DNA from: an uncultured Alphaproteobacteria bacterium
GTDB lineage: Bacteria; Pseudomonadota; Alphaproteobacteria; VGEJ01
Length of the DNA: 64,000 bases
Direction: 5' to 3'
NCBI GenBank assembly: GCA_913041535.1
Contig: CAJWJK010000001.1
Coordinates: forward strand, 62,001 to 126,000
Shown: positions 1 to 64,000 of the stretch, piece by piece
How positions within the stretch are numbered: position 1 is the stretch's first letter
How the letters are laid out: every line of letters begins with the position of its first letter
Notes under the pieces: generated by a model
What the model was told of the DNA's origin: nothing
Database searches by the model: none
What the model saw: only the letters and a program-made list of their open reading frames with translations
Position numbers and translations under genes: made by a program

Positions 1-2
1 TA

Positions 3-1067
3 CGACACAATATGTCAGAGGTTTCGCGTTTAGCAGGGCCTGGTGTGCACATTATGCCGGCCATAAAGGCTAATGCGTATGGTCACGGTGTTATAAACGT
101 TGCACGCGTATTGGCTGACTCGGATCCTTTAGCCTTGGTGACAGGGAACATTGATGAGGCAATAGAGGTACGTAGGTCTGGAATAAGGACACCTATCGTC
201 ATGTTGAGTCATTGCCCTCCGACAGAACTTGTGGATGTGGCGGAAGCTGGTTTTATACCTACCATCGTTGATCTTGCTGGCGCGGAAGCTCTGAGTACGC
301 CTAACGGTCAACCTCGGGACATTTATATAAAGGTTGATTGTGGTCTTCGTCGTCTTGGTGTGTCCTTGGATGCATTGGCAGCGTTTGTTAAGCAGGTGGT
401 GGTTATGCCCGGAATCAGCGTCGTGGGCATTTATACCCATGTACCTTTCCACGATAACTCTGGAGCCCAATGGTCTCGTGCCAGAATTAAGGCATTTGAT
501 GATGTGCTGAAAAATTTAGCGGCTGAGGGTGTCGTTATCCCAGTTACACAGTCCAAATCTAGTGCCAACTTGTTGGCACGGCATCAGGATATGAGTAATG
601 CAGTGTGTGTTGGTCACTTATTGTACGGACTGCCGTGTACGGATGCGGATGTTGGCAATGCATCAATGTTTAGGCCAGTGTTGCGGTCAATAAAGAGCCG
701 TATTATCCATATTAATTGTCAGACTGGCATTTCAAATGGGCCAAGCCCTTACATGAGTCGTAATTCAACTCTAACTGGGGTTGTTCCAGTTGGGTTGAAT
801 GATGGTTTAAGAAATCCTAAAGAGAGCTGCACTATGGAGATGCTGGTTCGTGGATGTCGTGTTCCGGTACTGGGTGTATCGCTTGAACATTGTGTACTCG
901 ATCTTAATGGTGTGGTGTCGGAGGTTGGTGATGAGGTTACCATTGTTGGTGTAGATGGAGAGGAAATTATCGGCTTGTCTGATCTGGCTATGTGGCATGG
1001 GTGTAGCGAGAGAGAAGTTATGATGTTGTTTTCGGGCCGTGTCTCTATGTCTGAAGAAAGCACGTGA
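3..1067 (+). CDS. Alanine-racemase-like PLP protein, 5' partial
   Basis: Fold-type III PLP protein of the alanine racemase family. The reading frame is open to the left edge and its first codons (R-H-N) continue the usual ALRHN block, so the true start lies outside the window and the ATG at position 12 is internal. The PLP lysine is present in AIKANAYGHG (Lys codon 66-68), as is the CGLRRLG block. However, several residues normally required for racemisation are changed by my alignment: the Arg that contacts the pyridine nitrogen is Cys (606-608), the catalytic Tyr of the SYG motif is Asn (735-737), the GYADG block is GLNDG, and Met-Asp of the MDQ motif is Leu-Glu (882-887). A D-alanine-forming role is therefore doubtful; it may be a racemase paralogue with another substrate. 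It is followed 70 bases later by pyrE on the same strand. Confidence 0.85.
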   Translation, partial: RHNMSEVSRLAGPGVHIMPAIKANAYGHGVINVARVLADSDPLALVTGNIDEAIEVRRSGIRTPIVMLSHCPPTELVDVAEAGFIPTIVDLAGAEALSTPNGQPRDIYIKVDCGLRRLGVSLDALAAFVKQVVVMPGISVVGIYTHVPFHDNSGAQWSRARIKAFDDVLKNLAAEGVVIPVTQSKSSANLLARHQDMSNAVCVGHLLYGLPCTDADVGNASMFRPVLRSIKSRIIHINCQTGISNGPSPYMSRNSTLTGVVPVGLNDGLRNPKESCTMEMLVRGCRVPVLGVSLEHCVLDLNGVVSEVGDEVTIVGVDGEEIIGLSDLAMWHGCSEREVMMLFSGRVSMSEEST

Positions 1068-1137
1068 AAGCGCTTTAGAAGTATACATATGACTCTTTTT
1101 CTATAGCGCTATGATATTATTTTGATAAGGAGTTAGC

Positions 1138-1731
1138 GTGGTTACACTTGGAAATAATGACTGGCTTTCTTGCAATCAATCTCGGAAGCGTTTGCTGGAA
1201 ATTGTTAGAGAGAGGTCTCTTATAAAAGCAGAGCCAGGTAAAACCCTTGATTTGGCCTCTGGGGCTACGAGTTCTTTCTATTTCGATATAAAGAAAACAA
1301 TGTACTGCCCGGAAGGAGTTAAACTCGTTGCCGATCTAATCTTATCCTTAATAGAAAAAGAAGGATTGGCTGCAGATGCAATAGGCGGGCTTGAGGTTGG
1401 GGCAATTCCAGTTGCCACTGCAGTAACTGTTCGTAGTTGTGAACGGAAGAATCAGATAGCGGGCTTTCATGTTCGTAAAGCACCGAAGCAGCATGGCACA
1501 CGCAGAACTATAGAGGGTTATCTGGAGCAAGGGTGCAGCGCCATTATTGTCGAGGATGTAACTACCACAGGAACGTCAGCAATACATGCAATAGAAGCGG
1601 TGAGAGCGCACGGGTGTCAGGTGGAGCATGCTATTACTGTCGTTGATCGCGGCGAAGGAGCATCCACAAACTTATCTAGAATTGGAGTCCAATTGTTTTC
1701 TCTGTTAGGAATAGACGACTTTGATCTTTGA
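1138..1731 (+). CDS. pyrE: Orotate phosphoribosyltransferase
   Basis: Cytoplasmic enzyme of pyrimidine synthesis that joins orotate to PRPP to give OMP. The PRPP-binding loop VEDVTTTGTS (residues about 138-147) and the flexible catalytic loop HVRKAPKQHGT (about 110-120) are both present, and the length of 197 residues suits the family. In the loop the usual RKE is RKA. The start is GTG at 1138, chosen because AAGGAG lies at 1127-1132, five bases upstream. The upstream neighbour is the alanine-racemase-like gene, separated by a 70-base spacer that contains the palindrome ATAGCGCTAT, so it is unclear whether the two are cotranscribed. Confidence 0.95.
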   Translation: MVTLGNNDWLSCNQSRKRLLEIVRERSLIKAEPGKTLDLASGATSSFYFDIKKTMYCPEGVKLVADLILSLIEKEGLAADAIGGLEVGAIPVATAVTVRSCERKNQIAGFHVRKAPKQHGTRRTIEGYLEQGCSAIIVEDVTTTGTSAIHAIEAVRAHGCQVEHAITVVDRGEGASTNLSRIGVQLFSLLGIDDFDL

Positions 1732-1889
1732 CCTATGGGCTTCGTCTTTTTCGGCGTTCACAATACAGATTGCCAAAGGTAAGTACGAGAATTTCATTAT
1801 TGCGTCTTTGGTCTGAGACTTCTATTTGCTGACCTCTAGCTCGCATGTTCTTCTTTTGGCTGTCAATCGTATGGAATGTTTGGTGCTTA

Positions 1890-2399
1890 ATGCCAATAAG
1901 AATTCAGAAACATTTTTGTGTGCTGATGAGGTATAACGCGTGGTGTAACCAACGAATTTACTCAGCAGTTGAATCACTTTCAGATGATATATATAGGGCT
2001 GAGCATAAACAGTTTCTTGGTTCAATTCATGGTACGCTAAATCATTTACTTCTAACTGATCGTTTGTGGCTCGATCGAATGCAGAGAGGACTTTTCGCTA
2101 CTGTTCCAAAGCTAGACGATGTTGTGTATCAGGTATTTGCAGAGTTACGTGCGGAGCGAAACCTTTTGGATGATAGTCTCATTTCCTTTGTAAACGGTTT
2201 GGAGGAGGAGGCATTTAATTCATTTATTCAATATAGGAGTAGTAAGGGTGGAACACCTAAATTGACCGTTCTAGAGATTTTGACCTCTATGAACATTCAT
2301 CAGAATCATCATCGAGGTCAAGTGCATCACATGCTCAATGTTTCGGGGTGCGTTGCGCCATCTCTCGATTTTCCTACTTATCTTGATGAAGTTATTTAG
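1890..2399 (+). CDS. DinB/YfiT-family putative metalloprotein
   Basis: Four-helix-bundle DinB-like protein (damage-inducible family). The likely metal-binding histidines are the His of TLNHLLLTD and the two outer histidines of HQNHHRGQVHH near the C terminus; the RYNAW block at the N terminus is also characteristic. The biochemical role of most members is unknown; some are thiol-S-transferases or maleylpyruvate-isomerase-like enzymes. The frame is open upstream to 1845, but the extra 15 residues are hydrophobic and atypical, so I take the ATG at 1890 (169 residues), although the Shine-Dalgarno sequence is weak. It stands alone between pyrE and the convergent tRNA-Phe. Confidence 0.8.
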   Translation: MPIRIQKHFCVLMRYNAWCNQRIYSAVESLSDDIYRAEHKQFLGSIHGTLNHLLLTDRLWLDRMQRGLFATVPKLDDVVYQVFAELRAERNLLDDSLISFVNGLEEEAFNSFIQYRSSKGGTPKLTVLEILTSMNIHQNHHRGQVHHMLNVSGCVAPSLDFPTYLDEVI

Positions 2400-2519
2400 G
2401 GGCTGAAAGTTTTGTAAAAGGTAATTTGCGAGAAAGTCGCGAGAAAGCTCTCGCTATTTATATTCAAGATCAAGTTTCAGTTACTGACAGCGCGTTGGGT
2501 CAGCGCACGGATATGAAAA

Positions 2520-2595
<76 letters not shown>

Positions 2596-2601
2596 ACAAA
2601 A

Positions 2602-2648
2602 CGCACATTTATTAAGTGCTCTTTCAAATTCATAAGCGAAAATGTGCG
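2602..2648 (-). repeat. Inverted repeat just upstream of tRNA-Phe
   Basis: Perfect 9-base arms, CGCACATTT at 2602-2610 and AAATGTGCG at 2640-2648, separated by 29 bases. On the minus strand it lies between yacG and the 5' end of tRNA-Phe (at 2595). It could fold in the yacG-tRNA precursor or be a protein-binding site. The arms are A/T-rich inside, so stability is moderate. Confidence 0.5.
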
Positions 2649-2684
2649 GATCGTCTATAGTGTGATAGTATGGTTTTTGTTCAG

Positions 2685-2885
2685 TCAGTCTAATTTGTTG
2701 TTGACCGTTCCGACTAGATCATCCTCTTCATCAGTTGCTCTTTGAGTGGGTATGACATATGAGTCATTGAGCCATCGCCCAAGATCAATGTTGGCACAGC
2801 GGCCGGAACAAAATGGCCAGTACTGCTCCGATCGGGTTTCGCAACAAATTACACACGTCGTATTTTTCGAAAAGATTGTAGTCAC
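2685..2885 (-). CDS. yacG: DNA gyrase inhibitor YacG, zinc protein
   Basis: 66-residue zinc protein. Two cysteine pairs, C-V-I-C near residue 11 and the FCSGRC block near residue 25, bind one zinc; the following DLGRWLNDSYVIP is the family signature. In E. coli YacG binds GyrB and blocks DNA binding by gyrase. The start is GTG with AAGGTG a few bases upstream. It is the last protein gene of the minus-strand housekeeping block, 205 bases after the RNase E/G gene, and is followed by tRNA-Phe. Confidence 0.92.
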   Translation of the reverse strand: MTTIFSKNTTCVICCETRSEQYWPFCSGRCANIDLGRWLNDSYVIPTQRATDEEDDLVGTVNNKLD

Positions 2886-3090
2886 GTTACGTCACCTTGA
2901 ACCATAAATGATCGAGATTAATTGGTTTCGATACTTCAAACTAAGTTGTGATAATCGCATGTGTTATGATTGCACGACCGGCACATGTGATCGCCGTATA
3001 AAAAGACTTTGTCAAATTTACTAATACGTTATGTAGTTGCGTAACCATAGAGCCATTCTAACATTCAAATGCTGATTATCTCATTAGTTT

Positions 3091-4359
3091 TTACGACAGC
3101 CTCCCTATATCCAACGTGCGGCCCGTAGCATCACAATGACAGCAGGGTTCTGTCAAATACGTCCTTAGTGACGCTCTCTGGCGCTGTCTTCTGATCTCAG
3201 TAATTCCGGAAGGGGAAACATGGCTCACTCGTGTGTGAATAATATCATGAGAGACTGCTATCCGAACTGTCTCTAATAGTTGAAGGCGATCGTTTTCCGT
3301 TTTAGGGTCAAGAAAATCGACAATAATCAAGCCACCAATATTACGTAGGCGCAATTGGCGTGCAATTTCTTGAGCCGCTTCTCTATTTACGCGGGTTGTT
3401 GTAACGCTTGGGTTCGTAGTTTGTGCGAACGAGCGTGTATCGACATCAATAGCTGTAAATGCTTCGGTCTCATCTATAGTGATTACGGCCCCAGATGGTA
3501 GTTTTTGTTCCCGCATGAGTGCGCCTTGCATCTTTTCTTCAATTTTATACTGACTAAATAAAGAGCCTGGTCCGCCAAAAAGCTCTACACAATCAGTAAA
3601 ATGTGGAAGCTTTTTCTGACAATATTGAACTGCGCGCCTGTAATACTCCTTAGAATCAAACAGAATTCGTCTAGTGTTCCCAGCGCATACATCACGAAGA
3701 AGTTGGTTAAGAGGATCTATTTCTCCCCAGATACAAGTGGGTGGTGCTGTGTGGGAAGTTGCGTTGAGAATTAATTGCCATTCCGCAAGAAGAGTTTGAA
3801 TATCATTACTTAGGTCTCTGGTTCCTGCCCTTGTTGCTGCGGTGCGAATTATGAGGCGCCCTTGCGGGACGCGTAAGCTCTTATACAGACCCTCTACCAC
3901 CTTCTGTATACGGCAGCGCTGCACATCGTCTGTGATTTGTCGAGAGAGAACTACACCAGTTTCTGCTGGAACGTATACCACGAACTGGCCAGGTAGGCTG
4001 ATGTTTGTGGTAAGAATTGCACTCTTTGTACTGATAGGGTCAGCAACCACCTGTGTCATAATGACCTGACCTTCGTGGAGAACACTGCTTGTTGCAGAGG
4101 TTTCAAGTTCACCATCACATTTTGAATTAGATCGAGTAGCTGTCCTCCCGAAACTCAAAAAACCATTTTGGTCTTTGCCGATATTTACAAAAGCAGCGTT
4201 AATGTTTGTTGCGATATGAATAATCCGCCCTAAGTAAATTTTTCCTATCGGCGACGGATCAACTCGCGAGTAAACTTTTAGTTCAGTTAGACAGCCATCT
4301 TCGATCCTTGCGGCGCGAAATTCTTCCATGTCGGCACTTATCAGAATGTCATGGTTCAT
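3091..4359 (-). CDS. Ribonuclease E/G family endoribonuclease
   Basis: Single-strand-specific endoribonuclease of RNA processing and decay. At 422 residues it is closer to RNase G than RNase E: it has only the catalytic core and no long C-terminal scaffold for a degradosome. An S1-like segment spans about residues 30-130 (KIYLGRI, NAAFVNIGKDQNGFL). The catalytic metal aspartates are in AIDVDTRSF and IIVDFLDP, and the zinc-link motif is C-x-x-C in CCHCDATGRTL at the C terminus. The DVDTR form differs from the usual DVNSG. The ATG start has AGGA eight bases upstream. It lies between maf and yacG, the usual alphaproteobacterial position. Confidence 0.92.
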   Translation of the reverse strand: MNHDILISADMEEFRAARIEDGCLTELKVYSRVDPSPIGKIYLGRIIHIATNINAAFVNIGKDQNGFLSFGRTATRSNSKCDGELETSATSSVLHEGQVIMTQVVADPISTKSAILTTNISLPGQFVVYVPAETGVVLSRQITDDVQRCRIQKVVEGLYKSLRVPQGRLIIRTAATRAGTRDLSNDIQTLLAEWQLILNATSHTAPPTCIWGEIDPLNQLLRDVCAGNTRRILFDSKEYYRRAVQYCQKKLPHFTDCVELFGGPGSLFSQYKIEEKMQGALMREQKLPSGAVITIDETEAFTAIDVDTRSFAQTTNPSVTTTRVNREAAQEIARQLRLRNIGGLIIVDFLDPKTENDRLQLLETVRIAVSHDIIHTRVSHVSPSGITEIRRQRQRASLRTYLTEPCCHCDATGRTLDIGRLS

Positions 4360-4371
4360 GAATTTTTCCTC

Positions 4372-4986
4372 TTATTCCCATGAGTGAACGATAGGAAAAC
4401 CTATGCCGGAAAGTAACTGCATAGTTTCATGTAGAGGTAGACCGATAATGTTACTGTATGATCCGCTTATGTGTTTGATTATCGCCGCAGCTTTTCCCTG
4501 TATAGCATAACCGCCAGCCATGCCACGCCACTCTTCAGTTGCAATGTAACTTGATATTTCCTCACCTGACAGTCGTTTAAATGTGACTATTGAAATAGCT
4601 AGCTTCGTAAAGCTACGACCATCAGGTCTGCATACTGCAACACCCGTGTAGACTTGATGCTTACGGCCTGACAGGTTTTTGAGGCATTTGTACGCCTCTT
4701 TGCAATTTGCAGGCTTATGAAAAACTGTTTGTCCTCTTGCAACGATGGTATCAGCACCAAGTACGAAAGCATCACTGCGATCCAGCGAGACCGTTTTAGC
4801 TTTTGATAGAGCAAGGCGCACCGCTGCGTCTCGCGGTCTCTCATTCGGCTTTATAGATTCATTGATATTGGCTCCAACCATATCAAACGATACAAGACCA
4901 ATCTGCTTAAGGAGCACCTTACGTCGCGGTGATTTTGACGCTAAAACCAGTGGCGGTAACTCGCCCGAAACCGATACTAAACTCAC
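4372..4986 (-). CDS. maf: Maf nucleotide pyrophosphatase
   Basis: House-cleaning nucleoside triphosphate pyrophosphatase that hydrolyses non-canonical or modified NTPs. Family motifs are visible: LASKSPRR (about residue 16), the GADTIV block (about 77), [10 protein letters not shown] (about 111) and [10 protein letters not shown] at the end. 204 residues is normal. The start is GTG and overlaps the infA stop as GTGA, so the two are probably translationally coupled. Substrate preference (m7GTP or dTTP/UTP) cannot be decided by eye. Confidence 0.93.
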
Positions 4987-5201
4987 TTAAACCGAAAAGT
5001 TATGCGGCCTTTAGTAAGATCGTACGGTGTCATCTCTACCAACACCTTATCGCCGGCAAGCACACGAATTCTATTCTTACGCATTTTCCCAGAAGTGTGG
5101 GCTAAAACTTCATGTTCATTCTCCAAAATGACACGAAACATTGCGTTTGGTAATAGTTCTTGGACGGTACCGGGAAATTCTAAGAGTTCTTCCTTAGCCA
5201 T
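4983..5201 (-). CDS. infA: Translation initiation factor IF-1
   Basis: 72-residue S1/OB-fold factor that binds the 30S A site and promotes initiation with IF-2 and IF-3. It begins [13 protein letters not shown] and contains the usual [17 protein letters not shown] and PYDLTKGRI segments. The frame is open to 5261, but the ATG at 5201 is preceded by GGGAG at five-base spacing and matches the family N terminus. Its TGA overlaps the GTG start of maf. Confidence 0.97.
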
Positions 5202-5257
5202 CAGCGCTCCCGAGCTATTTTCAGTTGGCGGAAAGATGCGCGCGCATGGGCTTAAAA

Positions 5258-5749
5258 TCAAGACTTATTACTAATTATTGTCTTCCAAACTGGATGATTT
5301 GGGATGCGGGGTGGGATGGTTGGAGCAAACCTAGATAATATTTGATGCAGGAGAAAATCACGAACCTCTCGGAATGCAGAAAGAATGGTGTCACGATTAC
5401 CACTCACAGCTGTGGCGTCAAATGTGTGCCAAAATAACAAATTGCAATCAGAACTTCGCGTAAGTTCCACAGCCTTATGTTGTGCTTCGGGGGAGAGAGA
5501 GACCACCATGTCAAAAGGTGTGCTATCGAGTTCTTCAAAGGACTTTGCTCGGTGAGAGCTTATGTCGATACCAATTTCAGCCATTGCTGCAATCGAAAAG
5601 CCAGCTATCTCGCCTTTTCTTGCTCCGACAGAATCAACGAAAACCTGGTCTCCATACAGCTTCTTCATTATCCCTTCAGCCATGGGGGATCGAGCTGAAT
5701 TAAGTGTGCAGGCAAAAAGTACCCTGTCTGGAAATTTGTCTAACATCAT
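5258..5749 (-). CDS. Low-molecular-weight protein tyrosine phosphatase-like protein
   Basis: Cytoplasmic LMW-PTP/ArsC-fold protein, 163 residues. The P-loop C-x5-R with following serine is in CTLNSARSP (residues about 14-22), and a late Asp in FWHTFDATA may act as the general acid (family DP motif here degenerate). It occupies the conserved slot between UPF0262 and infA; its ATG overlaps the UPF0262 stop (ATGA). It may act on phosphotyrosine or arsenate; annotations of this orthologue vary. No other ars genes are nearby, which favours a phosphatase role. Confidence 0.85.
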
Positions 5750-6225
5750 CCTTTAATATGCAGAACACAGATCAGAGTGAAGAGGCGCCGAGCCGTGCTG
5801 AAGTCCGTTTCAATTTTGTTGGTAAGGCATTCACGTAGTAAATGTGAGCCCTCATCATGGATACCTCTTCTTGCCATATCTAGGGTTTCAATTCGTGAAG
5901 GAGTAGCAGTTTTAATTGCCTCGAAATAGCTTTCGCATATCATAAAGTACTCACGAACAACGTTCCGAAAGGGTGTAAGAGATAAAGTTATTTCAGCGAG
6001 TTCCTTCTCGTTGCTGTCGCAAACGGAAAATAGCAGACGATTTTCTTGGATGCTTAGGTGCAGGCTATATGGCCCAGGGTCAGTATCTACTGGTGCAAAA
6101 GTGTTATCTTCCAGTAAATCGTATATTGCTACTCGGCGTTCCTGTTCGACCTCCGGACTGCGTCGTACAACAGTCCTCTCGTCAAGACTTAGTTTAATAA
6201 TCCGCTCGCTTGGATTGGTTTCCAC
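5746..6225 (-). CDS. UPF0262 family protein
   Basis: Conserved alphaproteobacterial protein of unknown function, 159 residues. The recognisable blocks are EQERRVAIYDLLEDN (about residues 26-40), GPYSLHL, the DMARRGIHDEGSHLL segment and the C-terminal TARRLFTLICVLH. The start codon is GTG without a clear Shine-Dalgarno sequence and sits five bases after the hisD stop, so translation may depend on coupling to hisD. No signal peptide or membrane segment is visible. Confidence 0.9.
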   Translation of the reverse strand: METNPSERIIKLSLDERTVVRRSPEVEQERRVAIYDLLEDNTFAPVDTDPGPYSLHLSIQENRLLFSVCDSNEKELAEITLSLTPFRNVVREYFMICESYFEAIKTATPSRIETLDMARRGIHDEGSHLLRECLTNKIETDFSTARRLFTLICVLHIKG

Positions 6226-6230
6226 GGCAA

Positions 6231-7532
6231 TCAGGGGGCAGCTGCACGCAATCGAATACGAATTGACTGAGCGTGCTCATCTAAACCTTCAGCCTCTGCG
6301 AGAGTGATGGCCGAAGGGCCGATATTCTCAAGGCTGGATGGGTTACACCGTACCACCGATATTCTCTTAAGGAACTCATAAACCGATAATCCAGAGGAAA
6401 ACTTGGCACTGCCTGAAGTAGGGAGGATATGGTTTGTTCCCGCGATATAGTCACCAATGGCTTCAGGAGTGATTCGACCAAGAAAGATTGTTCCCGCGTT
6501 TTGAATAAGTCCGACGATATCGTCTGGATTTTCAATCGCTAGTGCAACATGTTCGGGTGCAATCTGGTTAATAATTGAAGGAGCTCGGTTTATATTTTCC
6601 ACGATAATTATTGCGCCGTTATTTTCCCAACTGGTGGTCGCAATGGTATTGCGAGTCATTGCCGGTAGGCGCTGGGCAACTCCCATGGCTACTCTCTCGG
6701 CAAAGCCTTCATCATCGGTAATCAAGATCGCTTGGGCATTTGGGTCATGTTCTGCCTGTGATAGAAGGTCAGTGGCAACCCAGTTGGGATCGCTATGAAT
6801 ATCAGAGAGCACCACAATTTCTGATGGACCAGCCAAAACATCAATCCCAACATGTCCGAATACAAGGCGCTTTGCTGCAGAAACATATGCGTTTCCAGGG
6901 CCTATAATCTTGTCAACTGAGGCGATTGTGTTCGTACCGATAGCAAGAGCTGCAATGCCTTGGGCTCCCCCTATTCTATATATTTCAGTAATACCCGCCT
7001 TAGCGGCAGCTGCAAGCACAAGTGGGTGGGGGTCGCCTGCGCCACATGGTGTAACCATGGCAATTCGAGATACCCCAGCAACCAATGCAGGGATTGCCGC
7101 CATTAGGACTGTGCTAGGGTAGGCAGCCGAACCACCAGGAACATATAAACCTACTGAGCTGATGGGGGTCCATCGGTGTCCAAGCTCCATGCCAATGGAA
7201 TCAGTGTAGTGATCATCGTCTGGCATTTGGCGTTTATGGTGAGACTCGATTCTTTCAGCGGCAATATCGAGTGCCACGTGTTCGGCACTTGATATTTTCT
7301 CCGTTGCATTGGCGATGGTATTTTGATCAATTCTATATTGGCTCGGATCAAGGGAGACACCGTCGAATCGTTCAGTGTAAAGCTGAATAGCTTTGTCTCC
7401 TCGATTGCGTACATCCGACACAATCTCTCGGACAGAGTTATCCACTTTACTCAGGAGTCTGACTCTGGCCGTCAAATAGTCACGAAAACGATTCTCAAAT
7501 AAGGGGTCCTGCTCATTCAATCTAAGAACCAT
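6231..7532 (-). CDS. hisD: Histidinol dehydrogenase
   Basis: Zinc enzyme catalysing the last two oxidations of histidine synthesis, L-histidinol to L-histidine, with two NAD. Blocks seen: [34 protein letters not shown], the AGPSEIVV segment, QAEHDPNAQ and the catalytic APEHVAL. The frame is open to 7607, but the ATG at 7532 has GGGAGG six bases upstream and starts the family-typical MVLRLNEQD, giving 433 residues. The start lies inside the end of hisG (11-base overlap). Confidence 0.96.
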
Positions 7533-8184
7533 TGACGGCCTCCCTAAAGCGTTCAATCCAAGTATTGAGTTCTTGAGATAGCGTTTTGAGTGCAGTTCGA
7601 TTTGCAATCAATCGTGTTGTAATGTCAGCAATCTGCTCTACTTCAACAAGACCGTTGGCTTTCAATGTCTTGCCGCTAGAAACCAGGTCAACAATTCGTT
7701 GGCACATTCCTAACGCGGGGGCTAATTCCATTGCACCGTTGAGTTTAATACACTCTGCCTGTACGCCACGGGCAGAGAAGTGGGCACGCGTAACTCGAGG
7801 GTACTTTGTTGCAACCCGGATATGACTCCAACGAGAAGGATCATCATCAGCGGACATTTTTTTAGGTTCAGCGATAGATAATCGGCAGCGCCCGATACCA
7901 AGGTCGAGTGGTGCGTAAAGTTCAGGGTAGTCAAATTCCATAAGAACGTCGGCGCCCACAAAACCAAGTTGAGCACCCCCAAATGCAACAAATGTTGCAA
8001 CATCAAAGCTGCGCACACGCACGATGTTTAAGCCATCGACGTTAGTTTGAAACCTTAACTTCCTAGAATTGTCGGTACTAAAGTCAGGTTCGGGATTGAT
8101 GCCGGCTCTTTGAAGTAAGGGCAAGGCCTGCGTTAAAATTCGGCCGGCAGGTACGGCGAGTACAAGGGATTCTGTTTGCGGCAA
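7522..8184 (-). CDS. hisG: ATP phosphoribosyltransferase, short form
   Basis: First enzyme of histidine synthesis, joining ATP and PRPP. At 220 residues it is the short HisG form, which needs the regulatory subunit HisZ; no hisZ is in the window. The [20 protein letters not shown] block and the [23 protein letters not shown] segments of the PRPP loop are clear. The start is TTG, supported by AGGAGG five bases upstream. It is inserted between DUF2948 and hisD and overlaps hisD by 11 bases. Confidence 0.95.
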
Positions 8185-8239
8185 TGTAACCTCCTAGAAG
8201 TCAGCTGCTTCTCACCAACATAGCCCGTGTAGAAACGAC

Positions 8240-8662
8240 TCAAAGGTCACTATCGAGACCATGAAAAGGACGTTTGCGAGTCTTCCAAGGTTCGCTGAGA
8301 TCTCTAAGTTGGCATTCAATGACCTCTGCCTCAAGCCTAACGGATCTAACACCTGAAAAAATTAGCTCAAGATGCCAATTATGAAGGCCAGTTTGCATTG
8401 AGCGAATCGTTAGTAACTCCAGCACTCTTTGTTGATCTTTCTGGTCAATCCCACGAACTTGTGTTGAGAGAATACCATCAAAATGAATCCCGCAGCGAAC
8501 ACGTTCGTGTTGATCCAGTTGTTCCCACCTAAACCGATTGCAGACGGCAGCAAAACGATGCTGTTTAGGTATATACGACATGTCTGAAAACCTCACGAGC
8601 GCGTCCTGCAGGCACGCAGAGATAACGGCAAGATCTTCGGGGTCTTTGGCCAATAAATACAT
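8240..8662 (-). CDS. DUF2948 family protein
   Basis: 140-residue protein of unknown function, found almost only in alphaproteobacteria next to murA and hisD. The typical LAKDPEDLAVISACLQDAL start, NRFRWE in the middle, and the C-terminal CQLRDLSEPWKTRKRPFHG block are present. It is probably cotranscribed with murA (40-base gap) and hisG (55-base gap). No membrane segment or cofactor motif is evident. Confidence 0.88.
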   Translation of the reverse strand: MYLLAKDPEDLAVISACLQDALVRFSDMSYIPKQHRFAAVCNRFRWEQLDQHERVRCGIHFDGILSTQVRGIDQKDQQRVLELLTIRSMQTGLHNWHLELIFSGVRSVRLEAEVIECQLRDLSEPWKTRKRPFHGLDSDL

Positions 8663-8702
8663 AAACGAATTTTTCCATTATAGATTTTAAACAAGCGAAG
8701 TT

Positions 8703-9986
8703 TTAGACATCATCGCGACGTATATCAGCCCCTAATGCGAATAGTTTTTCAACTAAACATTCATAGCCACGATCGAGATGATATACTCGATTAACCACCG
8801 TTTGGCCCTCTGCGGCTAAGCCTGCTAGAACTAACGAAACAGAGGCCCTAAGGTCAGTAGCCATAACGGGAGCACCTTTTAGCCGAGGGATTCCGTTAAT
8901 GATAGCGGTGGTGCCTCGAATAGTAATGTCAGCTCCCATACGGCACAACTCAGGAACGTGCATAAATCGGTTCTCGAAAATTGCCTCAGATATGGCAGAC
9001 GTTCCTCTCGCGGTGGAGAGGAGAGCCATAATCTGTGCTTGCATGTCTGTCGGGAATCCTGGGTATGGCTGTGTGGTAATAGAGATGGATTTCAGGCCAG
9101 ATAGGTCACAACTTACGTTTAACCCGTTATCAACAGTTTTGAAGTTAACTCCAACTTGGGACAGGCTCTCAGTCTGTGAGTGAAGGGTGCTTTTATCTGC
9201 ATTTAGTAGTTTTACATCACCACCGGTGATGGCTGCTGCAATTGCATAAGTACCGGTCTCAATGCGATCTGGAAGGATTCGATACCTGGCTCCGTGTAAA
9301 GAATTGACCCCCTCAACCACGAGACGTGATGTGCCAATGCCTGATATATTAGCCCCCATTGCGCAAAGACATTGGGCTAAGTCTGTAATTTCAGGTTCAC
9401 GGGCGGCATTTTCAAGTATGGTTGTGCCTTTAGCGAGACTAGCTGCCATAAGTAGGTTTTCAGTGGCACCAACTGATACAGAAGAAAATCGGATATTTGT
9501 GCCAGTAAGACCCTTTGGGGCTCTTGCATGAATATATCCCTTACGGAGTGCTAATTGAGCGCCAAGAGACTCGAGGGCTGCAAGGTGGAGGTCAACAGGG
9601 CGGGTCCCGATTGCGCAACCGCCAGGCAGAGACACCGTTACTCTCCCACACCGCGCTAAAAGTGGTCCAAGCACTAGGATTGATGCCCGCATTTTTCGCA
9701 CGATATCATACGGGGCAGCTGTATCAGTTATTCCTGCTGCCCTTAAAGAGATAACACTTTCAAAAGTGTTGTCCTCACTGGGGCCGTCAAATCCAATCTC
9801 TACGCCAAGATGGCTTAGAAGTTTGACAAGCGTATCAGTATCTCCGAGACGAGGAAAATTTTCCAAGATCAAAAGATCTTCAGTGAGAAGACTAGCTGCC
9901 ATCAGGGGAAGTGCAGCATTTTTCGATCCACTAATTCGCACTGTACCATTGAGCCTTGATCCACCGGATATGATTATACGTTCCAT
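8703..9986 (-). CDS. murA: UDP-N-acetylglucosamine 1-carboxyvinyltransferase
   Basis: Cytoplasmic enzyme of the first committed step of peptidoglycan synthesis, transferring enolpyruvate from PEP to UDP-GlcNAc. The active-site Cys is in [14 protein letters not shown] (about residue 124), so fosfomycin sensitivity is expected from the family. The N-terminal [15 protein letters not shown] substrate block is intact. A TTG at 10001 is in frame, but the ATG at 9986 has GGGAG eight bases upstream and gives the usual MERI start and 427 residues. Confidence 0.97.
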
Positions 9987-10068
9987 GAATCTTGCTCCCA
10001 AGCGTTACTGATTGGTTGATTTTAGCTTGGAGGTTTTCCCCAATGGAATGGGTCTGCTCTCAATATAG

Positions 10069-10203
10069 CTAGGTTTTTTTCTGGGTTGAGTCTTTCGTTT
10101 TGTGAGCACGATCCTTGCGTCTTTTTAAGTTTCTTTTTAGCGCTTGGCTTAAACGTTCAGTTCGCAGTCTAGCCTTTTTGATAGTATGTGTACTGTCAGT
10201 CAT
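10069..10203 (-). CDS. 44-residue basic protein of unknown function
   Basis: Short open frame from ATG 10203 to TAG 10069. The product is rich in Lys and Arg, with an amphipathic RLRTERLSQALKRNLKRRK core predicted to be helical and a disordered polar tail. I recall small Arg-rich proteins of similar type beside murA in other alphaproteobacteria, but cannot name a family. It is codirectional with murA, 82 bases upstream. The Shine-Dalgarno sequence is weak (GGA about 11 bases upstream). A nucleic-acid-binding or ribosome-associated role is only a guess. Confidence 0.55.
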   Translation of the reverse strand: MTDSTHTIKKARLRTERLSQALKRNLKRRKDRAHKTKDSTQKKT

Positions 10204-10289
10204 GCTACGAAATTCCGATGGCATTGGGCAAGTTAACAATGGCCGTGATTATGACTACGTTGGTGTGCCAAAGATATAGAGTGGCACCA

Positions 10290-10316
10290 TTGCGCACAGC
10301 TTTCACGCTGTGGCAA
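10290..10316 (+). repeat. Inverted repeat just upstream of tRNA-Thr
   Basis: Ten paired positions with one bulged G (10294): TTGC+CACAGC at 10290-10300 and GCTGTGGCAA at 10307-10316, loop TTTCAC. It ends 23 bases before the tRNA and could form in the tRNA leader or block a promoter element. No T-tract follows, so it is not a classical terminator. Confidence 0.55.
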
Positions 10317-10339
10317 GGTGCTGCTCTGGGTGCTTTAAT

Positions 10340-10414
10340 GCCCACATAGCTCAGCGGTAGAGCACCCCCTTGGTAAGGGGGAGGTCGGTGGTTCGATTCC
10401 ACCTGTGGGCACCA
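10340..10414 (+). tRNA. tRNA-Thr (GGT)
   Basis: Complete cloverleaf: acceptor GCCCACA/TGTGGGC, D arm GCTC/GAGC, anticodon stem CCCCC/GGGGG with loop TTGGTAA (anticodon GGT), T arm GGTGG-TTCGATT-CCACC, encoded CCA. It stands alone on the plus strand between the divergent murA block and larE. Confidence 0.97.
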
Positions 10415-10804
10415 GGACCGTTTGGTGAGATTCTTTAAACGCATGCGAAGACAAAACTCCACCTTATTACGTTGCACGTTGAACTCTCTAGCGGATTGTG
10501 GATTGCAATATCTTGACGATTATTGAAAGCTGCATAGAGGTCGCCATTGGAGCAGCTGTCGAAATTTTCTTCCGATTAATGCCAGTTTAGCATGCATCCA
10601 AAAAAATGGCAGTAGAAAGAAATCTGTATTTTAACTGGTGCTCCGAGTAACTGGTGAAACCGCGTTTACATATAAATCTGTGACTGTTTTTACGTTGGTC
10701 GTTTGAAGTATTGTGGATCATCTTGAGTTTGTTTTAACAGTGTTAAGCTATTCGGTTTGTGGCATAACAAAGATAACGGTTGTGTTAGTTTATGTGAGGT
10801 ATGG
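10415..10804 (+). other. Intergenic region, no gene seen
   Basis: 390 bases between tRNA-Thr and the chosen larE start. I see no convincing coding frame or terminator. The larE promoter is probably in the A/T-rich right half. GAGG at 10796-10799 is the likely larE ribosome binding site. Confidence 0.5.
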
Positions 10805-11635
10805 GTGAGCATTAGGAACAGCGGCGAGGTTTTGCTGGGTCGGGTGGAAGGGCTTCTTAGCGATATGGGGCCTTTCATTGTTGCGGTCAGCGGAGGTGTC
10901 GACAGCATGATCCTTGCCATAATTGCACATCGTTCCTCAAGTGACGCGCGTATAGTGCACGCTGTATCCCCGGCGGTACCCTTTGCAGCTACAGAACGTG
11001 TTCGATTTTTTGGAAATACCGAGGGGTGGACAGTTGATGAGATTAATGCGGGTGAATTTTTGAATGCCGACTACATTAAGAACCCGGTAAATCGGTGTTA
11101 TTACTGTAAGACTCACTTGTACAGGGCAATCGCGACACACTCATTCAATTCAGACAAGGCAACTACGATTTTGTCCGGTACAAATATTGATGATCTTTCC
11201 GATTACAGACCCGGGCTTCATGCAGCGCAGGAATATAATGTTAGACATCCATACGTGGAGGTTGGAATTGATAAGGCGGCGGTGCGCACGCTTGCTACTA
11301 TACTTGAATTCCCCAGTTTGGCAGCTCTTCCTGCCTCACCGTGCTTATCGAGCCGCGTTGAGACAGGTTTGCCCATAGAGTCCAAGATATTGTCAACAAT
11401 TGATGAGATTGAAACAATGTTAAGGGATGAGCTTAAACCAGAAACCGTCCGCTTTCGTTATGGCTCAACGGGCTTCGTTGTAGAGCTCGACAAGCATAGT
11501 TTAGAGAGGTTGGCAGTGACCAGAAAAAGAGCCGTTTTAAGAAAGATTGAGGCAAGTTTGCAGAGGTCTGGGCTGGAAAGAGAAGAACCAGTTAGGTTTT
11601 CAGTGTACAAAATGGGTAATTCATTCCGACATTAG
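10805..11635 (+). CDS. larE: LarE-type ATP-dependent sulfur transferase
   Basis: PP-loop protein that, in the lactate racemase system, adenylates the nicotinic acid-derived precursor and gives up a cysteine sulfur to make the thiocarboxylated nickel-pincer cofactor. The PP-loop SGGVDS is near residue 31 and the RCYYCKTHL block near residue 95; the SPCLSSR segment holds the likely sacrificial Cys. The frame is open to a TTG at 10757, but GTG at 10805 has GAGG five bases upstream. larB follows after eight bases. LarC and LarA are not in the window. Confidence 0.88.
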   Translation: MSIRNSGEVLLGRVEGLLSDMGPFIVAVSGGVDSMILAIIAHRSSSDARIVHAVSPAVPFAATERVRFFGNTEGWTVDEINAGEFLNADYIKNPVNRCYYCKTHLYRAIATHSFNSDKATTILSGTNIDDLSDYRPGLHAAQEYNVRHPYVEVGIDKAAVRTLATILEFPSLAALPASPCLSSRVETGLPIESKILSTIDEIETMLRDELKPETVRFRYGSTGFVVELDKHSLERLAVTRKRAVLRKIEASLQRSGLEREEPVRFSVYKMGNSFRH

Positions 11636-11643
11636 TTAATCTT

Positions 11644-12321
11644 ATGTCCAGTGTTGAAATTAAACTTGATCACGAACGGCAAGCACGTATAGGGCTGGAC
11701 GAGGCTATTTTATGCGCCCACAAAAGCACTGTTCAATTGGAGACTATCCTTGATAGTGTTCTAGAAAATAGTGCTCGGATAATGCTCACAAGATTGTCAT
11801 CATCCCAGTTCGAGTCATTAGACAAGAAATACCAAGGTATAATTGATTACGATCCCATATCGGCTACTGGGGTCGTAGGTCCAGCCAGGGATGTCGTAGG
11901 GCCTTCCGAGGTGGTCGTGGTAACAGCTGGTACTTCGGACGTGCGAGTGGCAATGGAGACTGTAAGGACGTTGTCATATTATGGGTTATCATCACGAAAG
12001 CTATTTGATGTGGGGGTTGCAGGCCTTTGGCGGCTATTGGATCATATTGAAATGTTACGACGGTGTCGGGTGGTTGTTGTGGTAGCAGGAATGGACGGTT
12101 CTTTGCCAAGTGTGATTGGTGGTTTGGTTTCGGGGTTGGTGATTGCTGTTCCTTCATCTACAGGATATGGGGTAGCGAGCGGTGGAGATGCAGCACTTAG
12201 AAGTGCTCTTGCTAGTTGTGCGCCAGGGCTGTTGGTAACAAATATTGATAATGGGTATGGAGCTGCTTGTGCTGCAATTCGGGCACTAGGGACGGCCAAC
12301 AAAACCGATATGGCAACTTGA
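11644..12321 (+). CDS. larB: LarB-type nicotinate adenine dinucleotide carboxylase/hydrolase
   Basis: PurE-like protein that carboxylates and hydrolyses NaAD in the first step of nickel-pincer cofactor synthesis. Visible blocks: DHERQARIGLDEAIL at the N terminus, TAGTSDVRVAMET, DVGVAGLWRLLDH, VVVAGMDGSLPSVIGGLV and the VTNIDNGYGA end. 225 residues is slightly short of many LarB proteins but includes the whole core. It is eight bases after larE and surely cotranscribed. The 3' flank (12322-12517) holds only a small CTGTGC/GCACAG hairpin at 12425-12440 without a T-tract. Confidence 0.9.
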   Translation: MSSVEIKLDHERQARIGLDEAILCAHKSTVQLETILDSVLENSARIMLTRLSSSQFESLDKKYQGIIDYDPISATGVVGPARDVVGPSEVVVVTAGTSDVRVAMETVRTLSYYGLSSRKLFDVGVAGLWRLLDHIEMLRRCRVVVVVAGMDGSLPSVIGGLVSGLVIAVPSSTGYGVASGGDAALRSALASCAPGLLVTNIDNGYGAACAAIRALGTANKTDMAT

Positions 12322-12517
12322 GGGGGTGTTAATTTGGGTTAAAGGCCGAGGATGAGGCCAGATATTGTATGCTTTTAGCCATGGCCAACACTATCTGCCT
12401 TAGATACCAAACTTACTTGGGATCTGTGCCTTAGCACAGGATATTGTTAAAGAAGAGGGTTACCTTTAGGTCATTGCTGATGATAAGGGTGCTCTAAGGG
12501 ATTAATAGAAGAGGTCA

Positions 12518-13240
12518 TTAGCTGGAGAGGAATACTATGAAGTCTTCGGCAACGTCAGCGGCACTGGCATCCAGAAGCTTTGCGCCGGCCTCTTTCGTGG
12601 CGAGGCTTGGATCGGAGCCGATACACCCATCTGGGTAAAGCTCACGGTAGTGTTCAGCATTGCGCCATCTCTCGATACATTTTTTGCTGTTATAATTCTG
12701 TACGGGTGCCCGAATTTGTTCGGAGTGGGCGTGCCATGTTATGGATATTTCGCTTGGCGTTGCGTGCATCCCTTCGTCAGGGCCGTACAGTTCTTCACGG
12801 ATAGTTTTAGTTCTTCGGCCCATCCACCAATTTAGAAACTTACAAGTGGTGGCAGTCATATCATTGTTTTTGGCCTTAAGCACTGCGGAAAGAATACGGA
12901 CGTTACCGCCATGTCCGTTAATGAAGTAAAGGTGGGTAAACCCGTGACGAACCAAAGATGATATATAATCCTCGAGAAGAGCACCTAGCGTATCCGCTCG
13001 CAGAGTCATTGAGCCTTTGAATGCCATGTGGTGCTCTGCCATTCCAACCGAAATGGTTGGAGCCACCATGGCATGAGCTCGTATACCTGCTTCTTGAGCA
13101 ATGGTTTCTGCTACAATGCTGTCGGTGCCGATAAGGCCGTTTAGCCCATGTTGTTCTGTTGATCCTATAGGAACAATTATTCCCTGACACTGTTTAAGGT
13201 AACTCTCAACTTCGGGCCAAGTTTGGTGCTGTAAAAGCAT
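12518..13240 (-). CDS. Creatininase-family metal amidohydrolase
   Basis: 240-residue member of the creatininase/MftE/ArfB-like family, which hydrolyse cyclic or linear amide bonds with a binuclear metal centre. Candidate metal ligands are Glu and His in GSTEQHG, Asp in IGTDS, His in FINGHGGN and Glu in the HATPSEIS segment. Creatinine itself is not implied: many members act on formamides or other small amides. It is convergent with larB and divergent from acs, so it probably forms its own unit. Confidence 0.85.
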   Translation of the reverse strand: MLLQHQTWPEVESYLKQCQGIIVPIGSTEQHGLNGLIGTDSIVAETIAQEAGIRAHAMVAPTISVGMAEHHMAFKGSMTLRADTLGALLEDYISSLVRHGFTHLYFINGHGGNVRILSAVLKAKNNDMTATTCKFLNWWMGRRTKTIREELYGPDEGMHATPSEISITWHAHSEQIRAPVQNYNSKKCIERWRNAEHYRELYPDGCIGSDPSLATKEAGAKLLDASAADVAEDFIVFLSS

Positions 13241-13382
13241 GATAGACTACCACTATGTTTTCCCTGCTATGCCCGTTAGGGGTGTAGGCCAAAAGAGTAT
13301 GACATGTTATCTAGTAACTTGCTGCTTGTATGGTTAATGCCGATAATCTAGCCCGAGCGTGATCGAAGGAGGTTCGTATTTC

Positions 13383-15323
13383 ATGTCGCAAGATATCCTT
13401 TACCCAGTTCCTGATGCTTGGCAACAACGTGCTTGGGTTAATCAACGGGCCTACAATGAAGAGTACCAACGATCCATCACGGATCCAGATAGCTTCTGGG
13501 CTGAACAAGGTAAACGTATAGATTGGATCGTACCATACACGGAAATTAGGGATTATTCGTATGAGGGAGATGTGTACATCCGATGGTTTGCGGATGGAAC
13601 TTTAAATGCTGCGGTTAACTGTGTAGATAGGCATCTGGAGACACGTGGAAATCAAACGGCGATCATATGGGAGGGCGATGATCCTTCTGAGTCACGTAAG
13701 ATTACCTATCGCGAACTACATGGCGAGGTGTGTCGGTTTGCCAATGTACTCAAGCGATTAGGAGTGGTTAAGGGCGATCGTGTGACGATCTATCTTTCGA
13801 TGGTTCCTGAGCTAGCATTTGCCATGCTGGCTTGTGCTCGTATAGGTGCAATTCATTCGATAGTATTTGGCGGTTTTTCGCCAGACTCACTGGCGGGAAG
13901 AATCCGTGATGCGGATAGTAAGTTGGTTATAACCGCTGATGAGGGAATCCGAGGCGGACGAACCATTCCTTTGAAAGCTACAACAGATGAAGCTGTTTCT
14001 AGGGCTTCAAGCGTTGATTCTGTGCTCGTCATTCAGCGTACCGGGGGGCACGTTGACTGGGTGAGTGGCCGCGATCATTGGTACCATGAAATTGCTTCGG
14101 GCGTTGATGAAGATTGTATCCCAGAGGAGATGTCTGCAGAGGATCCCCTTTTTATACTTTATACTTCGGGATCGACGGGCCGCCCAAAAGGGGTTTTGCA
14201 TACCACGGGTGGTTATTTGGTCTATGCCTCGCTCACTCATCAATATGTGTTTGATTACCATGAAGGTGATATCTACTGGTGCACTGCAGATATTGGCTGG
14301 GTCACCGGCCATAGTTATATTATTTATGGGCCGCTTGCGAATGGTGCTACCACCGTGATGTTTGAAGGAGTACCAACATATCCGGACAACTCCCGCTTCT
14401 GGAGGGTGGTTGATAAGCATGGGGTTAACATCTTTTATACTGCACCTACGGCTATTCGTGCCCTGATGCGTGAGGGAGATGCTCCTGTAAACCAAACACA
14501 ACGAACGTCCCTTCGTTTGTTGGGAACAGTTGGTGAGCCAATTAACCCAGAGGCTTGGGAGTGGTATCATCGGGTTGTTGGTGATCGAAGATGTCCAATT
14601 GTCGATACATGGTGGCAGACTGAAACTGGAGGCATTCTGATCACTCCTTTACCTGGGGCAACAGACCTTAAGCCCGGATCAGCGACCAGACCATTTTTTG
14701 GCGTGAGACCCGAACTCGTTGACTCTTCCGGAGAGGTTCTGGAGGGAGCGGCAAGTGGAAATCTGTGTATTGCTGAGACGTGGCCTGGTCAAATGCGGAC
14801 CGTATACGGTGATCATCAGCGGTTTATTGATACTTACTTTAAACAGTATCCGGGAAAGTATTTTACTGGTGACGGTTGTCGACGTGATGAAGATGGATAC
14901 TACTGGATTACGGGGCGAGTGGACGATGTAATAAATGTTGCTGGCCATAGGCTTGGTACGGCAGAAGTAGAAAGTGCTCTCGTCGCTCACAGTAAAGTCG
15001 CTGAGGCCGCGGTGGTGGGTTATCCGCATGACATTAAAGGTCAAGCTATCTATGCCTATGTTACCCTTATCGTGGGTGAGACACCTAGTGAGGAATTACG
15101 TGAGGAATTAGTTGGTTGGGTGCGGAAGGAGATCGGCCCAATTGCGACACCAGACTTGATACAGTGGGCTCCTGGGCTTCCTAAAACGCGGTCTGGAAAA
15201 ATCATGCGACGAATACTTCGTAAGATAGCAGAAGATGATTCTACCAACCTCGGTGACACAACGACACTGGCTGACCCTAATGTAGTTGGTGATCTCGTAG
15301 AGAATCGTATGAACCGAGGGTGA
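13383..15323 (+). CDS. acs: Acetyl-CoA synthetase (AMP-forming)
   Basis: Activates acetate to acetyl-CoA through acetyl-AMP. 646 residues, normal for Acs. The P-loop-like [11 protein letters not shown] is near residue 260, the [10 protein letters not shown] adenine/acetate-pocket motif near 405, and the acetylatable catalytic Lys in TRSGKIMRR near 605. The Trp of DTWWQTE limits the acyl pocket to short acids, consistent with acetate or propionate. The start at 13383 is preceded by AAGGAGG (13366-13372). It is divergent from the creatininase gene. Acetylation control by Pat/CobB-type enzymes is common in the family but not shown here. Confidence 0.94.
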
Positions 15324-15436
15324 CCTTGTCTGAACTCGCGGTGCTGTTAATAGCAATCTGTTCCTGTATATGATTCTATGTTGAACCTGATAAGTATTGA
15401 GGTTTTGGGACTAGAAAACGAAACAGTCTGACTAAA

Positions 15437-15622
15437 TCAGAAGTCGTAACAGATGCCGTTTCTTTCCCAATCGTTGTAGCGCGTCGGTTCTAGTCCGTGA
15501 GGGCCTCCACGCTCAACTATTCTTGATGTGGCTCTTGTAGGGAGTGAGCCATCGAGCGGACTTTCGATATTATTATGGGACGGCGCTTCAAGATTCTTGC
15601 GCTTATTCACAGAATGTACCAA
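15437..15622 (-). CDS. DUF1674/SDHAF4-like small protein
   Basis: 61-residue protein whose C-terminal 30 residues carry the family signature: ERGGPHGLEPTRYNDWE followed by an RNG-x-CYDF-type end (family form GGP-GPEPTRYGDWE-KG---DF). In mitochondria SDHAF4 helps assemble flavinylated succinate dehydrogenase; bacterial members are presumed to do likewise. The N-terminal half is polar and unordered. The likely start is TTG at 15622 with GGTGG just upstream; the frame is open about 15 codons further, to a TAA, without an ATG. It lies 256 bases downstream of the acetoacetyl-CoA synthetase gene on the same strand, not beside sdh genes. Confidence 0.8.
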   Translation of the reverse strand: MVHSVNKRKNLEAPSHNNIESPLDGSLPTRATSRIVERGGPHGLEPTRYNDWERNGICYDF

Positions 15623-15878
15623 AGGACCACCAAGAGAACTAATAAGGGCTTTTTTCTTAGTCTGTTACGACTAACGCACAAGGACAAATTGTATTTCAAC
15701 TGGTGTAGAGTTTCAACCAACAGGTGGGCCAAGGCTAGTTTCTTTACTTTAAAGTTTGATATCAGATATCAAGTTCTAGCCATCTTGATCGCGAAAACTG
15801 GTCCGAGGGTGGCAGTTTCGGTTTAGTTAGTCCTTAGTTCAAAATTGAGACGAATTATCAAAGATCGACGTCGTTGGC

Positions 15879-17831
15879 CTACCTAGATAGTTCTGGTATG
15901 TCTTTGAATATCTCTAATGCTTCGGGGTTGGCGAGCGCTCCACGGTTTTTAACCACGCGGCCGTGGATAGTATCCCGCACAGCAAGTTCAGTGATCTTGC
16001 CACTAACGGTTCTTGGAATATCACTAACTTGAATAACTTTAGCTGGAACATGCCGCGGACTGGTACTGCGACGAATACGCTCACAAATCCGATCTTTTAA
16101 ATTTTTGTGCAGTTCTTCACCATTACGCAGTCGGACGAAAAGGATAATACGTTCATCATTCTGCCAGTTCTGCCCGACTGCAATGCACTCAATAATCTCC
16201 GCGAACTGCTCTGCAATTCGGTAGATTTCGCCTGTACCAATACGGACGCCTCCTGGATTGAGAGCTGTGTCGGATCGTCCATATATGATCATGCCATCAT
16301 GTTTCGTTGTTGATACATAGTCACCGTGGCACCAAATACCGGGAAATTTTTCAAAGTAGGTTGCTTTGTAGCGAGAATCATCGGGATCGTTCCAAAAACC
16401 CACAGGCATTGATGGAAACGGTGCCGTACAGACCAGCTCTCCTCTTCTGTTTCGTATAGATTGCCCATCTGTATCAAACACCTCAACTGACATGCCGAGG
16501 GCACGACTTTGTAATTCACCTCGCCATACTGGGCCGGTTGGGTTTCCCAGAGCAAAGCATCCAATAATATCTGTTCCGCCAGAGATGGAAGAAAGGCATA
16601 CATCACTCTTGACTTGCGTGTAGACAAAGTCGAATCCTGTGGGAGATAAAGGGGACCCAGTTGATAGTATAGTGCGGAGCGATTCAAGTTTGTGAGTATG
16701 AATTGGTTTGATACCCGCTTTACTAACAAAATCGATATATTTTGCCGAAACACCAAAGATGCTTATGTCTTCATCTTGGGCAAAGTCGAATAAAGCGTTG
16801 GCATCAGGGTAGAACGGCGACCCATCGTACAATAATAGGCATGCGCCTGAGGCAAGTCCGGAGACTAACCAATTCCACATCATCCATCCGCAGGTAGTAA
16901 AATAGAAAAAGCGATCACCTTTTTTAACGTCGGTGTGTAAACAGTGCTCTTTGAGGTGCTGCAGAAGGGTGCCGCCGGCACCATGAACGATGCACTTTGG
17001 TTTTCCAGTTGTACCAGAAGAAAACATGATGAAGAGGGGGTGGTTGAAGGGTAGTTTCGCGAAGTTGATTGACTTGGGTTCAAAAAGGAGAGTGAAGTCG
17101 CGTAACGACTGGCTTCGGTTGAGGGTCTCAATGGCTTGGGTATCTGAGAGATATGGTACGATAATGAGTTTCTGTACTGATGGTAGTTGTTCCACTATTT
17201 CATTTAGGCGATTGTGAAGTTTATGAGTTTGGCCGTTATAAGAGTAGGATTCCACGGAGAACAAAAGTTTAGGTTCAATCTGTGTAAATCGCTCAAGTAC
17301 TCCTTCAGCTCCGAAGTCTGGCGAGCAAGATGACCAAATGGCACCGATGGCGGCGCTTGCAAGCATGGCGATGATGGTGTCCGGAATGTTGGGAAGGTAA
17401 CCAGCGACTCTGTCTCCAGGCTGGATCCCGAAAGTGAGCATGGCCTGGGATAGAGTAGAAACTCTATCATAGAGTTCAGAGAAACATAGACGTTCTTCAA
17501 CTCTGTCCTCTCCGCGGAAAACAATTGCTGTATCCTTTGTCCGATAGCGTAATAGATTCTCGGCATAGTTTAGACGGGCGTCTGGGAAAAATCGCGCGTC
17601 AAACATGGTGGTAGGGTTGTGGAGGACCACGTTTCCGCGGGTTTCTGATATAACTTTGGTGTAATCCCATATGCTTGCCCAGAATTTTTCCGGTTCAACG
17701 ACTGACCATTTTTGGAGTGCAGAGAAATCCGGAATAGAGATTCCCCATTTAGATTCAACATGCTGCGTAAAGGTTGATAAATTGGTATGCGTTACACGCT
17801 CTTGCGGAGGTGTCCACATAGGGTTAACCAT
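15879..17831 (-). CDS. Acetoacetyl-CoA synthetase
   Basis: AMP-forming ligase that activates acetoacetate, linking ketone bodies or polyhydroxybutyrate breakdown to acetyl-CoA. Family features: the PDARLNYAENLL block near residue 82, GAIWSSCSPDFG near 156, the MFSSGTTGKPK ATP loop near 270, and the catalytic Lys in RTVSGKITE near the end. 650 residues from the ATG at 17831, which has GGAG eight bases upstream; a TTG at 17855 is a weaker alternative. It is divergent from the EamA gene. With acs at 13 kb this gives two short-chain activation routes in 5 kb. Confidence 0.94.
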   Translation of the reverse strand: MVNPMWTPPQERVTHTNLSTFTQHVESKWGISIPDFSALQKWSVVEPEKFWASIWDYTKVISETRGNVVLHNPTTMFDARFFPDARLNYAENLLRYRTKDTAIVFRGEDRVEERLCFSELYDRVSTLSQAMLTFGIQPGDRVAGYLPNIPDTIIAMLASAAIGAIWSSCSPDFGAEGVLERFTQIEPKLLFSVESYSYNGQTHKLHNRLNEIVEQLPSVQKLIIVPYLSDTQAIETLNRSQSLRDFTLLFEPKSINFAKLPFNHPLFIMFSSGTTGKPKCIVHGAGGTLLQHLKEHCLHTDVKKGDRFFYFTTCGWMMWNWLVSGLASGACLLLYDGSPFYPDANALFDFAQDEDISIFGVSAKYIDFVSKAGIKPIHTHKLESLRTILSTGSPLSPTGFDFVYTQVKSDVCLSSISGGTDIIGCFALGNPTGPVWRGELQSRALGMSVEVFDTDGQSIRNRRGELVCTAPFPSMPVGFWNDPDDSRYKATYFEKFPGIWCHGDYVSTTKHDGMIIYGRSDTALNPGGVRIGTGEIYRIAEQFAEIIECIAVGQNWQNDERIILFVRLRNGEELHKNLKDRICERIRRSTSPRHVPAKVIQVSDIPRTVSGKITELAVRDTIHGRVVKNRGALANPEALEIFKDIPELSR

Positions 17832-17977
17832 TTTTCTGTCTCCGTAGTGCGCCAAAATAAAAATATGTACGACAGCGACTGATTTTGCTCATTAAAGATG
17901 TGACATAACACCTGTATCGTAAGAGTAGCATCGCAAGCCCGTCTGGCCTACGGTGTGTATCTGGGGAGCTGCCGCGC

Positions 17978-18895
17978 ATGAGATTTCATAATACCTCTAT
18001 CAGTACGAGAGCAGTAGCCTTCATGTTGATCTCCTGTGTATCGTTTTCGGTTATGACTGCGGTGGTTCGACATATCTCTCAAGAGGTACCCACTCTGGAA
18101 GTCATTTTCTTTCGTAATCTGTTTGGACTGATAACGATTGCACCGCTGTTTATTCGCTCTGGCATTGTTAAGATTCTTCGCACAAAACAAATAAAGCTTT
18201 ATCTTCTGCGTGGGGGGATGGGGTACTCGTCTATGCTGTTTTGGTTTACTGCTATTGCCATTGTTCCTTTGGCAGATGCGGTTGCGCTTGGATTTACGTC
18301 GCCTTTTTTCATTACAATACTGGCCATTCTGATACTTAATGAGGCCGTTGGGTTGCGTCGATGGTCAGCTATGCTTATTGGATTTGGAGGAGCGATGTTG
18401 ATCCTTCGACCAGGATTTGGTGATTTTAATGGCTACTATCTACTTGTAGTTGCTAGTGCCGGCACGATGGCATGTTCTGTCATTATTATTAAGCTTCTTG
18501 GTCGGACTGAGTCCGCAACCACCATTGTCGCTTACATGGTGCTAATTATTACGCCAATTTCATTTATTCCGGCTGTTTTTGTCTGGCAGTGGCCTAATCT
18601 AGAGCAATTATTGTGGTTGTTTGCCTTGGGGGCATTGGCCACCATCGGTCACCTTTCTGTTACTAAGGCATTGATGCTAGCTGATGCCACGGCGATAATG
18701 CCTCTTGATTTTACCCGATTGCCTATTACCGCTCTAATAGCTTTTTGGGCTTTTGCAGAAATTCCTGATTTTTGGGTTTGGGTTGGAGCTGCCGTAATCT
18801 TTGGAAGCTCTATTTATATTGCCCAACGAGAGGCCCGAATTAAGGAGAGGCTAGGTGAAAGACCGGTATCAACGGTGATCGATGGTCGGGAGTGA
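17978..18895 (+). CDS. EamA/DMT-family permease
   Basis: Inner-membrane drug/metabolite transporter of 305 residues with about ten hydrophobic segments in two EamA repeats (approximately residues 12-145 and 155-285). The N-terminal VMTAVVRHIS and EVIFFRNLFG blocks match the RarD/YdcZ-related group that exports amino acids, purines or other metabolites. The C-terminal 25 residues are charged and cytoplasmic. The substrate cannot be inferred; the neighbours are unrelated. Confidence 0.9.
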   Translation: MRFHNTSISTRAVAFMLISCVSFSVMTAVVRHISQEVPTLEVIFFRNLFGLITIAPLFIRSGIVKILRTKQIKLYLLRGGMGYSSMLFWFTAIAIVPLADAVALGFTSPFFITILAILILNEAVGLRRWSAMLIGFGGAMLILRPGFGDFNGYYLLVVASAGTMACSVIIIKLLGRTESATTIVAYMVLIITPISFIPAVFVWQWPNLEQLLWLFALGALATIGHLSVTKALMLADATAIMPLDFTRLPITALIAFWAFAEIPDFWVWVGAAVIFGSSIYIAQREARIKERLGERPVSTVIDGRE

Positions 18896-19283
18896 TTAGA
18901 TTGATATGCATGGGTCGGTCGGATAATTGATACTTCTTTGGGTATGTTGTGGGTATGAATTCAAGCGAACTATACGGAAGATGCAGTTAACTATTGTTAG
19001 GTATTGTTTTGGGGTTCAGTTATAGGGAGATGACGGTGTATTTAGCCGCATATGTTAAGCAGTTTAGGCTGGTTTATATTGTCAGCTGTGGAATTCCTGA
19101 TAAGCAGGTCATTGATGAGAGATACCTTCGTTTTACGGGGATACTCTTTTATCCAAAGCAAGGGCTTTGGTTTGCAGCGGGGGTTGCGCGAATTAGAGGC
19201 TGTATAAACAATTCGTCACAAGTATTTTGTAGATCATTATACCATACTCGTTTTGGGTACGGTTACATAAGACTGATGACAAT
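18896..19283 (+). other. Intergenic region, no gene seen
   Basis: 388 bases between the EamA gene and the Lon-like gene. A 97-codon open frame (18994-19287) exists, but its composition is not protein-like, it matches no family I know, and it overlaps the Lon-like start. No terminator hairpin is evident; the region presumably carries the promoter of the protease gene. Confidence 0.45.
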
Positions 19284-21704
19284 ATGACAATGAATCCCTT
19301 AAAACCTGACGCCCTGAAGCGTCGATTCGACCCAAAAAAATTAAAATTTGGAACAACGGCAGAACTCAAACTGCTGTCCGGGATTATGGGACAGCCTCGC
19401 GCGCTAGAGGCACTTAAATTTGGCATTGGCATGCCACATAAAGGTTTTAATCTTTTCGCATTGGGGCCAGAGGCACTTGGCAAGCACACAACTATTCGTG
19501 AATATTTACAAGGGATATCACATTCTAGACCAGTCCCAGATGATTGGTGTTACGTTCACAATTTTGATGACACTCGTCGCCCTCGTTTGCTGAGACTGCC
19601 AAGCGGCAATGGGTTAAAGCTGTGCAGAGACATGGAGCAATTTATCCGCGATTTACCCCTACTGATGGTAGCGGTATTTAATAGTGATGAGTATCGTTCT
19701 CGTCGCCAATTAGTGGACGAGGCACACGCAGAGCAGCAGTCAATCAGTCTCAGAAAACTACAAAACGAGGCAAAAAAGAGAGGAGTTGCGATTGTCTCTA
19801 GTCCAAGTGGTTATTTATTGAGGCCAATAAGAGCTGGTGAGGTGATGTCTCCCGACGAAATTCAAAGCTTGCCTCTGGAAGAACGAGAGGTAATCGATAA
19901 AAAGATTCAGAGATTTCAGAAGCAACTTCAGGACATGATTAGTGAGATTCCACGCTTAGATAGTAAGCGTCGTGAGGAGGTGCGCAAACTTAATTGTGAT
20001 GTAACAAAGCTTGCTGTTATCAATTTGATGGAGAGCATGCGTCGGTCATATGATGGTTATCCTCAAGTCATTTCCCACCTTGATGCTTTACAGAAAGATA
20101 TAATTGAACATGTGTCCTCGATACGGGCTTTAAGTGCTAGCCAGGATAAGGTGACAAGAGATTCTGCCTCCTCTGAATCAAGAGCTGGGTTAAAACAAGA
20201 GCTTTCACCTGAACACCTAAGGCGTTATCGGGTAAATGTTTTGGTGAATAACACCAATGTAGAGGGTGCTCCGGTTGTATACGAAGACAATCCTGCCCAT
20301 GCCAGACTGGTTGGTAGAGTGGGACAATTTGTTCAGATGGGGGCGGCGGCAACTGACTTTAACCTAATCGAGGCGGGGGCTTTGCATCGGGCCAACGGTG
20401 GTTACCTAATTGTTGAAGCTCGAAAGTTGTTGCAACAGCCAGATGCTTATGAGGCTTTAAAGAGAGCTCTCCGGTCTGAACAGGTAAGGATCGAATCTCC
20501 AGCACAGATGTATAGTATGGTAAGCACTGTTAGTCTTGAGCCGGAAGCCGTTCCAATCGACTTAAAGGTCATATTGGTAGGAGACAGAGAGGTTTACTTC
20601 AAATTAGCTGCCGATGACCCGGAATTCCCTGAACTTTTCAAGGTTCAAGTAGACTTTGAAGAAGACATCGATCGTCGTTTTCGAACGAACCACCAGTATG
20701 CCCGGCTTATTGCAAAGCTGGTTCATAAGCATAGCCTAAGGCATCTCGATGCAAGCGGTGTTGCGAGAGTTATGGATCACTCGTCTCGTCTCGCTGGAGA
20801 CTCGCAGAAGTTAACTGCGCGCATGGGACTGATTTTGGATATTTTGCTTGAGGCTGATTATTGGGCTGAAGAAAAAAACCGAAGGGTAATTACCAGCGAT
20901 GATGTACAACGAGCCATAGAAGCTCGTTCATATCGGGGCGATCGGTTGCATTCTCAGTCTCAGGAGCTAATCCGTCAGGGAACTATCCTAATTGATTCGT
21001 CCGGCTCCTCTGTAGGGCAAGTTAATGGCTTGGCAGTTATGTCCGTAGGAAACATTAGATTTGGCAAGCCTTCTAGGATTACTGCAAGGGTTCGCATGGG
21101 TACAGATGGAGTTTTGGATATAGAGCGTAAATCCGAACTAGGAGGGTCTATTCACTCAAAAGGGGTTTTCATACTGGCATCGTACTTGAGTTCACAATTC
21201 TTGCGAGACAGGCCACTCGCCCTAACCGCGAGTCTAGTATTTGAGCAATCCTATAGTGGCGTAGACGGTGATAGTGCCTCTTCGACTGAACTTTACGCAC
21301 TTCTCTCAGCTCTTGCGGATGTTCCGGTTCATCAAGGGTTAGCCGTAACGGGATCGATTGATCAGTTCGGTCGTGTGCAGGCGATAGGGGGCGTGAATGA
21401 GAAAATCGAAGGATTTTTTGACCTTTGCCAACACCGCGGACTTAGCGGTGACCAAGGGGTGTTAATCCCAGACTCAAATGTTCGTCAATTGATGTTGCGC
21501 GATGATGTCGTTGAAGCTTGCGCAAGTGGCTATTTTCACGTCTATGCTGTTAAAACCGTTAATGAAGGTATTGCGATTCTGACGAAAAAACGCGCTGGTC
21601 GACGAATGAAAAATGGAGAATTTCCCAGCGGTACAATTAATAGGCTAGTAGAAGATAGGCTAATAAGCATGGCCGAGAGTCGGCGTGATTTTGGTAAAGC
21701 TTAG
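19284..21704 (+). CDS. Lon-like (AAA_32/LonP-type) ATP-dependent protease
   Basis: 806-residue relative of E. coli YcbZ, distinct from LonA: no LonA-type N domain is seen. The N-terminal ATPase part has a Walker A-like GPEALGKHT near residue 60, then a long inserted helical segment (about 140-300), a second AAA core from about 340 (GALHRANGGYLIVEA, Glu in place of the usual Walker B Asp) and an S16 protease domain from about 580 to the end. The catalytic dyad is Ser in DGDSASSTEL and Lys in GGVNEKIEGFF. Probably cytosolic quality control or stress-related turnover; substrate unknown. Confidence 0.9.
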   Translation: MTMNPLKPDALKRRFDPKKLKFGTTAELKLLSGIMGQPRALEALKFGIGMPHKGFNLFALGPEALGKHTTIREYLQGISHSRPVPDDWCYVHNFDDTRRPRLLRLPSGNGLKLCRDMEQFIRDLPLLMVAVFNSDEYRSRRQLVDEAHAEQQSISLRKLQNEAKKRGVAIVSSPSGYLLRPIRAGEVMSPDEIQSLPLEEREVIDKKIQRFQKQLQDMISEIPRLDSKRREEVRKLNCDVTKLAVINLMESMRRSYDGYPQVISHLDALQKDIIEHVSSIRALSASQDKVTRDSASSESRAGLKQELSPEHLRRYRVNVLVNNTNVEGAPVVYEDNPAHARLVGRVGQFVQMGAAATDFNLIEAGALHRANGGYLIVEARKLLQQPDAYEALKRALRSEQVRIESPAQMYSMVSTVSLEPEAVPIDLKVILVGDREVYFKLAADDPEFPELFKVQVDFEEDIDRRFRTNHQYARLIAKLVHKHSLRHLDASGVARVMDHSSRLAGDSQKLTARMGLILDILLEADYWAEEKNRRVITSDDVQRAIEARSYRGDRLHSQSQELIRQGTILIDSSGSSVGQVNGLAVMSVGNIRFGKPSRITARVRMGTDGVLDIERKSELGGSIHSKGVFILASYLSSQFLRDRPLALTASLVFEQSYSGVDGDSASSTELYALLSALADVPVHQGLAVTGSIDQFGRVQAIGGVNEKIEGFFDLCQHRGLSGDQGVLIPDSNVRQLMLRDDVVEACASGYFHVYAVKTVNEGIAILTKKRAGRRMKNGEFPSGTINRLVEDRLISMAESRRDFGKA

Positions 21705-21833
21705 GGTGCAAGGTTGTAGCAGGTGTTGGAATGACTACATATCGCAGTGTTGTAGTGCTAACGGAGTTGTGTAGAAGAAAAAGGCTGGATCTGCCCCCTT
21801 TTGTTAAGACCCTCAGAGAGGATCCGACTAATT

Positions 21834-22655
21834 GTGAGTGAGCCAGCGAAAAGTTTAAACGTTGGTGTTGCAGGATTTGGCACAATAGGGGCTGTTGTTT
21901 CTCATCGGCTTGACCAAGGAGTCTTCGGATTACGTCTCGTTGCTATAGCGGCACGCAATATAGATAAGGCACGGTTGCAGGTAGAACAATTTTCTAACCC
22001 AGTGCCGATACTTGATCATTCGATGTTGGCGGACATGGCCGATGTGATTGTCGATTGTACCCCAGCATCTGTTTCGAGAGAAATTGCGGAACAAGTATTG
22101 CAAGCAGGACGAATTCTTGTGCCACTGAGTATTGGGGTCCTGCTTGAACATCCTGAGTTAATAGACCTTGCGGTACAACGTGGCGGACGGATCATAGTTC
22201 CTACCGGGGCACTGCTGGGTTTAGATGCGGTTAGAGCGGCAGCTGAAGGGCGTATCCACGCTGTAAGAATTGTAACGCGCAAACCGCCGCGAGGGTTGGA
22301 GGGTGCACCATATCTTGTGGAAAAAGGAATTGATATCACCGATCTCAAAGAACCAATTCAGGTATTTAGTGGTAATGCACGTGATGGCATTATTGGGTTC
22401 CCTGGCAACGTTAATGTAGCGGTTGCTTTAAGCTTGGCTGGGGTGGGCGCTGATAGAACGGAACTTGAGATTTGGATAGATCCTAGACTTGAACGAAACG
22501 TTCACACAGTGGTTGTCGAAGCAGATAGCGCTCGCTTTACTATGAATATCGAAAACATTCCATCTGTTGAGAATCCAAGCACTGGACGCATCACGGCTCT
22601 AAGCGTTATTGCTGCGTTACGTGGGTTAGTCTCGCCCATGAGGGCTGGCAGTTGA
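21834..22655 (+). CDS. nadX: L-aspartate dehydrogenase-like protein
   Basis: NAD(P)-dependent dehydrogenase family that oxidises L-aspartate to iminoaspartate, the substrate of NadA in NAD synthesis, and may replace the oxidase NadB. The Rossmann motif is GVAGFGTIGAVV near the N terminus; the IIVPTGALLGLDAVRAA block and FPGNVNVAVALSLAG segment match the DUF108 catalytic domain. A TTG at 21801 is in frame, but GTG at 21834 with AGAGAGG upstream gives the usual length (273 residues). No nadA or nadC lies nearby. Confidence 0.85.
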   Translation: MSEPAKSLNVGVAGFGTIGAVVSHRLDQGVFGLRLVAIAARNIDKARLQVEQFSNPVPILDHSMLADMADVIVDCTPASVSREIAEQVLQAGRILVPLSIGVLLEHPELIDLAVQRGGRIIVPTGALLGLDAVRAAAEGRIHAVRIVTRKPPRGLEGAPYLVEKGIDITDLKEPIQVFSGNARDGIIGFPGNVNVAVALSLAGVGADRTELEIWIDPRLERNVHTVVVEADSARFTMNIENIPSVENPSTGRITALSVIAALRGLVSPMRAGS

Positions 22656-22694
22656 GACAGTGTTATAACGCATTATCTTTTCTGCTTGGGCTGT

Positions 22695-23231
22695 TTAATA
22701 AAGACTGTATTCGGCCTCTATCTGATGAAATGAACCCGACCGTGACAAGTGACTTGAGTAAAGTACGAATGATCTGACTGATATCATTGGCGTGTGAAGC
22801 GAGGAGTTGCGGATTAGAAATGCCTCGAGAGCGCAGTGCGACGTGGAGCGGAGACGAGCTAAGGTTACGTGGGGGACATACTTCCGTCGAGTCGGTTTAA
22901 GTTTTGTTCTTACTAGGCCGGCTTCAATTCGTGCTTGTAGAGACATTAACTCCGAACTTTTTGAGACTCGTGCCCAGAGGGTGTGAGCTTGTTTTCTGTT
23001 AGCAAAGATATCAACGCCTTCGAGTTGTATTGAAAACACGTTGGCTCGAATCTGACTTAATTCAAAGTTGATCTCTTCCAACATGGTATGACTGACTTCA
23101 CCGATGAAACTTAGTGTCAGGTGTATTCTGTCGGGACTTATCCATTTAGCGCCAGGTATGCCTCCTGCAATGCCTTGAAGCTGTGTTAGGACATCATTTG
23201 GCAAATCAAGAGCAACAAAGAGTCTCTTCAA
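22695..23231 (-). CDS. thpR: RNA 2',3'-cyclic phosphodiesterase
   Basis: 2H phosphoesterase of 178 residues that opens 2',3'-cyclic phosphate RNA ends; some members ligate tRNA halves in vitro. The two HxTx motifs are HLTL (about residue 37) and HVTL (about residue 121). The start is TTG at 23231, with GGGAA about nine bases upstream. It is convergent with nadX, with only 39 bases between their stops. Confidence 0.92.
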   Translation of the reverse strand: MKRLFVALDLPNDVLTQLQGIAGGIPGAKWISPDRIHLTLSFIGEVSHTMLEEINFELSQIRANVFSIQLEGVDIFANRKQAHTLWARVSKSSELMSLQARIEAGLVRTKLKPTRRKYVPHVTLARLRSTSHCALEAFLIRNSSLHTPMISVRSFVLYSSHLSRSGSFHQIEAEYSLY

Positions 23232-23536
23232 TGCTACGCGTTCCCTTAGTCGTAAGGCAGATTGAGTGGGCTGATCAAAGAAAATTAGTAGCTTAAACAG
23301 TAGCGTAAAAGCCTGTTAATCTAGTTGCGCCTAGCTATACACGAGCTTTTTATTCTGAGAGGAAAATTCATTTACGTCAATAACGGCTTGCGTACCAGTA
23401 TGTTACACTATAAGAGGATCGGACGGGTGGTTAAAGATTGAGCCTTTATCACAAGGGACCTTGATTTTTCTACTTGAACACAAATATAAATATACACAGT
23501 CTTAGTGTTGATCATCTGACAAGGAGCAGACCTATT
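23232..23536 (+). other. Leader region of the BI-1 gene
   Basis: 305 bases between divergent thpR and the BI-1-family gene. A small near-palindrome around AAGGGACCTT (about 23452-23461) followed by T-rich sequence lies about 75 bases before the start, and AAGGAG at 23521-23526 is the ribosome binding site. A structured leader RNA named ybhL is known upstream of related genes in some alphaproteobacteria; whether it occurs here needs a covariance-model search, and I cannot confirm it by eye. Confidence 0.35.
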
Positions 23537-24274
23537 ATGGCCGAAGATACGAGGTTTCGGCTTGGCACTTTAGCCGGGCAGGCACGCGACGCAAAATCAG
23601 CGTCAACTGAAATCGATGAGGGCCTTCGCGCCTACATGTTACGTGTGTACAACTACATGGCGTCGGGCGTCGCACTAACTGGGATTGTTGCCTATATTGT
23701 TGCCAATGTTGAGGCGCTAGCGACACTGATCTTCGGGACACCTTTACAATGGATAGTGATGTTTGCACCACTAGTCTTGGTATTTATGCTTAGTGCTCGA
23801 ATAGGCAAGATGCGTGCGGCAACGGCACAGGCATGGTTTTGGGCGTTCGCCGGTCTGATGGGACTATCTTTGGCATCAGTATTTATCGTGTTTACGGGTG
23901 AAAGCATTGCCAGAGTATTCTTTTTTACGGCCGCAACGTTCGGTGCAATGAGTCTCTACGGGTACACTACTAAGCGCGATCTTTCGGGCCTTGGGTCGTT
24001 CCTTTTTATGGGGCTTATAGGTATCGTTATAGCGATGGTGGTTAACCTGTTTATTGGATCTTCAGCCCTTCAGTTTGCGATTTCGGTTATAGGCGTATTG
24101 GTCTTTGTAGGCCTGACCGCTTACGATACACAAAAGATAAAAGGGGAATATTTAGCGACCGACTCGGGTGAGTTGGTTACTAAGAAGGCAATTATGGGTG
24201 CACTTAGGCTCTACCTTGACTTCATTAACTTGTTCATAATGTTGTTGCATCTGTTTGGTGTCGCTCGGGATTAA
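23537..24274 (+). CDS. Bax inhibitor-1/YccA-family membrane protein
   Basis: 245-residue inner-membrane protein with seven hydrophobic segments from about residue 40 to the end. The family motifs GALRLYLDFINLF and the preceding TAYDTQKIK are intact. Members include YccA, which modulates FtsH proteolysis, and proton-gated Ca2+ leak channels; which applies here is unknown. Start at 23537 with AAGGAG ten bases upstream; an in-frame TTG at 23474 is less likely. Confidence 0.92.
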   Translation: MAEDTRFRLGTLAGQARDAKSASTEIDEGLRAYMLRVYNYMASGVALTGIVAYIVANVEALATLIFGTPLQWIVMFAPLVLVFMLSARIGKMRAATAQAWFWAFAGLMGLSLASVFIVFTGESIARVFFFTAATFGAMSLYGYTTKRDLSGLGSFLFMGLIGIVIAMVVNLFIGSSALQFAISVIGVLVFVGLTAYDTQKIKGEYLATDSGELVTKKAIMGALRLYLDFINLFIMLLHLFGVARD

Positions 24275-24429
24275 GATAGAGAAAGTTGTCGGGGGTTGTG
24301 TTCAGCAAATGGTAGTTGGGCACTTCCTTCTTTTCAGGCATTGTATTACTGAGATTCCGTTTTCTGTCTAAGATGTTCAGGCAGACGTTGGTTGAATAAA
24401 CAATTCCCAACGTTCCAGGTAGTTGAAGG

Positions 24430-24801
24430 TTAGGTAGCTCCGATTGCCCTGAAAGGGGTATGCCTGAATAGCTTAAGGACCTTACAAAGACTCTTGCCAC
24501 AGCCAAGTATATAACCACCCGAAGTTACTTGGTACCATCCAGCATTGGTCCCAATAGGGTGTTTGATGATTCGGTATGTTGGATTGCCGGGTGTTCTGCA
24601 GAAAATCATGAATGATGCACCACTGCTATCAATCTCGATGGCATAGTCAATCCACTCCCCTGCAATAACTTTGCGGCTGTAGACAGATAAGATCTGTCCC
24701 AATTCGTTGCGATTGAAAAATATTGGACGACGCGGAGTACTCTTTGTTGCCGTCTGTCTCACATGGCGACGGGCGATTTCGAAGTCCACGACCTCAGTCA
24801 T
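24430..24801 (-). CDS. DUF2794 family protein
   Basis: 123-residue alphaproteobacterial protein of unknown function. Diagnostic stretch: FFNRNELGQILSVYSRKV followed by AGEWIDYAIEID, then a C-terminal GGYILGCGKSLCKVL segment. Family members more often read GEWRDYAID; here Arg is Ile. It is a single-gene unit. Confidence 0.85.
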   Translation of the reverse strand: MTEVVDFEIARRHVRQTATKSTPRRPIFFNRNELGQILSVYSRKVIAGEWIDYAIEIDSSGASFMIFCRTPGNPTYRIIKHPIGTNAGWYQVTSGGYILGCGKSLCKVLKLFRHTPFRAIGAT

Positions 24802-24939
24802 TTATGTTTTTTTGCGTCTAGGTTCAATTTTTTGCTACCATTTCACACTGCCATGTTGAAACAACAAGCAATCGGCCAGTGCGTGTAATAATATGATGGA
24901 GAAACAGGAACGGCAATGAGAACTTAAAAATAGTAGGGG

Positions 24940-25608
24940 TTATTGGCGTTTCCGAACGAGTGTTAAGCCATCGCCGATTGGCACCATACAAATCGTTACA
25001 CGGTCATCGTGGAGAACTTTATCATTAAGGGTACGAATTGCTTTCGTGTCGACATCAATCTTGGAGGGGTCTATTACGTTTCCAAACCACAAGACATTAT
25101 CGATTGCGATGATTCCACCAGATCGAACCAGTTTTAGACAACCTTCGTAGTATGCATCGTAATTTTCCTTATCAGCATCTATAAATGCAAAATCAAAAGT
25201 GCCACCTTCGTCAGAGGATAGAAGGGAATCTATAGTTTCCCTAGCTGGCGCAAGCCGCAGATCAATTTTGTTGGCTACGCCGGCTTCACGCCAGTACCGT
25301 TTAGCTACTGCGGTCCATTCATCGTTAATATCGCATGAAATTAGAAGGCCGTTTCTGGGCATGGCTGTAGCAACAGCAAGTGCGCTGTATCCTGTGTAGG
25401 TGCCAATCTCTAAGCATTTCTGAGCCGAGATTAGCTCAACTAGGAATGCCATCATAGATGCTTGCTCTGGCGTGATTTGCATTATGCTTAATGGCATGGA
25501 CTTCGTTTCTTCACGTAGGCGACATGCAACCTCAGACTCGCGTACAGAGACGGATTGGAGATATGCTTGAAGGCGTTTAGATAATTGAATGGGTTCGGCA
25601 GACATCAT
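24940..25608 (-). CDS. SAM-dependent O-methyltransferase
   Basis: 222-residue class I methyltransferase of the caffeoyl-CoA/catechol O-methyltransferase-like family (methyltransf_3). The SAM motif I is CLEIGTYTGYSALA near residue 66, the acidic loop SCDIND near 91, the metal-binding Asp in AFIDADKENYD near 143, and the AIDNVLWFG block near 170. Two consecutive ATG codons (25608, 25605) follow GAGGT; the second has better spacing. The substrate, probably a small catechol-like molecule, is not indicated by neighbours. Confidence 0.9.
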   Translation of the reverse strand: MMSAEPIQLSKRLQAYLQSVSVRESEVACRLREETKSMPLSIMQITPEQASMMAFLVELISAQKCLEIGTYTGYSALAVATAMPRNGLLISCDINDEWTAVAKRYWREAGVANKIDLRLAPARETIDSLLSSDEGGTFDFAFIDADKENYDAYYEGCLKLVRSGGIIAIDNVLWFGNVIDPSKIDVDTKAIRTLNDKVLHDDRVTICMVPIGDGLTLVRKRQ

Positions 25609-25931
25609 TACCTCATCGAGTATTCTCGATAATTGAAACCTCTTATGAATCCTCAGTCGTTAGCCAAGGGCTATTTCTAGGTTTTGCAGGAAGCTAGAAA
25701 TGTTTATATGCCCTTAGTTACAAAATTATCTTTGTCTAGTTGACAGTTTCCGAGAAAAACGCAGGCAATTGATTTATGGATGTTTGTGACAAACGTCGGG
25801 ATTGAATCATAGACACTTAGCCCTAGGATTATTTCACTTATCAGTTTTCAAGTCCCAAGTGATTATGAAAGTAACGTGGCATGTCCTCCAACAAACCTAA
25901 ATGCAGACTTGGTCGCAACCATTGCGCGAGG
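25609..25931 (-). other. Intergenic region, no gene seen
   Basis: 323 bases between the methyltransferase start and the monooxygenase stop. Overlapping plus-strand frames at 25876-26256 are shadows of the monooxygenase gene. No tRNA, terminator or repeat is recognised. The methyltransferase promoter should lie at the left end (transcribed leftwards). Confidence 0.4.
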
Positions 25932-26246
25932 TTACTTATTCGGTGCCGCGATTCTGTTCATCATTCCAACAAGCTCCACTTTGCCGTCAATCCAGGAATT
26001 TGTTGCGGCCAAGTGGCGCTTAACATGGGCAGCTTCCATATGCACCGCGACATCCGATTCATCGACGAAGACTTCATATAATAGAAATTTCCGCGGGTCG
26101 TCACGATCAGAACTGACCTCGAAGCTAATACAGCCTACTTCCTTTGTTACGCAGTTGTTTGCGTGTTTGCGAACCCTCTTGTTGAATTCTGATAGATATT
26201 TTTTCTTAATCTTAAAAGTCGATGCTAATACAAATGGCATTGTCAT
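25932..26246 (-). CDS. ABM-domain (YgiN-like) monooxygenase
   Basis: 104-residue single-domain protein of the antibiotic biosynthesis monooxygenase family, a ferredoxin-like dimer that acts on quinols or aromatic compounds or binds heme. The ABM pattern is seen as EVGCISFEVSSDRDDP, the FLLYEVFVDESDVAVHMEAAH strand-helix and a final KVELVGMM strand. The stop of the upstream BKACE gene is 18 bases before its start, suggesting cotranscription. Confidence 0.85.
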   Translation of the reverse strand: MTMPFVLASTFKIKKKYLSEFNKRVRKHANNCVTKEVGCISFEVSSDRDDPRKFLLYEVFVDESDVAVHMEAAHVKRHLAATNSWIDGKVELVGMMNRIAAPNK

Positions 26247-26264
26247 TTTCCTATAATTTTACGA

Positions 26265-27200
26265 CTAAAAATCAACTTCGTCTCCGCCCTTGAGAGCAAG
26301 CATCTGGCGTGCTTCAGATGGTGTAGCGACCTCGAGGGAAAGTTCTTCAATTATTCGTCGAATCTTCGCTACTTGGTCACTGTTTGACTCGGCAAGACGA
26401 CCCTTCTCGATATAGAGGCTATCTTCAAGGCCAACGCGAACATTCCCGCCCATGACCGCTGCAGTGGTAACGAAGCGCATTTGATGACGTCCTGCAGCGA
26501 GAACTGACCACTGATAATCATCTCCAAATAAACGATCGGCGGTACGGCGCATGTGTACAAGGTGGTCAATTTCGGCTCCAATGCCCCCTAGGATCCCAAA
26601 AATGGTTTGGATAAAGAGGGGTGGCTGGTAAAGACCACGGTCAACAAAATGAGCGAGGTTGTATAAGTGTCCGACATCGTAACACTCAAATTCGAATCGA
26701 GTGCCACAGCCTTCACCAAGCTCTTTCATTATGTATTCAATGTCTTTGAAGGTATTTCTAAAAATAAAATCACGGCTATTTTCAAGAAATTTCGGTTCCC
26801 AATCATGCTTCCAGGTGTCATACCGATCTAGAACGGGGAATAAGCCAAAATTCATAGAGCCCATATTGAGCGATGTCATTTCTGGTTTGGCTACCAAAGG
26901 GGCGGCGAGGCGCTCCTGTACGGTCATGCCGTGACCACCGCCGGTGGTAATATTAACCACTGCATCTGTTTGTTGTTTGATGCGTGGCAAAAACTGCATA
27001 AACACCTCGGGGTCTGGTGTGGGGCTACCATCTTCCGGGTTGCGTGCGTGTAAGTGAAGTATAGACGCTCCGGCCTCCCAAGCAGCGACAGAATCGGTAG
27101 CAATTTCGTCAGGGGTAATTGGCAAGTATGGCGACATGGTTGGCACATGGACAGAACCTGTAACCGCACATGTAATTATAACTTTATCTGTTGATGCCAT
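26265..27200 (-). CDS. BKACE-family beta-keto acid cleavage enzyme
   Basis: Zinc TIM-barrel enzyme (3-keto-5-aminohexanoate cleavage, Kce/DUF849 family). These cleave a beta-keto acid with acetyl-CoA to give acetoacetate and a new CoA ester. The zinc histidines are in ILHLHARNP, and the NITTGGGHGMTVQERL block, GILGGIGAE segment and the VRVGLEDSL catalytic loop are all present. The ATG at 27200 (311 residues) is chosen: the frame extends to 27284 but the added N terminus is Cys-rich and atypical. Its product acetoacetate could feed the acetoacetyl-CoA synthetase at 15.9-17.8 kb. The keto acid substrate is unknown; carnitine-derived and other substrates are known for the family. Confidence 0.88.
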   Translation of the reverse strand: MASTDKVIITCAVTGSVHVPTMSPYLPITPDEIATDSVAAWEAGASILHLHARNPEDGSPTPDPEVFMQFLPRIKQQTDAVVNITTGGGHGMTVQERLAAPLVAKPEMTSLNMGSMNFGLFPVLDRYDTWKHDWEPKFLENSRDFIFRNTFKDIEYIMKELGEGCGTRFEFECYDVGHLYNLAHFVDRGLYQPPLFIQTIFGILGGIGAEIDHLVHMRRTADRLFGDDYQWSVLAAGRHQMRFVTTAAVMGGNVRVGLEDSLYIEKGRLAESNSDQVAKIRRIIEELSLEVATPSEARQMLALKGGDEVDF

Positions 27201-27391
27201 AGTGTGAGGACTCCATGGTTGGCTTGCATAGCTTCGTTTGCAGCAATATCTAATACAACATGTTTCGGATTGGCATACCAGCACATGCCTCAGGAAGTCT
27301 CAATAGAGGGCAAGCGGGAGAAAATTATCTGTCGTTCTTTCATCCTAAACTCTCGATCAAGTATGGCATATTGAATCGAAATATGGCGCAG

Positions 27392-29053
27392 TTATGACTT
27401 ATTTATTTTAGACCAAGTATCCCGTAGGGCCACGGTGCGGTTAAAGATTGGGGTCCCAACGCGGGAGTCAATGTCATGGCAGAAATATCCATGGCGTTCG
27501 AACTGAACTGCATTATGTCCGACTTCCCGATCTAACAATATTTCGGCTTTACAACCTCTTAGAACTTCAAGTGAGCGTGGATTTATCTCTTCAATTAGAT
27601 TTTTGTTATCATTAGGCGTTGGGCTGATAAGGAGTGGGTTATAGAGGCGCACCTCAGATTCTACGGAATGTTCTGCGGAAACCCAATGCACTGTGCCTCG
27701 TACTTTTCGGCCATCGGGAGAATCGCCCCCACGGCTGTGCGGATCATATGTACAGTGTACTGATACGATTGAGCCATTAGTATCTTTGATAACTTTGTTA
27801 CATGTTACGAGATAAGCGTTTCTGAGGCGAACTTCCTGCCCGGGGCTGAGGCGATAGAATTTTGGGGCTGGTGATTCCGTAAAATCGTTACGCTCAATAT
27901 AAAGTCGGCGAGAGAATGGCAGATTCCTACTCCCATCGTCAGGGTCCTGTGGATTGTTCAATACTACAAACTGTTCAGAATGATTTTGGGGATAGTTATC
28001 AACAACCAGCTCAATAGGGTCCAATATGACCATGCGTCTTGGAGCCACCCTGTTCAGTGCATTTCGGATGCAGTGTTCTAAAAGAGCGAGATCAACTAAT
28101 TTGTCGCTTTTCTTTATACCAACGAGTTTTATGAAATCGTGAATTGCTGACGGTGGTACTCCTCGTCTGCGCATCCCAGCCAACGTCGGTAATCGAGGAT
28201 CATCCCAACCGTTGACATATCCTTCATCGACGAGCTGCGTTAGCTGTCGTTTTGACAAAACAGTGTGAGATAGATTGAGTCGTGCGAATTCGTACTGTTT
28301 AGGTTGGCACGGCACAGGAAGATTCTCAATAAACCAATTGTATAAAGGCCGATGGTCTTCAAATTCTGTTGTGCATAGTGAGTGTGTTACACCTTCAATT
28401 GCATCCGATTGACCATGTGCAAAGTCGTAGGTCGGATAGATACACCATTTTCCCCCAGTTCTCGGATGCGTGACATGCAGTATTCTGTACAAGACTGGAT
28501 CTCGCATATTGACGTTTGCGGATGACATATCAATTAGAGCACGAAGCACACAGCTTCCATCCGCAAAGTCTCCTTTTCGCATGCGACGAAAAAGGTCTAG
28601 ATTTTCTCTTGCTGTCCGATTTCGGAACGGACTTGGACGACCAGGGGTGGTTAACGTTCCACGGTATAGGCGTATTTGCTCTTGAGATAAATCATCGACG
28701 TAAGCTTTCTGTTTTAAGATAAGGTGCTCTGCCCATTCGTATAACTGTTCAAAGTGATCAGAGGCAAAATAGAGGTAATTTTCCCATTTGAAGCCCAGCC
28801 AACGTACATCATTCTGAATTGAATTGATGAATTTTTTATCTTCATTCCGCGGGTTGGTATCATCGAAACGCATATGGCATCTGCCGCCAAACTCGTGAGC
28901 TACGCCAAAGTTGAGGCACATTGACTTCGCATGGCCTATATGGAGAAAGCCGTTGGGTTCTGGGGGAAAACGCGTAACTAATCGATCACTAACACCGCTA
29001 CATCGGATTGCTTCACGGATAAAGTCTTCATGATGGTGTTTGCCCTTAACCAT
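27392..29053 (-). CDS. glnS: Glutaminyl-tRNA synthetase
   Basis: Class I aminoacyl-tRNA synthetase, 553 residues. The HIGH motif is in PNGFLHIGHAKS near residue 37 and the KMSKS equivalent is VLSKRQL near 271. The CIYPTYDFAHGQSD and HSLCTTEFEDHRPLYNW blocks are GlnRS-specific rather than GluRS, and the C-terminal two-barrel anticodon domain is complete. ATG at 29053 has GAGGAG closely upstream. Many alphaproteobacteria instead make Gln-tRNA by GatCAB, so gatCAB status in this genome is of interest. Confidence 0.95.
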   Translation of the reverse strand: MVKGKHHHEDFIREAIRCSGVSDRLVTRFPPEPNGFLHIGHAKSMCLNFGVAHEFGGRCHMRFDDTNPRNEDKKFINSIQNDVRWLGFKWENYLYFASDHFEQLYEWAEHLILKQKAYVDDLSQEQIRLYRGTLTTPGRPSPFRNRTARENLDLFRRMRKGDFADGSCVLRALIDMSSANVNMRDPVLYRILHVTHPRTGGKWCIYPTYDFAHGQSDAIEGVTHSLCTTEFEDHRPLYNWFIENLPVPCQPKQYEFARLNLSHTVLSKRQLTQLVDEGYVNGWDDPRLPTLAGMRRRGVPPSAIHDFIKLVGIKKSDKLVDLALLEHCIRNALNRVAPRRMVILDPIELVVDNYPQNHSEQFVVLNNPQDPDDGSRNLPFSRRLYIERNDFTESPAPKFYRLSPGQEVRLRNAYLVTCNKVIKDTNGSIVSVHCTYDPHSRGGDSPDGRKVRGTVHWVSAEHSVESEVRLYNPLLISPTPNDNKNLIEEINPRSLEVLRGCKAEILLDREVGHNAVQFERHGYFCHDIDSRVGTPIFNRTVALRDTWSKINKS

Positions 29054-29226
29054 TGCTCCTCTCTATAACTCTCTCGAAGATTGATAATTGAGCATACTGA
29101 CAAATCTTACTACTGACAGTATCGTGTACTTAAACGTGTGCCCATAGGGGATCTAGTAGATTGGTTCAAACTAATGATGTGCTTCGGGTCTGGAATTCGT
29201 CTGGTTCCCTGTTTATTGTTCTTATC

Positions 29227-29733
29227 ATGCGGATAATCTTGCTCAGCTTTCTTCTCATAGTTGGTGCTATAACTGCTGCCTCCTCAGCCGAATCGCCAAA
29301 ATTGATTGGGGAGCATAAGGATTGGCGTGCCTTTACTTTTGTTGAGGACGGTAAGCTCATCTGTTATATGGCGAGTGAGCCAAAAGATACTCACCCTAAG
29401 AATGTCAATCGTGGGGACATCTATATCATAGTTACCCGCCGTCCTGCACACGGCATTGTCGATGAAGTAAGTATTTATACTGGATATCCATATAAGGCCG
29501 AGAGTGACGTTGAGATTTCTATCGGGGATGATTTGTTCCGTATGTTCACATATGAAGACACAGCTTGGGCACGTGATTCTGAGGCGGATAAGCAACTGGT
29601 GCGGGCTATGGTTCGGGGCAATACAATGAAGGTCAAGGGGCTATCGCAGCGTGGGACAACAACCATTGATACCTATTCTTTAAGAGGGTTTACGGCTGCC
29701 AATAAGGCGATTCGTGCGGCCTGTAAGAAGTAG
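29227..29733 (+). CDS. Invasion-associated locus B (IalB)-like exported protein
   Basis: 168-residue secreted or periplasmic protein with an N-terminal signal peptide ([18 protein letters not shown], likely cleavage near SSA-ES) and a mature beta-rich domain with [17 protein letters not shown] and the [16 protein letters not shown] end, typical of IalB-like alphaproteobacterial proteins; two cysteines may form a disulfide. The name comes from a Bartonella factor, but free-living species carry it, so virulence is not implied. A TTG at 29161 in frame is an alternative start. rlmN begins 14 bases downstream. Confidence 0.8.
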
Positions 29734-29747
29734 GGTACGCTCAGCGG

Positions 29748-30881
29748 ATGATAGAATCGACCTTGGTCGAGAATAACGGCGCAGATGGATTAGACACTCG
29801 CCGCAGTATATTAGGCATGGATCGAGAAGGCTTAGCAGAGGCAGTTCGGGCAATTGGTGAGCCCTCTGAAAGCGTTGCCATGAGGGCTCGCCAGCTTTTT
29901 CATTGGCTCTACCATCGAGGTGCGCGTGACTTTGGGCTGATGAGTAGTATTTCGAGTCGGCTGAGAGATGAACTTACTAAGCACTATCGGATAGAGGCAG
30001 GTAAAGTAATTGATATACAACGTTCAACTGATGGCACTCGGAAATGGCTTGTTCGTTTCGGGCCGGGGATTCATGTTGAAACGGTTCATATTCCCGAAAA
30101 TGATAGGGGAGCCATTTGTGTGTCCTCTCAGGTTGGTTGTACACTGAATTGTCGATTCTGTCATACGGGCACTCAGCGTCTCGTGCGGAATCTGGAGCCT
30201 GGTGAGATTATTGCTCAACTATTTCATGCTCGGGACCAGCTTGGCGAATGGCCGACGCCGCGTGACGGTGCCTCTCGTTTAATATCCAATGTTGTTATGA
30301 TGGGTATGGGCGAGCCACTCTACAATTATGAAAATGTTTCTCGTGCACTAAAGTTGATCATGGATGGAGAAGGCATAGCAATATCACGTCGGCGCATCAC
30401 GTTATCCACTGCTGGCGTAGTTCCTATGATAGAACGTTGCGGTGCTGAGTTGGGTGTTAACCTCGCCATCTCATTACATGCAGTTCGTAACGATATTCGA
30501 GATGAGCTTGTGCCAATCAATCGTAAGTACCCAATTTCTGATTTGCTTGCAGCATGCCGGCGCTATCCGTCAAGCTCAAATGCCCGACGGATAACCTTTG
30601 AATATGTAATGCTGAAGGAGATCAATGACTCGCTATCTGACGCTCGTGAATTGGTTCGCCTCATTGCCGGCATACCGGCTAAGGTTAATTTAATTCCTTT
30701 TAACCCATGGCCGGGAAGTTCATATGAATGTTCGAGTGATGAGTCTATTAGATCGTTCGCAAAAGTCGTTAACGAGGCAGGGTACGCCTCGCCTGTGCGA
30801 GTGCCACGAGGCCGTGACATCATGGCAGCGTGTGGTCAACTAAAATCAGACAGTCAGGTATTACGTGCAAATTCTAGATAG
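29748..30881 (+). CDS. rlmN: Dual-specificity 23S rRNA/tRNA C2-adenosine methyltransferase
   Basis: Radical SAM enzyme that methylates A2503 of 23S rRNA and A37 of some tRNAs. The cluster motif C-x3-C-x2-C is CTLNCRFC near residue 127; the [10 protein letters not shown] block, [21 protein letters not shown] and the C-terminal [12 protein letters not shown] with the second methyl-carrying Cys are present. 377 residues. It follows the IalB-like gene by 14 bases, an arrangement known in alphaproteobacteria. Confidence 0.96.
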
Positions 30882-30958
30882 TATGCTGGAGTATCCAATT
30901 AGTTGTAGTTGTTAGGGTACTCTCGGCTGCAAGCCCCACTCGGAGTTGAGACTCACCT

Positions 30959-31693
30959 TTAGTCAGCGTAGTTAGGTTGCTCGGTGTCGAGAACATCCTT
31001 AAGTGCTAAAAAGTGAGCTTCAGCTAGCCATTCCAGCTCTTTAAACTGTTGGCCTGAATGTGAGATGACTTCATCTCGAATGCGCTTTAAAGGTCGTCCT
31101 GTAGACATTGCTAGAATTTGAGATTGGCAAGCTCTTTCAAGAAAATAGAGAGAATCAAACGCATTGCCAACAGTGCTGCCTATCACCATCACGCCGTGAT
31201 TGGACATCATTAGAACCGTATTATTCCCCAACTTAGAAGCTACTCGGTCTCCTTCCTCCCAATCAAGAGCGACTCCCTCAAACTCATCGTCGTAAGCAAC
31301 CCGATTTACAAAACGTAAACCAGCAATAGTCAGATGTTCAAGCCGACCACCATCAATACACATCAATGCCGTTGCGTGGGGCATGTGTGTGTGTAGGACA
31401 CAATTTGCATGGGGGAGGTTGCTGTGAACACGCCCATGCAGCACCGCTGCTGTGCGCTCAATTTTGCCTTCACCGGAGACTTTTTCACCATTATCGTCAA
31501 CAATTAATAAGTCACTGGCACGTACTTGCGACCAATGAACACCAAACGGATTGAGGAAGTATTTGTCAGTGGTTCCTGGAACCCTAAGAGTAAAATGGTT
31601 GCATATACCCTCATGTAAATCAAAGCGAACAGCTAGGCGGAACGCTGCCGCTAGATCAACTCGGGCCTGTTTTTCGGCGTTACTATTGTTCAT
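30959..31693 (-). CDS. Class II aldolase/adducin-domain protein
   Basis: 244-residue cytoplasmic protein of the class II aldolase family. Likely metal ligands: Glu in GKIERTAA, the pair of histidines in VLHTHMPHA and the His in MMSNHGVMVIG. The C-terminal helices (EWLAEAHF) are typical of members acting beside catabolic genes; the substrate could be a sugar phosphate or another hydroxy acid. ATG at 31693 has AAGGAG eight bases upstream. It is divergent from argG. Confidence 0.88.
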   Translation of the reverse strand: MNNSNAEKQARVDLAAAFRLAVRFDLHEGICNHFTLRVPGTTDKYFLNPFGVHWSQVRASDLLIVDDNGEKVSGEGKIERTAAVLHGRVHSNLPHANCVLHTHMPHATALMCIDGGRLEHLTIAGLRFVNRVAYDDEFEGVALDWEEGDRVASKLGNNTVLMMSNHGVMVIGSTVGNAFDSLYFLERACQSQILAMSTGRPLKRIRDEVISHSGQQFKELEWLAEAHFLALKDVLDTEQPNYAD

Positions 31694-31766
31694 GTCTTAA
31701 ACTCCTTACGACCCAGAACAGCAATTGTAACCTGTAAATACTATTGCGCCCAGATATCGCGCTTTC

Positions 31767-31794
31767 TTGTAGGTCTGCTCGTTTTGCATATACT
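31767..31794 (+). promoter_or_regulatory. Candidate sigma70 promoter of argG
   Basis: TTGTAG (31767-31772) and TATACT (31789-31794) are separated by 16 bases, about 48 bases upstream of the argG ATG. The match to the consensus is reasonable but judged by eye only. Confidence 0.4.
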
Positions 31795-31841
31795 CGCCCT
31801 GGTTCAAGAGAATCGAATTATGAATCTATAGGGCCAATGTT

Positions 31842-33062
31842 ATGCCTGAGAAAGTAAAAAAGGTGGTACTCGCGTACTCTGGCGGGCTGGATACTTCAAT
31901 TATCCTCAAATGGTTGTATGAAACATATGCGTGTGAAGTTGTTACGTTTACCGCTGACCTGGGTCAAGGTGATGAAATTGAGTCGGCTCGAGCCAAGGCG
32001 GAAGCGATGGGCGTAACCGAAATTTTCATTGAGGATTTACGAGAAAAATTTGTGAGCGACTACGTTTTCCCTATGTTTCGTGGCAATGCTTTGTATGAGG
32101 GTGCATATTTATTAGGCACCTCAATTGCGAGGCCTTTGATCGCCAAGCGACAGATTGAGATTGCTGCAGAAACCGGTGCAGATGCAGTGGCGCATGGTGC
32201 TACAGGAAAAGGTAATGATCAGATTAGATTTGAACTGTCTTACTATGCACTTGATCCTGATATAAAGGTTATTTCACCTTGGCGAGAATGGAATCTTAGT
32301 TCGAGGCGTAGTTTGATCAGTTATGCGGAAAAGCATGAAATTGAAATACCGCGAGATCGGCGTGGGGAGGCGCCATTCTCAGTAGATTCAAACTTACTGC
32401 ATACTTCGTCTGAGGGCAAAGTCTTGGAGGACCCAAGTCTAGAGCCGGACGATATTGTATATCAGCGTACTGTAGATCCAAAAAATGCTCCTGACAGGTC
32501 AATTGAAATTGAAATTGGCTTTCAGTCGGGCGATGCTGTCAGTCTTGATGGCACCCGAATGTCCCCGGCAACAATTCTGGGCTGCTTGAATGAACTTGGA
32601 GGACAAAATGCTATCGGTCGGGTGGATCTGGTGGAGAACCGTTTTGTCGGGATGAAATCCCGTGGTGTTTACGAGACGCCTGGAGGCACCATACTTCTTG
32701 TTGCTCATCGTGCTATCGAAAGCTTAACACTGGATCGTGGATCAGCACATCTCAAGGATGAGTTAATGCCTCGTTATGCCGAGCTTATTTATGATGGATT
32801 CTGGTTTTCTCCAGAGCGGGAAATGATTCAATCTCTTATCGATGAATCACAACGGTTCGTTACTGGAAATGTTCGTCTCCGACTTTATAAAGGTAACGTC
32901 TGTGTCATTGGACGGCAATCACCATATAGTCTCTACAGTGCTGAGCACGTTACGTTTGAGGATGATCTAGTTTATGACCAGGGAGATGCATCTGGCTTCA
33001 TTAAGCTCAATGCGCTTCGCCTACGGCTCCTTAAGCGAGCTCGTGGTGGGGGGCAAGATTAA
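31842..33062 (+). CDS. argG: Argininosuccinate synthase
   Basis: Condenses citrulline and aspartate with ATP in arginine synthesis. 406 residues; the P-loop AYSGGLDTS is at residue 11, the GATGKGNDQ and [11 protein letters not shown] blocks near 119 and 147, and the [16 protein letters not shown] catalytic segment near 173. Cytoplasmic homotetramer in the family. It is a single gene: argH is not adjacent here. Confidence 0.97.
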
Positions 33063-33172
33063 TTACCCGTACAGTCTCGTGTGCGCTCAAGTGTATGACA
33101 GAGGAAGACCAGCAAAGGGGTACGCCGTAACGTTAATATTCTGCAAATAATTAGTTACTGTGGGGGGTGAAT

Positions 33173-34105
33173 TTAGCCTGTTGGTTGAGGCACGCTGATC
33201 TTGTTTTGGAGACAGGCCGCAGTCACTGTGTTTGATAGGAGACAGGCAATCGTCATTGGCCCAACACCGCCGGGAACAGGAGTGATAGCGCCCGCAACTT
33301 TAACAGCTTCTGGAAAGCATACGTCTCCTACCAGGCGTGACTTACCTCCTGGTACGTCAATTCTATTTATTCCAACGTCAATTACAGTAGCGCCCTTCTG
33401 AATCCAATCTCCTCGCACCATTTCGGGCTTACCAACCGCAGCTATAAGAATATCCGCGCGACGGCACTCTTCTTTTAAGTTCTTGGTTCTGGAGTGCGCC
33501 ACGGTTACGGTGCAACTTTCCTTTACCAACAGGCTTGCCATTGGTTTGCCCACAATGTTTGAACGTCCGAGTATTAAAGCGCGTCTTCCACTGAGGTCGC
33601 CCAATGTCTCTTTAAGCATCGTAAGGCAGCCGAGAGGAGTGCAGGGTATCATTGCTGGTAGTCCAGTGGCCAAACGACCAGCATTGACTACGTGAAACCC
33701 ATCTACATCCTTGGCGGGATCAATGATGTTAATGATAGCACTCTCGTCTACCTGCGGAGGCAGCGGAAGTTGAACTAGAATACCGTTGACTCGATCATCA
33801 CCATTTAGATCCTGAACTTGTCTCACTACCTGATCATGACTCGCGTTCGCAGGGAGGTGAAAATCAAATGCTTCCATACCTGCGTCACGAGTTTGTTTGC
33901 CTTTATTGCGGACATAGACTTGGCTAGCTGGGTCCTGACCTACTAGCACTACTGCTAGGCCTGGCGTCAGGCTGTATTTCGACTTAATGGATGTTACTTG
34001 TTCAGCGACTTGTCCTCTTAGCTTCTGAGCAAACGATTTACCGTCAATAACTTGAGCAGAGTTTTGTGTGTGCGAATGATCCGCGGTCATATTCTTATCA
34101 TCCAT
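33173..34105 (-). CDS. folD: Methylenetetrahydrofolate dehydrogenase/cyclohydrolase
   Basis: Bifunctional enzyme interconverting 5,10-methylene-THF and 10-formyl-THF. The catalytic Lys is in VYVRNKGKQ, the [11 protein letters not shown] and [17 protein letters not shown] blocks bind folate, and the [13 protein letters not shown] and [11 protein letters not shown] segments bind NADP. The start is unsure: ATG at 34105 and 34090 both lack a good Shine-Dalgarno, and a TTG at 34153 also exists. yggT begins upstream on the same strand, its stop at 34175. Confidence 0.94.
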
Positions 34106-34174
34106 AATTGGGTTAAGTGAAAGCGATTCTACGTATCTATTCGTGGGAACCAAACTTGTATCAAGTAAGAATTT

Positions 34175-34465
34175 CTAAAAGAAGATATCTACCAGCAGAT
34201 TCTGTACGAACACTAAGCCTAGGATCAATAGAACGGGTGAGATATCAACGCCACCCAAATTGGGTAATATTTGGTGGATCAAACGTCTAATCGGCTTAAG
34301 TGCGGGCTCAGTAATACGGTGGAGGAAATCGACAACGACGTAAACGGCACGGTTATGAGTGTTGATTACCCTGAACTGTATAAGCCAACTTAGAACCGCT
34401 GATGCAATTACTAGCCATATATAGATTTCAATTATGTTTGATAACAAGTTGTATACAGCAATCAT
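34175..34465 (-). CDS. YggT-family membrane protein
   Basis: 96-residue inner-membrane protein with two hydrophobic regions (about residues 8-28 and 70-94) and the family segment FLHRITEPALKPIRRLI near the middle. In alphaproteobacteria and others the family is linked to osmotic tolerance, division or photosystem placement; the function is unresolved. It sits immediately before folD (about 70 bases), a common alphaproteobacterial pairing. Confidence 0.88.
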   Translation of the reverse strand: MIAVYNLLSNIIEIYIWLVIASAVLSWLIQFRVINTHNRAVYVVVDFLHRITEPALKPIRRLIHQILPNLGGVDISPVLLILGLVFVQNLLVDIFF

Positions 34466-34602
34466 AGTATCATCTGTGCCAGAGAGGTAAAAGGGAGTTG
34501 CGTGCTTTCAAGTATTATAGGCAGATTAACCCACTTCGGGAGACGGGGCTAGAGCTGGATTCCTAATCTTCTAACATTTGCAGGTGGCTCACTTGCGATG
34601 CC

Positions 34603-34630
34603 TTGACGTTAGTAATTGGTGGTCTAATGT
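34603..34630 (+). promoter_or_regulatory. Candidate promoter of tRNA-Ala
   Basis: TTGACG (34603-34608), 16-base spacer and TAATGT (34625-34630), about 45 bases before the mature tRNA. The -35 is close to consensus, the -10 moderate. Assigned by eye. Confidence 0.4.
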
Positions 34631-34640
34631 TAGGCTTACT

Positions 34641-34669
34641 CCACTAGATTGAGGGCAATGATCTAGTGG
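34641..34669 (+). repeat. Inverted repeat just upstream of tRNA-Ala
   Basis: Perfect 9-base arms CCACTAGAT (34641-34649) and ATCTAGTGG (34661-34669) with an 11-base loop, ending five bases before the tRNA 5' end. If the candidate promoter is right, the hairpin forms the start of the tRNA precursor. Confidence 0.6.
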
Positions 34670-34674
34670 TGGTT

Positions 34675-34750
34675 GGGGCCGTAGCTCAGTTGGGAGAGCG
34701 CGACGTTCGCAATGTCGAGGTCAGGGGTTCGATTCCCCTCGGCTCCACCA
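34675..34750 (+). tRNA. tRNA-Ala (CGC)
   Basis: Complete cloverleaf: acceptor GGGGCCG/CGGCTCC with one G-U pair, D arm GCTC/GAGC, anticodon loop TTCGCAA (anticodon CGC, stem CGACG/TGTCG with one G-U), T arm AGGGG-TTCGATT-CCCCT, encoded CCA. It reads GCG codons. Confidence 0.97.
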
Positions 34751-34899
34751 AGCTACGTAATAGTATTCTTTGGTATCCATACGTTTTGTGTCGCTGTAGA
34801 AGCGGTTGAGTTAAACTGGTTATACGATAGCAGTTCATGGTTATGGTCTTATGTGTCGTCTGTGATGGTGTCTTTGTTAACAGTATATGGTTGTTTCTC

Positions 34900-35610
34900 A
34901 TGCCTAGTCGTATAGCTCTCATAGTTCATAGGGCAGACTCAACGGCGGGCCGTATTGAACGTGAACTAAGGCGGATGGGATACGTGACGGAGTTAGTTCA
35001 TGCATGTAACGGTGAACCGTTTCCTCTTAGAAATGGAAGGTACAGTGGTTGCGTAATCTTTGGCGGTCCCATGAGCGTGTATGATGAAGAAGAATTTCCT
35101 TTTTTAAGATCGGAGAAGATGTGGATTGAACAAGCTCTTAAGTGTGATATGCCCATACTAGGTATTTGTCTTGGAGCACAGCTAATCGCGCAAGTGCTCG
35201 GTGCGAAGGTTGAGTTACATCCTGATGGGTATAGCGAAATCGGTTACCACTTCATCCATGGTGTGGATAAGGGAGTAGAACTTTTTGGTAGAAAATTGGC
35301 TGTCTATCAGTGGCACTCTTATGGATTTGGTATTCCTAGTGGCGGTCTACGTTTAGCGACAAGTGGGACTTTCGATAATCAAGCATTCGTATACCAGAAA
35401 AACGTATATGCGATCCAGTTTCATCCAGAGGTAACGGGAAAAACCATTAAGCAATGGACTGTCGGCGGAGCTGACAAATTATCTTGGAAAGGGGCTCAAT
35501 CGAGAGACGATCAGATTCGTCTTACACCTAAATACCAGCCGCATATTTTAACTTGGCTGAGGCAGTTTCTGGCGTGTTGGTTGTCAGAGAATGCTAATGA
35601 TCATATCTAG
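34900..35610 (+). CDS. Class I glutamine amidotransferase-like protein
   Basis: 236-residue free-standing GATase1 domain, related to GMP synthase GATase and to gamma-glutamyl hydrolases of the PuuD group. The nucleophile Cys is in GICLGAQLIA (about residue 91), followed by a His/Glu in QFHPEVTGK near 180. The FGGPMSVYDEEE and WHSYGFGIPSGG blocks are typical of the stand-alone group. No synthase domain or partner gene is adjacent, so the substrate is not known. The ATG at 34900 starts the MPSRIALIVH strand; the frame is open to 34837 without support. Confidence 0.85.
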   Translation: MPSRIALIVHRADSTAGRIERELRRMGYVTELVHACNGEPFPLRNGRYSGCVIFGGPMSVYDEEEFPFLRSEKMWIEQALKCDMPILGICLGAQLIAQVLGAKVELHPDGYSEIGYHFIHGVDKGVELFGRKLAVYQWHSYGFGIPSGGLRLATSGTFDNQAFVYQKNVYAIQFHPEVTGKTIKQWTVGGADKLSWKGAQSRDDQIRLTPKYQPHILTWLRQFLACWLSENANDHI

Positions 35611-35678
35611 ATATGAGGTTGCATACTATTGGATTCTACTGTGCGTCCCAAGGTAGAGAGAGTGGTTTCTGTTATTGT

Positions 35679-37400
35679 TTAGTGCGATTCCTGAGGCACG
35701 TAAGCACCGCTACTACCCAACAAGAAATCAAAATCGACACCTTTATCTGCTTGTAACACATGCTTTACGTAAAGGCTGGCGTAACCACGCGTGTGTTTGA
35801 GCGGGGGTGGACTCCAGGCGGCAAGACGTGTGGACATCTCTTGATCAGATATAACAAGCTGCAAGCGACGAGATTCTACATCAATCTCTATTTGATCTCC
35901 GTCCTTAACTACTGCTAGCGGCCCCCCAACAGCGGACTCAGGTGCTGTGTGTAGCACGACTGTTCCATATGCAGTGCCACTCATGCGTGCGTCTGAGATG
36001 CGCAGCATGTCTGTTACGCCGCGTTGAACCAGTTTTTTTGGCATCGGCATGTTGCCCATTTCGGGCATTCCTGGATAACCCTGTGGGCCAGCCCCTTTAA
36101 GAACCATAACGGAGGTCTCATTGACTTCCATACTTGGATCATCAATGCGGGCGCGCAGGTCATCAGGAGTCTCAAACACGATTGCACTACCGCGATGTGC
36201 CATTAGTTTAGGTGTTGCCGCGGAGGGTTTGATAATTGCTCCGTTAGGACACAAATTTCCACGGAGAACGGCAATCCCGGACTGGTGCATAAAGGGGTTA
36301 TTTAAGTCACGAATTACGCGATCGTCATAGCATTCAGCATTAACAACGTTTTCGCCGACGGAACAGCCGTTCACAGTCCTAGCGTTCCAGTGAAGTACCT
36401 CACGCATCGAGTTCATTACTACTGGCAGCCCACCGGCATAAAAGAAATCTTCCATCAAATACTCTCCGGAAGGCATCAGGTTCACAAGAAGAGGTATGTC
36501 ATGGCCCAGTACGTCAAAATCTTGAAGTTCTAGGGGTACGCCGATTCGACCAGCAAGTGCTAGTAAATGCACAATAAAATTGGTTGATCCCCCGATTGCA
36601 GCATTAACACGGATGGCATTTTCAAAGGCATCGCGGGTCAGAATATGCGACATTTTCATGTCTTCACGGACCATTGCAACAATTCGCTGTCCGGACATAT
36701 GGGCTAGAGTGTAACGACGAGAGTCAACAGCTGGTATCGCAGCGTTTGTTGGCAGTGTCATGCCAAGCGATTCTGCCATACTGGCCATCGTTGACGCAGT
36801 TCCCATGGTCATGCAATGTCCATTTGACCTAGACATACAGACCTCTGCCTCAGCGAAGGCAGCAAGGCTCATTTTGCCAGCTCGTACATCCTCTGAAAAC
36901 TTAAATGTATCGGTTCCCGAACCTATATCGCGACCACGAAACTTCCCGTTAAGCATCGGTCCACCAGAAACCATAATTGTTGGCAAATTGCAGCTGGCAG
37001 CACCCATTAGCTGTGCAGGTGTCGTTTTATCACAACCCGCTAGAAGAACTACGCCGTCTATTGGGTTAGCACGTATGCATTCCTCAACGTCCATGCTCAT
37101 TAGATTGCGAAATAACATCGTGGTTGGTCTCATCAAAGTTTCACCTAGTGAAATGGTGGGAAACTCCAGCGGAAAACCGCCTGCTTCCCAAACGCCACGT
37201 TTGACATGTTCAGCAATCCGTCTGAAATGCGCGTTACATGGCGTCAACTCGGACCAGGAGTTGCAGATACCAATTACCGGACGTCCATCGAACACATGTT
37301 CAGGAAAACCTTGGTTTTTCATCCAGCTACGGTGCAGAAAACCATCTTTATCATTCTTACCAAACCATTCGCTGCTACGCAGCTTCAACTGGCTACTCAT
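35679..37400 (-). CDS. IlvD/Edd-family dehydratase (sugar-acid type)
   Basis: 573-residue iron-sulfur dehydratase. The SWMKNQGFPEHVFDGRPVIG block near the N terminus resembles pentonate dehydratases (L-arabinonate/D-xylonate type) more than biosynthetic IlvD. Cysteines suitable for a 2Fe-2S cluster are in TPCNAHFR (about 55), LAGCDKTTPAQ (about 122) and CMSRSNGHCMTMG (about 190). It lies 21 bases after an aldehyde dehydrogenase gene on the same strand, which suits an oxidative pentose-like pathway ending at 2-oxoglutarate semialdehyde; the exact acid is not provable from sequence. Confidence 0.85.
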   Translation of the reverse strand: MSSQLKLRSSEWFGKNDKDGFLHRSWMKNQGFPEHVFDGRPVIGICNSWSELTPCNAHFRRIAEHVKRGVWEAGGFPLEFPTISLGETLMRPTTMLFRNLMSMDVEECIRANPIDGVVLLAGCDKTTPAQLMGAASCNLPTIMVSGGPMLNGKFRGRDIGSGTDTFKFSEDVRAGKMSLAAFAEAEVCMSRSNGHCMTMGTASTMASMAESLGMTLPTNAAIPAVDSRRYTLAHMSGQRIVAMVREDMKMSHILTRDAFENAIRVNAAIGGSTNFIVHLLALAGRIGVPLELQDFDVLGHDIPLLVNLMPSGEYLMEDFFYAGGLPVVMNSMREVLHWNARTVNGCSVGENVVNAECYDDRVIRDLNNPFMHQSGIAVLRGNLCPNGAIIKPSAATPKLMAHRGSAIVFETPDDLRARIDDPSMEVNETSVMVLKGAGPQGYPGMPEMGNMPMPKKLVQRGVTDMLRISDARMSGTAYGTVVLHTAPESAVGGPLAVVKDGDQIEIDVESRRLQLVISDQEMSTRLAAWSPPPLKHTRGYASLYVKHVLQADKGVDFDFLLGSSGAYVPQESH

Positions 37401-37421
37401 GTTTTGCCCCCATAGCCCAAC

Positions 37422-38864
37422 CTATAACTCATTTGAGCGGATCACCATCATCTTCTCAAACTGCATTTCATGTAGGGTATGATGAATACCGCCTATACCG
37501 TGGCCAGATTCTCGAAGACCAGAAAAAGGCATCCAATCGACACGGAATGCGGTGTGGTCATTAACCATTACAGCGCTTGCATCAAGTTTTTGATAGCACC
37601 GCAGCGCTGTATTAATATCTTGTGTACAAACAGCTGCTTGAAATGCGTAAGGCAAGTCATTGGCCTGTGAAATGGCATCGTCCAATTTAGAATATGGATA
37701 TATGCATACAACTGGGCCAAAAACCTCGTTACGACTTATGATAGCATCACTCGGAGGGTCATATAGTACTGTACATGAGTAACAAGAATTAGATATTCGT
37801 TTACCCCCAGCCAATAGCTGTGCGCCTCCAGATCTAGCGTCCGCAATCCACTCTTCGATGCGATCAACTTCGGAGTTCCGGATTAATGGTCCAACGTCAG
37901 TGGTTTCATTTTTGGGGTCTCCAACTACAAGGTTTTCGGCAGCATTAGCGAACCTTTGGGAAAAGTCTTTAGCAATTGCATCGTGCACGAAGATTCTCTG
38001 CACTGAGACACATACTTGGCCAGCATGGTAGAAGCCGCCCTTGACCAAAAGAGGAACCACATCTTCAAGGTCTGCATCGGGTGCAACTATGACAGGGGCA
38101 ACGCCACCGTGTTCAAGGGCACATCGCGTACCGGGTGACAGTTTTGAACGTAGATGCCAGCCAACTTTAGCGCTGCCAATAAAGCTGAAAAAGTTCACCC
38201 GTTGGTCTGTAACAAGTTGTTCTGCAACTTCGCGTCCCTCAGTTACTGCAACTTGGCACCATTCCTTAGGAAGACCAGCTTCTTGTAGAATATTTACAAA
38301 ACGTAAACAGGACAAGGCAGTGTCATTGGCCGGTTTCACAACTATTGGGCAACCTGCTGCAACAGCTGGGCCAACTTGATGTACGATTAAGTTGAGTGGG
38401 TGATTAAACGCGCTCACTGCGACCACGGGGCCGATTGGTTCAAAATGCGTGAAAGCTAATCGATGCATAGATGCCGCGTTTAACCGCATAGGAATTTCTT
38501 TTCCTGCCTGTGTGCGTAGACCTTCAGCACACAGCTTTACTCCTTCTATTGCGCGTACTACCTCTACCCTGGAATCAAGCAAAGGTTTTCCACCTTCTTG
38601 TGCACATCCTAAAGCCAAGGCTTCGGCTTGTTCACTCATAATGGCGGCTGTGCGTTCTAGAATGTGAATGCGTTGATCAGTCGGCAACCACTTGCTTCGT
38701 TCTTTATATAAACGGTTGGCGGTGGTCATTGCTACGTCGGCAGCTTTAGAGTCAGTCGTTTCTACAGTTGCAAGTGACTTGCCATCATATGGTGCCATCA
38801 CCTCGATGTTTGCGCCCTCACAAGTCGCGCCTGGTATCATTAGCGGAAAATGTTGGCCGGTCAT
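37422..38864 (-). CDS. Aldehyde dehydrogenase (NAD(P)+)
   Basis: 480-residue ALDH superfamily enzyme. The catalytic Cys is in HAGQVCVSVQR and the general-base Glu in LEHGGVAPVIV (family ELGG, here EHGG). The FNHPLNLIVHQVGPAVAAG cofactor entry and the GIGGIHHTLHEMQ C terminus are typical. ATG at 38864 has AGGAGG six bases upstream; the frame runs on to 38939. Directly upstream of the IlvD/Edd-type dehydratase, so probably the oxidising step of the same pathway. Confidence 0.92.
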   Translation of the reverse strand: MTGQHFPLMIPGATCEGANIEVMAPYDGKSLATVETTDSKAADVAMTTANRLYKERSKWLPTDQRIHILERTAAIMSEQAEALALGCAQEGGKPLLDSRVEVVRAIEGVKLCAEGLRTQAGKEIPMRLNAASMHRLAFTHFEPIGPVVAVSAFNHPLNLIVHQVGPAVAAGCPIVVKPANDTALSCLRFVNILQEAGLPKEWCQVAVTEGREVAEQLVTDQRVNFFSFIGSAKVGWHLRSKLSPGTRCALEHGGVAPVIVAPDADLEDVVPLLVKGGFYHAGQVCVSVQRIFVHDAIAKDFSQRFANAAENLVVGDPKNETTDVGPLIRNSEVDRIEEWIADARSGGAQLLAGGKRISNSCYSCTVLYDPPSDAIISRNEVFGPVVCIYPYSKLDDAISQANDLPYAFQAAVCTQDINTALRCYQKLDASAVMVNDHTAFRVDWMPFSGLRESGHGIGGIHHTLHEMQFEKMMVIRSNEL

Positions 38865-39107
38865 GTAATTCCTCCTGAACCGTTTATCCTTTAGGTTACT
38901 CCGCTCAGGCCTTCTCACCCAAGCCCTAACTTGAGTCATTTATGAGCATTTCCACACATAGCTGGTATCAAACTACGGTTTTATAAAGAGTTGAATATTA
39001 TCAGCGGACAGCGACGCAGTAGTAGGATAGACGGATGGTGGTATTGAATCGTCGCCATAGCTAAATTTTGTTATAACGCTTCCTATTTTTCATATTTGGA
39101 AAAACGC

Positions 39108-39737
39108 ATGACGGGCTCTGTGAAAGCGCCAACACTCCTTATCAATGGTAACAGACTGGCTTCTCACACTGTGGTTCTTGCTCATGGTGCTGGAGCACCC
39201 ATGGATAGCCCTTTTATGAATACCTTTGCTGAGGGTCTTGTGGAGAGAGGCATTCGAAGCGTCAGATTTGAGTTCCCCTACATGGAAGCGCGGCGACGAG
39301 GTGTTCGGCCAGGGCCAAACCCAACAAGAGTTTTAGAAGATACTTGGCGTGCTGTTATCAATAAACTTGGTTCTCGTGGTTTGGTAATTGGAGGCAAGTC
39401 GATGGGTGGAAGAATTGCAAGCATGGTTGCTGACGAGGCTGGAGTATCTGGAGTAATTTGTCTTGGTTACCCGTTTCACCCACCCGGGCGACCAAACAAG
39501 CTGCGAATATCTCATCTTGCTAGACTCAGGACACCTGCTTTGGTTCTCCAAGGGACACGTGACCCTTTTGGGACGCCAGATGAGGTGCGTCTGTATGAAC
39601 TTTCACCAAATATTAGTGTCCGTTGGTTAGAAGATGGGGACCACAGCTTTAAACCGAGAAAGGTTTCTGGTCGTAGCCAAGAACAGGTTTGTAATGAGGC
39701 AATAATTTTTATCACGCAGTTTCTAACAACATTATAG
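39108..39737 (+). CDS. Alpha/beta hydrolase (COG3571-like)
   Basis: 209-residue hydrolase-fold protein. The nucleophile elbow is GGKSMGGR (Ser), an early VVLAHGAGAPMDSPFM block provides the oxyanion side, Asp is in GTRDPFGTP and His in DGDHSFKPR, so the triad is complete. No signal peptide. The family (KAT8/TEX30-like in eukaryotes) has no firm reaction. ATG at 39108; a TTG at 39096 is possible. It precedes the LysRS gene by about 130 bases. Confidence 0.85.
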   Translation: MTGSVKAPTLLINGNRLASHTVVLAHGAGAPMDSPFMNTFAEGLVERGIRSVRFEFPYMEARRRGVRPGPNPTRVLEDTWRAVINKLGSRGLVIGGKSMGGRIASMVADEAGVSGVICLGYPFHPPGRPNKLRISHLARLRTPALVLQGTRDPFGTPDEVRLYELSPNISVRWLEDGDHSFKPRKVSGRSQEQVCNEAIIFITQFLTTL

Positions 39738-39867
39738 AGCTTGAAGATTCTTTGTCTCGCAATTGGTGTGGTAGCGTTATGTTATAGTGAAATAGTTGAT
39801 TTTTCATTTATGAGTTTAGTGGTAGTCGTTGACCGTTCGATCATCAAACTCTAGCTTTAACTTTGTA

Positions 39868-41466
39868 ATGACAAGAGAATTGGAAGTTGCAATAACCAGT
39901 ACTGCGTGGCCTTTTGTGGAAGCCCGTCGGTTAGTGGCGCGACTATCAGACAAACTCCCTCCAAAGGGGTATGTATTGTTTCAGACCGGCTACGGTCCTT
40001 CGGGGTTACCCCATATAGGAACATTCGGGGAAGTTGCGCGAACTAGCATGGTCCTTAACGCTTTTTCCTATCTAGCCCCAGAAATTCCAACACGATTGTT
40101 CACGTTTTCTGACGATTTAGATGGTCTTAGGAAAGTGCCAGATAATCTGCCAAATCCTGAATCTCTAGAGGAACATCTAGGTAAGCCTCTAACCAGTATC
40201 CCAGATCCGTATGGAAAGACGGAAAGTTACGGGGATTACATGAATGCTCGGTTATGCACATTTCTCGATCATTTTGACTTTGATTACGAGTTCAAAAGTG
40301 CAACGGACCTATATCGATCCGGCTATTTCAACCCCGCTCTTATGGAGATTCTGGCGCATTATGATGAAATCATGGCAGTGATGCTGCCAACGTTAGGGCC
40401 GGAACGACGTGAAACCTATAGCCCCTTCATGCCGATTTGTCCTAATACAGGACGTGTTCTACAAGTGCCAATAATTACTCATGATCTTGATGCTGGAACC
40501 GTGACTTATAGATCTGATAAAGGGAATTTAATAGAGGTTCCAGTAACCAATGGCAACTGCAAGCTACAGTGGAAACCGGACTGGGCAATGCGTTGGTACG
40601 CTTTAGGTGTCGATTATGAAATGTCGGGTAAAGATTTGATTGATTCAGTGAAGCAGGCTGGCCGTATCGTTAAACTCCTCGGTGGATTACAGCCCGAGGG
40701 TTTTTCATACGAGTTATTTCTTGACGAGAATGGGGAGAAAATCTCGAAATCTCGAGGCAATGGATTGACCATAGATGAGTGGCTTCGCTACGCATCGCCT
40801 TCGAGCCTCTCTCATTTCATGTATAAATCTCCGCGGAAGGCAAAACGGCTTTATTTTGATATTATACCACGTACTGTTGATGATTATTTAGGTCGATTAT
40901 CGGAATATCAATCAGAGTCAACGGAGAAACGTCTTGCCAACCCTCTTTGGCACATTCATTTGGGCACGCCGCCTATTGAAGAAGTGCCTCTTGGCTACGG
41001 GTTATTATTGAACCTTGCCAGTGTATGTAATGCTGATGATAAGGCAGTGTTGTGGGGTTTTGTCAGCCGCTATGTGGATAATGCTACTCCGGATAGTCAT
41101 CCCATTCTGGATTCGATGGTTGATTACGCATTGAATTACTATCGAGATGTAATCAAACCAAAAAAGTGTTACAGGGCTCCAACAATCATGGAACATGCGG
41201 CGCTCGATGATCTTGCCCGTACGCTGGGAATATTGATATCTACTTCAACTCCTGAAGAGATTCAAAATAAGGTGTATGAGGTTGGCAAGCGCCATGATTT
41301 TCCCAGTTTGCGGGCTTGGTTTAAAGCGCTGTACGAGATTCTCCTTGGACAGACCGAAGGGCCACGCATGGGGTCATTTATCTGTCTTTATGGTTTGACT
41401 GAAACCATATCTCTAATTGAGCGTGTATTATCCGGTGATGATCTTGCTAAAGCTTCTTTAGATTGA
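39868..41466 (+). CDS. lysK: Class I lysyl-tRNA synthetase
   Basis: Class I LysRS, a Rossmann-fold enzyme unrelated to class II LysS, typical of archaea and alphaproteobacteria. HIGH motif is PHIGTFGEVART near residue 46 and KMSKS is EKISKSRGNG near 293; the SDDLDGLRKVP block lies between. The start is uncertain: ATG 39868 (532 residues) lacks a good Shine-Dalgarno and a TTG at 39829 is in frame. Presence of the class I form normally means the genome has no need of lysS. Confidence 0.95.
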   Translation: MTRELEVAITSTAWPFVEARRLVARLSDKLPPKGYVLFQTGYGPSGLPHIGTFGEVARTSMVLNAFSYLAPEIPTRLFTFSDDLDGLRKVPDNLPNPESLEEHLGKPLTSIPDPYGKTESYGDYMNARLCTFLDHFDFDYEFKSATDLYRSGYFNPALMEILAHYDEIMAVMLPTLGPERRETYSPFMPICPNTGRVLQVPIITHDLDAGTVTYRSDKGNLIEVPVTNGNCKLQWKPDWAMRWYALGVDYEMSGKDLIDSVKQAGRIVKLLGGLQPEGFSYELFLDENGEKISKSRGNGLTIDEWLRYASPSSLSHFMYKSPRKAKRLYFDIIPRTVDDYLGRLSEYQSESTEKRLANPLWHIHLGTPPIEEVPLGYGLLLNLASVCNADDKAVLWGFVSRYVDNATPDSHPILDSMVDYALNYYRDVIKPKKCYRAPTIMEHAALDDLARTLGILISTSTPEEIQNKVYEVGKRHDFPSLRAWFKALYEILLGQTEGPRMGSFICLYGLTETISLIERVLSGDDLAKASLD

Positions 41467-41586
41467 TGTGGGGTCACTATTCCTTCTCTTAATATAGATT
41501 TTTTGTAGTGGTGGCAGCTCCCTATCCATCTAAGTGTTCTTTTTTATTTAGTATGGTTGTAGCGATAAACTGATTTGTGTTGTCCT

Positions 41587-42015
41587 ATGGGGCTGTTTAT
41601 CAATGATAGGGAGCTAGACGTGGTACTAACTTTGAGAGAAGCTAATCTTATTGTTCAAGGAGCGCTTGGGAAGGCACGTGACCTTGACATTCGAATCAAC
41701 GTTGCAGTCTGTGATGCAGGTGGGCGATTGTTGGCGTTTCAAAGGATGGATGGAGCGATGTGGGCTGGTGTCTCTGGAAGTCAGGGTAAGGCTATGGCGT
41801 CAGCCGCATTTGGTAAAGCAAGCGGCGAACTAACAGAGAGAGCCAACCATCCAACGTTGAGGGGTATTTCTGCTGCTGAGGGCAACCGTCTGATTATGGG
41901 TCAGGGGGCAGTACCAGTTATTCGTGAAGGGAATATAGTCGGCGCTTGCGGAGTTGGGGGTGGTACTGCTGAAGAAGACGAAATCTGTGCCTATGCGGGG
42001 GTTAATTCTCTGTAG
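41587..42015 (+). CDS. GlcG/HbpS-family heme-binding-like protein
   Basis: 142-residue protein of the GlcG/HbpS/PduO-C family. The DAGGRLLAFQRMDGAMW block and the C-terminal GACGVGGGTAEEDEICA motif are characteristic. Members bind heme or cobalamin-like ligands or accompany glycolate and diol pathways; the function here is open. It is 100 bases upstream of an orphan ABC permease on the same strand. The likely start is ATG 41587; a TTG four codons earlier is an alternative. Confidence 0.85.
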   Translation: MGLFINDRELDVVLTLREANLIVQGALGKARDLDIRINVAVCDAGGRLLAFQRMDGAMWAGVSGSQGKAMASAAFGKASGELTERANHPTLRGISAAEGNRLIMGQGAVPVIREGNIVGACGVGGGTAEEDEICAYAGVNSL

Positions 42016-42115
42016 ATTTATACTTATCAAGAGGCTAGGAGTACTCTGCAGAATCCAGTGTCTTTCCGTTGACAATGATAGTTACAAAGAATTTCATAAA
42101 CTCTAGTGCGGCAGA

Positions 42116-42934
42116 ATGTTTCACACGCGTAGATATATTGAAATAGCTCGATATTTCCTCATACTCGTAGCAGCAGGTATCGCTTTACTTCCCATTTTTT
42201 GGATGGTGACCCTCTCTTTTAAGCCTATTCTCGAGTGGAATGTCGGCAGTGGAATTTTTACTTGGTTGCCAGAGACTCCAACTATATCCAATTACTTATA
42301 TTTATTTTTTCGGGAGTCATCAGCAGCCCACGCTATTTTTGCGAGTCTTGTTACAACTACCCTTGGAACTCTAATGGCACTTATAATTGGAACCAGTGCT
42401 GCCTATGCGGTTTCAAGGTTTAAGTTTTTTTCGGCGATTGGTATTGCCGCACTGGCGCTCCGATTGATGCTGCCAATGGTCCTCATTATTCCGATAATGG
42501 TAATGTGGACATTTCTAGACTTTATCGATACTTGGTATGGACTGTCGTTGGTTTACGGCTTGCTGCACCTCCCTTTTTCATATTGGTTAATGAAGACGTT
42601 CTTTGATGAGGTGCCTCTAGAGATCGAGGAGGCGGCTATGGTAGAGGGGGCTAGCCATTCGCGAACCTTTATAAAGGTCACTTTACCAATGGTGAGAGGA
42701 GCTCTGGGAACTAGTGCGTTATTTATTTTCATACTTTGCTGGAGCGATTATCTTGTTGCGTTAATATTAACCACCCATAAGTGGACTACTATCCCTGTCT
42801 ATTTATCAGGCATTACAACGTACGGACCCAAGGCTGCTATGGGTGTTATTGCGACGGTGCCACCAATCATTCTGGGCCTTTTAATTCAAAAGGACCTTGT
42901 GAGAGGTATAACTTTTGGAGCACTTAAACAGTAA
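42116..42934 (+). CDS. MalG-type ABC transporter permease, orphan
   Basis: 272-residue inner-membrane permease with about six hydrophobic segments and the EAA loop EEAAMVEGASHSRTFIKVTLP (residues about 175-195) that docks the ATPase, typical of carbohydrate (CUT1) importers. A complete CUT1 importer needs a second permease (MalF type), an ATPase and a substrate-binding protein; none is adjacent. Either the others are elsewhere or this is a decayed remnant, though the frame is intact. Confidence 0.9.
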   Translation: MFHTRRYIEIARYFLILVAAGIALLPIFWMVTLSFKPILEWNVGSGIFTWLPETPTISNYLYLFFRESSAAHAIFASLVTTTLGTLMALIIGTSAAYAVSRFKFFSAIGIAALALRLMLPMVLIIPIMVMWTFLDFIDTWYGLSLVYGLLHLPFSYWLMKTFFDEVPLEIEEAAMVEGASHSRTFIKVTLPMVRGALGTSALFIFILCWSDYLVALILTTHKWTTIPVYLSGITTYGPKAAMGVIATVPPIILGLLIQKDLVRGITFGALKQ

Positions 42935-43138
42935 CGTTGATGTCATGAAGTGAATTCATGTTACAAATAGTGAATGGTGTTCTATGTAAGTAGATAAAGG
43001 AGCGATTTTGTGCCGCTGCTTGAATAGGATTGTGTAAACACTCGTACTCTAATTTACTTGAGATCTGAATAGGGTATTAGTTTCATAGCTACAACCGACT
43101 TCGTAGCGGCTCTGCATGCGGTAGGAGGGCAATGAGGC

Positions 43139-43801
43139 ATGGCATTGATCATTAATGATATCGTAATACAAAGATTAGAGAGGGACGTTATAGCTGGATG
43201 GGGGGATATACCGCCGTCGATCATTAGCGATGAGCTCAATCGGTCTGGCGCTATGTGTGGAGCAATTAAGCCTGTGTTGCCAGGCATGTCATGTTGTGGT
43301 CAGGCATTAACTGTGCAGTGTATGGTTGGAGATAATTCAGCACTCCACTACGCAATTACTAAAGCTTGGCCAGGAGCTATCTTGGTGGCCGATGTTCGAG
43401 GACATACGGATACAGCGGTGTGGGGCGGCATTATGACTCAAGCGGCGAAGCATGCAGGAGTTAAAGGTTTAGTTATTGATGGTGCTGTTCGTGATATTGC
43501 TGATTTGCGTAAGTCGGAAATAGGAATATTTGTGCGTGGGGCAACACCCAATGGCCCTCATAAGGGGTTTGGGGGTGAAATCAATGGACCTATCCAGTGT
43601 GGTGGGTTGAGTGTTGAGCCGGGCGACCTCGTAGTAGGTGACGATGATGGAGTGGTCGTAGTAAAGCCAACGCAGTTGCCTGGTCTGATGGACCGTTGTC
43701 GCGCGCGAATCGCTAGGGAAGAGAATATGCTTCGCGAAATAGAAGATGGAAAGACCACAGTCGAGCTCACCGGTCTACCGCCTGCAGAAGAAATAGGCTA
43801 G
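43139..43801 (+). CDS. RraA-like/HMG-CHA aldolase family protein
   Basis: 220-residue protein of the RraA/4-hydroxy-4-methyl-2-oxoglutarate aldolase family. The catalytic block is GLVIDGAVRDIADL, with the conserved Arg-Asp, and GDLVVGDDDGVVVV near the end. The isolated gene with no RNase E-regulation context makes an aldolase or decarboxylase of oxo-acids more likely than an RNase regulator, but sequence alone cannot settle it. GGAGGG lies about ten bases before the ATG. It is convergent with the cupin gene. Confidence 0.82.
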   Translation: MALIINDIVIQRLERDVIAGWGDIPPSIISDELNRSGAMCGAIKPVLPGMSCCGQALTVQCMVGDNSALHYAITKAWPGAILVADVRGHTDTAVWGGIMTQAAKHAGVKGLVIDGAVRDIADLRKSEIGIFVRGATPNGPHKGFGGEINGPIQCGGLSVEPGDLVVGDDDGVVVVKPTQLPGLMDRCRARIAREENMLREIEDGKTTVELTGLPPAEEIG

Positions 43802-43856
43802 AGGTAATTACTAGCAGTTATCTCTTTGTGTTCGGTTTGCCATCCCGATGCGCATT

Positions 43857-44402
43857 CTACTCAGCTGGTTCTAATTCTCTAGCTACAATCTTCCCGCGTT
43901 TGTCTTCGGACCATCCAACTTGGGCTGCTTTCTCGATGACTTCGTCTGGCCATTTAATCATGCCCATCTCGGGGCCTCCGATAGTAACTAGAAAGTTCAC
44001 ATCCTTGTCGCCCGGATTTCGAAATCCGCGCATAACACCAGGCGGAAAAGAGGCAATATCGTGGACGTCTAGTTCCACTTCGTGTTCGCCGTCGTTGCCA
44101 AGAGTCAATACAAGCTTGCCATCAAGTGGCATAAACATCTCTGTCGTCTCATGATCGTGTAATGCACCAGTTCGACCCGGCGGCAATTTGATTATTACAG
44201 ACCAGAACTCTGCATCATCGGGGATCCACCCCTCATAATCCGGATCGCCAGTTTTAAATCCCGAGATATGCCCAACTATATTTGCCTGTGACCGAGAGTG
44301 GCCTTCAATCTTAGTGTCGAGATACTGGTCTACACCAAAGTGAAGGTCACTATATCTGCGTACCCTTTGATCAATCCATTTCTGGTCAATTTTTGTGCTC
44401 AT
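43857..44402 (-). CDS. Cupin-domain protein
   Basis: 181-residue single-cupin protein. Motif 1 is complete (GALHDHETTEMFMPLDG, residues about 78-94: two His and Glu), whereas in motif 2 (SFPPGVMRGFRNPG) the usual His appears to be Arg, so metal binding may be three-residue only. ATG 44402 has GGA six bases upstream; the ATG at 44423 has none. It lies downstream of the ketosynthase operon, after a 289-base gap, on the same strand, so a link to that operon is possible but unproven. Confidence 0.8.
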   Translation of the reverse strand: MSTKIDQKWIDQRVRRYSDLHFGVDQYLDTKIEGHSRSQANIVGHISGFKTGDPDYEGWIPDDAEFWSVIIKLPPGRTGALHDHETTEMFMPLDGKLVLTLGNDGEHEVELDVHDIASFPPGVMRGFRNPGDKDVNFLVTIGGPEMGMIKWPDEVIEKAAQVGWSEDKRGKIVARELEPAE

Positions 44403-44691
44403 AACTGTTCCATCCCTTCCCATCAGGAGGTAAGAATATTGCTGTGCGACGCACAGAGGCTACCATGAGGCTTATTTCTACCCAACTTATAACATATACT
44501 AAGCAACAGGCTGCATTCATTTTTTATTATAAAGTCAACTATGTCTACGGTGGTTCAGGTACTCTATCCAACTGAAGACGTGTCAATTTGTTAGCGTCTA
44601 CACCTGTATCTACGCAAAAACATTGTCTTTTTGTGTGCGTTACAAATCTTGTAGTACACCCAATAGCGACTAAACAAGAAGATAAGAAATA

Positions 44692-45918
44692 CTACCTTGG
44701 GGGATGACGGATTACGAGGACTGCATTTAATCCGCCGAATGCAAACGAATTAGTTAGAGCATATTCTATAGGCATAGTACGGGCCTTGTTTGGAACATAG
44801 TCCAGGTCACAGTCGGGGTCAGGCAATCTGTAGTTGATAGTAGGTGGGGACTGGCTGCATTTAATGGCAAGGATGGTAGCGGCTAGCTCGAGCGCGCCAC
44901 TGGCACCGAGCGCGTGGCCGTGCGCTCCCTTAGTTGACGAAACAGCAATTCTATCTGCACTTTTCTCAAATACTTGGCGAATAGCTTGGGTTTCCGACTT
45001 GTCGTTACTCACTGTGCCTGTGCCGTGGGCATTGATGTAATCGATCTGCTCCGATTCTAGGTGAGCGTCTTCTAGTGCCAATCTCATAGCTCGAGCAGCG
45101 CCAATTGCCGAGGGTTGGACAATGCCGCTAGCATCAGCGCTCATTCCAAACCCGGATATCTCAGCTAAGATGCATGCGTCTCGCTTTAGTGCAATGTCCA
45201 ATGCCTCAAGAACGAATATTGCCGCACCTTCACCGAGCACCATTCCGTCACGATCTGCACTAAACGGTCGACAGGAATCTGTGCTCATAACGCGCATAGC
45301 TTCCCAAGCTTTCATGCACCCGAAAGTGATACAGGCTTCGGCGCCCCCGGTAATGGCTATATCCGCTCGCCCTCGTCGTATCATCTCGAAGGATTCCCCT
45401 ATGGCATGTGTAGCCGATGCGCATGCGCTGGAGATCGTGAAAGTTGGCCCTTGTAGTCCAAGGTCAATACTAATGTTACTTGGTGCAGCGCTTCCCATTA
45501 CTCGGGGAATAACAAAAGGATGTAATCGCTTTGTTCCTTCAGCATAAAGTGCGCGAAAGGCATCATCTTGAGTTCCCAGACCTCCAATCCCTGTCCCAAT
45601 TATAGTGGCGGCGCGGGTTGCAATAGACTGATCAACTACCACCTGCGATTGATGTACCGCTTGACGAGAAGCAGCTAGAGCGAATTGCGAAAATCGGTCA
45701 AGAAGAGGGTTTCGTTCATTCGAAAAATGTTCTTCTGGTATAAAATCATTTACCTCGGCCGCAATTTTAATTTTTAGCTCGTCGGTTGGAATATTCTTAA
45801 TTCGTCTAATCCCGCATTCTCCATCGAAGAGAGATTTTTGGAACTGATCAGAACTATTTCCAATAGCTGAAATTACACCAAACCCGGTTATAACAACGCG
45901 GCGGAATTTTGACGTCAT
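44692..45918 (-). CDS. FabF-type beta-ketoacyl-ACP synthase
   Basis: 408-residue condensing enzyme of the KAS II group. The Cys-His-His triad is complete: Cys in SSACASATH, His in NAHGTGT and His in KGAHGHALGASG, so it should elongate rather than only decarboxylate. It is the last gene of the E1 alpha-E1 beta-AcoC-ACP-KS operon (32 bases after the ACP), not of a fabDGF cluster, which suggests a dedicated pathway. The ATG at 45918 is chosen; a TTG at 45945 is in frame. Confidence 0.92.
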   Translation of the reverse strand: MTSKFRRVVITGFGVISAIGNSSDQFQKSLFDGECGIRRIKNIPTDELKIKIAAEVNDFIPEEHFSNERNPLLDRFSQFALAASRQAVHQSQVVVDQSIATRAATIIGTGIGGLGTQDDAFRALYAEGTKRLHPFVIPRVMGSAAPSNISIDLGLQGPTFTISSACASATHAIGESFEMIRRGRADIAITGGAEACITFGCMKAWEAMRVMSTDSCRPFSADRDGMVLGEGAAIFVLEALDIALKRDACILAEISGFGMSADASGIVQPSAIGAARAMRLALEDAHLESEQIDYINAHGTGTVSNDKSETQAIRQVFEKSADRIAVSSTKGAHGHALGASGALELAATILAIKCSQSPPTINYRLPDPDCDLDYVPNKARTMPIEYALTNSFAFGGLNAVLVIRHPPR

Positions 45919-45950
45919 AACGTTAACTGAAAAGCATATAGCCAACTAAA

Positions 45951-46244
45951 TCAATTCATAGAAGGCTTATTTGCGAGCACCTTTGCAACTGCTTCCGCAA
46001 CTTCACCAACCGTTACAAATTCAGAGACTTCATTCTCACTAGGTCTGAATGGGATATCGATATCAAAATGCTGCTCTATAGAAAATATAAATTCTATAGT
46101 ATCAAATGAATCAAGGCCAAGATCTGTCAGCACAGTATTGGGCGAAATTGTGGTTACATCCAGTTCCTTACTTGCAGCAATTATTTCAATGATCTTTTCT
46201 GTAATTTCGTGGTTTGGTAAACGAGCTCTTTTATCAAGTGCCAC
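45951..46244 (-). CDS. Acyl carrier protein
   Basis: 97-residue acidic, helical carrier. The phosphopantetheine serine is in TDLGLDSFDTIEF (about residue 46). It is longer than primary-metabolism AcpP (about 78), with an extra N-terminal stretch of basic residues. The start is GTG at 46244, supported by GAGGAG 6-7 bases upstream, and overlaps the AcoC-like gene by 11 bases, implying coupled translation. It is encoded with a ketosynthase and a 2-oxoacid dehydrogenase, unusual for an ACP. Confidence 0.93.
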   Translation of the reverse strand: MALDKRARLPNHEITEKIIEIIAASKELDVTTISPNTVLTDLGLDSFDTIEFIFSIEQHFDIDIPFRPSENEVSEFVTVGEVAEAVAKVLANKPSMN

Positions 46245-47358
46245 GGATTAACTCCTCAATCAATCTATTGACCTCTCCGGATCTCTCCATATGCGCCATA
46301 TGTCCCGCGCCATCCACGTAGTGTGTGACTATGTTTGAAGGAAGATCATTAGTATGGGATATGGGAACGATTTGGTCTTCTGTGCCCCAAATGCATTGGG
46401 CTGGGATGCGCAGTTGAGATAGATGATCTTTCATTATCAGTGATTGATAACCATCGGGAAAAACATCAGCAGCAATTCTCCGTAATGCGTCCGTAGTCCC
46501 ATCCAGCCGCTTGTACTTTAAGATGTCGTTGATCATATCCCTGCTAACAAGTTTATTATTAGCGAATAACTCGGTTAGCACGCTTTTCATTTCTTTTGGT
46601 CGATTAGCACCGATAAAGTCCTCGATGTACTTCGAATTAATCTCGCGACCCAAACCTATCGACGAGATGATAGTGATCGATTTCGCAAGCTCAGGGTGGT
46701 CAAGAGAAAGCTTCAGTGCAATTCCGCCGCCCATCGAATGACCAACGATATGAACGCGAGGCACATTTAGGGAAGAAAGAAAAGATACAACAGATGTCAT
46801 CATAGCGCTGATGTCTCCTGCCTTTATTTCCTTATTGGACTCGCCGTGTCCGGGTAGGTCTAGAGAATAGGTGGTTATTGATTCAGAGAGAGGAGGTTGG
46901 TTAAACATCCAACTATTAATACCGCCCCCAAATCCATGTAAAAAAAGAAGGGGAATCTGTCCTGAATCACCTGCTCGTAAAAAACGCAGGCCTTGTCCAT
47001 CAATTTCAACCCGTTCATAGCTTGGGTCTAACTTATCCTGCACAGCTAATCTGTTCTCAAGTGAGGATTGGTACTGCTCAATGAAGTCATCAATGTCGGA
47101 TTCCAGAGTGTCGAGATTGGCAACAACCGCTAATAAGGCCTGTATCGGAACTGTCTCGCCTTCACAGACAACTTTTCGTCGCAGTACACCACTTACAGGG
47201 CTTTCGTACACATTTGTGATCTTCGTCGTTTCGATCTCGACAAGTTCATCACCTTTATGAATTGTTGAGCCCTCTTCAGCGTTCCACTTAGCTACCATGC
47301 CCTCAGTCATAGAAAGACCCCACTTAGGCATCGTTACAGCCTGTATTTGATCGCTCAT
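46234..47358 (-). CDS. AcoC-like lipoyl-alpha/beta hydrolase protein
   Basis: 374-residue protein with an N-terminal lipoyl domain (about residues 1-80; lipoyl Lys in EIETTKITN) joined by an acidic linker to an alpha/beta-hydrolase domain (about 115-374), the architecture of acetoin dehydrogenase E2 (AcoC). The hydrolase triad is complete: Ser in GHSMGGG, Asp in WGTEDQIVP and His in GAGHMAHME. The usual E2 peripheral-subunit-binding and HxxxDG catalytic domains are absent. Start overlaps the E1 beta stop (ATGA). It may hand an acyl group from lipoate to CoA or, given the neighbours, to the ACP. Confidence 0.9.
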   Translation of the reverse strand: MSDQIQAVTMPKWGLSMTEGMVAKWNAEEGSTIHKGDELVEIETTKITNVYESPVSGVLRRKVVCEGETVPIQALLAVVANLDTLESDIDDFIEQYQSSLENRLAVQDKLDPSYERVEIDGQGLRFLRAGDSGQIPLLFLHGFGGGINSWMFNQPPLSESITTYSLDLPGHGESNKEIKAGDISAMMTSVVSFLSSLNVPRVHIVGHSMGGGIALKLSLDHPELAKSITIISSIGLGREINSKYIEDFIGANRPKEMKSVLTELFANNKLVSRDMINDILKYKRLDGTTDALRRIAADVFPDGYQSLIMKDHLSQLRIPAQCIWGTEDQIVPISHTNDLPSNIVTHYVDGAGHMAHMERSGEVNRLIEELIRGT

Positions 47359-48368
47359 TGAGATTTTCCCACTAAACTTCGAACCGCTTCACAAATATCA
47401 TGTACGTTTGGAATATAGGCATCCTCTAGCTCTGGTGCGAAGGGTACGGGGGTGTGTGGGGGACGTACCATCCGTATGGGGCCCTTAAGCGCTGTAAACG
47501 CGCGTTCCGCGACCAAAGCTGAAATGTCAGTTGCTATACTGCAACGAGGGCTTGCCTCGTCAACCACGACCAAGCGGCCCGTGTCTTCTACTGTTTCAAT
47601 GATGGTGTCTTCATCCATAGGAGAGGTGGTTCTCGGATCAACCACTGTGCACTGAATATTATCTCGTTGTAAGTTGTCCGCTGCTTCGTTGGCTAGGTTT
47701 ACCATGCGTCCAATGGCTACAATACTGACATCATCGCCTTCCCGCGTAAGATTTGCCTCTCCAAACGGTATTGTGTATGCCTCGTCCGGCACGTCCTCTT
47801 CCACGTCGTAGAGAGTTTTATGTTCAAAAAATACAACTGGATCATCATCACGAATCGCCTCGGTAAGAAGCCCCTTAGCTTCGTAAGGAGAGGATGGGAT
47901 GACGACCTTTAGTCCAGGAATATGAGTGAAAACAGGATATAAACTCTGGCTGTGTTGACTTGCCGCTCTTAGGCCCGCGCCATACATGGTTCGAATGACT
48001 AGAGGTGTAACAGCCCTTCCACCAAACATATAACGAAATTTCGCTGCTTGATTGAAAATCTGGTCGAAACAAACGCCCATAAAATCAACAAACATTAGAT
48101 CAGCAACGGGTCGCAAACCTGTTGCTGCTGCCCCAACAGCAGCTCCAATAAATGCGCTCTCTGATATCGGTGTATCTAGAACTCTAGAACGACCAAATTC
48201 TGGCATTAACCCTTTTGTAACTCCCTGAGGTCCTCCCCACGCGTCCTGTTCACCCGGAGAGCCTAACCCTCCCGAAATGTCCTCACCCACTATTACAACG
48301 GTTGGATCTCTCCTCATTTCTTGGGCTAGGGCTTCATGTACCGCCTGACGGAATGTTTTCTTTGGCAT
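47355..48368 (-). CDS. 2-Oxoacid/acetoin dehydrogenase E1 beta
   Basis: 337-residue E1 beta subunit, pairing with the alpha subunit encoded immediately upstream (11-base gap) to form the TPP site. Blocks: VIVGEDISGGLGSPGEQDAWGG, DTPISESAFIGAAVGAAA, LMFVDFMGVCFDQIFNQAAK and the C-terminal VRPPHTPVPFAPELE. The E1 alpha-beta pair is closest in pattern to acetoin or branched-chain dehydrogenases. No E3 (lipoamide dehydrogenase) gene is in the operon, so a shared one is needed. Confidence 0.93.
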   Translation of the reverse strand: MPKKTFRQAVHEALAQEMRRDPTVVIVGEDISGGLGSPGEQDAWGGPQGVTKGLMPEFGRSRVLDTPISESAFIGAAVGAAATGLRPVADLMFVDFMGVCFDQIFNQAAKFRYMFGGRAVTPLVIRTMYGAGLRAASQHSQSLYPVFTHIPGLKVVIPSSPYEAKGLLTEAIRDDDPVVFFEHKTLYDVEEDVPDEAYTIPFGEANLTREGDDVSIVAIGRMVNLANEAADNLQRDNIQCTVVDPRTTSPMDEDTIIETVEDTGRLVVVDEASPRCSIATDISALVAERAFTALKGPIRMVRPPHTPVPFAPELEDAYIPNVHDICEAVRSLVGKSQ

Positions 48369-48379
48369 AGCAATGATTC

Positions 48380-49348
48380 CTAGTAGTTGACGTATACATC
48401 AGTAAGGACCTGATCAACTGTAGGGCGAGGAGCAGACCTTGCGTTCATCACGGCATCATCAATGAGAGCAACAACTTCCATGTCGATATCATCAAGTTGA
48501 CTGGTGTCAATAAGTGCAGATTCCGTAACGCGTTTACGAAAATTCAAAAGACAATCATTATTCTCACGAGCATCTGCCACTTCGGTCTCTCCACGATATG
48601 TACCAGCATCTCCTTCAAAGTGATTGTAATAGCGGTCCAGCATCACGTGAATAAGACTTGGGCCCCGACCGGATCGTGCATGTGATACTGCCTCGGAAGC
48701 TGCCTCGTTAACGGCAAAAAAATCTCGCCCATCAACCTTATAACCTGGCATATCAAATGCTTCTGCCCTCTTTATCTGGCTACCTGCAACTGACCAACTG
48801 CTTCCTGTAGATTCAGCGTAACCGTTATCTTCCACTACAAAAATCGCTGGTAGATTCCAAACTCGCGCAAGGTTGTATGCCTCTAAAGTGGTTCCTTGGT
48901 TTGAACCGCCGTCGCCTACAAATGCGACGGCGACACCTCCAGTATTAAGTGTTTTTGCAGTTAGTGCCGCTCCGCAGATTAAGGGAGGGCCACCACCAAC
49001 TATGCCGTTTGCACCAAGCATGCCCTGCGTAAGATCCGCAATATGCATCGAGCCGCCCTTGCCATGGCAGGTCCCACTTGCACGGCCGAACAACTCCGCC
49101 ATCATAGCCTTAACGTCACATCCTTTGGCAATACAGTGCCCGTGACCACGGTGTGTACTGGCAATTGTGTCGGTAGTATTTAGATTCATACAGACGCCAA
49201 TTGCCGACGCTTCTTCACCAGCATATAGGTGCACGAATCCGGGCATGTCCCCCGAAGCAAATTCAACGTGTACCCTTTCCTCAAACTCTCTGATGGTTCG
49301 CATACCACGGTATGCTGAAAGAAGTTCATCGCGGGTCAGTTGTTGCAC
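48380..49348 (-). CDS. 2-Oxoacid/acetoin dehydrogenase E1 alpha
   Basis: 322-residue E1 alpha subunit. The TPP motif is GDGGSNQGTTLE to VVEDN near residues 145-180; HRGHGHCIAKG near 66 and the GKGGSMHIAD block (about 97) are typical of the acetoin/pyruvate group. The start is GTG with GAGGG four bases upstream. First gene of the five-gene operon; its promoter should lie in 49349-49697. Confidence 0.93.
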   Translation of the reverse strand: MQQLTRDELLSAYRGMRTIREFEERVHVEFASGDMPGFVHLYAGEEASAIGVCMNLNTTDTIASTHRGHGHCIAKGCDVKAMMAELFGRASGTCHGKGGSMHIADLTQGMLGANGIVGGGPPLICGAALTAKTLNTGGVAVAFVGDGGSNQGTTLEAYNLARVWNLPAIFVVEDNGYAESTGSSWSVAGSQIKRAEAFDMPGYKVDGRDFFAVNEAASEAVSHARSGRGPSLIHVMLDRYYNHFEGDAGTYRGETEVADARENNDCLLNFRKRVTESALIDTSQLDDIDMEVVALIDDAVMNARSAPRPTVDQVLTDVYVNY

Positions 49349-49697
49349 GGTACCCTCATTTCTATAAAACCTATTATTAACTGGGGACTATAAAACAGAC
49401 TCATCGTTCAATAAATGTGTTGTGGGCAGAACAATTCAGTTTGTGAAGGGGGCTAAGTTTGTATTCTAGACTACAAATAACAGATAACTATGGTTGGTAA
49501 CTCGTTGTTGGGAATGAAAACTATGGAGCTCCGCTACAGATTTCGATCATTAACTTACTCTTCACCATTCTTGAAGGTAGTTATGATATGCCTCGTGTCT
49601 TGAAGGCTAGCAGCTATCAAGGGATTCAAACTATATATGATTGCTATAGTTTGAACAGAGTGGTCTCTAGCAGACTAACAGGTCATCGTAAAAGTAG
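49349..49697 (-). other. Upstream region of the ketosynthase operon
   Basis: About 350 bases between the operon's first gene and the terminator of the substrate-binding-protein gene. It should contain the operon promoter; an A/T-rich stretch is seen, but I cannot assign a convincing -35/-10 pair. The plus-strand frame at 49588-49812 is not protein-like. Confidence 0.4.
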
Positions 49698-49737
49698 GGA
49701 AAAAATGAGTGGGGCACAGAAACTATCTGTGCCCCAC
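49698..49737 (-). terminator. Intrinsic terminator of the substrate-binding-protein gene
   Basis: Perfect 11-base-pair stem (GTGGGGCACAG/CTGTGCCCCAC, 49709-49719 and 49727-49737) with a 7-base loop, followed on the minus strand by TCATTTTTT. It is 18 bases after the stop of the gene at 49755. Confidence 0.88.
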
Positions 49738-49754
49738 CAAAAAACTACACCAAA

Positions 49755-50966
49755 CTATTGGTCACCAAGACCTTTGAAAACCAACTGCAATGGTGGGGGT
49801 TCGGGAAGTTGAATAAGGTCGACAAAGTATCCTTTACCATCCTTTATCCCAAGAACCGCCTGAGGACGTTCGAGATTAATGTGGAGATCGGGCGAGAACT
49901 TCGTTGGACCAACCAAGAGATCCACGCCGTCAAACTTGTTGTATTCTGCAAGAACTGCGTCACTATCAAACGTGCCAGCTCTCTCTACAGCTATGCCATA
50001 CGCTTCTATAACGCTATAACCCGAAAGAGCAAACGAGCAACATACTCTTTCCCCGTATTCTTCAGCATAACGGTCAAAGAATTCGTTAACCCGCTGACGT
50101 GGATCATCGCCAAAGGGTGATGCATAAGTACCGGTATAGTGATCATTAAGACCAGGAATACCATCGGTCCAGTAATCACCATCCATAGAATCACCACCGC
50201 TTATTGCCATATTGAGCCCGGCTCCACGGATCTGACGAATTGCGCTAATGGCGCCTCCACCGTAGGAACATAGGTGAATTAGATCAGGATCACCTTTCTC
50301 GGTGGCAACATTCTTCAAGCGCGTAATTTGTGATGCGATTGACGGATCATCTTGTTTGAAATTGTCATAACCCAAGACCTCACCACCAAGCTTTTCCCAA
50401 CGTACTCGGAAGCCCTCGCAGATCGTTTTGTCATACTCAATTGAGCTATCAAGAAGAAGGTAAGCTTTGCGCCAATTCTTCTTAGTGAACGCCCACTCTG
50501 CGATTACAGCGCCACTTGTTAGTGAGGAGTTTGACATAGTAAAGGCGTAAGGCCCTACACCTTGAGCACCCATCTTGGCATCGGATGCGCAAAGTGAGAA
50601 CACAACTAAACCGGCATCATTCGCAACGGTTGCTGCCGGTCCACCCATGTCGTAATCGCATGAAACGACTACAAACTGGGCACCTTTTGCTATTACTTCC
50701 GCTCCTGCCCTAGCGCCCTGAGTCTGGTCGGATTTTGTGTCAGAGGTAACTACGGTAATCTTTTTACCAAGGAGTCCCCCTTTTGCATTAATGTCGTCGA
50801 TTGCAATAAATGCAGAACGTGATGGAGGTCCATCGTAGGTACTCATCCAACCACTCTCAGCAATTGCAAACCCGACGATAATCTCATCATCGCTAGCTTG
50901 CGCTGCAGAAAAAGCAGCAGTAACCGCTAATCCCGTTGCTGCAAAAAATGATAGTAATTTTCTCAT
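49755..50966 (-). CDS. Periplasmic substrate-binding protein (Liv/amide family), orphan
   Basis: 403-residue periplasmic protein with a signal peptide (MRKLLSFFAATGLAVTAAFSAAQA, likely cleaved before SDDEI) and the type I periplasmic-binding fold of the branched-chain amino acid/amide (HAAT) group (GGLLGKKITVV block). Several cysteines (about residues 110 and 130; a pair near 315) could form disulfides. No permease or ATPase is adjacent; it ends in its own terminator. It could serve the livHMGF system at 56-60 kb, or a remote one. The ATG at 50966 starts the signal peptide. Confidence 0.9.
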   Translation of the reverse strand: MRKLLSFFAATGLAVTAAFSAAQASDDEIIVGFAIAESGWMSTYDGPPSRSAFIAIDDINAKGGLLGKKITVVTSDTKSDQTQGARAGAEVIAKGAQFVVVSCDYDMGGPAATVANDAGLVVFSLCASDAKMGAQGVGPYAFTMSNSSLTSGAVIAEWAFTKKNWRKAYLLLDSSIEYDKTICEGFRVRWEKLGGEVLGYDNFKQDDPSIASQITRLKNVATEKGDPDLIHLCSYGGGAISAIRQIRGAGLNMAISGGDSMDGDYWTDGIPGLNDHYTGTYASPFGDDPRQRVNEFFDRYAEEYGERVCCSFALSGYSVIEAYGIAVERAGTFDSDAVLAEYNKFDGVDLLVGPTKFSPDLHINLERPQAVLGIKDGKGYFVDLIQLPEPPPLQLVFKGLGDQ

Positions 50967-51174
50967 AATGTCTCTTCCTCTCCCTGTACAAATTAGTTCC
51001 ATTTGTTATCACAGCAGGAACCCATCGAAGCATAACACGATTTATACACCCTAGGTCAAAGGGTTCAATTAAATCACCTAGCTAAGTCGATTCCTGATGT
51101 GGACACGGTATTAGGTCTGCGTCCTCGTAGGTAGAGGGAATTAAATCACAATATTCTGGAAAATAAGTGATGAT

Positions 51175-51966
51175 TTACCAGCTATTACGAAGTTCCCGCA
51201 GTTTTACAAAAACCTCCATGCTTGAGGGTTTTTCAGATAAATCAGGAAACCTTTCGCGCAATTTGCCAATGATTGTTGGATTGTGTAGTCGGAAAAATGT
51301 ATTGACCTGTTTCTCCAACGCTAACGTGGTCACAAGTGGCTTATCTGGATCTTGAGATCGTATTTTATTTAGTAGCTTTGATGCATGACTGTTATCAGGT
51401 TCGCGATCAAGTGTGAATCCAAGGTTATTTTCGATGTAGTCGTGCCCAGGGTATATCTGGGTCAAGTCTGACAATTTTGAGAGTTGTTCGGCAAAAGTGT
51501 TAAATAGGAGTTCTGGGTGTCCGCCGCCGTGGCAATTCCCCGCGCCTGCGTTAAAAAGAGTATCGCCACAGAAAAGAGCAGGCTGTTCGGTGTGGGCCAA
51601 GACACAGACATGCGACTTTGTGTGCCCAGGGGTATCGAGCACCTCCAATTCAACGGTTTTACCAACGATTATGGAATTCCCAGCGCTTAATCCAATGTCA
51701 ATGCCATTGATCAAATCTTTAGCACCAGCGTGCGCTAGAAGTTTAGCGCCAGTTTCTGCAATTACTGCATCATTGCCGCCAATGTGATCCATGTGCTCAT
51801 GAGTGTTTAACACCTGAGTAATATTCCACCCGTGTTTCTTCGCGCTATTGAGACATAACTCTGACTCCAAGGGGTCAATTGCTAAAGCTTCTCCTGTTTC
51901 GTCGCAGGCTATGAGATAATTGTAGTTGCGGTACGCGTTACCAGTGTATATCTGTTCGATAATCAT
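51175..51966 (-). CDS. Glyoxalase II-like metallo-beta-lactamase-fold hydrolase
   Basis: 263-residue hydrolase similar to hydroxyacylglutathione hydrolase. The metal motif is THEHMDHIGG, with further ligands His in DTPGHTKSH, Asp in FCGDTLF and His in IYPGHDY. The GAGNCHGGGHPELLF segment replaces the usual GloB glutathione-site loop, so the substrate may be another thioester. ATG 51966 has GGAGG six bases upstream. Single-gene unit on the minus strand, divergent from the SDR gene. Confidence 0.88.
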   Translation of the reverse strand: MIIEQIYTGNAYRNYNYLIACDETGEALAIDPLESELCLNSAKKHGWNITQVLNTHEHMDHIGGNDAVIAETGAKLLAHAGAKDLINGIDIGLSAGNSIIVGKTVELEVLDTPGHTKSHVCVLAHTEQPALFCGDTLFNAGAGNCHGGGHPELLFNTFAEQLSKLSDLTQIYPGHDYIENNLGFTLDREPDNSHASKLLNKIRSQDPDKPLVTTLALEKQVNTFFRLHNPTIIGKLRERFPDLSEKPSSMEVFVKLRELRNSW

Positions 51967-52060
51967 ATATTCCTCCACTACGGCTATGAGCGCAGTCTAG
52001 CGCGGGTTGAAGAACCAGGGTAGAGTCAGCTGATATTAGATGTCTTATTGGGGGGAATTT

Positions 52061-52855
52061 ATGGAACTCGGCCTCAACGGAAAAGTTGCACTTGTTACAG
52101 CTTCAAGCGCTGGACTTGGGAAGGCAATCGCAGTTGAACTGGCGTCTGAGGGTGCCAAAGTTGTTATCTGCGCGCGCGGGGCGGATGCCCTAGAACAGAC
52201 TCGTAGTGAGATTTCTGCTGCTGGCGGTGATGTTTTGGCGGTTACGACAGATATGACAGAACCTGCTGATATCGAACACGTAGTTGACGAAACGGTGAGT
52301 GGGTTTGGCCGTCTTGATATTCTTGTGAATAATGCAGGTGACGCTGTGATTGGCCGCACTATTGCTGATGCTGATGAAGAGTGGCAGAAAATTTATGATG
52401 TGACATTGTGGAGTGCGGTGCGTGCTACTCGCGCGGCTGTTCCTCATCTAAAAGCTTCTGGAGGAGGCAACATTGTCAATGTGGCGTCAGTTTCAGGCCA
52501 TAGCGGCCTTGGCGGAATGGCCGACTACAATTCAGCTAAGGCGGCCATGCTTTCACTTACAAAAACATTGGCTCAGGATTTAGCTCCGGACAATATACGG
52601 GTAAATGCAGTTAACCCTGCTCTTATTCGTACACCACTGTGGGAGCGTATGGCTCAGGACGTATTTGTACCCGACCTTGGTAAGGACGTTGATGAAGTTT
52701 TTGCGAATCTTTCGTCACAAAACCTTTTGATTCATCGTTTTGGACGGCCTGATGAAGTATCCGGAATAGTTGCAATGTTGGCGTCAGAACGTTCAAGTTT
52801 TGTCACTGGGGCCTGCTGGAATATCGACGGTGGGTTTACCAAGTTCATCGTCTGA
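52061..52855 (+). CDS. Short-chain dehydrogenase/reductase
   Basis: 264-residue classical SDR. The NAD(P)-binding motif is TASSAGLG near residue 12, NNAG near 90, catalytic Ser in VASVSG near 139 and Tyr/Lys in YNSAK near 153. The C-terminal SFVTGACWNIDGGFTKF is typical of FabG-like SDRs. The upstream ATG at 52040 is spanned by the GGGGGGA that serves as ribosome site for 52061. Flanking genes are unrelated; substrate unknown. Confidence 0.9.
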   Translation: MELGLNGKVALVTASSAGLGKAIAVELASEGAKVVICARGADALEQTRSEISAAGGDVLAVTTDMTEPADIEHVVDETVSGFGRLDILVNNAGDAVIGRTIADADEEWQKIYDVTLWSAVRATRAAVPHLKASGGGNIVNVASVSGHSGLGGMADYNSAKAAMLSLTKTLAQDLAPDNIRVNAVNPALIRTPLWERMAQDVFVPDLGKDVDEVFANLSSQNLLIHRFGRPDEVSGIVAMLASERSSFVTGACWNIDGGFTKFIV

Positions 52856-53020
52856 TGCGGGTCAATCGTTACGCTGGGTTGCTATGTTGATATCTTCTTG
52901 AAGATTAGGAACATATACCAACCCATCACTGGCCTAAAAATTGGGTTTAAAGGGGCGTTATTGATAGTTGGCTGAGCTGTACAGAGGACAATTAAGCACG
53001 CGGGCCTAGACATTGTTGCA

Positions 53021-53072
53021 CAAAAAGAGCCCGCAGCCCGCCAAAGTTTTTAAGTTTAGTGGGGGCTGCGGG
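53021..53072 (-). terminator. Terminator downstream of the Liv operon
   Basis: A 10-base stem (CCCGCAGCCC/GGGCTGCGGG, 53030-53039 and 53063-53072), extendable past a bulge, followed on the minus strand by CTCTTTTTG. It sits 21 bases after the substrate-binding-protein stop. The 23-base loop is long; it might also act weakly for the SDR gene on the other strand. Confidence 0.75.
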
Positions 53073-53092
53073 ATTTAGACTTTACAAGCGTC

Positions 53093-54262
53093 TCAGTATG
53101 ATAGGATGCCTGTTCGCTGTAGCCAGCGTCCTTCCTCGATTTGGGCGACAAAGCCTTGATCACGAGGTAGATGACTATCTGAAGAGAAACTTACCGGTGG
53201 CCCACCGAAAATATCTTGATAGCCACGTATCTTCTCTAGGCCCTCGATGAGTGAGTCTACTGTGAGGTCACGCCCCGCATTCCGCGCACCCTCTGCAAAC
53301 AAATGCATCGCATCATAAGTGTATGCAGCCTCGATGCTTGCAGGAACGCCGAATTGCTTCTCGTAGAGTTTCATCCACTCCTGAACTCTAGGAGTTGCAG
53401 TGTCTGCGTAGGGAATAGGTGTTTGGCCAACAGCATACAGTCCGTTCATTGCATCGCCGCCCAAGGCTGCAACAGTCTGTGCATATCCGGCGCCGCTTAC
53501 TAGGAAATCTACGTTCCACCCCATAGCCCGAGCTGTTGCCACCGCACCAACAGTTTCCCTTATTACTGTTCCAAGTGTTACGAGATCAACACCGTCACTA
53601 CGTAGCTTGGCGATCTGGGTCGCAAAGTCGGTGGCCCCGCGCTTATAAGTGGTTTCAGAGATGAGCTCCATATCCATTTTGTTCAACTGATCAGCCACGC
53701 CAGCTCGGACAATCTGCCCATAACCATCGTCTTGATATAGTATCCCAACTTTTGAATATTTGTTTTTCTCGACCAAGTGTCGAACGGCAAGGCCCATCAT
53801 ATCGTAATAAGGCGAGAAATAGCCGAATGTGAGTGGGTTGTGAGGTTTATAAAATATACTGGCAGGTGACATAGGGAACAGATGTGGTAAGCCACTTTTA
53901 AGCACAAGAGGCATAGTGGCCGCTGACGTTGGAGTTCCCAAAGATCCAATCATGGCAAAAATTTTGTCCCGATTGAGCAGTTTTTGAGTCGCTAATACTG
54001 CTTTCTTGGGGTCGTATGCGGAATCTTCAACAATTATGCGGATCATGCGGCCATGGATACCACCAGCTGCATTTATCTCAGCAGCTGCCATATCAAGACC
54101 GTTCTTCATAGGTACGCCAAAAAAGTTGATTGGGCCGCTCAAGTCTTGGTGGCTGCCTAAAAGTATTTCGGTGTCACTCACTCCTTGGGTATCAGCAGTT
54201 GCTGATGCGGTAAGGCCGATTAATACAGCAGCACATATTCCCAGTATTCTTCTTATTCTCAT
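53093..54262 (-). CDS. Liv-type periplasmic substrate-binding protein
   Basis: 389-residue periplasmic-binding protein of the HAAT family, with a signal peptide (MRIRRILGICAAVLIGLTASATA, likely cleavage after TADTQG-region) and the ABC fold blocks GSHQDLSGPINFFG and GYFSPYYDMMG. It closes the livHMGF-ligase operon, so it is the natural receptor for that importer. ATG 54262 has GGAGG six bases upstream. The ligand could be a carboxylic or aromatic acid rather than an amino acid, given the ligase in the operon. Confidence 0.92.
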   Translation of the reverse strand: MRIRRILGICAAVLIGLTASATADTQGVSDTEILLGSHQDLSGPINFFGVPMKNGLDMAAAEINAAGGIHGRMIRIIVEDSAYDPKKAVLATQKLLNRDKIFAMIGSLGTPTSAATMPLVLKSGLPHLFPMSPASIFYKPHNPLTFGYFSPYYDMMGLAVRHLVEKNKYSKVGILYQDDGYGQIVRAGVADQLNKMDMELISETTYKRGATDFATQIAKLRSDGVDLVTLGTVIRETVGAVATARAMGWNVDFLVSGAGYAQTVAALGGDAMNGLYAVGQTPIPYADTATPRVQEWMKLYEKQFGVPASIEAAYTYDAMHLFAEGARNAGRDLTVDSLIEGLEKIRGYQDIFGGPPVSFSSDSHLPRDQGFVAQIEEGRWLQRTGILSY

Positions 54263-54288
54263 TGTATCCTCCGTCGTGCTTCGATGTC

Positions 54289-56118
54289 TTAGTTGGTATC
54301 TTGATACATTGTATCAATTACGTCGACATACTTATCGTTTACGAACTTGCGTTTAAGTTTCATGGTTGGGGTTACTTCTTCATCTTCCGGGCCAATCTCT
54401 GTTTCAATAAGAGCAAATTTTTTGATTGTTTCTGCTCTAGCCAAAGTACCATTAACTTGCTCTATCTCGTTAGCTACCAGTTGCAAAATCGGTTCCGCCC
54501 TAGTGAGGCTGCTAAAACTAGTGAAAGGAATTTGGTTGTCTTGAGCAAAGTTAGCAACGTTATCATGATCGATCATTATGAGGCAGGTCAAATAGGGTCT
54601 TCGCTCCCCAATGATGACAGCATCGCTAATGAAAGGACTGAATTTTAGCTGATTTTCGATTTCACTAGGGGTAATATTTTTGCCTCCCGCCGTGATTATT
54701 ATATCTGATTTACGGTCAGTGATGCGGAGGTTGCCTTTATCATCCAGCTCACCAATGTCACCAGTATGTAGCCAGCCATCGCGGATTGTTTCTGCTGTTC
54801 TGTCTGGCATGCCTAAATAGCCCATAAATACATGAGGACCTTTAAGAAGGACTTCGCCGTCGTCTCCTAGCCGCAGATAGGTACCTTCTATTTGGCTGCC
54901 AACCGTTCCTATTGGTGCGTGTATGCTTTGAGGATGAAATGTTGCGACACCCGTGTTTTCTGTTTGACCATAGCCCTCACGCATATCGAGTCCAAGGGCA
55001 TGATACCATCGTATAAGATCTGGAGAAATTGGTGCGGCTCCGGAGAGGATTAGGCGAGCTCGGTCTAGGCCCATCACGCGCTTAATATTGTTAAGCACAA
55101 ACATCTGTAAAAATGCTGATGCTATTCGTAGCGGTAAGGGTACAGTGTTGCCAGACATCCGATGAGTTGCGGCATGATGCCCAATATTTATGGCGACACG
55201 ATATGCCCAATTTTCGAAGGTCGTTGCGTTAGCTAATGCTAGAATTACTCCAGAATAAAGTTTTTCCCAAACTCGTGGGACTCCAAAAAGAACGGTGGGT
55301 GAAACCTCACGGAGATTTTCGGGTACTGTTTCTAAGCTTTCGGAAAAATTGACGGTTGAACCTGATGCAAGCGGACAAAAGCTAATCAATAACCTCTCGA
55401 CAACATGGCTTAGTGGAAGGAATGAGAATAATTCATCATTCTCGGCCATCTTTATAAGGTCCGTCAGTGTTTCAACTTCGAAGAGAATATTGCGATGGGT
55501 AATCATTGCACCTTTAGGTGGACCAGTTGTTCCAGAGGTGTAGATAAGTATGGCAAGATCATCCAAGTTGGCTCGTCCCATTGATTCACACCATACGTTC
55601 GGGTTGGCACGGCCATACGAACGACCGAGTTCCATCAAATCATCAAGTGTTAAAATGTTTGAGTCCTCAAAGTTTGTTATATCTTTGGGGTCAATCACTA
55701 TGATGTGTGACAGTGTCTTAAGCGTTTCGCGAACCTCTAGGCATTTGTATAGCTGTTCCTGATTTTCAGCGAAATAGACTTTAGCCATACAGTCGTTAAC
55801 TATGTAATCAATCTGTTTTGGAGCACTGGTCGTATAGATGCCAACTGAAACAGCTCCAATTCCAAGAGTTCCTTGCTCTACGCAGAGCCACTCCGGCCGA
55901 TTCTCGGAACAGAGGGCTATTCTATCTCCACGGTTGACCCCAAGGGATGCTAGTCCCAATCCTATTGCCTCTGCTCTATCGCCGTATTCAGTCCAAGTAA
56001 TGCTCCTCCATATCCCATAGCGTTTTTCTCGCAGTGCCACATGATCTCGGCGTTTTCGGGCTTCTTCGAACAATGACGGTATGCTTTGCCATTGGCTTTG
56101 AAATATTTGGTTGGCCAT
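54289..56118 (-). CDS. Long-chain-type acyl-CoA synthetase in a Liv operon
   Basis: 609-residue AMP-forming CoA ligase of the long-chain (FAA1/FadD15-like) group: ATP loop YTSGTTGPPKGAMITH near residue 190, GYGQTENTG near 380, and GDIGELDDKGNLRITDRKSD near 440. Operons with livHMGF, such a ligase and a Liv-type receptor occur in alphaproteobacteria and are thought to import and activate aromatic or fatty acids. The gap to livF is 45 bases and to the receptor 26, so one transcript is likely. Confidence 0.92.
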   Translation of the reverse strand: MANQIFQSQWQSIPSLFEEARKRRDHVALREKRYGIWRSITWTEYGDRAEAIGLGLASLGVNRGDRIALCSENRPEWLCVEQGTLGIGAVSVGIYTTSAPKQIDYIVNDCMAKVYFAENQEQLYKCLEVRETLKTLSHIIVIDPKDITNFEDSNILTLDDLMELGRSYGRANPNVWCESMGRANLDDLAILIYTSGTTGPPKGAMITHRNILFEVETLTDLIKMAENDELFSFLPLSHVVERLLISFCPLASGSTVNFSESLETVPENLREVSPTVLFGVPRVWEKLYSGVILALANATTFENWAYRVAINIGHHAATHRMSGNTVPLPLRIASAFLQMFVLNNIKRVMGLDRARLILSGAAPISPDLIRWYHALGLDMREGYGQTENTGVATFHPQSIHAPIGTVGSQIEGTYLRLGDDGEVLLKGPHVFMGYLGMPDRTAETIRDGWLHTGDIGELDDKGNLRITDRKSDIIITAGGKNITPSEIENQLKFSPFISDAVIIGERRPYLTCLIMIDHDNVANFAQDNQIPFTSFSSLTRAEPILQLVANEIEQVNGTLARAETIKKFALIETEIGPEDEEVTPTMKLKRKFVNDKYVDVIDTMYQDTN

Positions 56119-56163
56119 TTCAAACGAAGTGTTGGAGAAGTTTTGATCTTTGTGAAGATTGCT

Positions 56164-56934
56164 TTAGCGCCATTGCTTCCTGCGTTTCCATTTGCGGCCG
56201 CTATGAAACTGAGATTCGTGACCTGTGCCAAGATAATACTCTTGGATGTCAGAATGATTAAGTAGTGTATCTGCGGGCCCTTCCAATACAACACGCCCTA
56301 CCTGAAGGACATACCCGTAATCAGCGAGAGAAAGAGCCATTTGAGCATTTTGTTCCACCAAAAGAATGGTTACTCCATGTTGGTTCCGGATACGCTCAAT
56401 AATTGTAAAAATGTTTTGGACCAATTTTGGCGAGAGACCTAAAGAAGGTTCATCTAGCAACAAAAGACGAGGCTTCGCCATTAGTGCCCGACCGATGGCT
56501 ACCATCTGTTGCTCACCACCGGATAGCTTGCCCGCCAGTGTGGCGTGGCGTCCTTTTAAAGCTGGAAAGTATTTATAAACAAGTTGAAGGTCTCTCTGAA
56601 TTTCTTGGCGATCGCGTCGAAGATACGCTCCCATCTGAAGGTTCTCACGTACTGTGAGCTGAGGGAATAACTCACGGCCCTCTGGGACATGAGCAATTCC
56701 TTGTGCCATGATGTGATCAGGCTCCTTGCGATGAATTTCTTGCCCCGCAAATATTATGGTGCCTCTAGAAGGGTCCATAACACCTGAAATACTCTTAAGA
56801 ACAGTAGTTTTACCAGCACCATTGGCTCCAAGAACCGCAACGACCGAACCTTCCTTAACTTCTAGGCTGACGCTTTGTAGTGCTGAGATCGGTCCGTAGG
56901 ACGTTTCTACATTGCTCAAGCTCAGTAAGGTCAC
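56164..56934 (-). CDS. livF: Branched-chain-type ABC transporter ATPase
   Basis: 256-residue cytoplasmic ATPase. Walker A GANGAGKTT near residue 34, signature LSGGEQQM near 136 and Walker B LLLLDEPSLGLSPK near 158, all intact. The start is GTG with AGGAG seven bases upstream. Two nucleotide-binding subunits (with livG) drive the importer. The last 20 residues are basic (Arg/Lys-rich). Confidence 0.93.
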   Translation of the reverse strand: MTLLSLSNVETSYGPISALQSVSLEVKEGSVVAVLGANGAGKTTVLKSISGVMDPSRGTIIFAGQEIHRKEPDHIMAQGIAHVPEGRELFPQLTVRENLQMGAYLRRDRQEIQRDLQLVYKYFPALKGRHATLAGKLSGGEQQMVAIGRALMAKPRLLLLDEPSLGLSPKLVQNIFTIIERIRNQHGVTILLVEQNAQMALSLADYGYVLQVGRVVLEGPADTLLNHSDIQEYYLGTGHESQFHSGRKWKRRKQWR

Positions 56935-57012
56935 AATGGACTCCTGTTGTTTTTCAATGAAGTCTCCCTATTACATGTGGCATAAAGAAGGGTCCTATAT
57001 GAGGACAAACAG

Positions 57013-57765
57013 TTATCTGCCCAGATAGGAGTGCAGAACTTCTGGATGTTCTTGAATCTCTGTGGGCTCGCCCTCGGCTATCACTCGTCCATCGTTCAAT
57101 GCTAATACTTTATCAGAGACAGCAGTTACTAACTTCATATCGTGTTCAATAATCAATACTGTGATCCCGAGTTCAGATCGGATATCCTTGATCCAGAATG
57201 CCATGTCCTGTGTTTCTTCTACGTTAAGTCCCGATGAGGGCTCATCTAAAAGCAGCATTCGAGGTTCTGCAGCAAGGGCTCTTCCTAGTTCCACGACCTT
57301 TCGCACCCCATACGGTAGTTCGGCAATTCGCGTATCGCGATAATGTGCGAGGTCCAGGAAATCTATTATGAGCTCAACTGCCTTGCGCATCTCAATTTCT
57401 TGGCGTCTGGCTTTTGGTGTAAAGAAAATTTCTTCAATGAAATGAGTTCGTCGGTGCGCGTGGCGTGCTAGCAAAAGATTGTTTAGCACACTTGCTGTTT
57501 CGAATAACTCAATATTTTGAAATGTGCGTGCAATACCCATTTCGGCAATACGGTGCGGCGCAATACGGGTAATTTCCTTACCGTTAAAGCGAATTTGACC
57601 ACTCTGCGGATCATAAATTCGGCTTATCAAGTTAAAGATGGTCGTCTTTCCGGCTCCATTCGGTCCGATGATGGTGAATATCTCCCCATCCTTTACGCAA
57701 AATCCTACATCGTCCAGAGCGCGTAAACCACCAAAGCTTACAGAAAGGGAGGATATATCTAACAT
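57013..57765 (-). CDS. livG: Branched-chain-type ABC transporter ATPase
   Basis: 250-residue second ATPase of the importer. Walker A GPNGAGKTT, switch glutamine in ARTFQNIELF, and Walker B LLLDEPSSGLN are present; the ABC signature is degenerate (ELPYGVRKVVELGRAL rather than LSGGQ), a form common in LivG. The frame is open to 57882, but the ATG at 57765, four bases after the livM stop, begins the typical MLDISSLSVSFGG. The 78-base gap to livF is within the operon. Confidence 0.92.
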   Translation of the reverse strand: MLDISSLSVSFGGLRALDDVGFCVKDGEIFTIIGPNGAGKTTIFNLISRIYDPQSGQIRFNGKEITRIAPHRIAEMGIARTFQNIELFETASVLNNLLLARHAHRRTHFIEEIFFTPKARRQEIEMRKAVELIIDFLDLAHYRDTRIAELPYGVRKVVELGRALAAEPRMLLLDEPSSGLNVEETQDMAFWIKDIRSELGITVLIIEHDMKLVTAVSDKVLALNDGRVIAEGEPTEIQEHPEVLHSYLGR

Positions 57766-57769
57766 GCAA

Positions 57770-58843
57770 CTAATTTGATTCACCGCGGAGAAAAGATTTT
57801 TCTCTCTTGAAGGTATTTTTTTTGTAGAAGGGAAAAGCTTTACCGTAATGAAGTACCTTGCGCCAGATACCGTAGAGTCCAAGAGGCTCGAAAAGGATGA
57901 ATAATATTAGCACCAAACCAAAGGCTGCGGTTTCCAACCCGGGCAAGTTGGCTATCTCGGTCGGTAAAAAATCCCTAAAGAGCATAACGATCTGGGGTAA
58001 AATAATGACAAAAATTGCGCCAAATACTGCACCGTGAAGTGATCCAAGGCCACCGATAATAACTATCAATAAAAATTCTATTGACAAAAAAATTGTAAAT
58101 TGTTCAGGACTAATGAAGGTAAGCTTGTGGGCATAAAGGGCACCGGCGACACCGGTTAGTGCAGCACTTACGCTAAAGGTAGCTGTCTTGATGAAAGCTA
58201 CATTGATTCCCATTGCGTAGGCAGCTGTTTCGGAATCGCGAACTGCAATCATTGCTCTTCCTAAAGGGGCACGCAAAATGTTTGCAGCCAAGAGTAGAGA
58301 TAATGTTAGAAGCCCTGCCGCGAGGTAGTAAAAACGAACTTCCGAATCAATTGTTATACCTAGAAAGATGGCATCATCGAGGAGGAGTCCGTCGTTGCCC
58401 CCGGTTAAATCCTGCCACCTGGCAAGAACTTCTTCCACGATAAATGCAAAAGCTAATGTAGCTATTGTGAGGTAGATACCTGTTAGGCGAAGGGAGGGTA
58501 GTCCGACAAGTAGGCCCAAAAACCCGGCTAATACTGCCGCTGCGGGCAGCGTGAGGGCGAAATCTAGTCCGTTTTTCTCTAGTAGAGCGGTTGTATAGGC
58601 ACCAGCGGCAAAAAAAGCGGCGTGCCCTAACGATATTAAACCCGTGAATCCGCTCAGCAACATCATTCCTACGCCTACAATGGCGTAGATATACACAAAG
58701 CTAAGCTGAGAAAGGCCGTAATCGTCAGTCAGTAACGGGGCAGATATGACTAGAATAGCAAGAGCTGCATAAGATCTTTTGGTGCCACGATCACGGAAAA
58801 GTTTTACGTCTTGTGCATGGCTAGTTTTTAGTTCGTAGCGCAT
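57770..58843 (-). CDS. livM: Branched-chain-type ABC transporter permease
   Basis: 357-residue inner-membrane permease of the LivM type with about nine hydrophobic segments and the SLGHAAFFAAGAYTTALL block. The C-terminal 40 residues are basic and cytoplasmic. Its ATG is two bases after the livH stop (58846), so it is coupled. It pairs with LivH to form the channel. Confidence 0.92.
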   Translation of the reverse strand: MRYELKTSHAQDVKLFRDRGTKRSYAALAILVISAPLLTDDYGLSQLSFVYIYAIVGVGMMLLSGFTGLISLGHAAFFAAGAYTTALLEKNGLDFALTLPAAAVLAGFLGLLVGLPSLRLTGIYLTIATLAFAFIVEEVLARWQDLTGGNDGLLLDDAIFLGITIDSEVRFYYLAAGLLTLSLLLAANILRAPLGRAMIAVRDSETAAYAMGINVAFIKTATFSVSAALTGVAGALYAHKLTFISPEQFTIFLSIEFLLIVIIGGLGSLHGAVFGAIFVIILPQIVMLFRDFLPTEIANLPGLETAAFGLVLILFILFEPLGLYGIWRKVLHYGKAFPFYKKNTFKREKSFLRGESN

Positions 58844-58845
58844 TT

Positions 58846-59724
58846 TTATACTCGCCGACGGGTTGAGACTCCAAAGATACCTTGAGGACGTATAATTAGC
58901 ACAGCAAGGAGTACTACATATGCAGCCACATCTTTGAAACCTTCAGGGAGATAAAAACCAGCTAACGCTTCAACTATGCCGATGATTAGACCTCCAATAA
59001 TTGCACCAGGAATGCTTCCAAAGCCTCCAAGAACGGCGGCTGGAAATGCTTTTAATCCGATAAAACCCATATTTACGTGAACGAATGCAATAGGTGCCAA
59101 AAGAATTCCAGCGATTCCTGCTACTGCGGCACTAATTGCCCATATGAGGAGAAAAATATGTTTTATTGGGACACCCATGTATGCCGCTGCGAGTTGATTT
59201 TGAGACGTTGCTTGCATAGCTATGCCTAAACGACTGAACCGAAAGAATGTGGCCAAAGCGCCGACCAAAAGAACTGTCGAAATGATGATGGTCAGGTGCA
59301 CTTTACTAAGCATCAGAGCTCCAAGAGTTAGGACTCCATCAGAAAACGGTGTCTTAAAGGCATGGGTTTCGGTTCCCCAACCTGGAGTCATGCCGACAAG
59401 GCTTCGTAACAGTACACCTATTCCAATTGTTGCCATAAAGATCGCGAAAGCAGGTTGACCCACCAGAGGTCGTATAACTATACGATCTAGAATTGCTCCG
59501 AGTATTGCCATTGCTATGATGGCGAAAACGATACTGATCCAGAAAGGGAGTCCGGCAATGGTGGTGAAGGTTAGGGCAAAGAATGCCCCTACCATCATAA
59601 GCTCTCCCTGGGCGAAGTTAACTACTTCGGTTGCTTTATAGATGAGCACAAAGCCGAGTGCGACCAGGCCGTAAACACAACCTATTGCGACGCCGCTAAT
59701 CACTTGTTGGGTGAACTCAATCAT
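58846..59724 (-). CDS. livH: Branched-chain-type ABC transporter permease
   Basis: 292-residue inner-membrane permease with about eight hydrophobic segments; the GLVALGFVLIYKATEVVNFAQ block at the N terminus and AAVLGGFGSIPGAIIGG near residue 230 identify LivH. First gene of the operon livH-livM-livG-livF-ligase-receptor; the promoter must lie in 59725-60105. Confidence 0.93.
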   Translation of the reverse strand: MIEFTQQVISGVAIGCVYGLVALGFVLIYKATEVVNFAQGELMMVGAFFALTFTTIAGLPFWISIVFAIIAMAILGAILDRIVIRPLVGQPAFAIFMATIGIGVLLRSLVGMTPGWGTETHAFKTPFSDGVLTLGALMLSKVHLTIIISTVLLVGALATFFRFSRLGIAMQATSQNQLAAAYMGVPIKHIFLLIWAISAAVAGIAGILLAPIAFVHVNMGFIGLKAFPAAVLGGFGSIPGAIIGGLIIGIVEALAGFYLPEGFKDVAAYVVLLAVLIIRPQGIFGVSTRRRV

Positions 59725-60105
59725 GATGGATCATTACTGGGTTAAATGAAGTTCATCAAAGCGACTCAAAAGATATTATGCGAAAAAAAGTATAGAGCAT
59801 TTAGCATTACAACGGATCAGGAAAACGAGTCGTCACTCTTGAAAGGTTCTAGGAACTAGATTTCTAGCTTAAGTCAGTGATGTTAGTGAACATACTTGTT
59901 GTTTGATCCAAATGTAGTGTTTCTGCAGGGACAAGAGACAATAGAAGGTTTTCCATAAAAAAGGATTCTTGCTAATAGATTTCATTCAACAATTAGTTGT
60001 AGATGATGCGCATATCTTGTCTAGGGGTTCAACAACTCTTCGGACTATGATGACAATACAAAGGAAAAGTGGAGCTAAATCATTTATGTCACGGACTAAA
60101 CCTTT
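59725..60105 (-). other. Divergent promoter region, no gene seen
   Basis: 381 A/T-rich bases between livH (leftwards) and the LACTB2-like gene (rightwards). It must hold promoters for both. I see TATACT and CATAAT-like hexamers on the minus strand near 59775-59790 but no well-spaced -35 partner. No operator palindrome is obvious. Confidence 0.4.
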
Positions 60106-60987
60106 ATGAGCAATAATGAAAATGTGACTTACGGTATAGTTGAACAAGTCTCGCCACTGATTCGTAGAGTGGTAGCCGCCAATCCATCGCCTTTTACCTT
60201 AAATGGGACAGGAAGTTATATAATTGGCCACGGAAAGGTATGCGTAATAGATCCAGGGCCTCAGATTACTGCGCATATTGAAGCTCTGTTGCGGGCAATT
60301 AGAGGGGAACAGTTGACTCATATACTAATAACTCACACTCACCTGGACCACTCTCCAGCGGCCGCAGCTGTAAAACAGATGACAGATGCAACAACGTATA
60401 GCTATGGCCCTCACTGTTCACGTCACGATATGGAATCGAATGCAGAAGAAGGGGTGGACTTCGATTTTGTTCCGGAAGTATTGTTGAGTGATAATGACGT
60501 GATACAAGGTGGCGGTTGGACGCTTGAAGCTATACATACGCCTGGCCATACTTCGAACCATCTTTGCTTTGTTTTGCGTGAAGAGAGTGCACTTTTCAGC
60601 GGTGATCATGTTATGGGATGGTCAACTACCGTTGTCTCGCCCCCCGACGGACATATGGGCAGCTACATAGAAAGTTTAGAGAAACTTGTGGGCCGAAATG
60701 ATGAGATTTACTGGCCTACCCACGGCGCGTCCATTAAGAAGCCGCAAAAATATGTCCGTTCGTTGGTTAGACATCGTCAGGCTCGTGAGTTGCAAATATT
60801 GGATTGTATTAAGAGTGATGTTTGTACCGTTTCAGACATCGTAGCAACCATTTATCATGAAGTTCCGACCGTACTGCATTATGCAGCAGGCCGATCAGTA
60901 TTGGCGCATCTTATTCATCTGTGGGAGCAAGGGCTGGTGGCCTGTGAAGGCATGCCAAGTGAGAACAAGGTCTTTCAGATGCCATAG
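60106..60987 (+). CDS. LACTB2-like metallo-beta-lactamase-fold hydrolase
   Basis: 293-residue protein: an MBL domain (residues about 20-220) with ITHTHLDHSPAAA, TPGHTSNH, FSGDHVMGW and WPTHGASI metal motifs, then a C-terminal winged-helix-like segment (about 225-285; AREL to LAHLIHL). This two-part form occurs in LACTB2 (an endoribonuclease in mitochondria) and bacterial relatives. Function here is unknown; an RNase or a thioesterase-like hydrolase are both possible. It is divergent from the Liv operon. Confidence 0.86.
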   Translation: MSNNENVTYGIVEQVSPLIRRVVAANPSPFTLNGTGSYIIGHGKVCVIDPGPQITAHIEALLRAIRGEQLTHILITHTHLDHSPAAAAVKQMTDATTYSYGPHCSRHDMESNAEEGVDFDFVPEVLLSDNDVIQGGGWTLEAIHTPGHTSNHLCFVLREESALFSGDHVMGWSTTVVSPPDGHMGSYIESLEKLVGRNDEIYWPTHGASIKKPQKYVRSLVRHRQARELQILDCIKSDVCTVSDIVATIYHEVPTVLHYAAGRSVLAHLIHLWEQGLVACEGMPSENKVFQMP

Positions 60988-61055
60988 AGTATTGGGGTCA
61001 GTTAGGAGTAAGAAAGCATCTTGTTTAGCCCGTGTATTTGGTAAAGCCTTTGTTC

Positions 61056-61082
61056 TTGGTATCTCATTTTTGTTGATACCAA
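61056..61082. repeat. Small inverted repeat between convergent genes
   Basis: TTGGTATC (61056-61063) and GATACCAA (61075-61082) flank an 11-base T-rich loop between the converging LACTB2-like and acyl-CoA ligase genes. It may act as a weak bidirectional terminator, but no T-tract follows the stem on either strand. Confidence 0.35.
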
Positions 61083-61121
61083 TTATGGGTTCTGTGTTAT
61101 TCCACTATATTTGTTTGGGGG

Positions 61122-62759
61122 CTACTCTTCAGTCTTGTTAGACGAAAAGTGGTCTTTATATGCACTCCGTATATCCGATTTAAGAAGTTTTCCTGTACCT
61201 GTGTGCGGTAAGTCTTCCACAAAGACAACATCGTCCGGAACCCACCATTTGGCCACCTTGTCCGCGTAATGCTCAAGAAGGGTCTCACGGTCAATGTATA
61301 TTTCGTCCGCTCGGACGACTAAAAGAAGGGGGCGTTCATCCCATTTTGGGTGGGGAATGTTTACTACACAAGCTTCCGCGATAGCAGGATGATCCACTGC
61401 AATATTTTCAAGCATAATCGAACTAATCCATTCACCACCTGATTTTATTACATCTTTCGTTCGATCAACGATATGCATAAAGCCGTGTTGATCGAGAGTT
61501 GACACGTCTCCTGTATCAAACCATCCATCTGAATCAAACGCATCGGTGCCCTCATTCTTGAAGTAGGTACGACATACCCATGGCCCACGAACTTTAAGAT
61601 TTCCTACAGATTGACCATCGCGCGGAAGGGCTGTGCCTTTATCGTCAACTACCTTCATTTCAACGCCGGGTAGGATTTTTCCTTGTTTTTCCTGAACATC
61701 GTAGCGTTCATCGGCACTTAAATCGCACATATATGGCTTAAACGTTCCAACAGTGCCTAAAGGGCTAACTTCCGTCATGCCCCATGCATGTATCATGCGT
61801 ACCTCATATTTTTCCTCAAATTTCTTGATCATTGACCGAGGTACTGCCGATCCACCAGCAACTACTCGCTCCAGTGTCTCTAGCGTGCCTCCAGTTTCGT
61901 CAAGGTAGGCAAGCAACATTAGCCACACCGTAGGAACACCTGCAGTAATGGTCACTCCCTCAGATTCAATAAGTTCATGCAACGCAGGTCCATCCATGCG
62001 CGGCCCGGGTAGCACCAGCTTTGCACCGGATAAAGCTGCAGCGTAGGGTATCCCCCACGCATTTACGTGAAACATCGGTACAACTGGCATAATTGCGTCA
62101 AGACAGGAAATTCCCATTACATCAGCCTGACATGCAGTCATGCTGTGCAACACCGTTGATCGGTGTGAGTACACAACTCCTTTTGGATTACCTGTAGTGC
62201 CCGACGTATAACACATGCTAGAGGCTGCGTTCTCATCTATTGTAGGCCACGAGTAATCGGAAGATTCTTCTGAAATCAGGGCTTCGTACGACACAGTATT
62301 TGGTAGGTTGTTGTCTGGCATTTCAGATTCGTCAGCCATGACAACAAACCCACGCACCGTCTCGAGATGTTGGGAGAGGCCTTCAGCAAGAGATACGAAA
62401 GTGGTGTCCACAAACAGGTATTGATCTTCAGCGTGATTAATTATGTACGCTAACTGCTCCGGAAATAGTCGAGGGTTTAGGGTATGAAGCACTGCTCCCA
62501 TTCCAGAAAGGGCATAGTAAAGCTCAAGATGCCGATAACCATTCCAGGCAAGTGTTCCGACTCGATCCCCCGACTTTATATCTATGCGCACAAGCGCGTT
62601 TGCTAGCTGTTTAGCGCGCTTTTCAACTTCGGAATAGTTAGTGCGATGTATCTTTCCTTCAGTCGTTCTCGAGATGACTTCTCGCTCGCCGTGATTAAGT
62701 GCCGCATGTTTAATGAGCGAAGAGACCAAAAGCGGCGTTTCCATCATAAGACCGTGCAT
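61122..62759 (-). CDS. AlkK-like fatty-acyl-CoA ligase
   Basis: 545-residue AMP-forming ligase of the AlkK/medium-to-long-chain group. ATP loop [16 protein letters not shown] near 188, [16 protein letters not shown] near 325, [15 protein letters not shown] near 422 and the catalytic Lys in [12 protein letters not shown] near the C terminus. The start at 62759 has GGAGG six bases upstream. Likely activates fatty or other carboxylic acids for beta-oxidation. Divergent from the aminotransferase gene. Confidence 0.9.
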
Positions 62760-62869
62760 GTCTAGCCTCCGTCAATCCTTACTGGCCGATGCCTCATAAT
62801 TCCCGTTCTTAAAATAGACTCGGCACTCAACCAAGCCTACACTTACGTTTTGTTTGCTTGGAGAGTCCA

Positions 62870-64000
62870 ATGAATTTTGCGCCAAACTCATCAGCAGCAC
62901 GAGATATTGCTCATGTCATGCACTCTTATACTGATCAGGTCAAACATCGACGAAAAGGCCCATTTATCGTAACTGGTGGCAAGGGCATCTATATTTTTGA
63001 CGAGAATGGAAAGGCCTATATAGAGGGTTTATCGGGTCTGTGGTGTGCTTCGCTTGGTTATGGTGAAGAGGCGCTGATTGAAGCAGCAATAAAGCAAATG
63101 CGTGTGCTTCCGACTTATCATACTTTTGCGCATAAGTCGTCCAATCCATCGATTGATCTTGCCGAGAAAATTAAGGAAGTATTACCGGTTTCAATGTCAA
63201 AGGTATTTTTTGCTAATTCGGGGTCCGAAGCTAATGATACTTTGGTCAAACTGATTCGATTTTATAATAATGCACTAGGGCGGCCAAAGAAGAAAAAGGT
63301 AATCTCGCGGCTTCAGGGATATCATGGCGTGACAATGGTGGCAGCAAGTCTGACGGGGCTACCCGTGAATCATGAGAAGTTTGATTTACCTATGGATGGC
63401 ATTCTACATGCTTCCTGCCCACATTTTTACCATGATGGGAAAAAGGGGGAGTCTGAGGAAGAATATGCAAGCCGATTGGCAGCGGACCTTGACCATATGA
63501 TTGAGGAAGAGGGTCCTGAGACGGTAGCTGCGTTTATTGCCGAACCTGTAATGGGAGCGGGTGGTGCACTTACACCGCCGGCAACTTACTTCGAGAAAAT
63601 ACAAGCAGTGCTGAAAAAGCACGATGTATTGTTCTGTGTAGACGAGGTCATATGTGGCTTTGGCCGCACGGGAAACATGTTTGCTTGCGAAACTTATGGT
63701 CTTGAGCCAGACACCGTAACGATGGCAAAGGCTTTATCATCAGCATATATGCCAATATCGGCACTTGCTATTAATGATAAAATGTACGAGGTGATCGCCA
63801 AAGAAACTGGCAAGGTAGGTACCTTTGCGCACGGTTTTACGTACTCAGGCCATCCAGTTGCGGCAGCGGTAGCGTTACGTGCGATTGAACTATATGACGA
63901 ACGGGGGTTGCTAGAACACGTTCGTGCAATAGTTCCACGTTTCCAAAAGCAGCTCCATGCTTTCGCTGATCATCCAATGATCGGCACATCAAGCGGTGTT
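62870..64000 (+). CDS. Class III aminotransferase, 3' partial
   Basis: PLP enzyme of the omega-amino-acid:pyruvate/aspartate aminotransferase family, cut by the right window edge after 377 codons. GIYIFDENG and GLSGLWCASLGY begin the fold; SGSEANDTLVKL and QGYHGVTMVAAS are typical; the Asp that holds the pyridine nitrogen is in CVDEVICGFGRTG, and the PLP Lys is in TMAKALSSAY (residue 287). Substrates of the family include taurine, beta-alanine, putrescine and GABA; which applies is not decidable. GGAGAG lies about six bases before the ATG. Confidence 0.92.
   Translation, partial: MNFAPNSSAARDIAHVMHSYTDQVKHRRKGPFIVTGGKGIYIFDENGKAYIEGLSGLWCASLGYGEEALIEAAIKQMRVLPTYHTFAHKSSNPSIDLAEKIKEVLPVSMSKVFFANSGSEANDTLVKLIRFYNNALGRPKKKKVISRLQGYHGVTMVAASLTGLPVNHEKFDLPMDGILHASCPHFYHDGKKGESEEEYASRLAADLDHMIEEEGPETVAAFIAEPVMGAGGALTPPATYFEKIQAVLKKHDVLFCVDEVICGFGRTGNMFACETYGLEPDTVTMAKALSSAYMPISALAINDKMYEVIAKETGKVGTFAHGFTYSGHPVAAAVALRAIELYDERGLLEHVRAIVPRFQKQLHAFADHPMIGTSSGV

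Follow-up and report, generated by a model that had tools for sequence, protein, structure and literature searches.

The window, the whole stretch of 64,000 nucleotides that was analysed, covers positions 62001-126000 of contig C1 in a source genome (G000) of 2.09 Mb and 39 contigs. Between positions 44692 and 49348 its minus strand carries five open reading frames, encoding the alpha and beta subunits of an E1, an E2 that joins a lipoyl domain to an alpha/beta hydrolase, an acyl carrier protein (ACP) and a FabF-like ketosynthase (KS). The initial annotation had described these five genes and their spacing, and the ORF listing confirmed its coordinates, gaps and overlaps throughout. An 11-base gap separates E1 alpha from E1 beta, the E1 beta and E2 genes share a 4-base ATGA overlap, E2 and ACP overlap by 11 bases, and 32 bases lie between ACP and KS when counted to the KS ATG. 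The ORF list starts the KS at a TTG at 45945, while its homologues start at the ATG at 45918.

Table 1. Features of the five-gene operon and its upstream border, in positions of the window.
Feature	Position	Strand	Domains and remarks
E1 alpha, ThDP-dependent, acetoin-dehydrogenase type, 322 aa	48380..49348	(-)	E1_dh domain
E1 beta, 337 aa	47355..48368	(-)	transketolase pyrimidine and C-terminal domains; 80% identity to G001
E2, AcoC type, 374 aa	46234..47358	(-)	Biotin_lipoyl and Abhydrolase_1
ACP, 97 aa, DSF phosphopantetheine site, not primary AcpP	45951..46244	(-)	PP-binding
KS, FabF-like, 408 aa from ATG	44692..45918	(-)	ketoacyl-synt N and C
Terminator-like hairpin, 13 bp, T tail	49708..49738	(-)	between operon and upstream SBP gene

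The strong terminator-like site sets the operon apart from the upstream gene for a substrate-binding protein, and no such site was found within the five genes. The genes for the substrate-binding protein, a cupin, RraA and GloB were considered as further members of the unit and rejected, since they are missing from the corresponding locus of a second genome (G001, see below) and a terminator precedes E1 alpha. Alignment upheld the earlier reading that the catalytic residues are intact: the lipoyl Lys, the Ser-Asp-His of the hydrolase and the Cys-His-His and Lys of the KS are all in place.

None of the five genes encodes an E3, an acyltransferase, a ketoreductase or a PPTase, as had been noted initially; E3, FabD-like and FabG-like ORFs sit elsewhere in the genome. 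Nor does the operon include a gene from which its product could be read, such as one for a reductase, a thioesterase or a tailoring enzyme, and it has no AcoX, AcoR or AcoL/E3 accessory gene, these last being optional in the family and lacking in many relatives as well. A pyruvate dehydrogenase (PDH) cluster at another site encodes an E2, an E3 that passes TIGR01350 and, by inspection, a LipA-like ORF. In the primary fab cluster, FabD-like and FabG-like ORFs (by inspection) precede AcpP and FabF. The genome also encodes FabH, which led us to reject the operon as a FabH replacement, and its second KS, FabF, likewise led us to reject the operon KS as the sole elongating KS. Only one further KS and one further ACP of these families occur in the genome, two of each in total, so that the operon pair represents a dedicated second set, distinct from its own FabF and AcpP, which bears out the initial proposal of a dedicated pair.

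Conservation of the five genes in a second genus

The only other genome of the same family in the sample, G001, belongs to a different genus and carries E1 alpha, E1 beta, E2, ACP and KS in identical order. Its intergenic gaps are 9, -4, 14 and 33 bases, against 11, -4, -11 and 32 in the window. Protein identity between the two loci is 72% for E1 alpha, 80% for E1 beta, 52% for E2, 39% for ACP and 54% for KS, and local GC content is 69% in the 14-kb G001 locus versus 46% in the window. When this 14-kb locus was compared with the entire 64-kb window, the five operon genes were the only matches. Similarity thus ends at the very borders of the operon: the linkage of the five genes is conserved, and a conserved sixth gene, which the initial annotation had suggested looking for, is absent. 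The recurrence of the complete array in a second genus that has no flanking genes in common with the window places the operon beyond chance adjacency, the circumstance in which a dedicated pathway would not have been supported. Judged from sequence, the five genes are one conserved and probably functional unit, present in two genomes.

Relatives of the individual parts are far more widespread. With a threshold of E <= 1e-60, E2 relatives turned up in 31 of the 385 class genomes sampled and in 9 of 399 from the phylum. Among the E1/E2 loci inspected with several-kb flanks where the contig allowed (n=30), ACP and KS were present in G001 only, and at 8 further loci with flanks of about 1.5 kb no ACP-KS pair lay beside E1/E2. 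About 38 other acetoin-type E1/E2 loci are accordingly without the pair, and the combination was not found in other sampled genomes of the phylum.

Relationships of the dehydrogenase and of the ACP-KS pair

That the E2 resembles AcoC had been recognised from the start, and it scores 444.4 bits with the AcoC model PRK14875, well above the cut-off of 307. Lys46 of its N-terminal lipoyl domain is present, and Ser208, Asp328 and His353 are invariant in the alpha/beta hydrolase. In a tree of concatenated E1 and E2 sequences the window and G001 are sisters (SH-aLRT 99), nested in a group of acetoin-type operons, a placement by sequence that is more precise than the initial one. Several of the related operons adjoin sigma-54 activators or a NAD-kinase-like gene, which we take to be AcoR-like and AcoX-like, respectively. 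The catalytic residues and overall sequence of the E2 are ordinary for AcoC, and the 48 AcoC-like records in a plasmid collection are, among those listed and where annotated, acetoin dehydrogenase E2. An AlphaFold2 model of the E2 has a pLDDT of 91.6, and the nearest Foldseek matches of its hydrolase domain are HsaD/CumD C-C hydrolases and lipases. The modelled fold would fit a Ser acyl-enzyme, and fold alone points to no particular acceptor.

The E1 subunits show the ThDP fold and the loop with the active-site His, and the residue before this His is altered. At position 242 of E1 alpha, in the loop RYY(G/N)HFEGD, Gly is found in 27 of 27 AcoA-like relatives, and is replaced by Asn in the window and by Ser in G001. 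The altered residue directly precedes the His that aligns with the phosphorylation-loop His of human PDH E1 alpha. Because the Gly beside the active-site loop His is replaced, a shift of E1 substrate in the window and G001 enzymes is possible.

The KS passes the broad model PRK07314 and falls below the fabF equivalog TIGR03150 (470.5 against a cut-off of 493.75), as does the G001 KS (440.4). The phylogeny called for in the initial annotation places it outside primary FabF and among ACP-paired KSs, whose clade has SH-aLRT support of 99 (100/97 in the careful tree), apart from both the FabF proteins encoded next to fabG/acpP and the genome's own FabF on contig C6. Of 385 genomes of the class, 26 contain matches to this KS at E <= 1e-95, and no relatives turned up when viral contigs were scanned. 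Relative to FabF, this subfamily has deletions near positions 213-216 and 276-277, an F to W change at 202/203 and G399A, and the loop His that follows Asp265 by three residues is lost. The window KS has an SFAFGGLN motif and a shortened gating loop, and both gating loops carry changes fixed across the subfamily. G399A in gating loop 1 of FabF is tolerated and occurs naturally in the polyene KSs Iga11 and ApeO (PMC7138838). The window and G001 KS genes were not recovered as sisters, though their monophyly was not rejected (p-AU 0.31), and independent joining of ACP-KS in the two genera is thus without support.

The operon ACP matched no specific ACP family above its cut-off. Its score of 38.3 with PRK06508, the AcpXL model, against a cut-off of 83 was the ground for rejecting an AcpXL system of very-long-chain fatty acids in lipid A. 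In the class, the ACP-KS pair adjoins an LpxD-type acyltransferase at 18 of 26 loci and an AcoC-type E2 at 2 of 26, those of G000 and G001; in another class of the same phylum it can adjoin a class-III aminotransferase, a HAD phosphatase or both. The LpxD-like paralogue of the cassette is absent from G000 and G001, which have canonical LpxD only. Since its partners vary in this way, the ACP-KS pair appears to have been taken up as a module by a range of acyl-handling enzymes. The KS belongs, on sequence grounds, to a recognisable subfamily, which is again more precise than the initial description; annotation pipelines name its members FabF and ACP, and it occurs in several pathways.

Possible transfer of the E2-bound acyl group to the ACP

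Complexes of the acetoin-dehydrogenase type normally degrade acetoin or 2-oxoacids, and the operon suggests that the two-carbon unit may here be used for building and not only burned. The acetoin-type E1 would cleave acetoin, a related hydroxyketone or a 2-oxoacid on thiamine diphosphate and pass the acyl group, probably acetyl, to the lipoyl arm of the AcoC-type E2. Through its active-site Ser, the hydrolase-fold domain of E2 could then move the acyl group to the phosphopantetheine of the operon ACP, instead of, or besides, CoA. The ACP-paired KS would form a 3-oxoacyl-ACP by condensing this acyl group with malonyl-ACP supplied by the primary pathway, and E3, FabD and any reductase would be drawn from elsewhere in the genome. 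We infer the substrate, transfer, extension and product of this scheme from sequence, and propose it tentatively, at appreciably less than an even chance; direct hand-over from E2 to ACP and KS is nevertheless, in our judgement, the likeliest single mechanism. That E2 delivers the lipoyl-bound group straight to the dedicated ACP, and so primes the specialised KS without CoA or FabH, seems rather unlikely.

The order and spacing kept in G001, the separate clade and loop changes of the KS, and the dedicated second ACP-KS set are arguments for direct hand-over, to which the module-like behaviour of the pair, the absence of the LpxD-like partner and the change of Gly242 in both family members may be added. 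Against it stand the ordinary AcoC character of the E2, the lack of a product-defining gene in the operon, the restriction of the unit to two genomes and the failure of the two KS genes to group as sisters, though a common origin is not rejected. The main rival explanation is co-regulation with a shared acetyl-CoA pool, in which the genes are co-expressed but chemically separate. E1/E2 would then be an ordinary acetoin-type dehydrogenase yielding acetyl-CoA and NADH, and ACP-KS would draw on the normal fatty-acid pool to make a special (3-oxo)acyl chain destined for a lipid; the two would share an operon because one growth condition calls for both. At nearly all E1/E2 residues the operon agrees with AcoABC operons that have no ACP-KS, the ACP-KS subfamily elsewhere adjoins the LpxD-type lipid acyltransferase, and the genome has normal FabF/AcpP, FabH and a PDH with E3. 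The lipid acyltransferase is, however, missing from both family members, in which the otherwise invariant E1 alpha site is changed, and the E1 beta/E2 overlap and nearly contiguous E2 and ACP genes across genera better fit a physical or stoichiometric partnership. We regard chemical separation as rather unlikely, though only somewhat less likely than direct hand-over.

The ACP and KS could also serve the dehydrogenase by helping to make octanoyl-ACP for LipB/LipA, so that E2 is lipoylated. Mitochondrial type II fatty-acid synthesis supplies PDH lipoylation, the octanoyl donor is an acyl-ACP, a lipoate-synthase-like gene is part of some acetoin operons, and the lipoyl domain of the E2 has its Lys intact. 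Such a supply role is nonetheless improbable, given that the many related acetoin operons do without ACP-KS, that a LipA-like ORF lies beside the PDH genes, that primary fatty-acid synthesis already makes octanoyl-ACP and that members of the ACP-KS subfamily mostly lie away from lipoyl enzymes. A slightly smaller probability still attaches to hitch-hiking, in which the ancestor of the family gained an ACP-KS cassette downstream of an acetoin operon and its descendants kept it with no functional link. Each part is indeed found without the other in many genomes (7-8% of the sampled class for either one), but the five genes have stayed together at 39-80% protein identity, with intact active sites, while all flanking synteny was lost. 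Flow from ACP to E2, with the hydrolase acting as thioesterase or acyl acceptor for the KS product and, for example, a released 3-oxoacid decarboxylating to a methyl ketone, is the least probable of these explanations. The resemblance of the Ser-Asp-His fold to C-C hydrolases and lipases would suit it, as would the unreduced 3-oxoacyl-ACP that the KS subfamily may be expected to give in the LpxD setting; the same hydrolase domain, however, also belongs to AcoC proteins that have no ACP-KS pair to work with, and no other gene points to such a product.

If direct hand-over from E2 to ACP is true, it would provide a CoA-free entry to fatty-acid or polyketide building from oxidative decarboxylation or acyloin cleavage, and the little-understood hydrolase-type E2 would work as an acyl-ACP synthase. 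Should it be false, the KS/ACP subfamily is now separated out from FabF and ACP annotations.

Comparison with known systems

None of the papers searched deals with an acetoin dehydrogenase together with an ACP and a ketosynthase, and searches on ACP loading by E2 and on naphthyridinomycin gave nothing usable. The E1 alpha-E1 beta-E2 order and architecture, with an E2 of lipoyl and alpha/beta hydrolase domains, are those of AcoA/AcoB/AcoC of the Cupriavidus/Pelobacter type, in agreement with the NCBIfam AcoC score and the nesting among Aco-type operons. The window differs from the acetoin dehydrogenase complex in having no AcoX, AcoR or E3, in having ACP and KS after E2, and in the replacement of Gly242 of AcoA, by Asn here and by Ser in G001. 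The KS has the fold, the catalytic Cys-His-His and Lys and the PRK07314 match in common with primary FabF (KAS II), but stands in a separate clade with loop deletions and G399A.

The LpxD-ACP-KS cassette of Alphaproteobacteria, for which we found no name, has the same ACP and KS subfamily in the same order, and E1/E2 stands in the window where the cassette has its acyltransferase; the cassette might account for the 3-oxo acyl chains of some lipid A. In naphthyridinomycin, quinocarcin and saframycin biosynthesis (NapB/NapD type), PDH/transketolase-like E1-E2 proteins reportedly load a two-carbon unit onto an ACP. The likeness lies in a ThDP E1, an E2 of lipoyl type and an acceptor ACP, a role that is proposed for the operon ACP, whereas the NapB/NapD type has different E1/E2 proteins, a ketose-phosphate donor, an NRPS context and no FabF-like KS partner. 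The parts of the operon are known, and their combination, conserved within one family, is a new variant.

The LpxD-type cassette

Within the sampled Alphaproteobacteria, ketosynthases of the subfamily of FabF-like enzymes paired with an ACP were encoded at 26 loci, and at 18 of these an LpxD-type acyltransferase, an ACP and the ketosynthase (KS) form a cassette. The sole PF04613 match in one sampled genome (G023) lies inside such a cassette. At the position of FabF I108, the alignment places Ala, Val or Gly in most cassette KSs.

Coordinates of the features in the loci read (L) and in the source genome (G000)
Feature	Locus	Position
LpxD-type acyltransferase, ACP, KS	L003	6568-9230
Same	L115	6591-9204
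Same	L117	6861-9571
Same	L118	6375-9025
Same	L120	6539-9178
Same	L221-L224, L252, L254, L255, L261-L263, L265	
Type III PKS-like gene and adjoining isoprenylcysteine-methyltransferase-like ORF, G000	L244	6526-8096
Similar KAS III-like gene, G001	L245	1441-2520
Short lipoyl-domain frame after third E1alpha/E1beta pair	G000:C1 (L242)	252516-252734 (about 6517-6735)

Other genomic settings

In another class of the phylum, an ACP-KS pair of the subfamily adjoins a class-III aminotransferase at three loci (L249, L253, L264), accompanied at L253 and L264 by a HAD phosphatase; this cluster is apparently uncharacterised. Another alphaproteobacterium (G672) carries an AcoC-type E2 and a subfamily KS on contig C61 (100408 and 126793, about 25 kb between), which is probably coincidence.

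The third E1alpha/E1beta pair of the source genome is followed by a lipoyl-domain frame of 86 aa, beside which no E2 catalytic domain was seen in L242. The type III PKS-like gene of this genome, scoring 137 bits with the DpgA model (below the cut-off), adjoins an isoprenylcysteine-methyltransferase-like ORF, and the KAS III-like gene resembling it in G001, from another genus of the family, has neighbours that are in part common.

Possible relation to 3-oxo acyl chains of lipid A

The cassette KS and its private ACP may supply a 3-oxoacyl-ACP that is used by the cassette LpxD ahead of reduction by FabG. Amide-linked 3-oxo-14:0 is known from the lipid A of Spiribacter and Ectothiorhodospira, and 3-oxo acids from that of Rhodobacter (PMC5923411).
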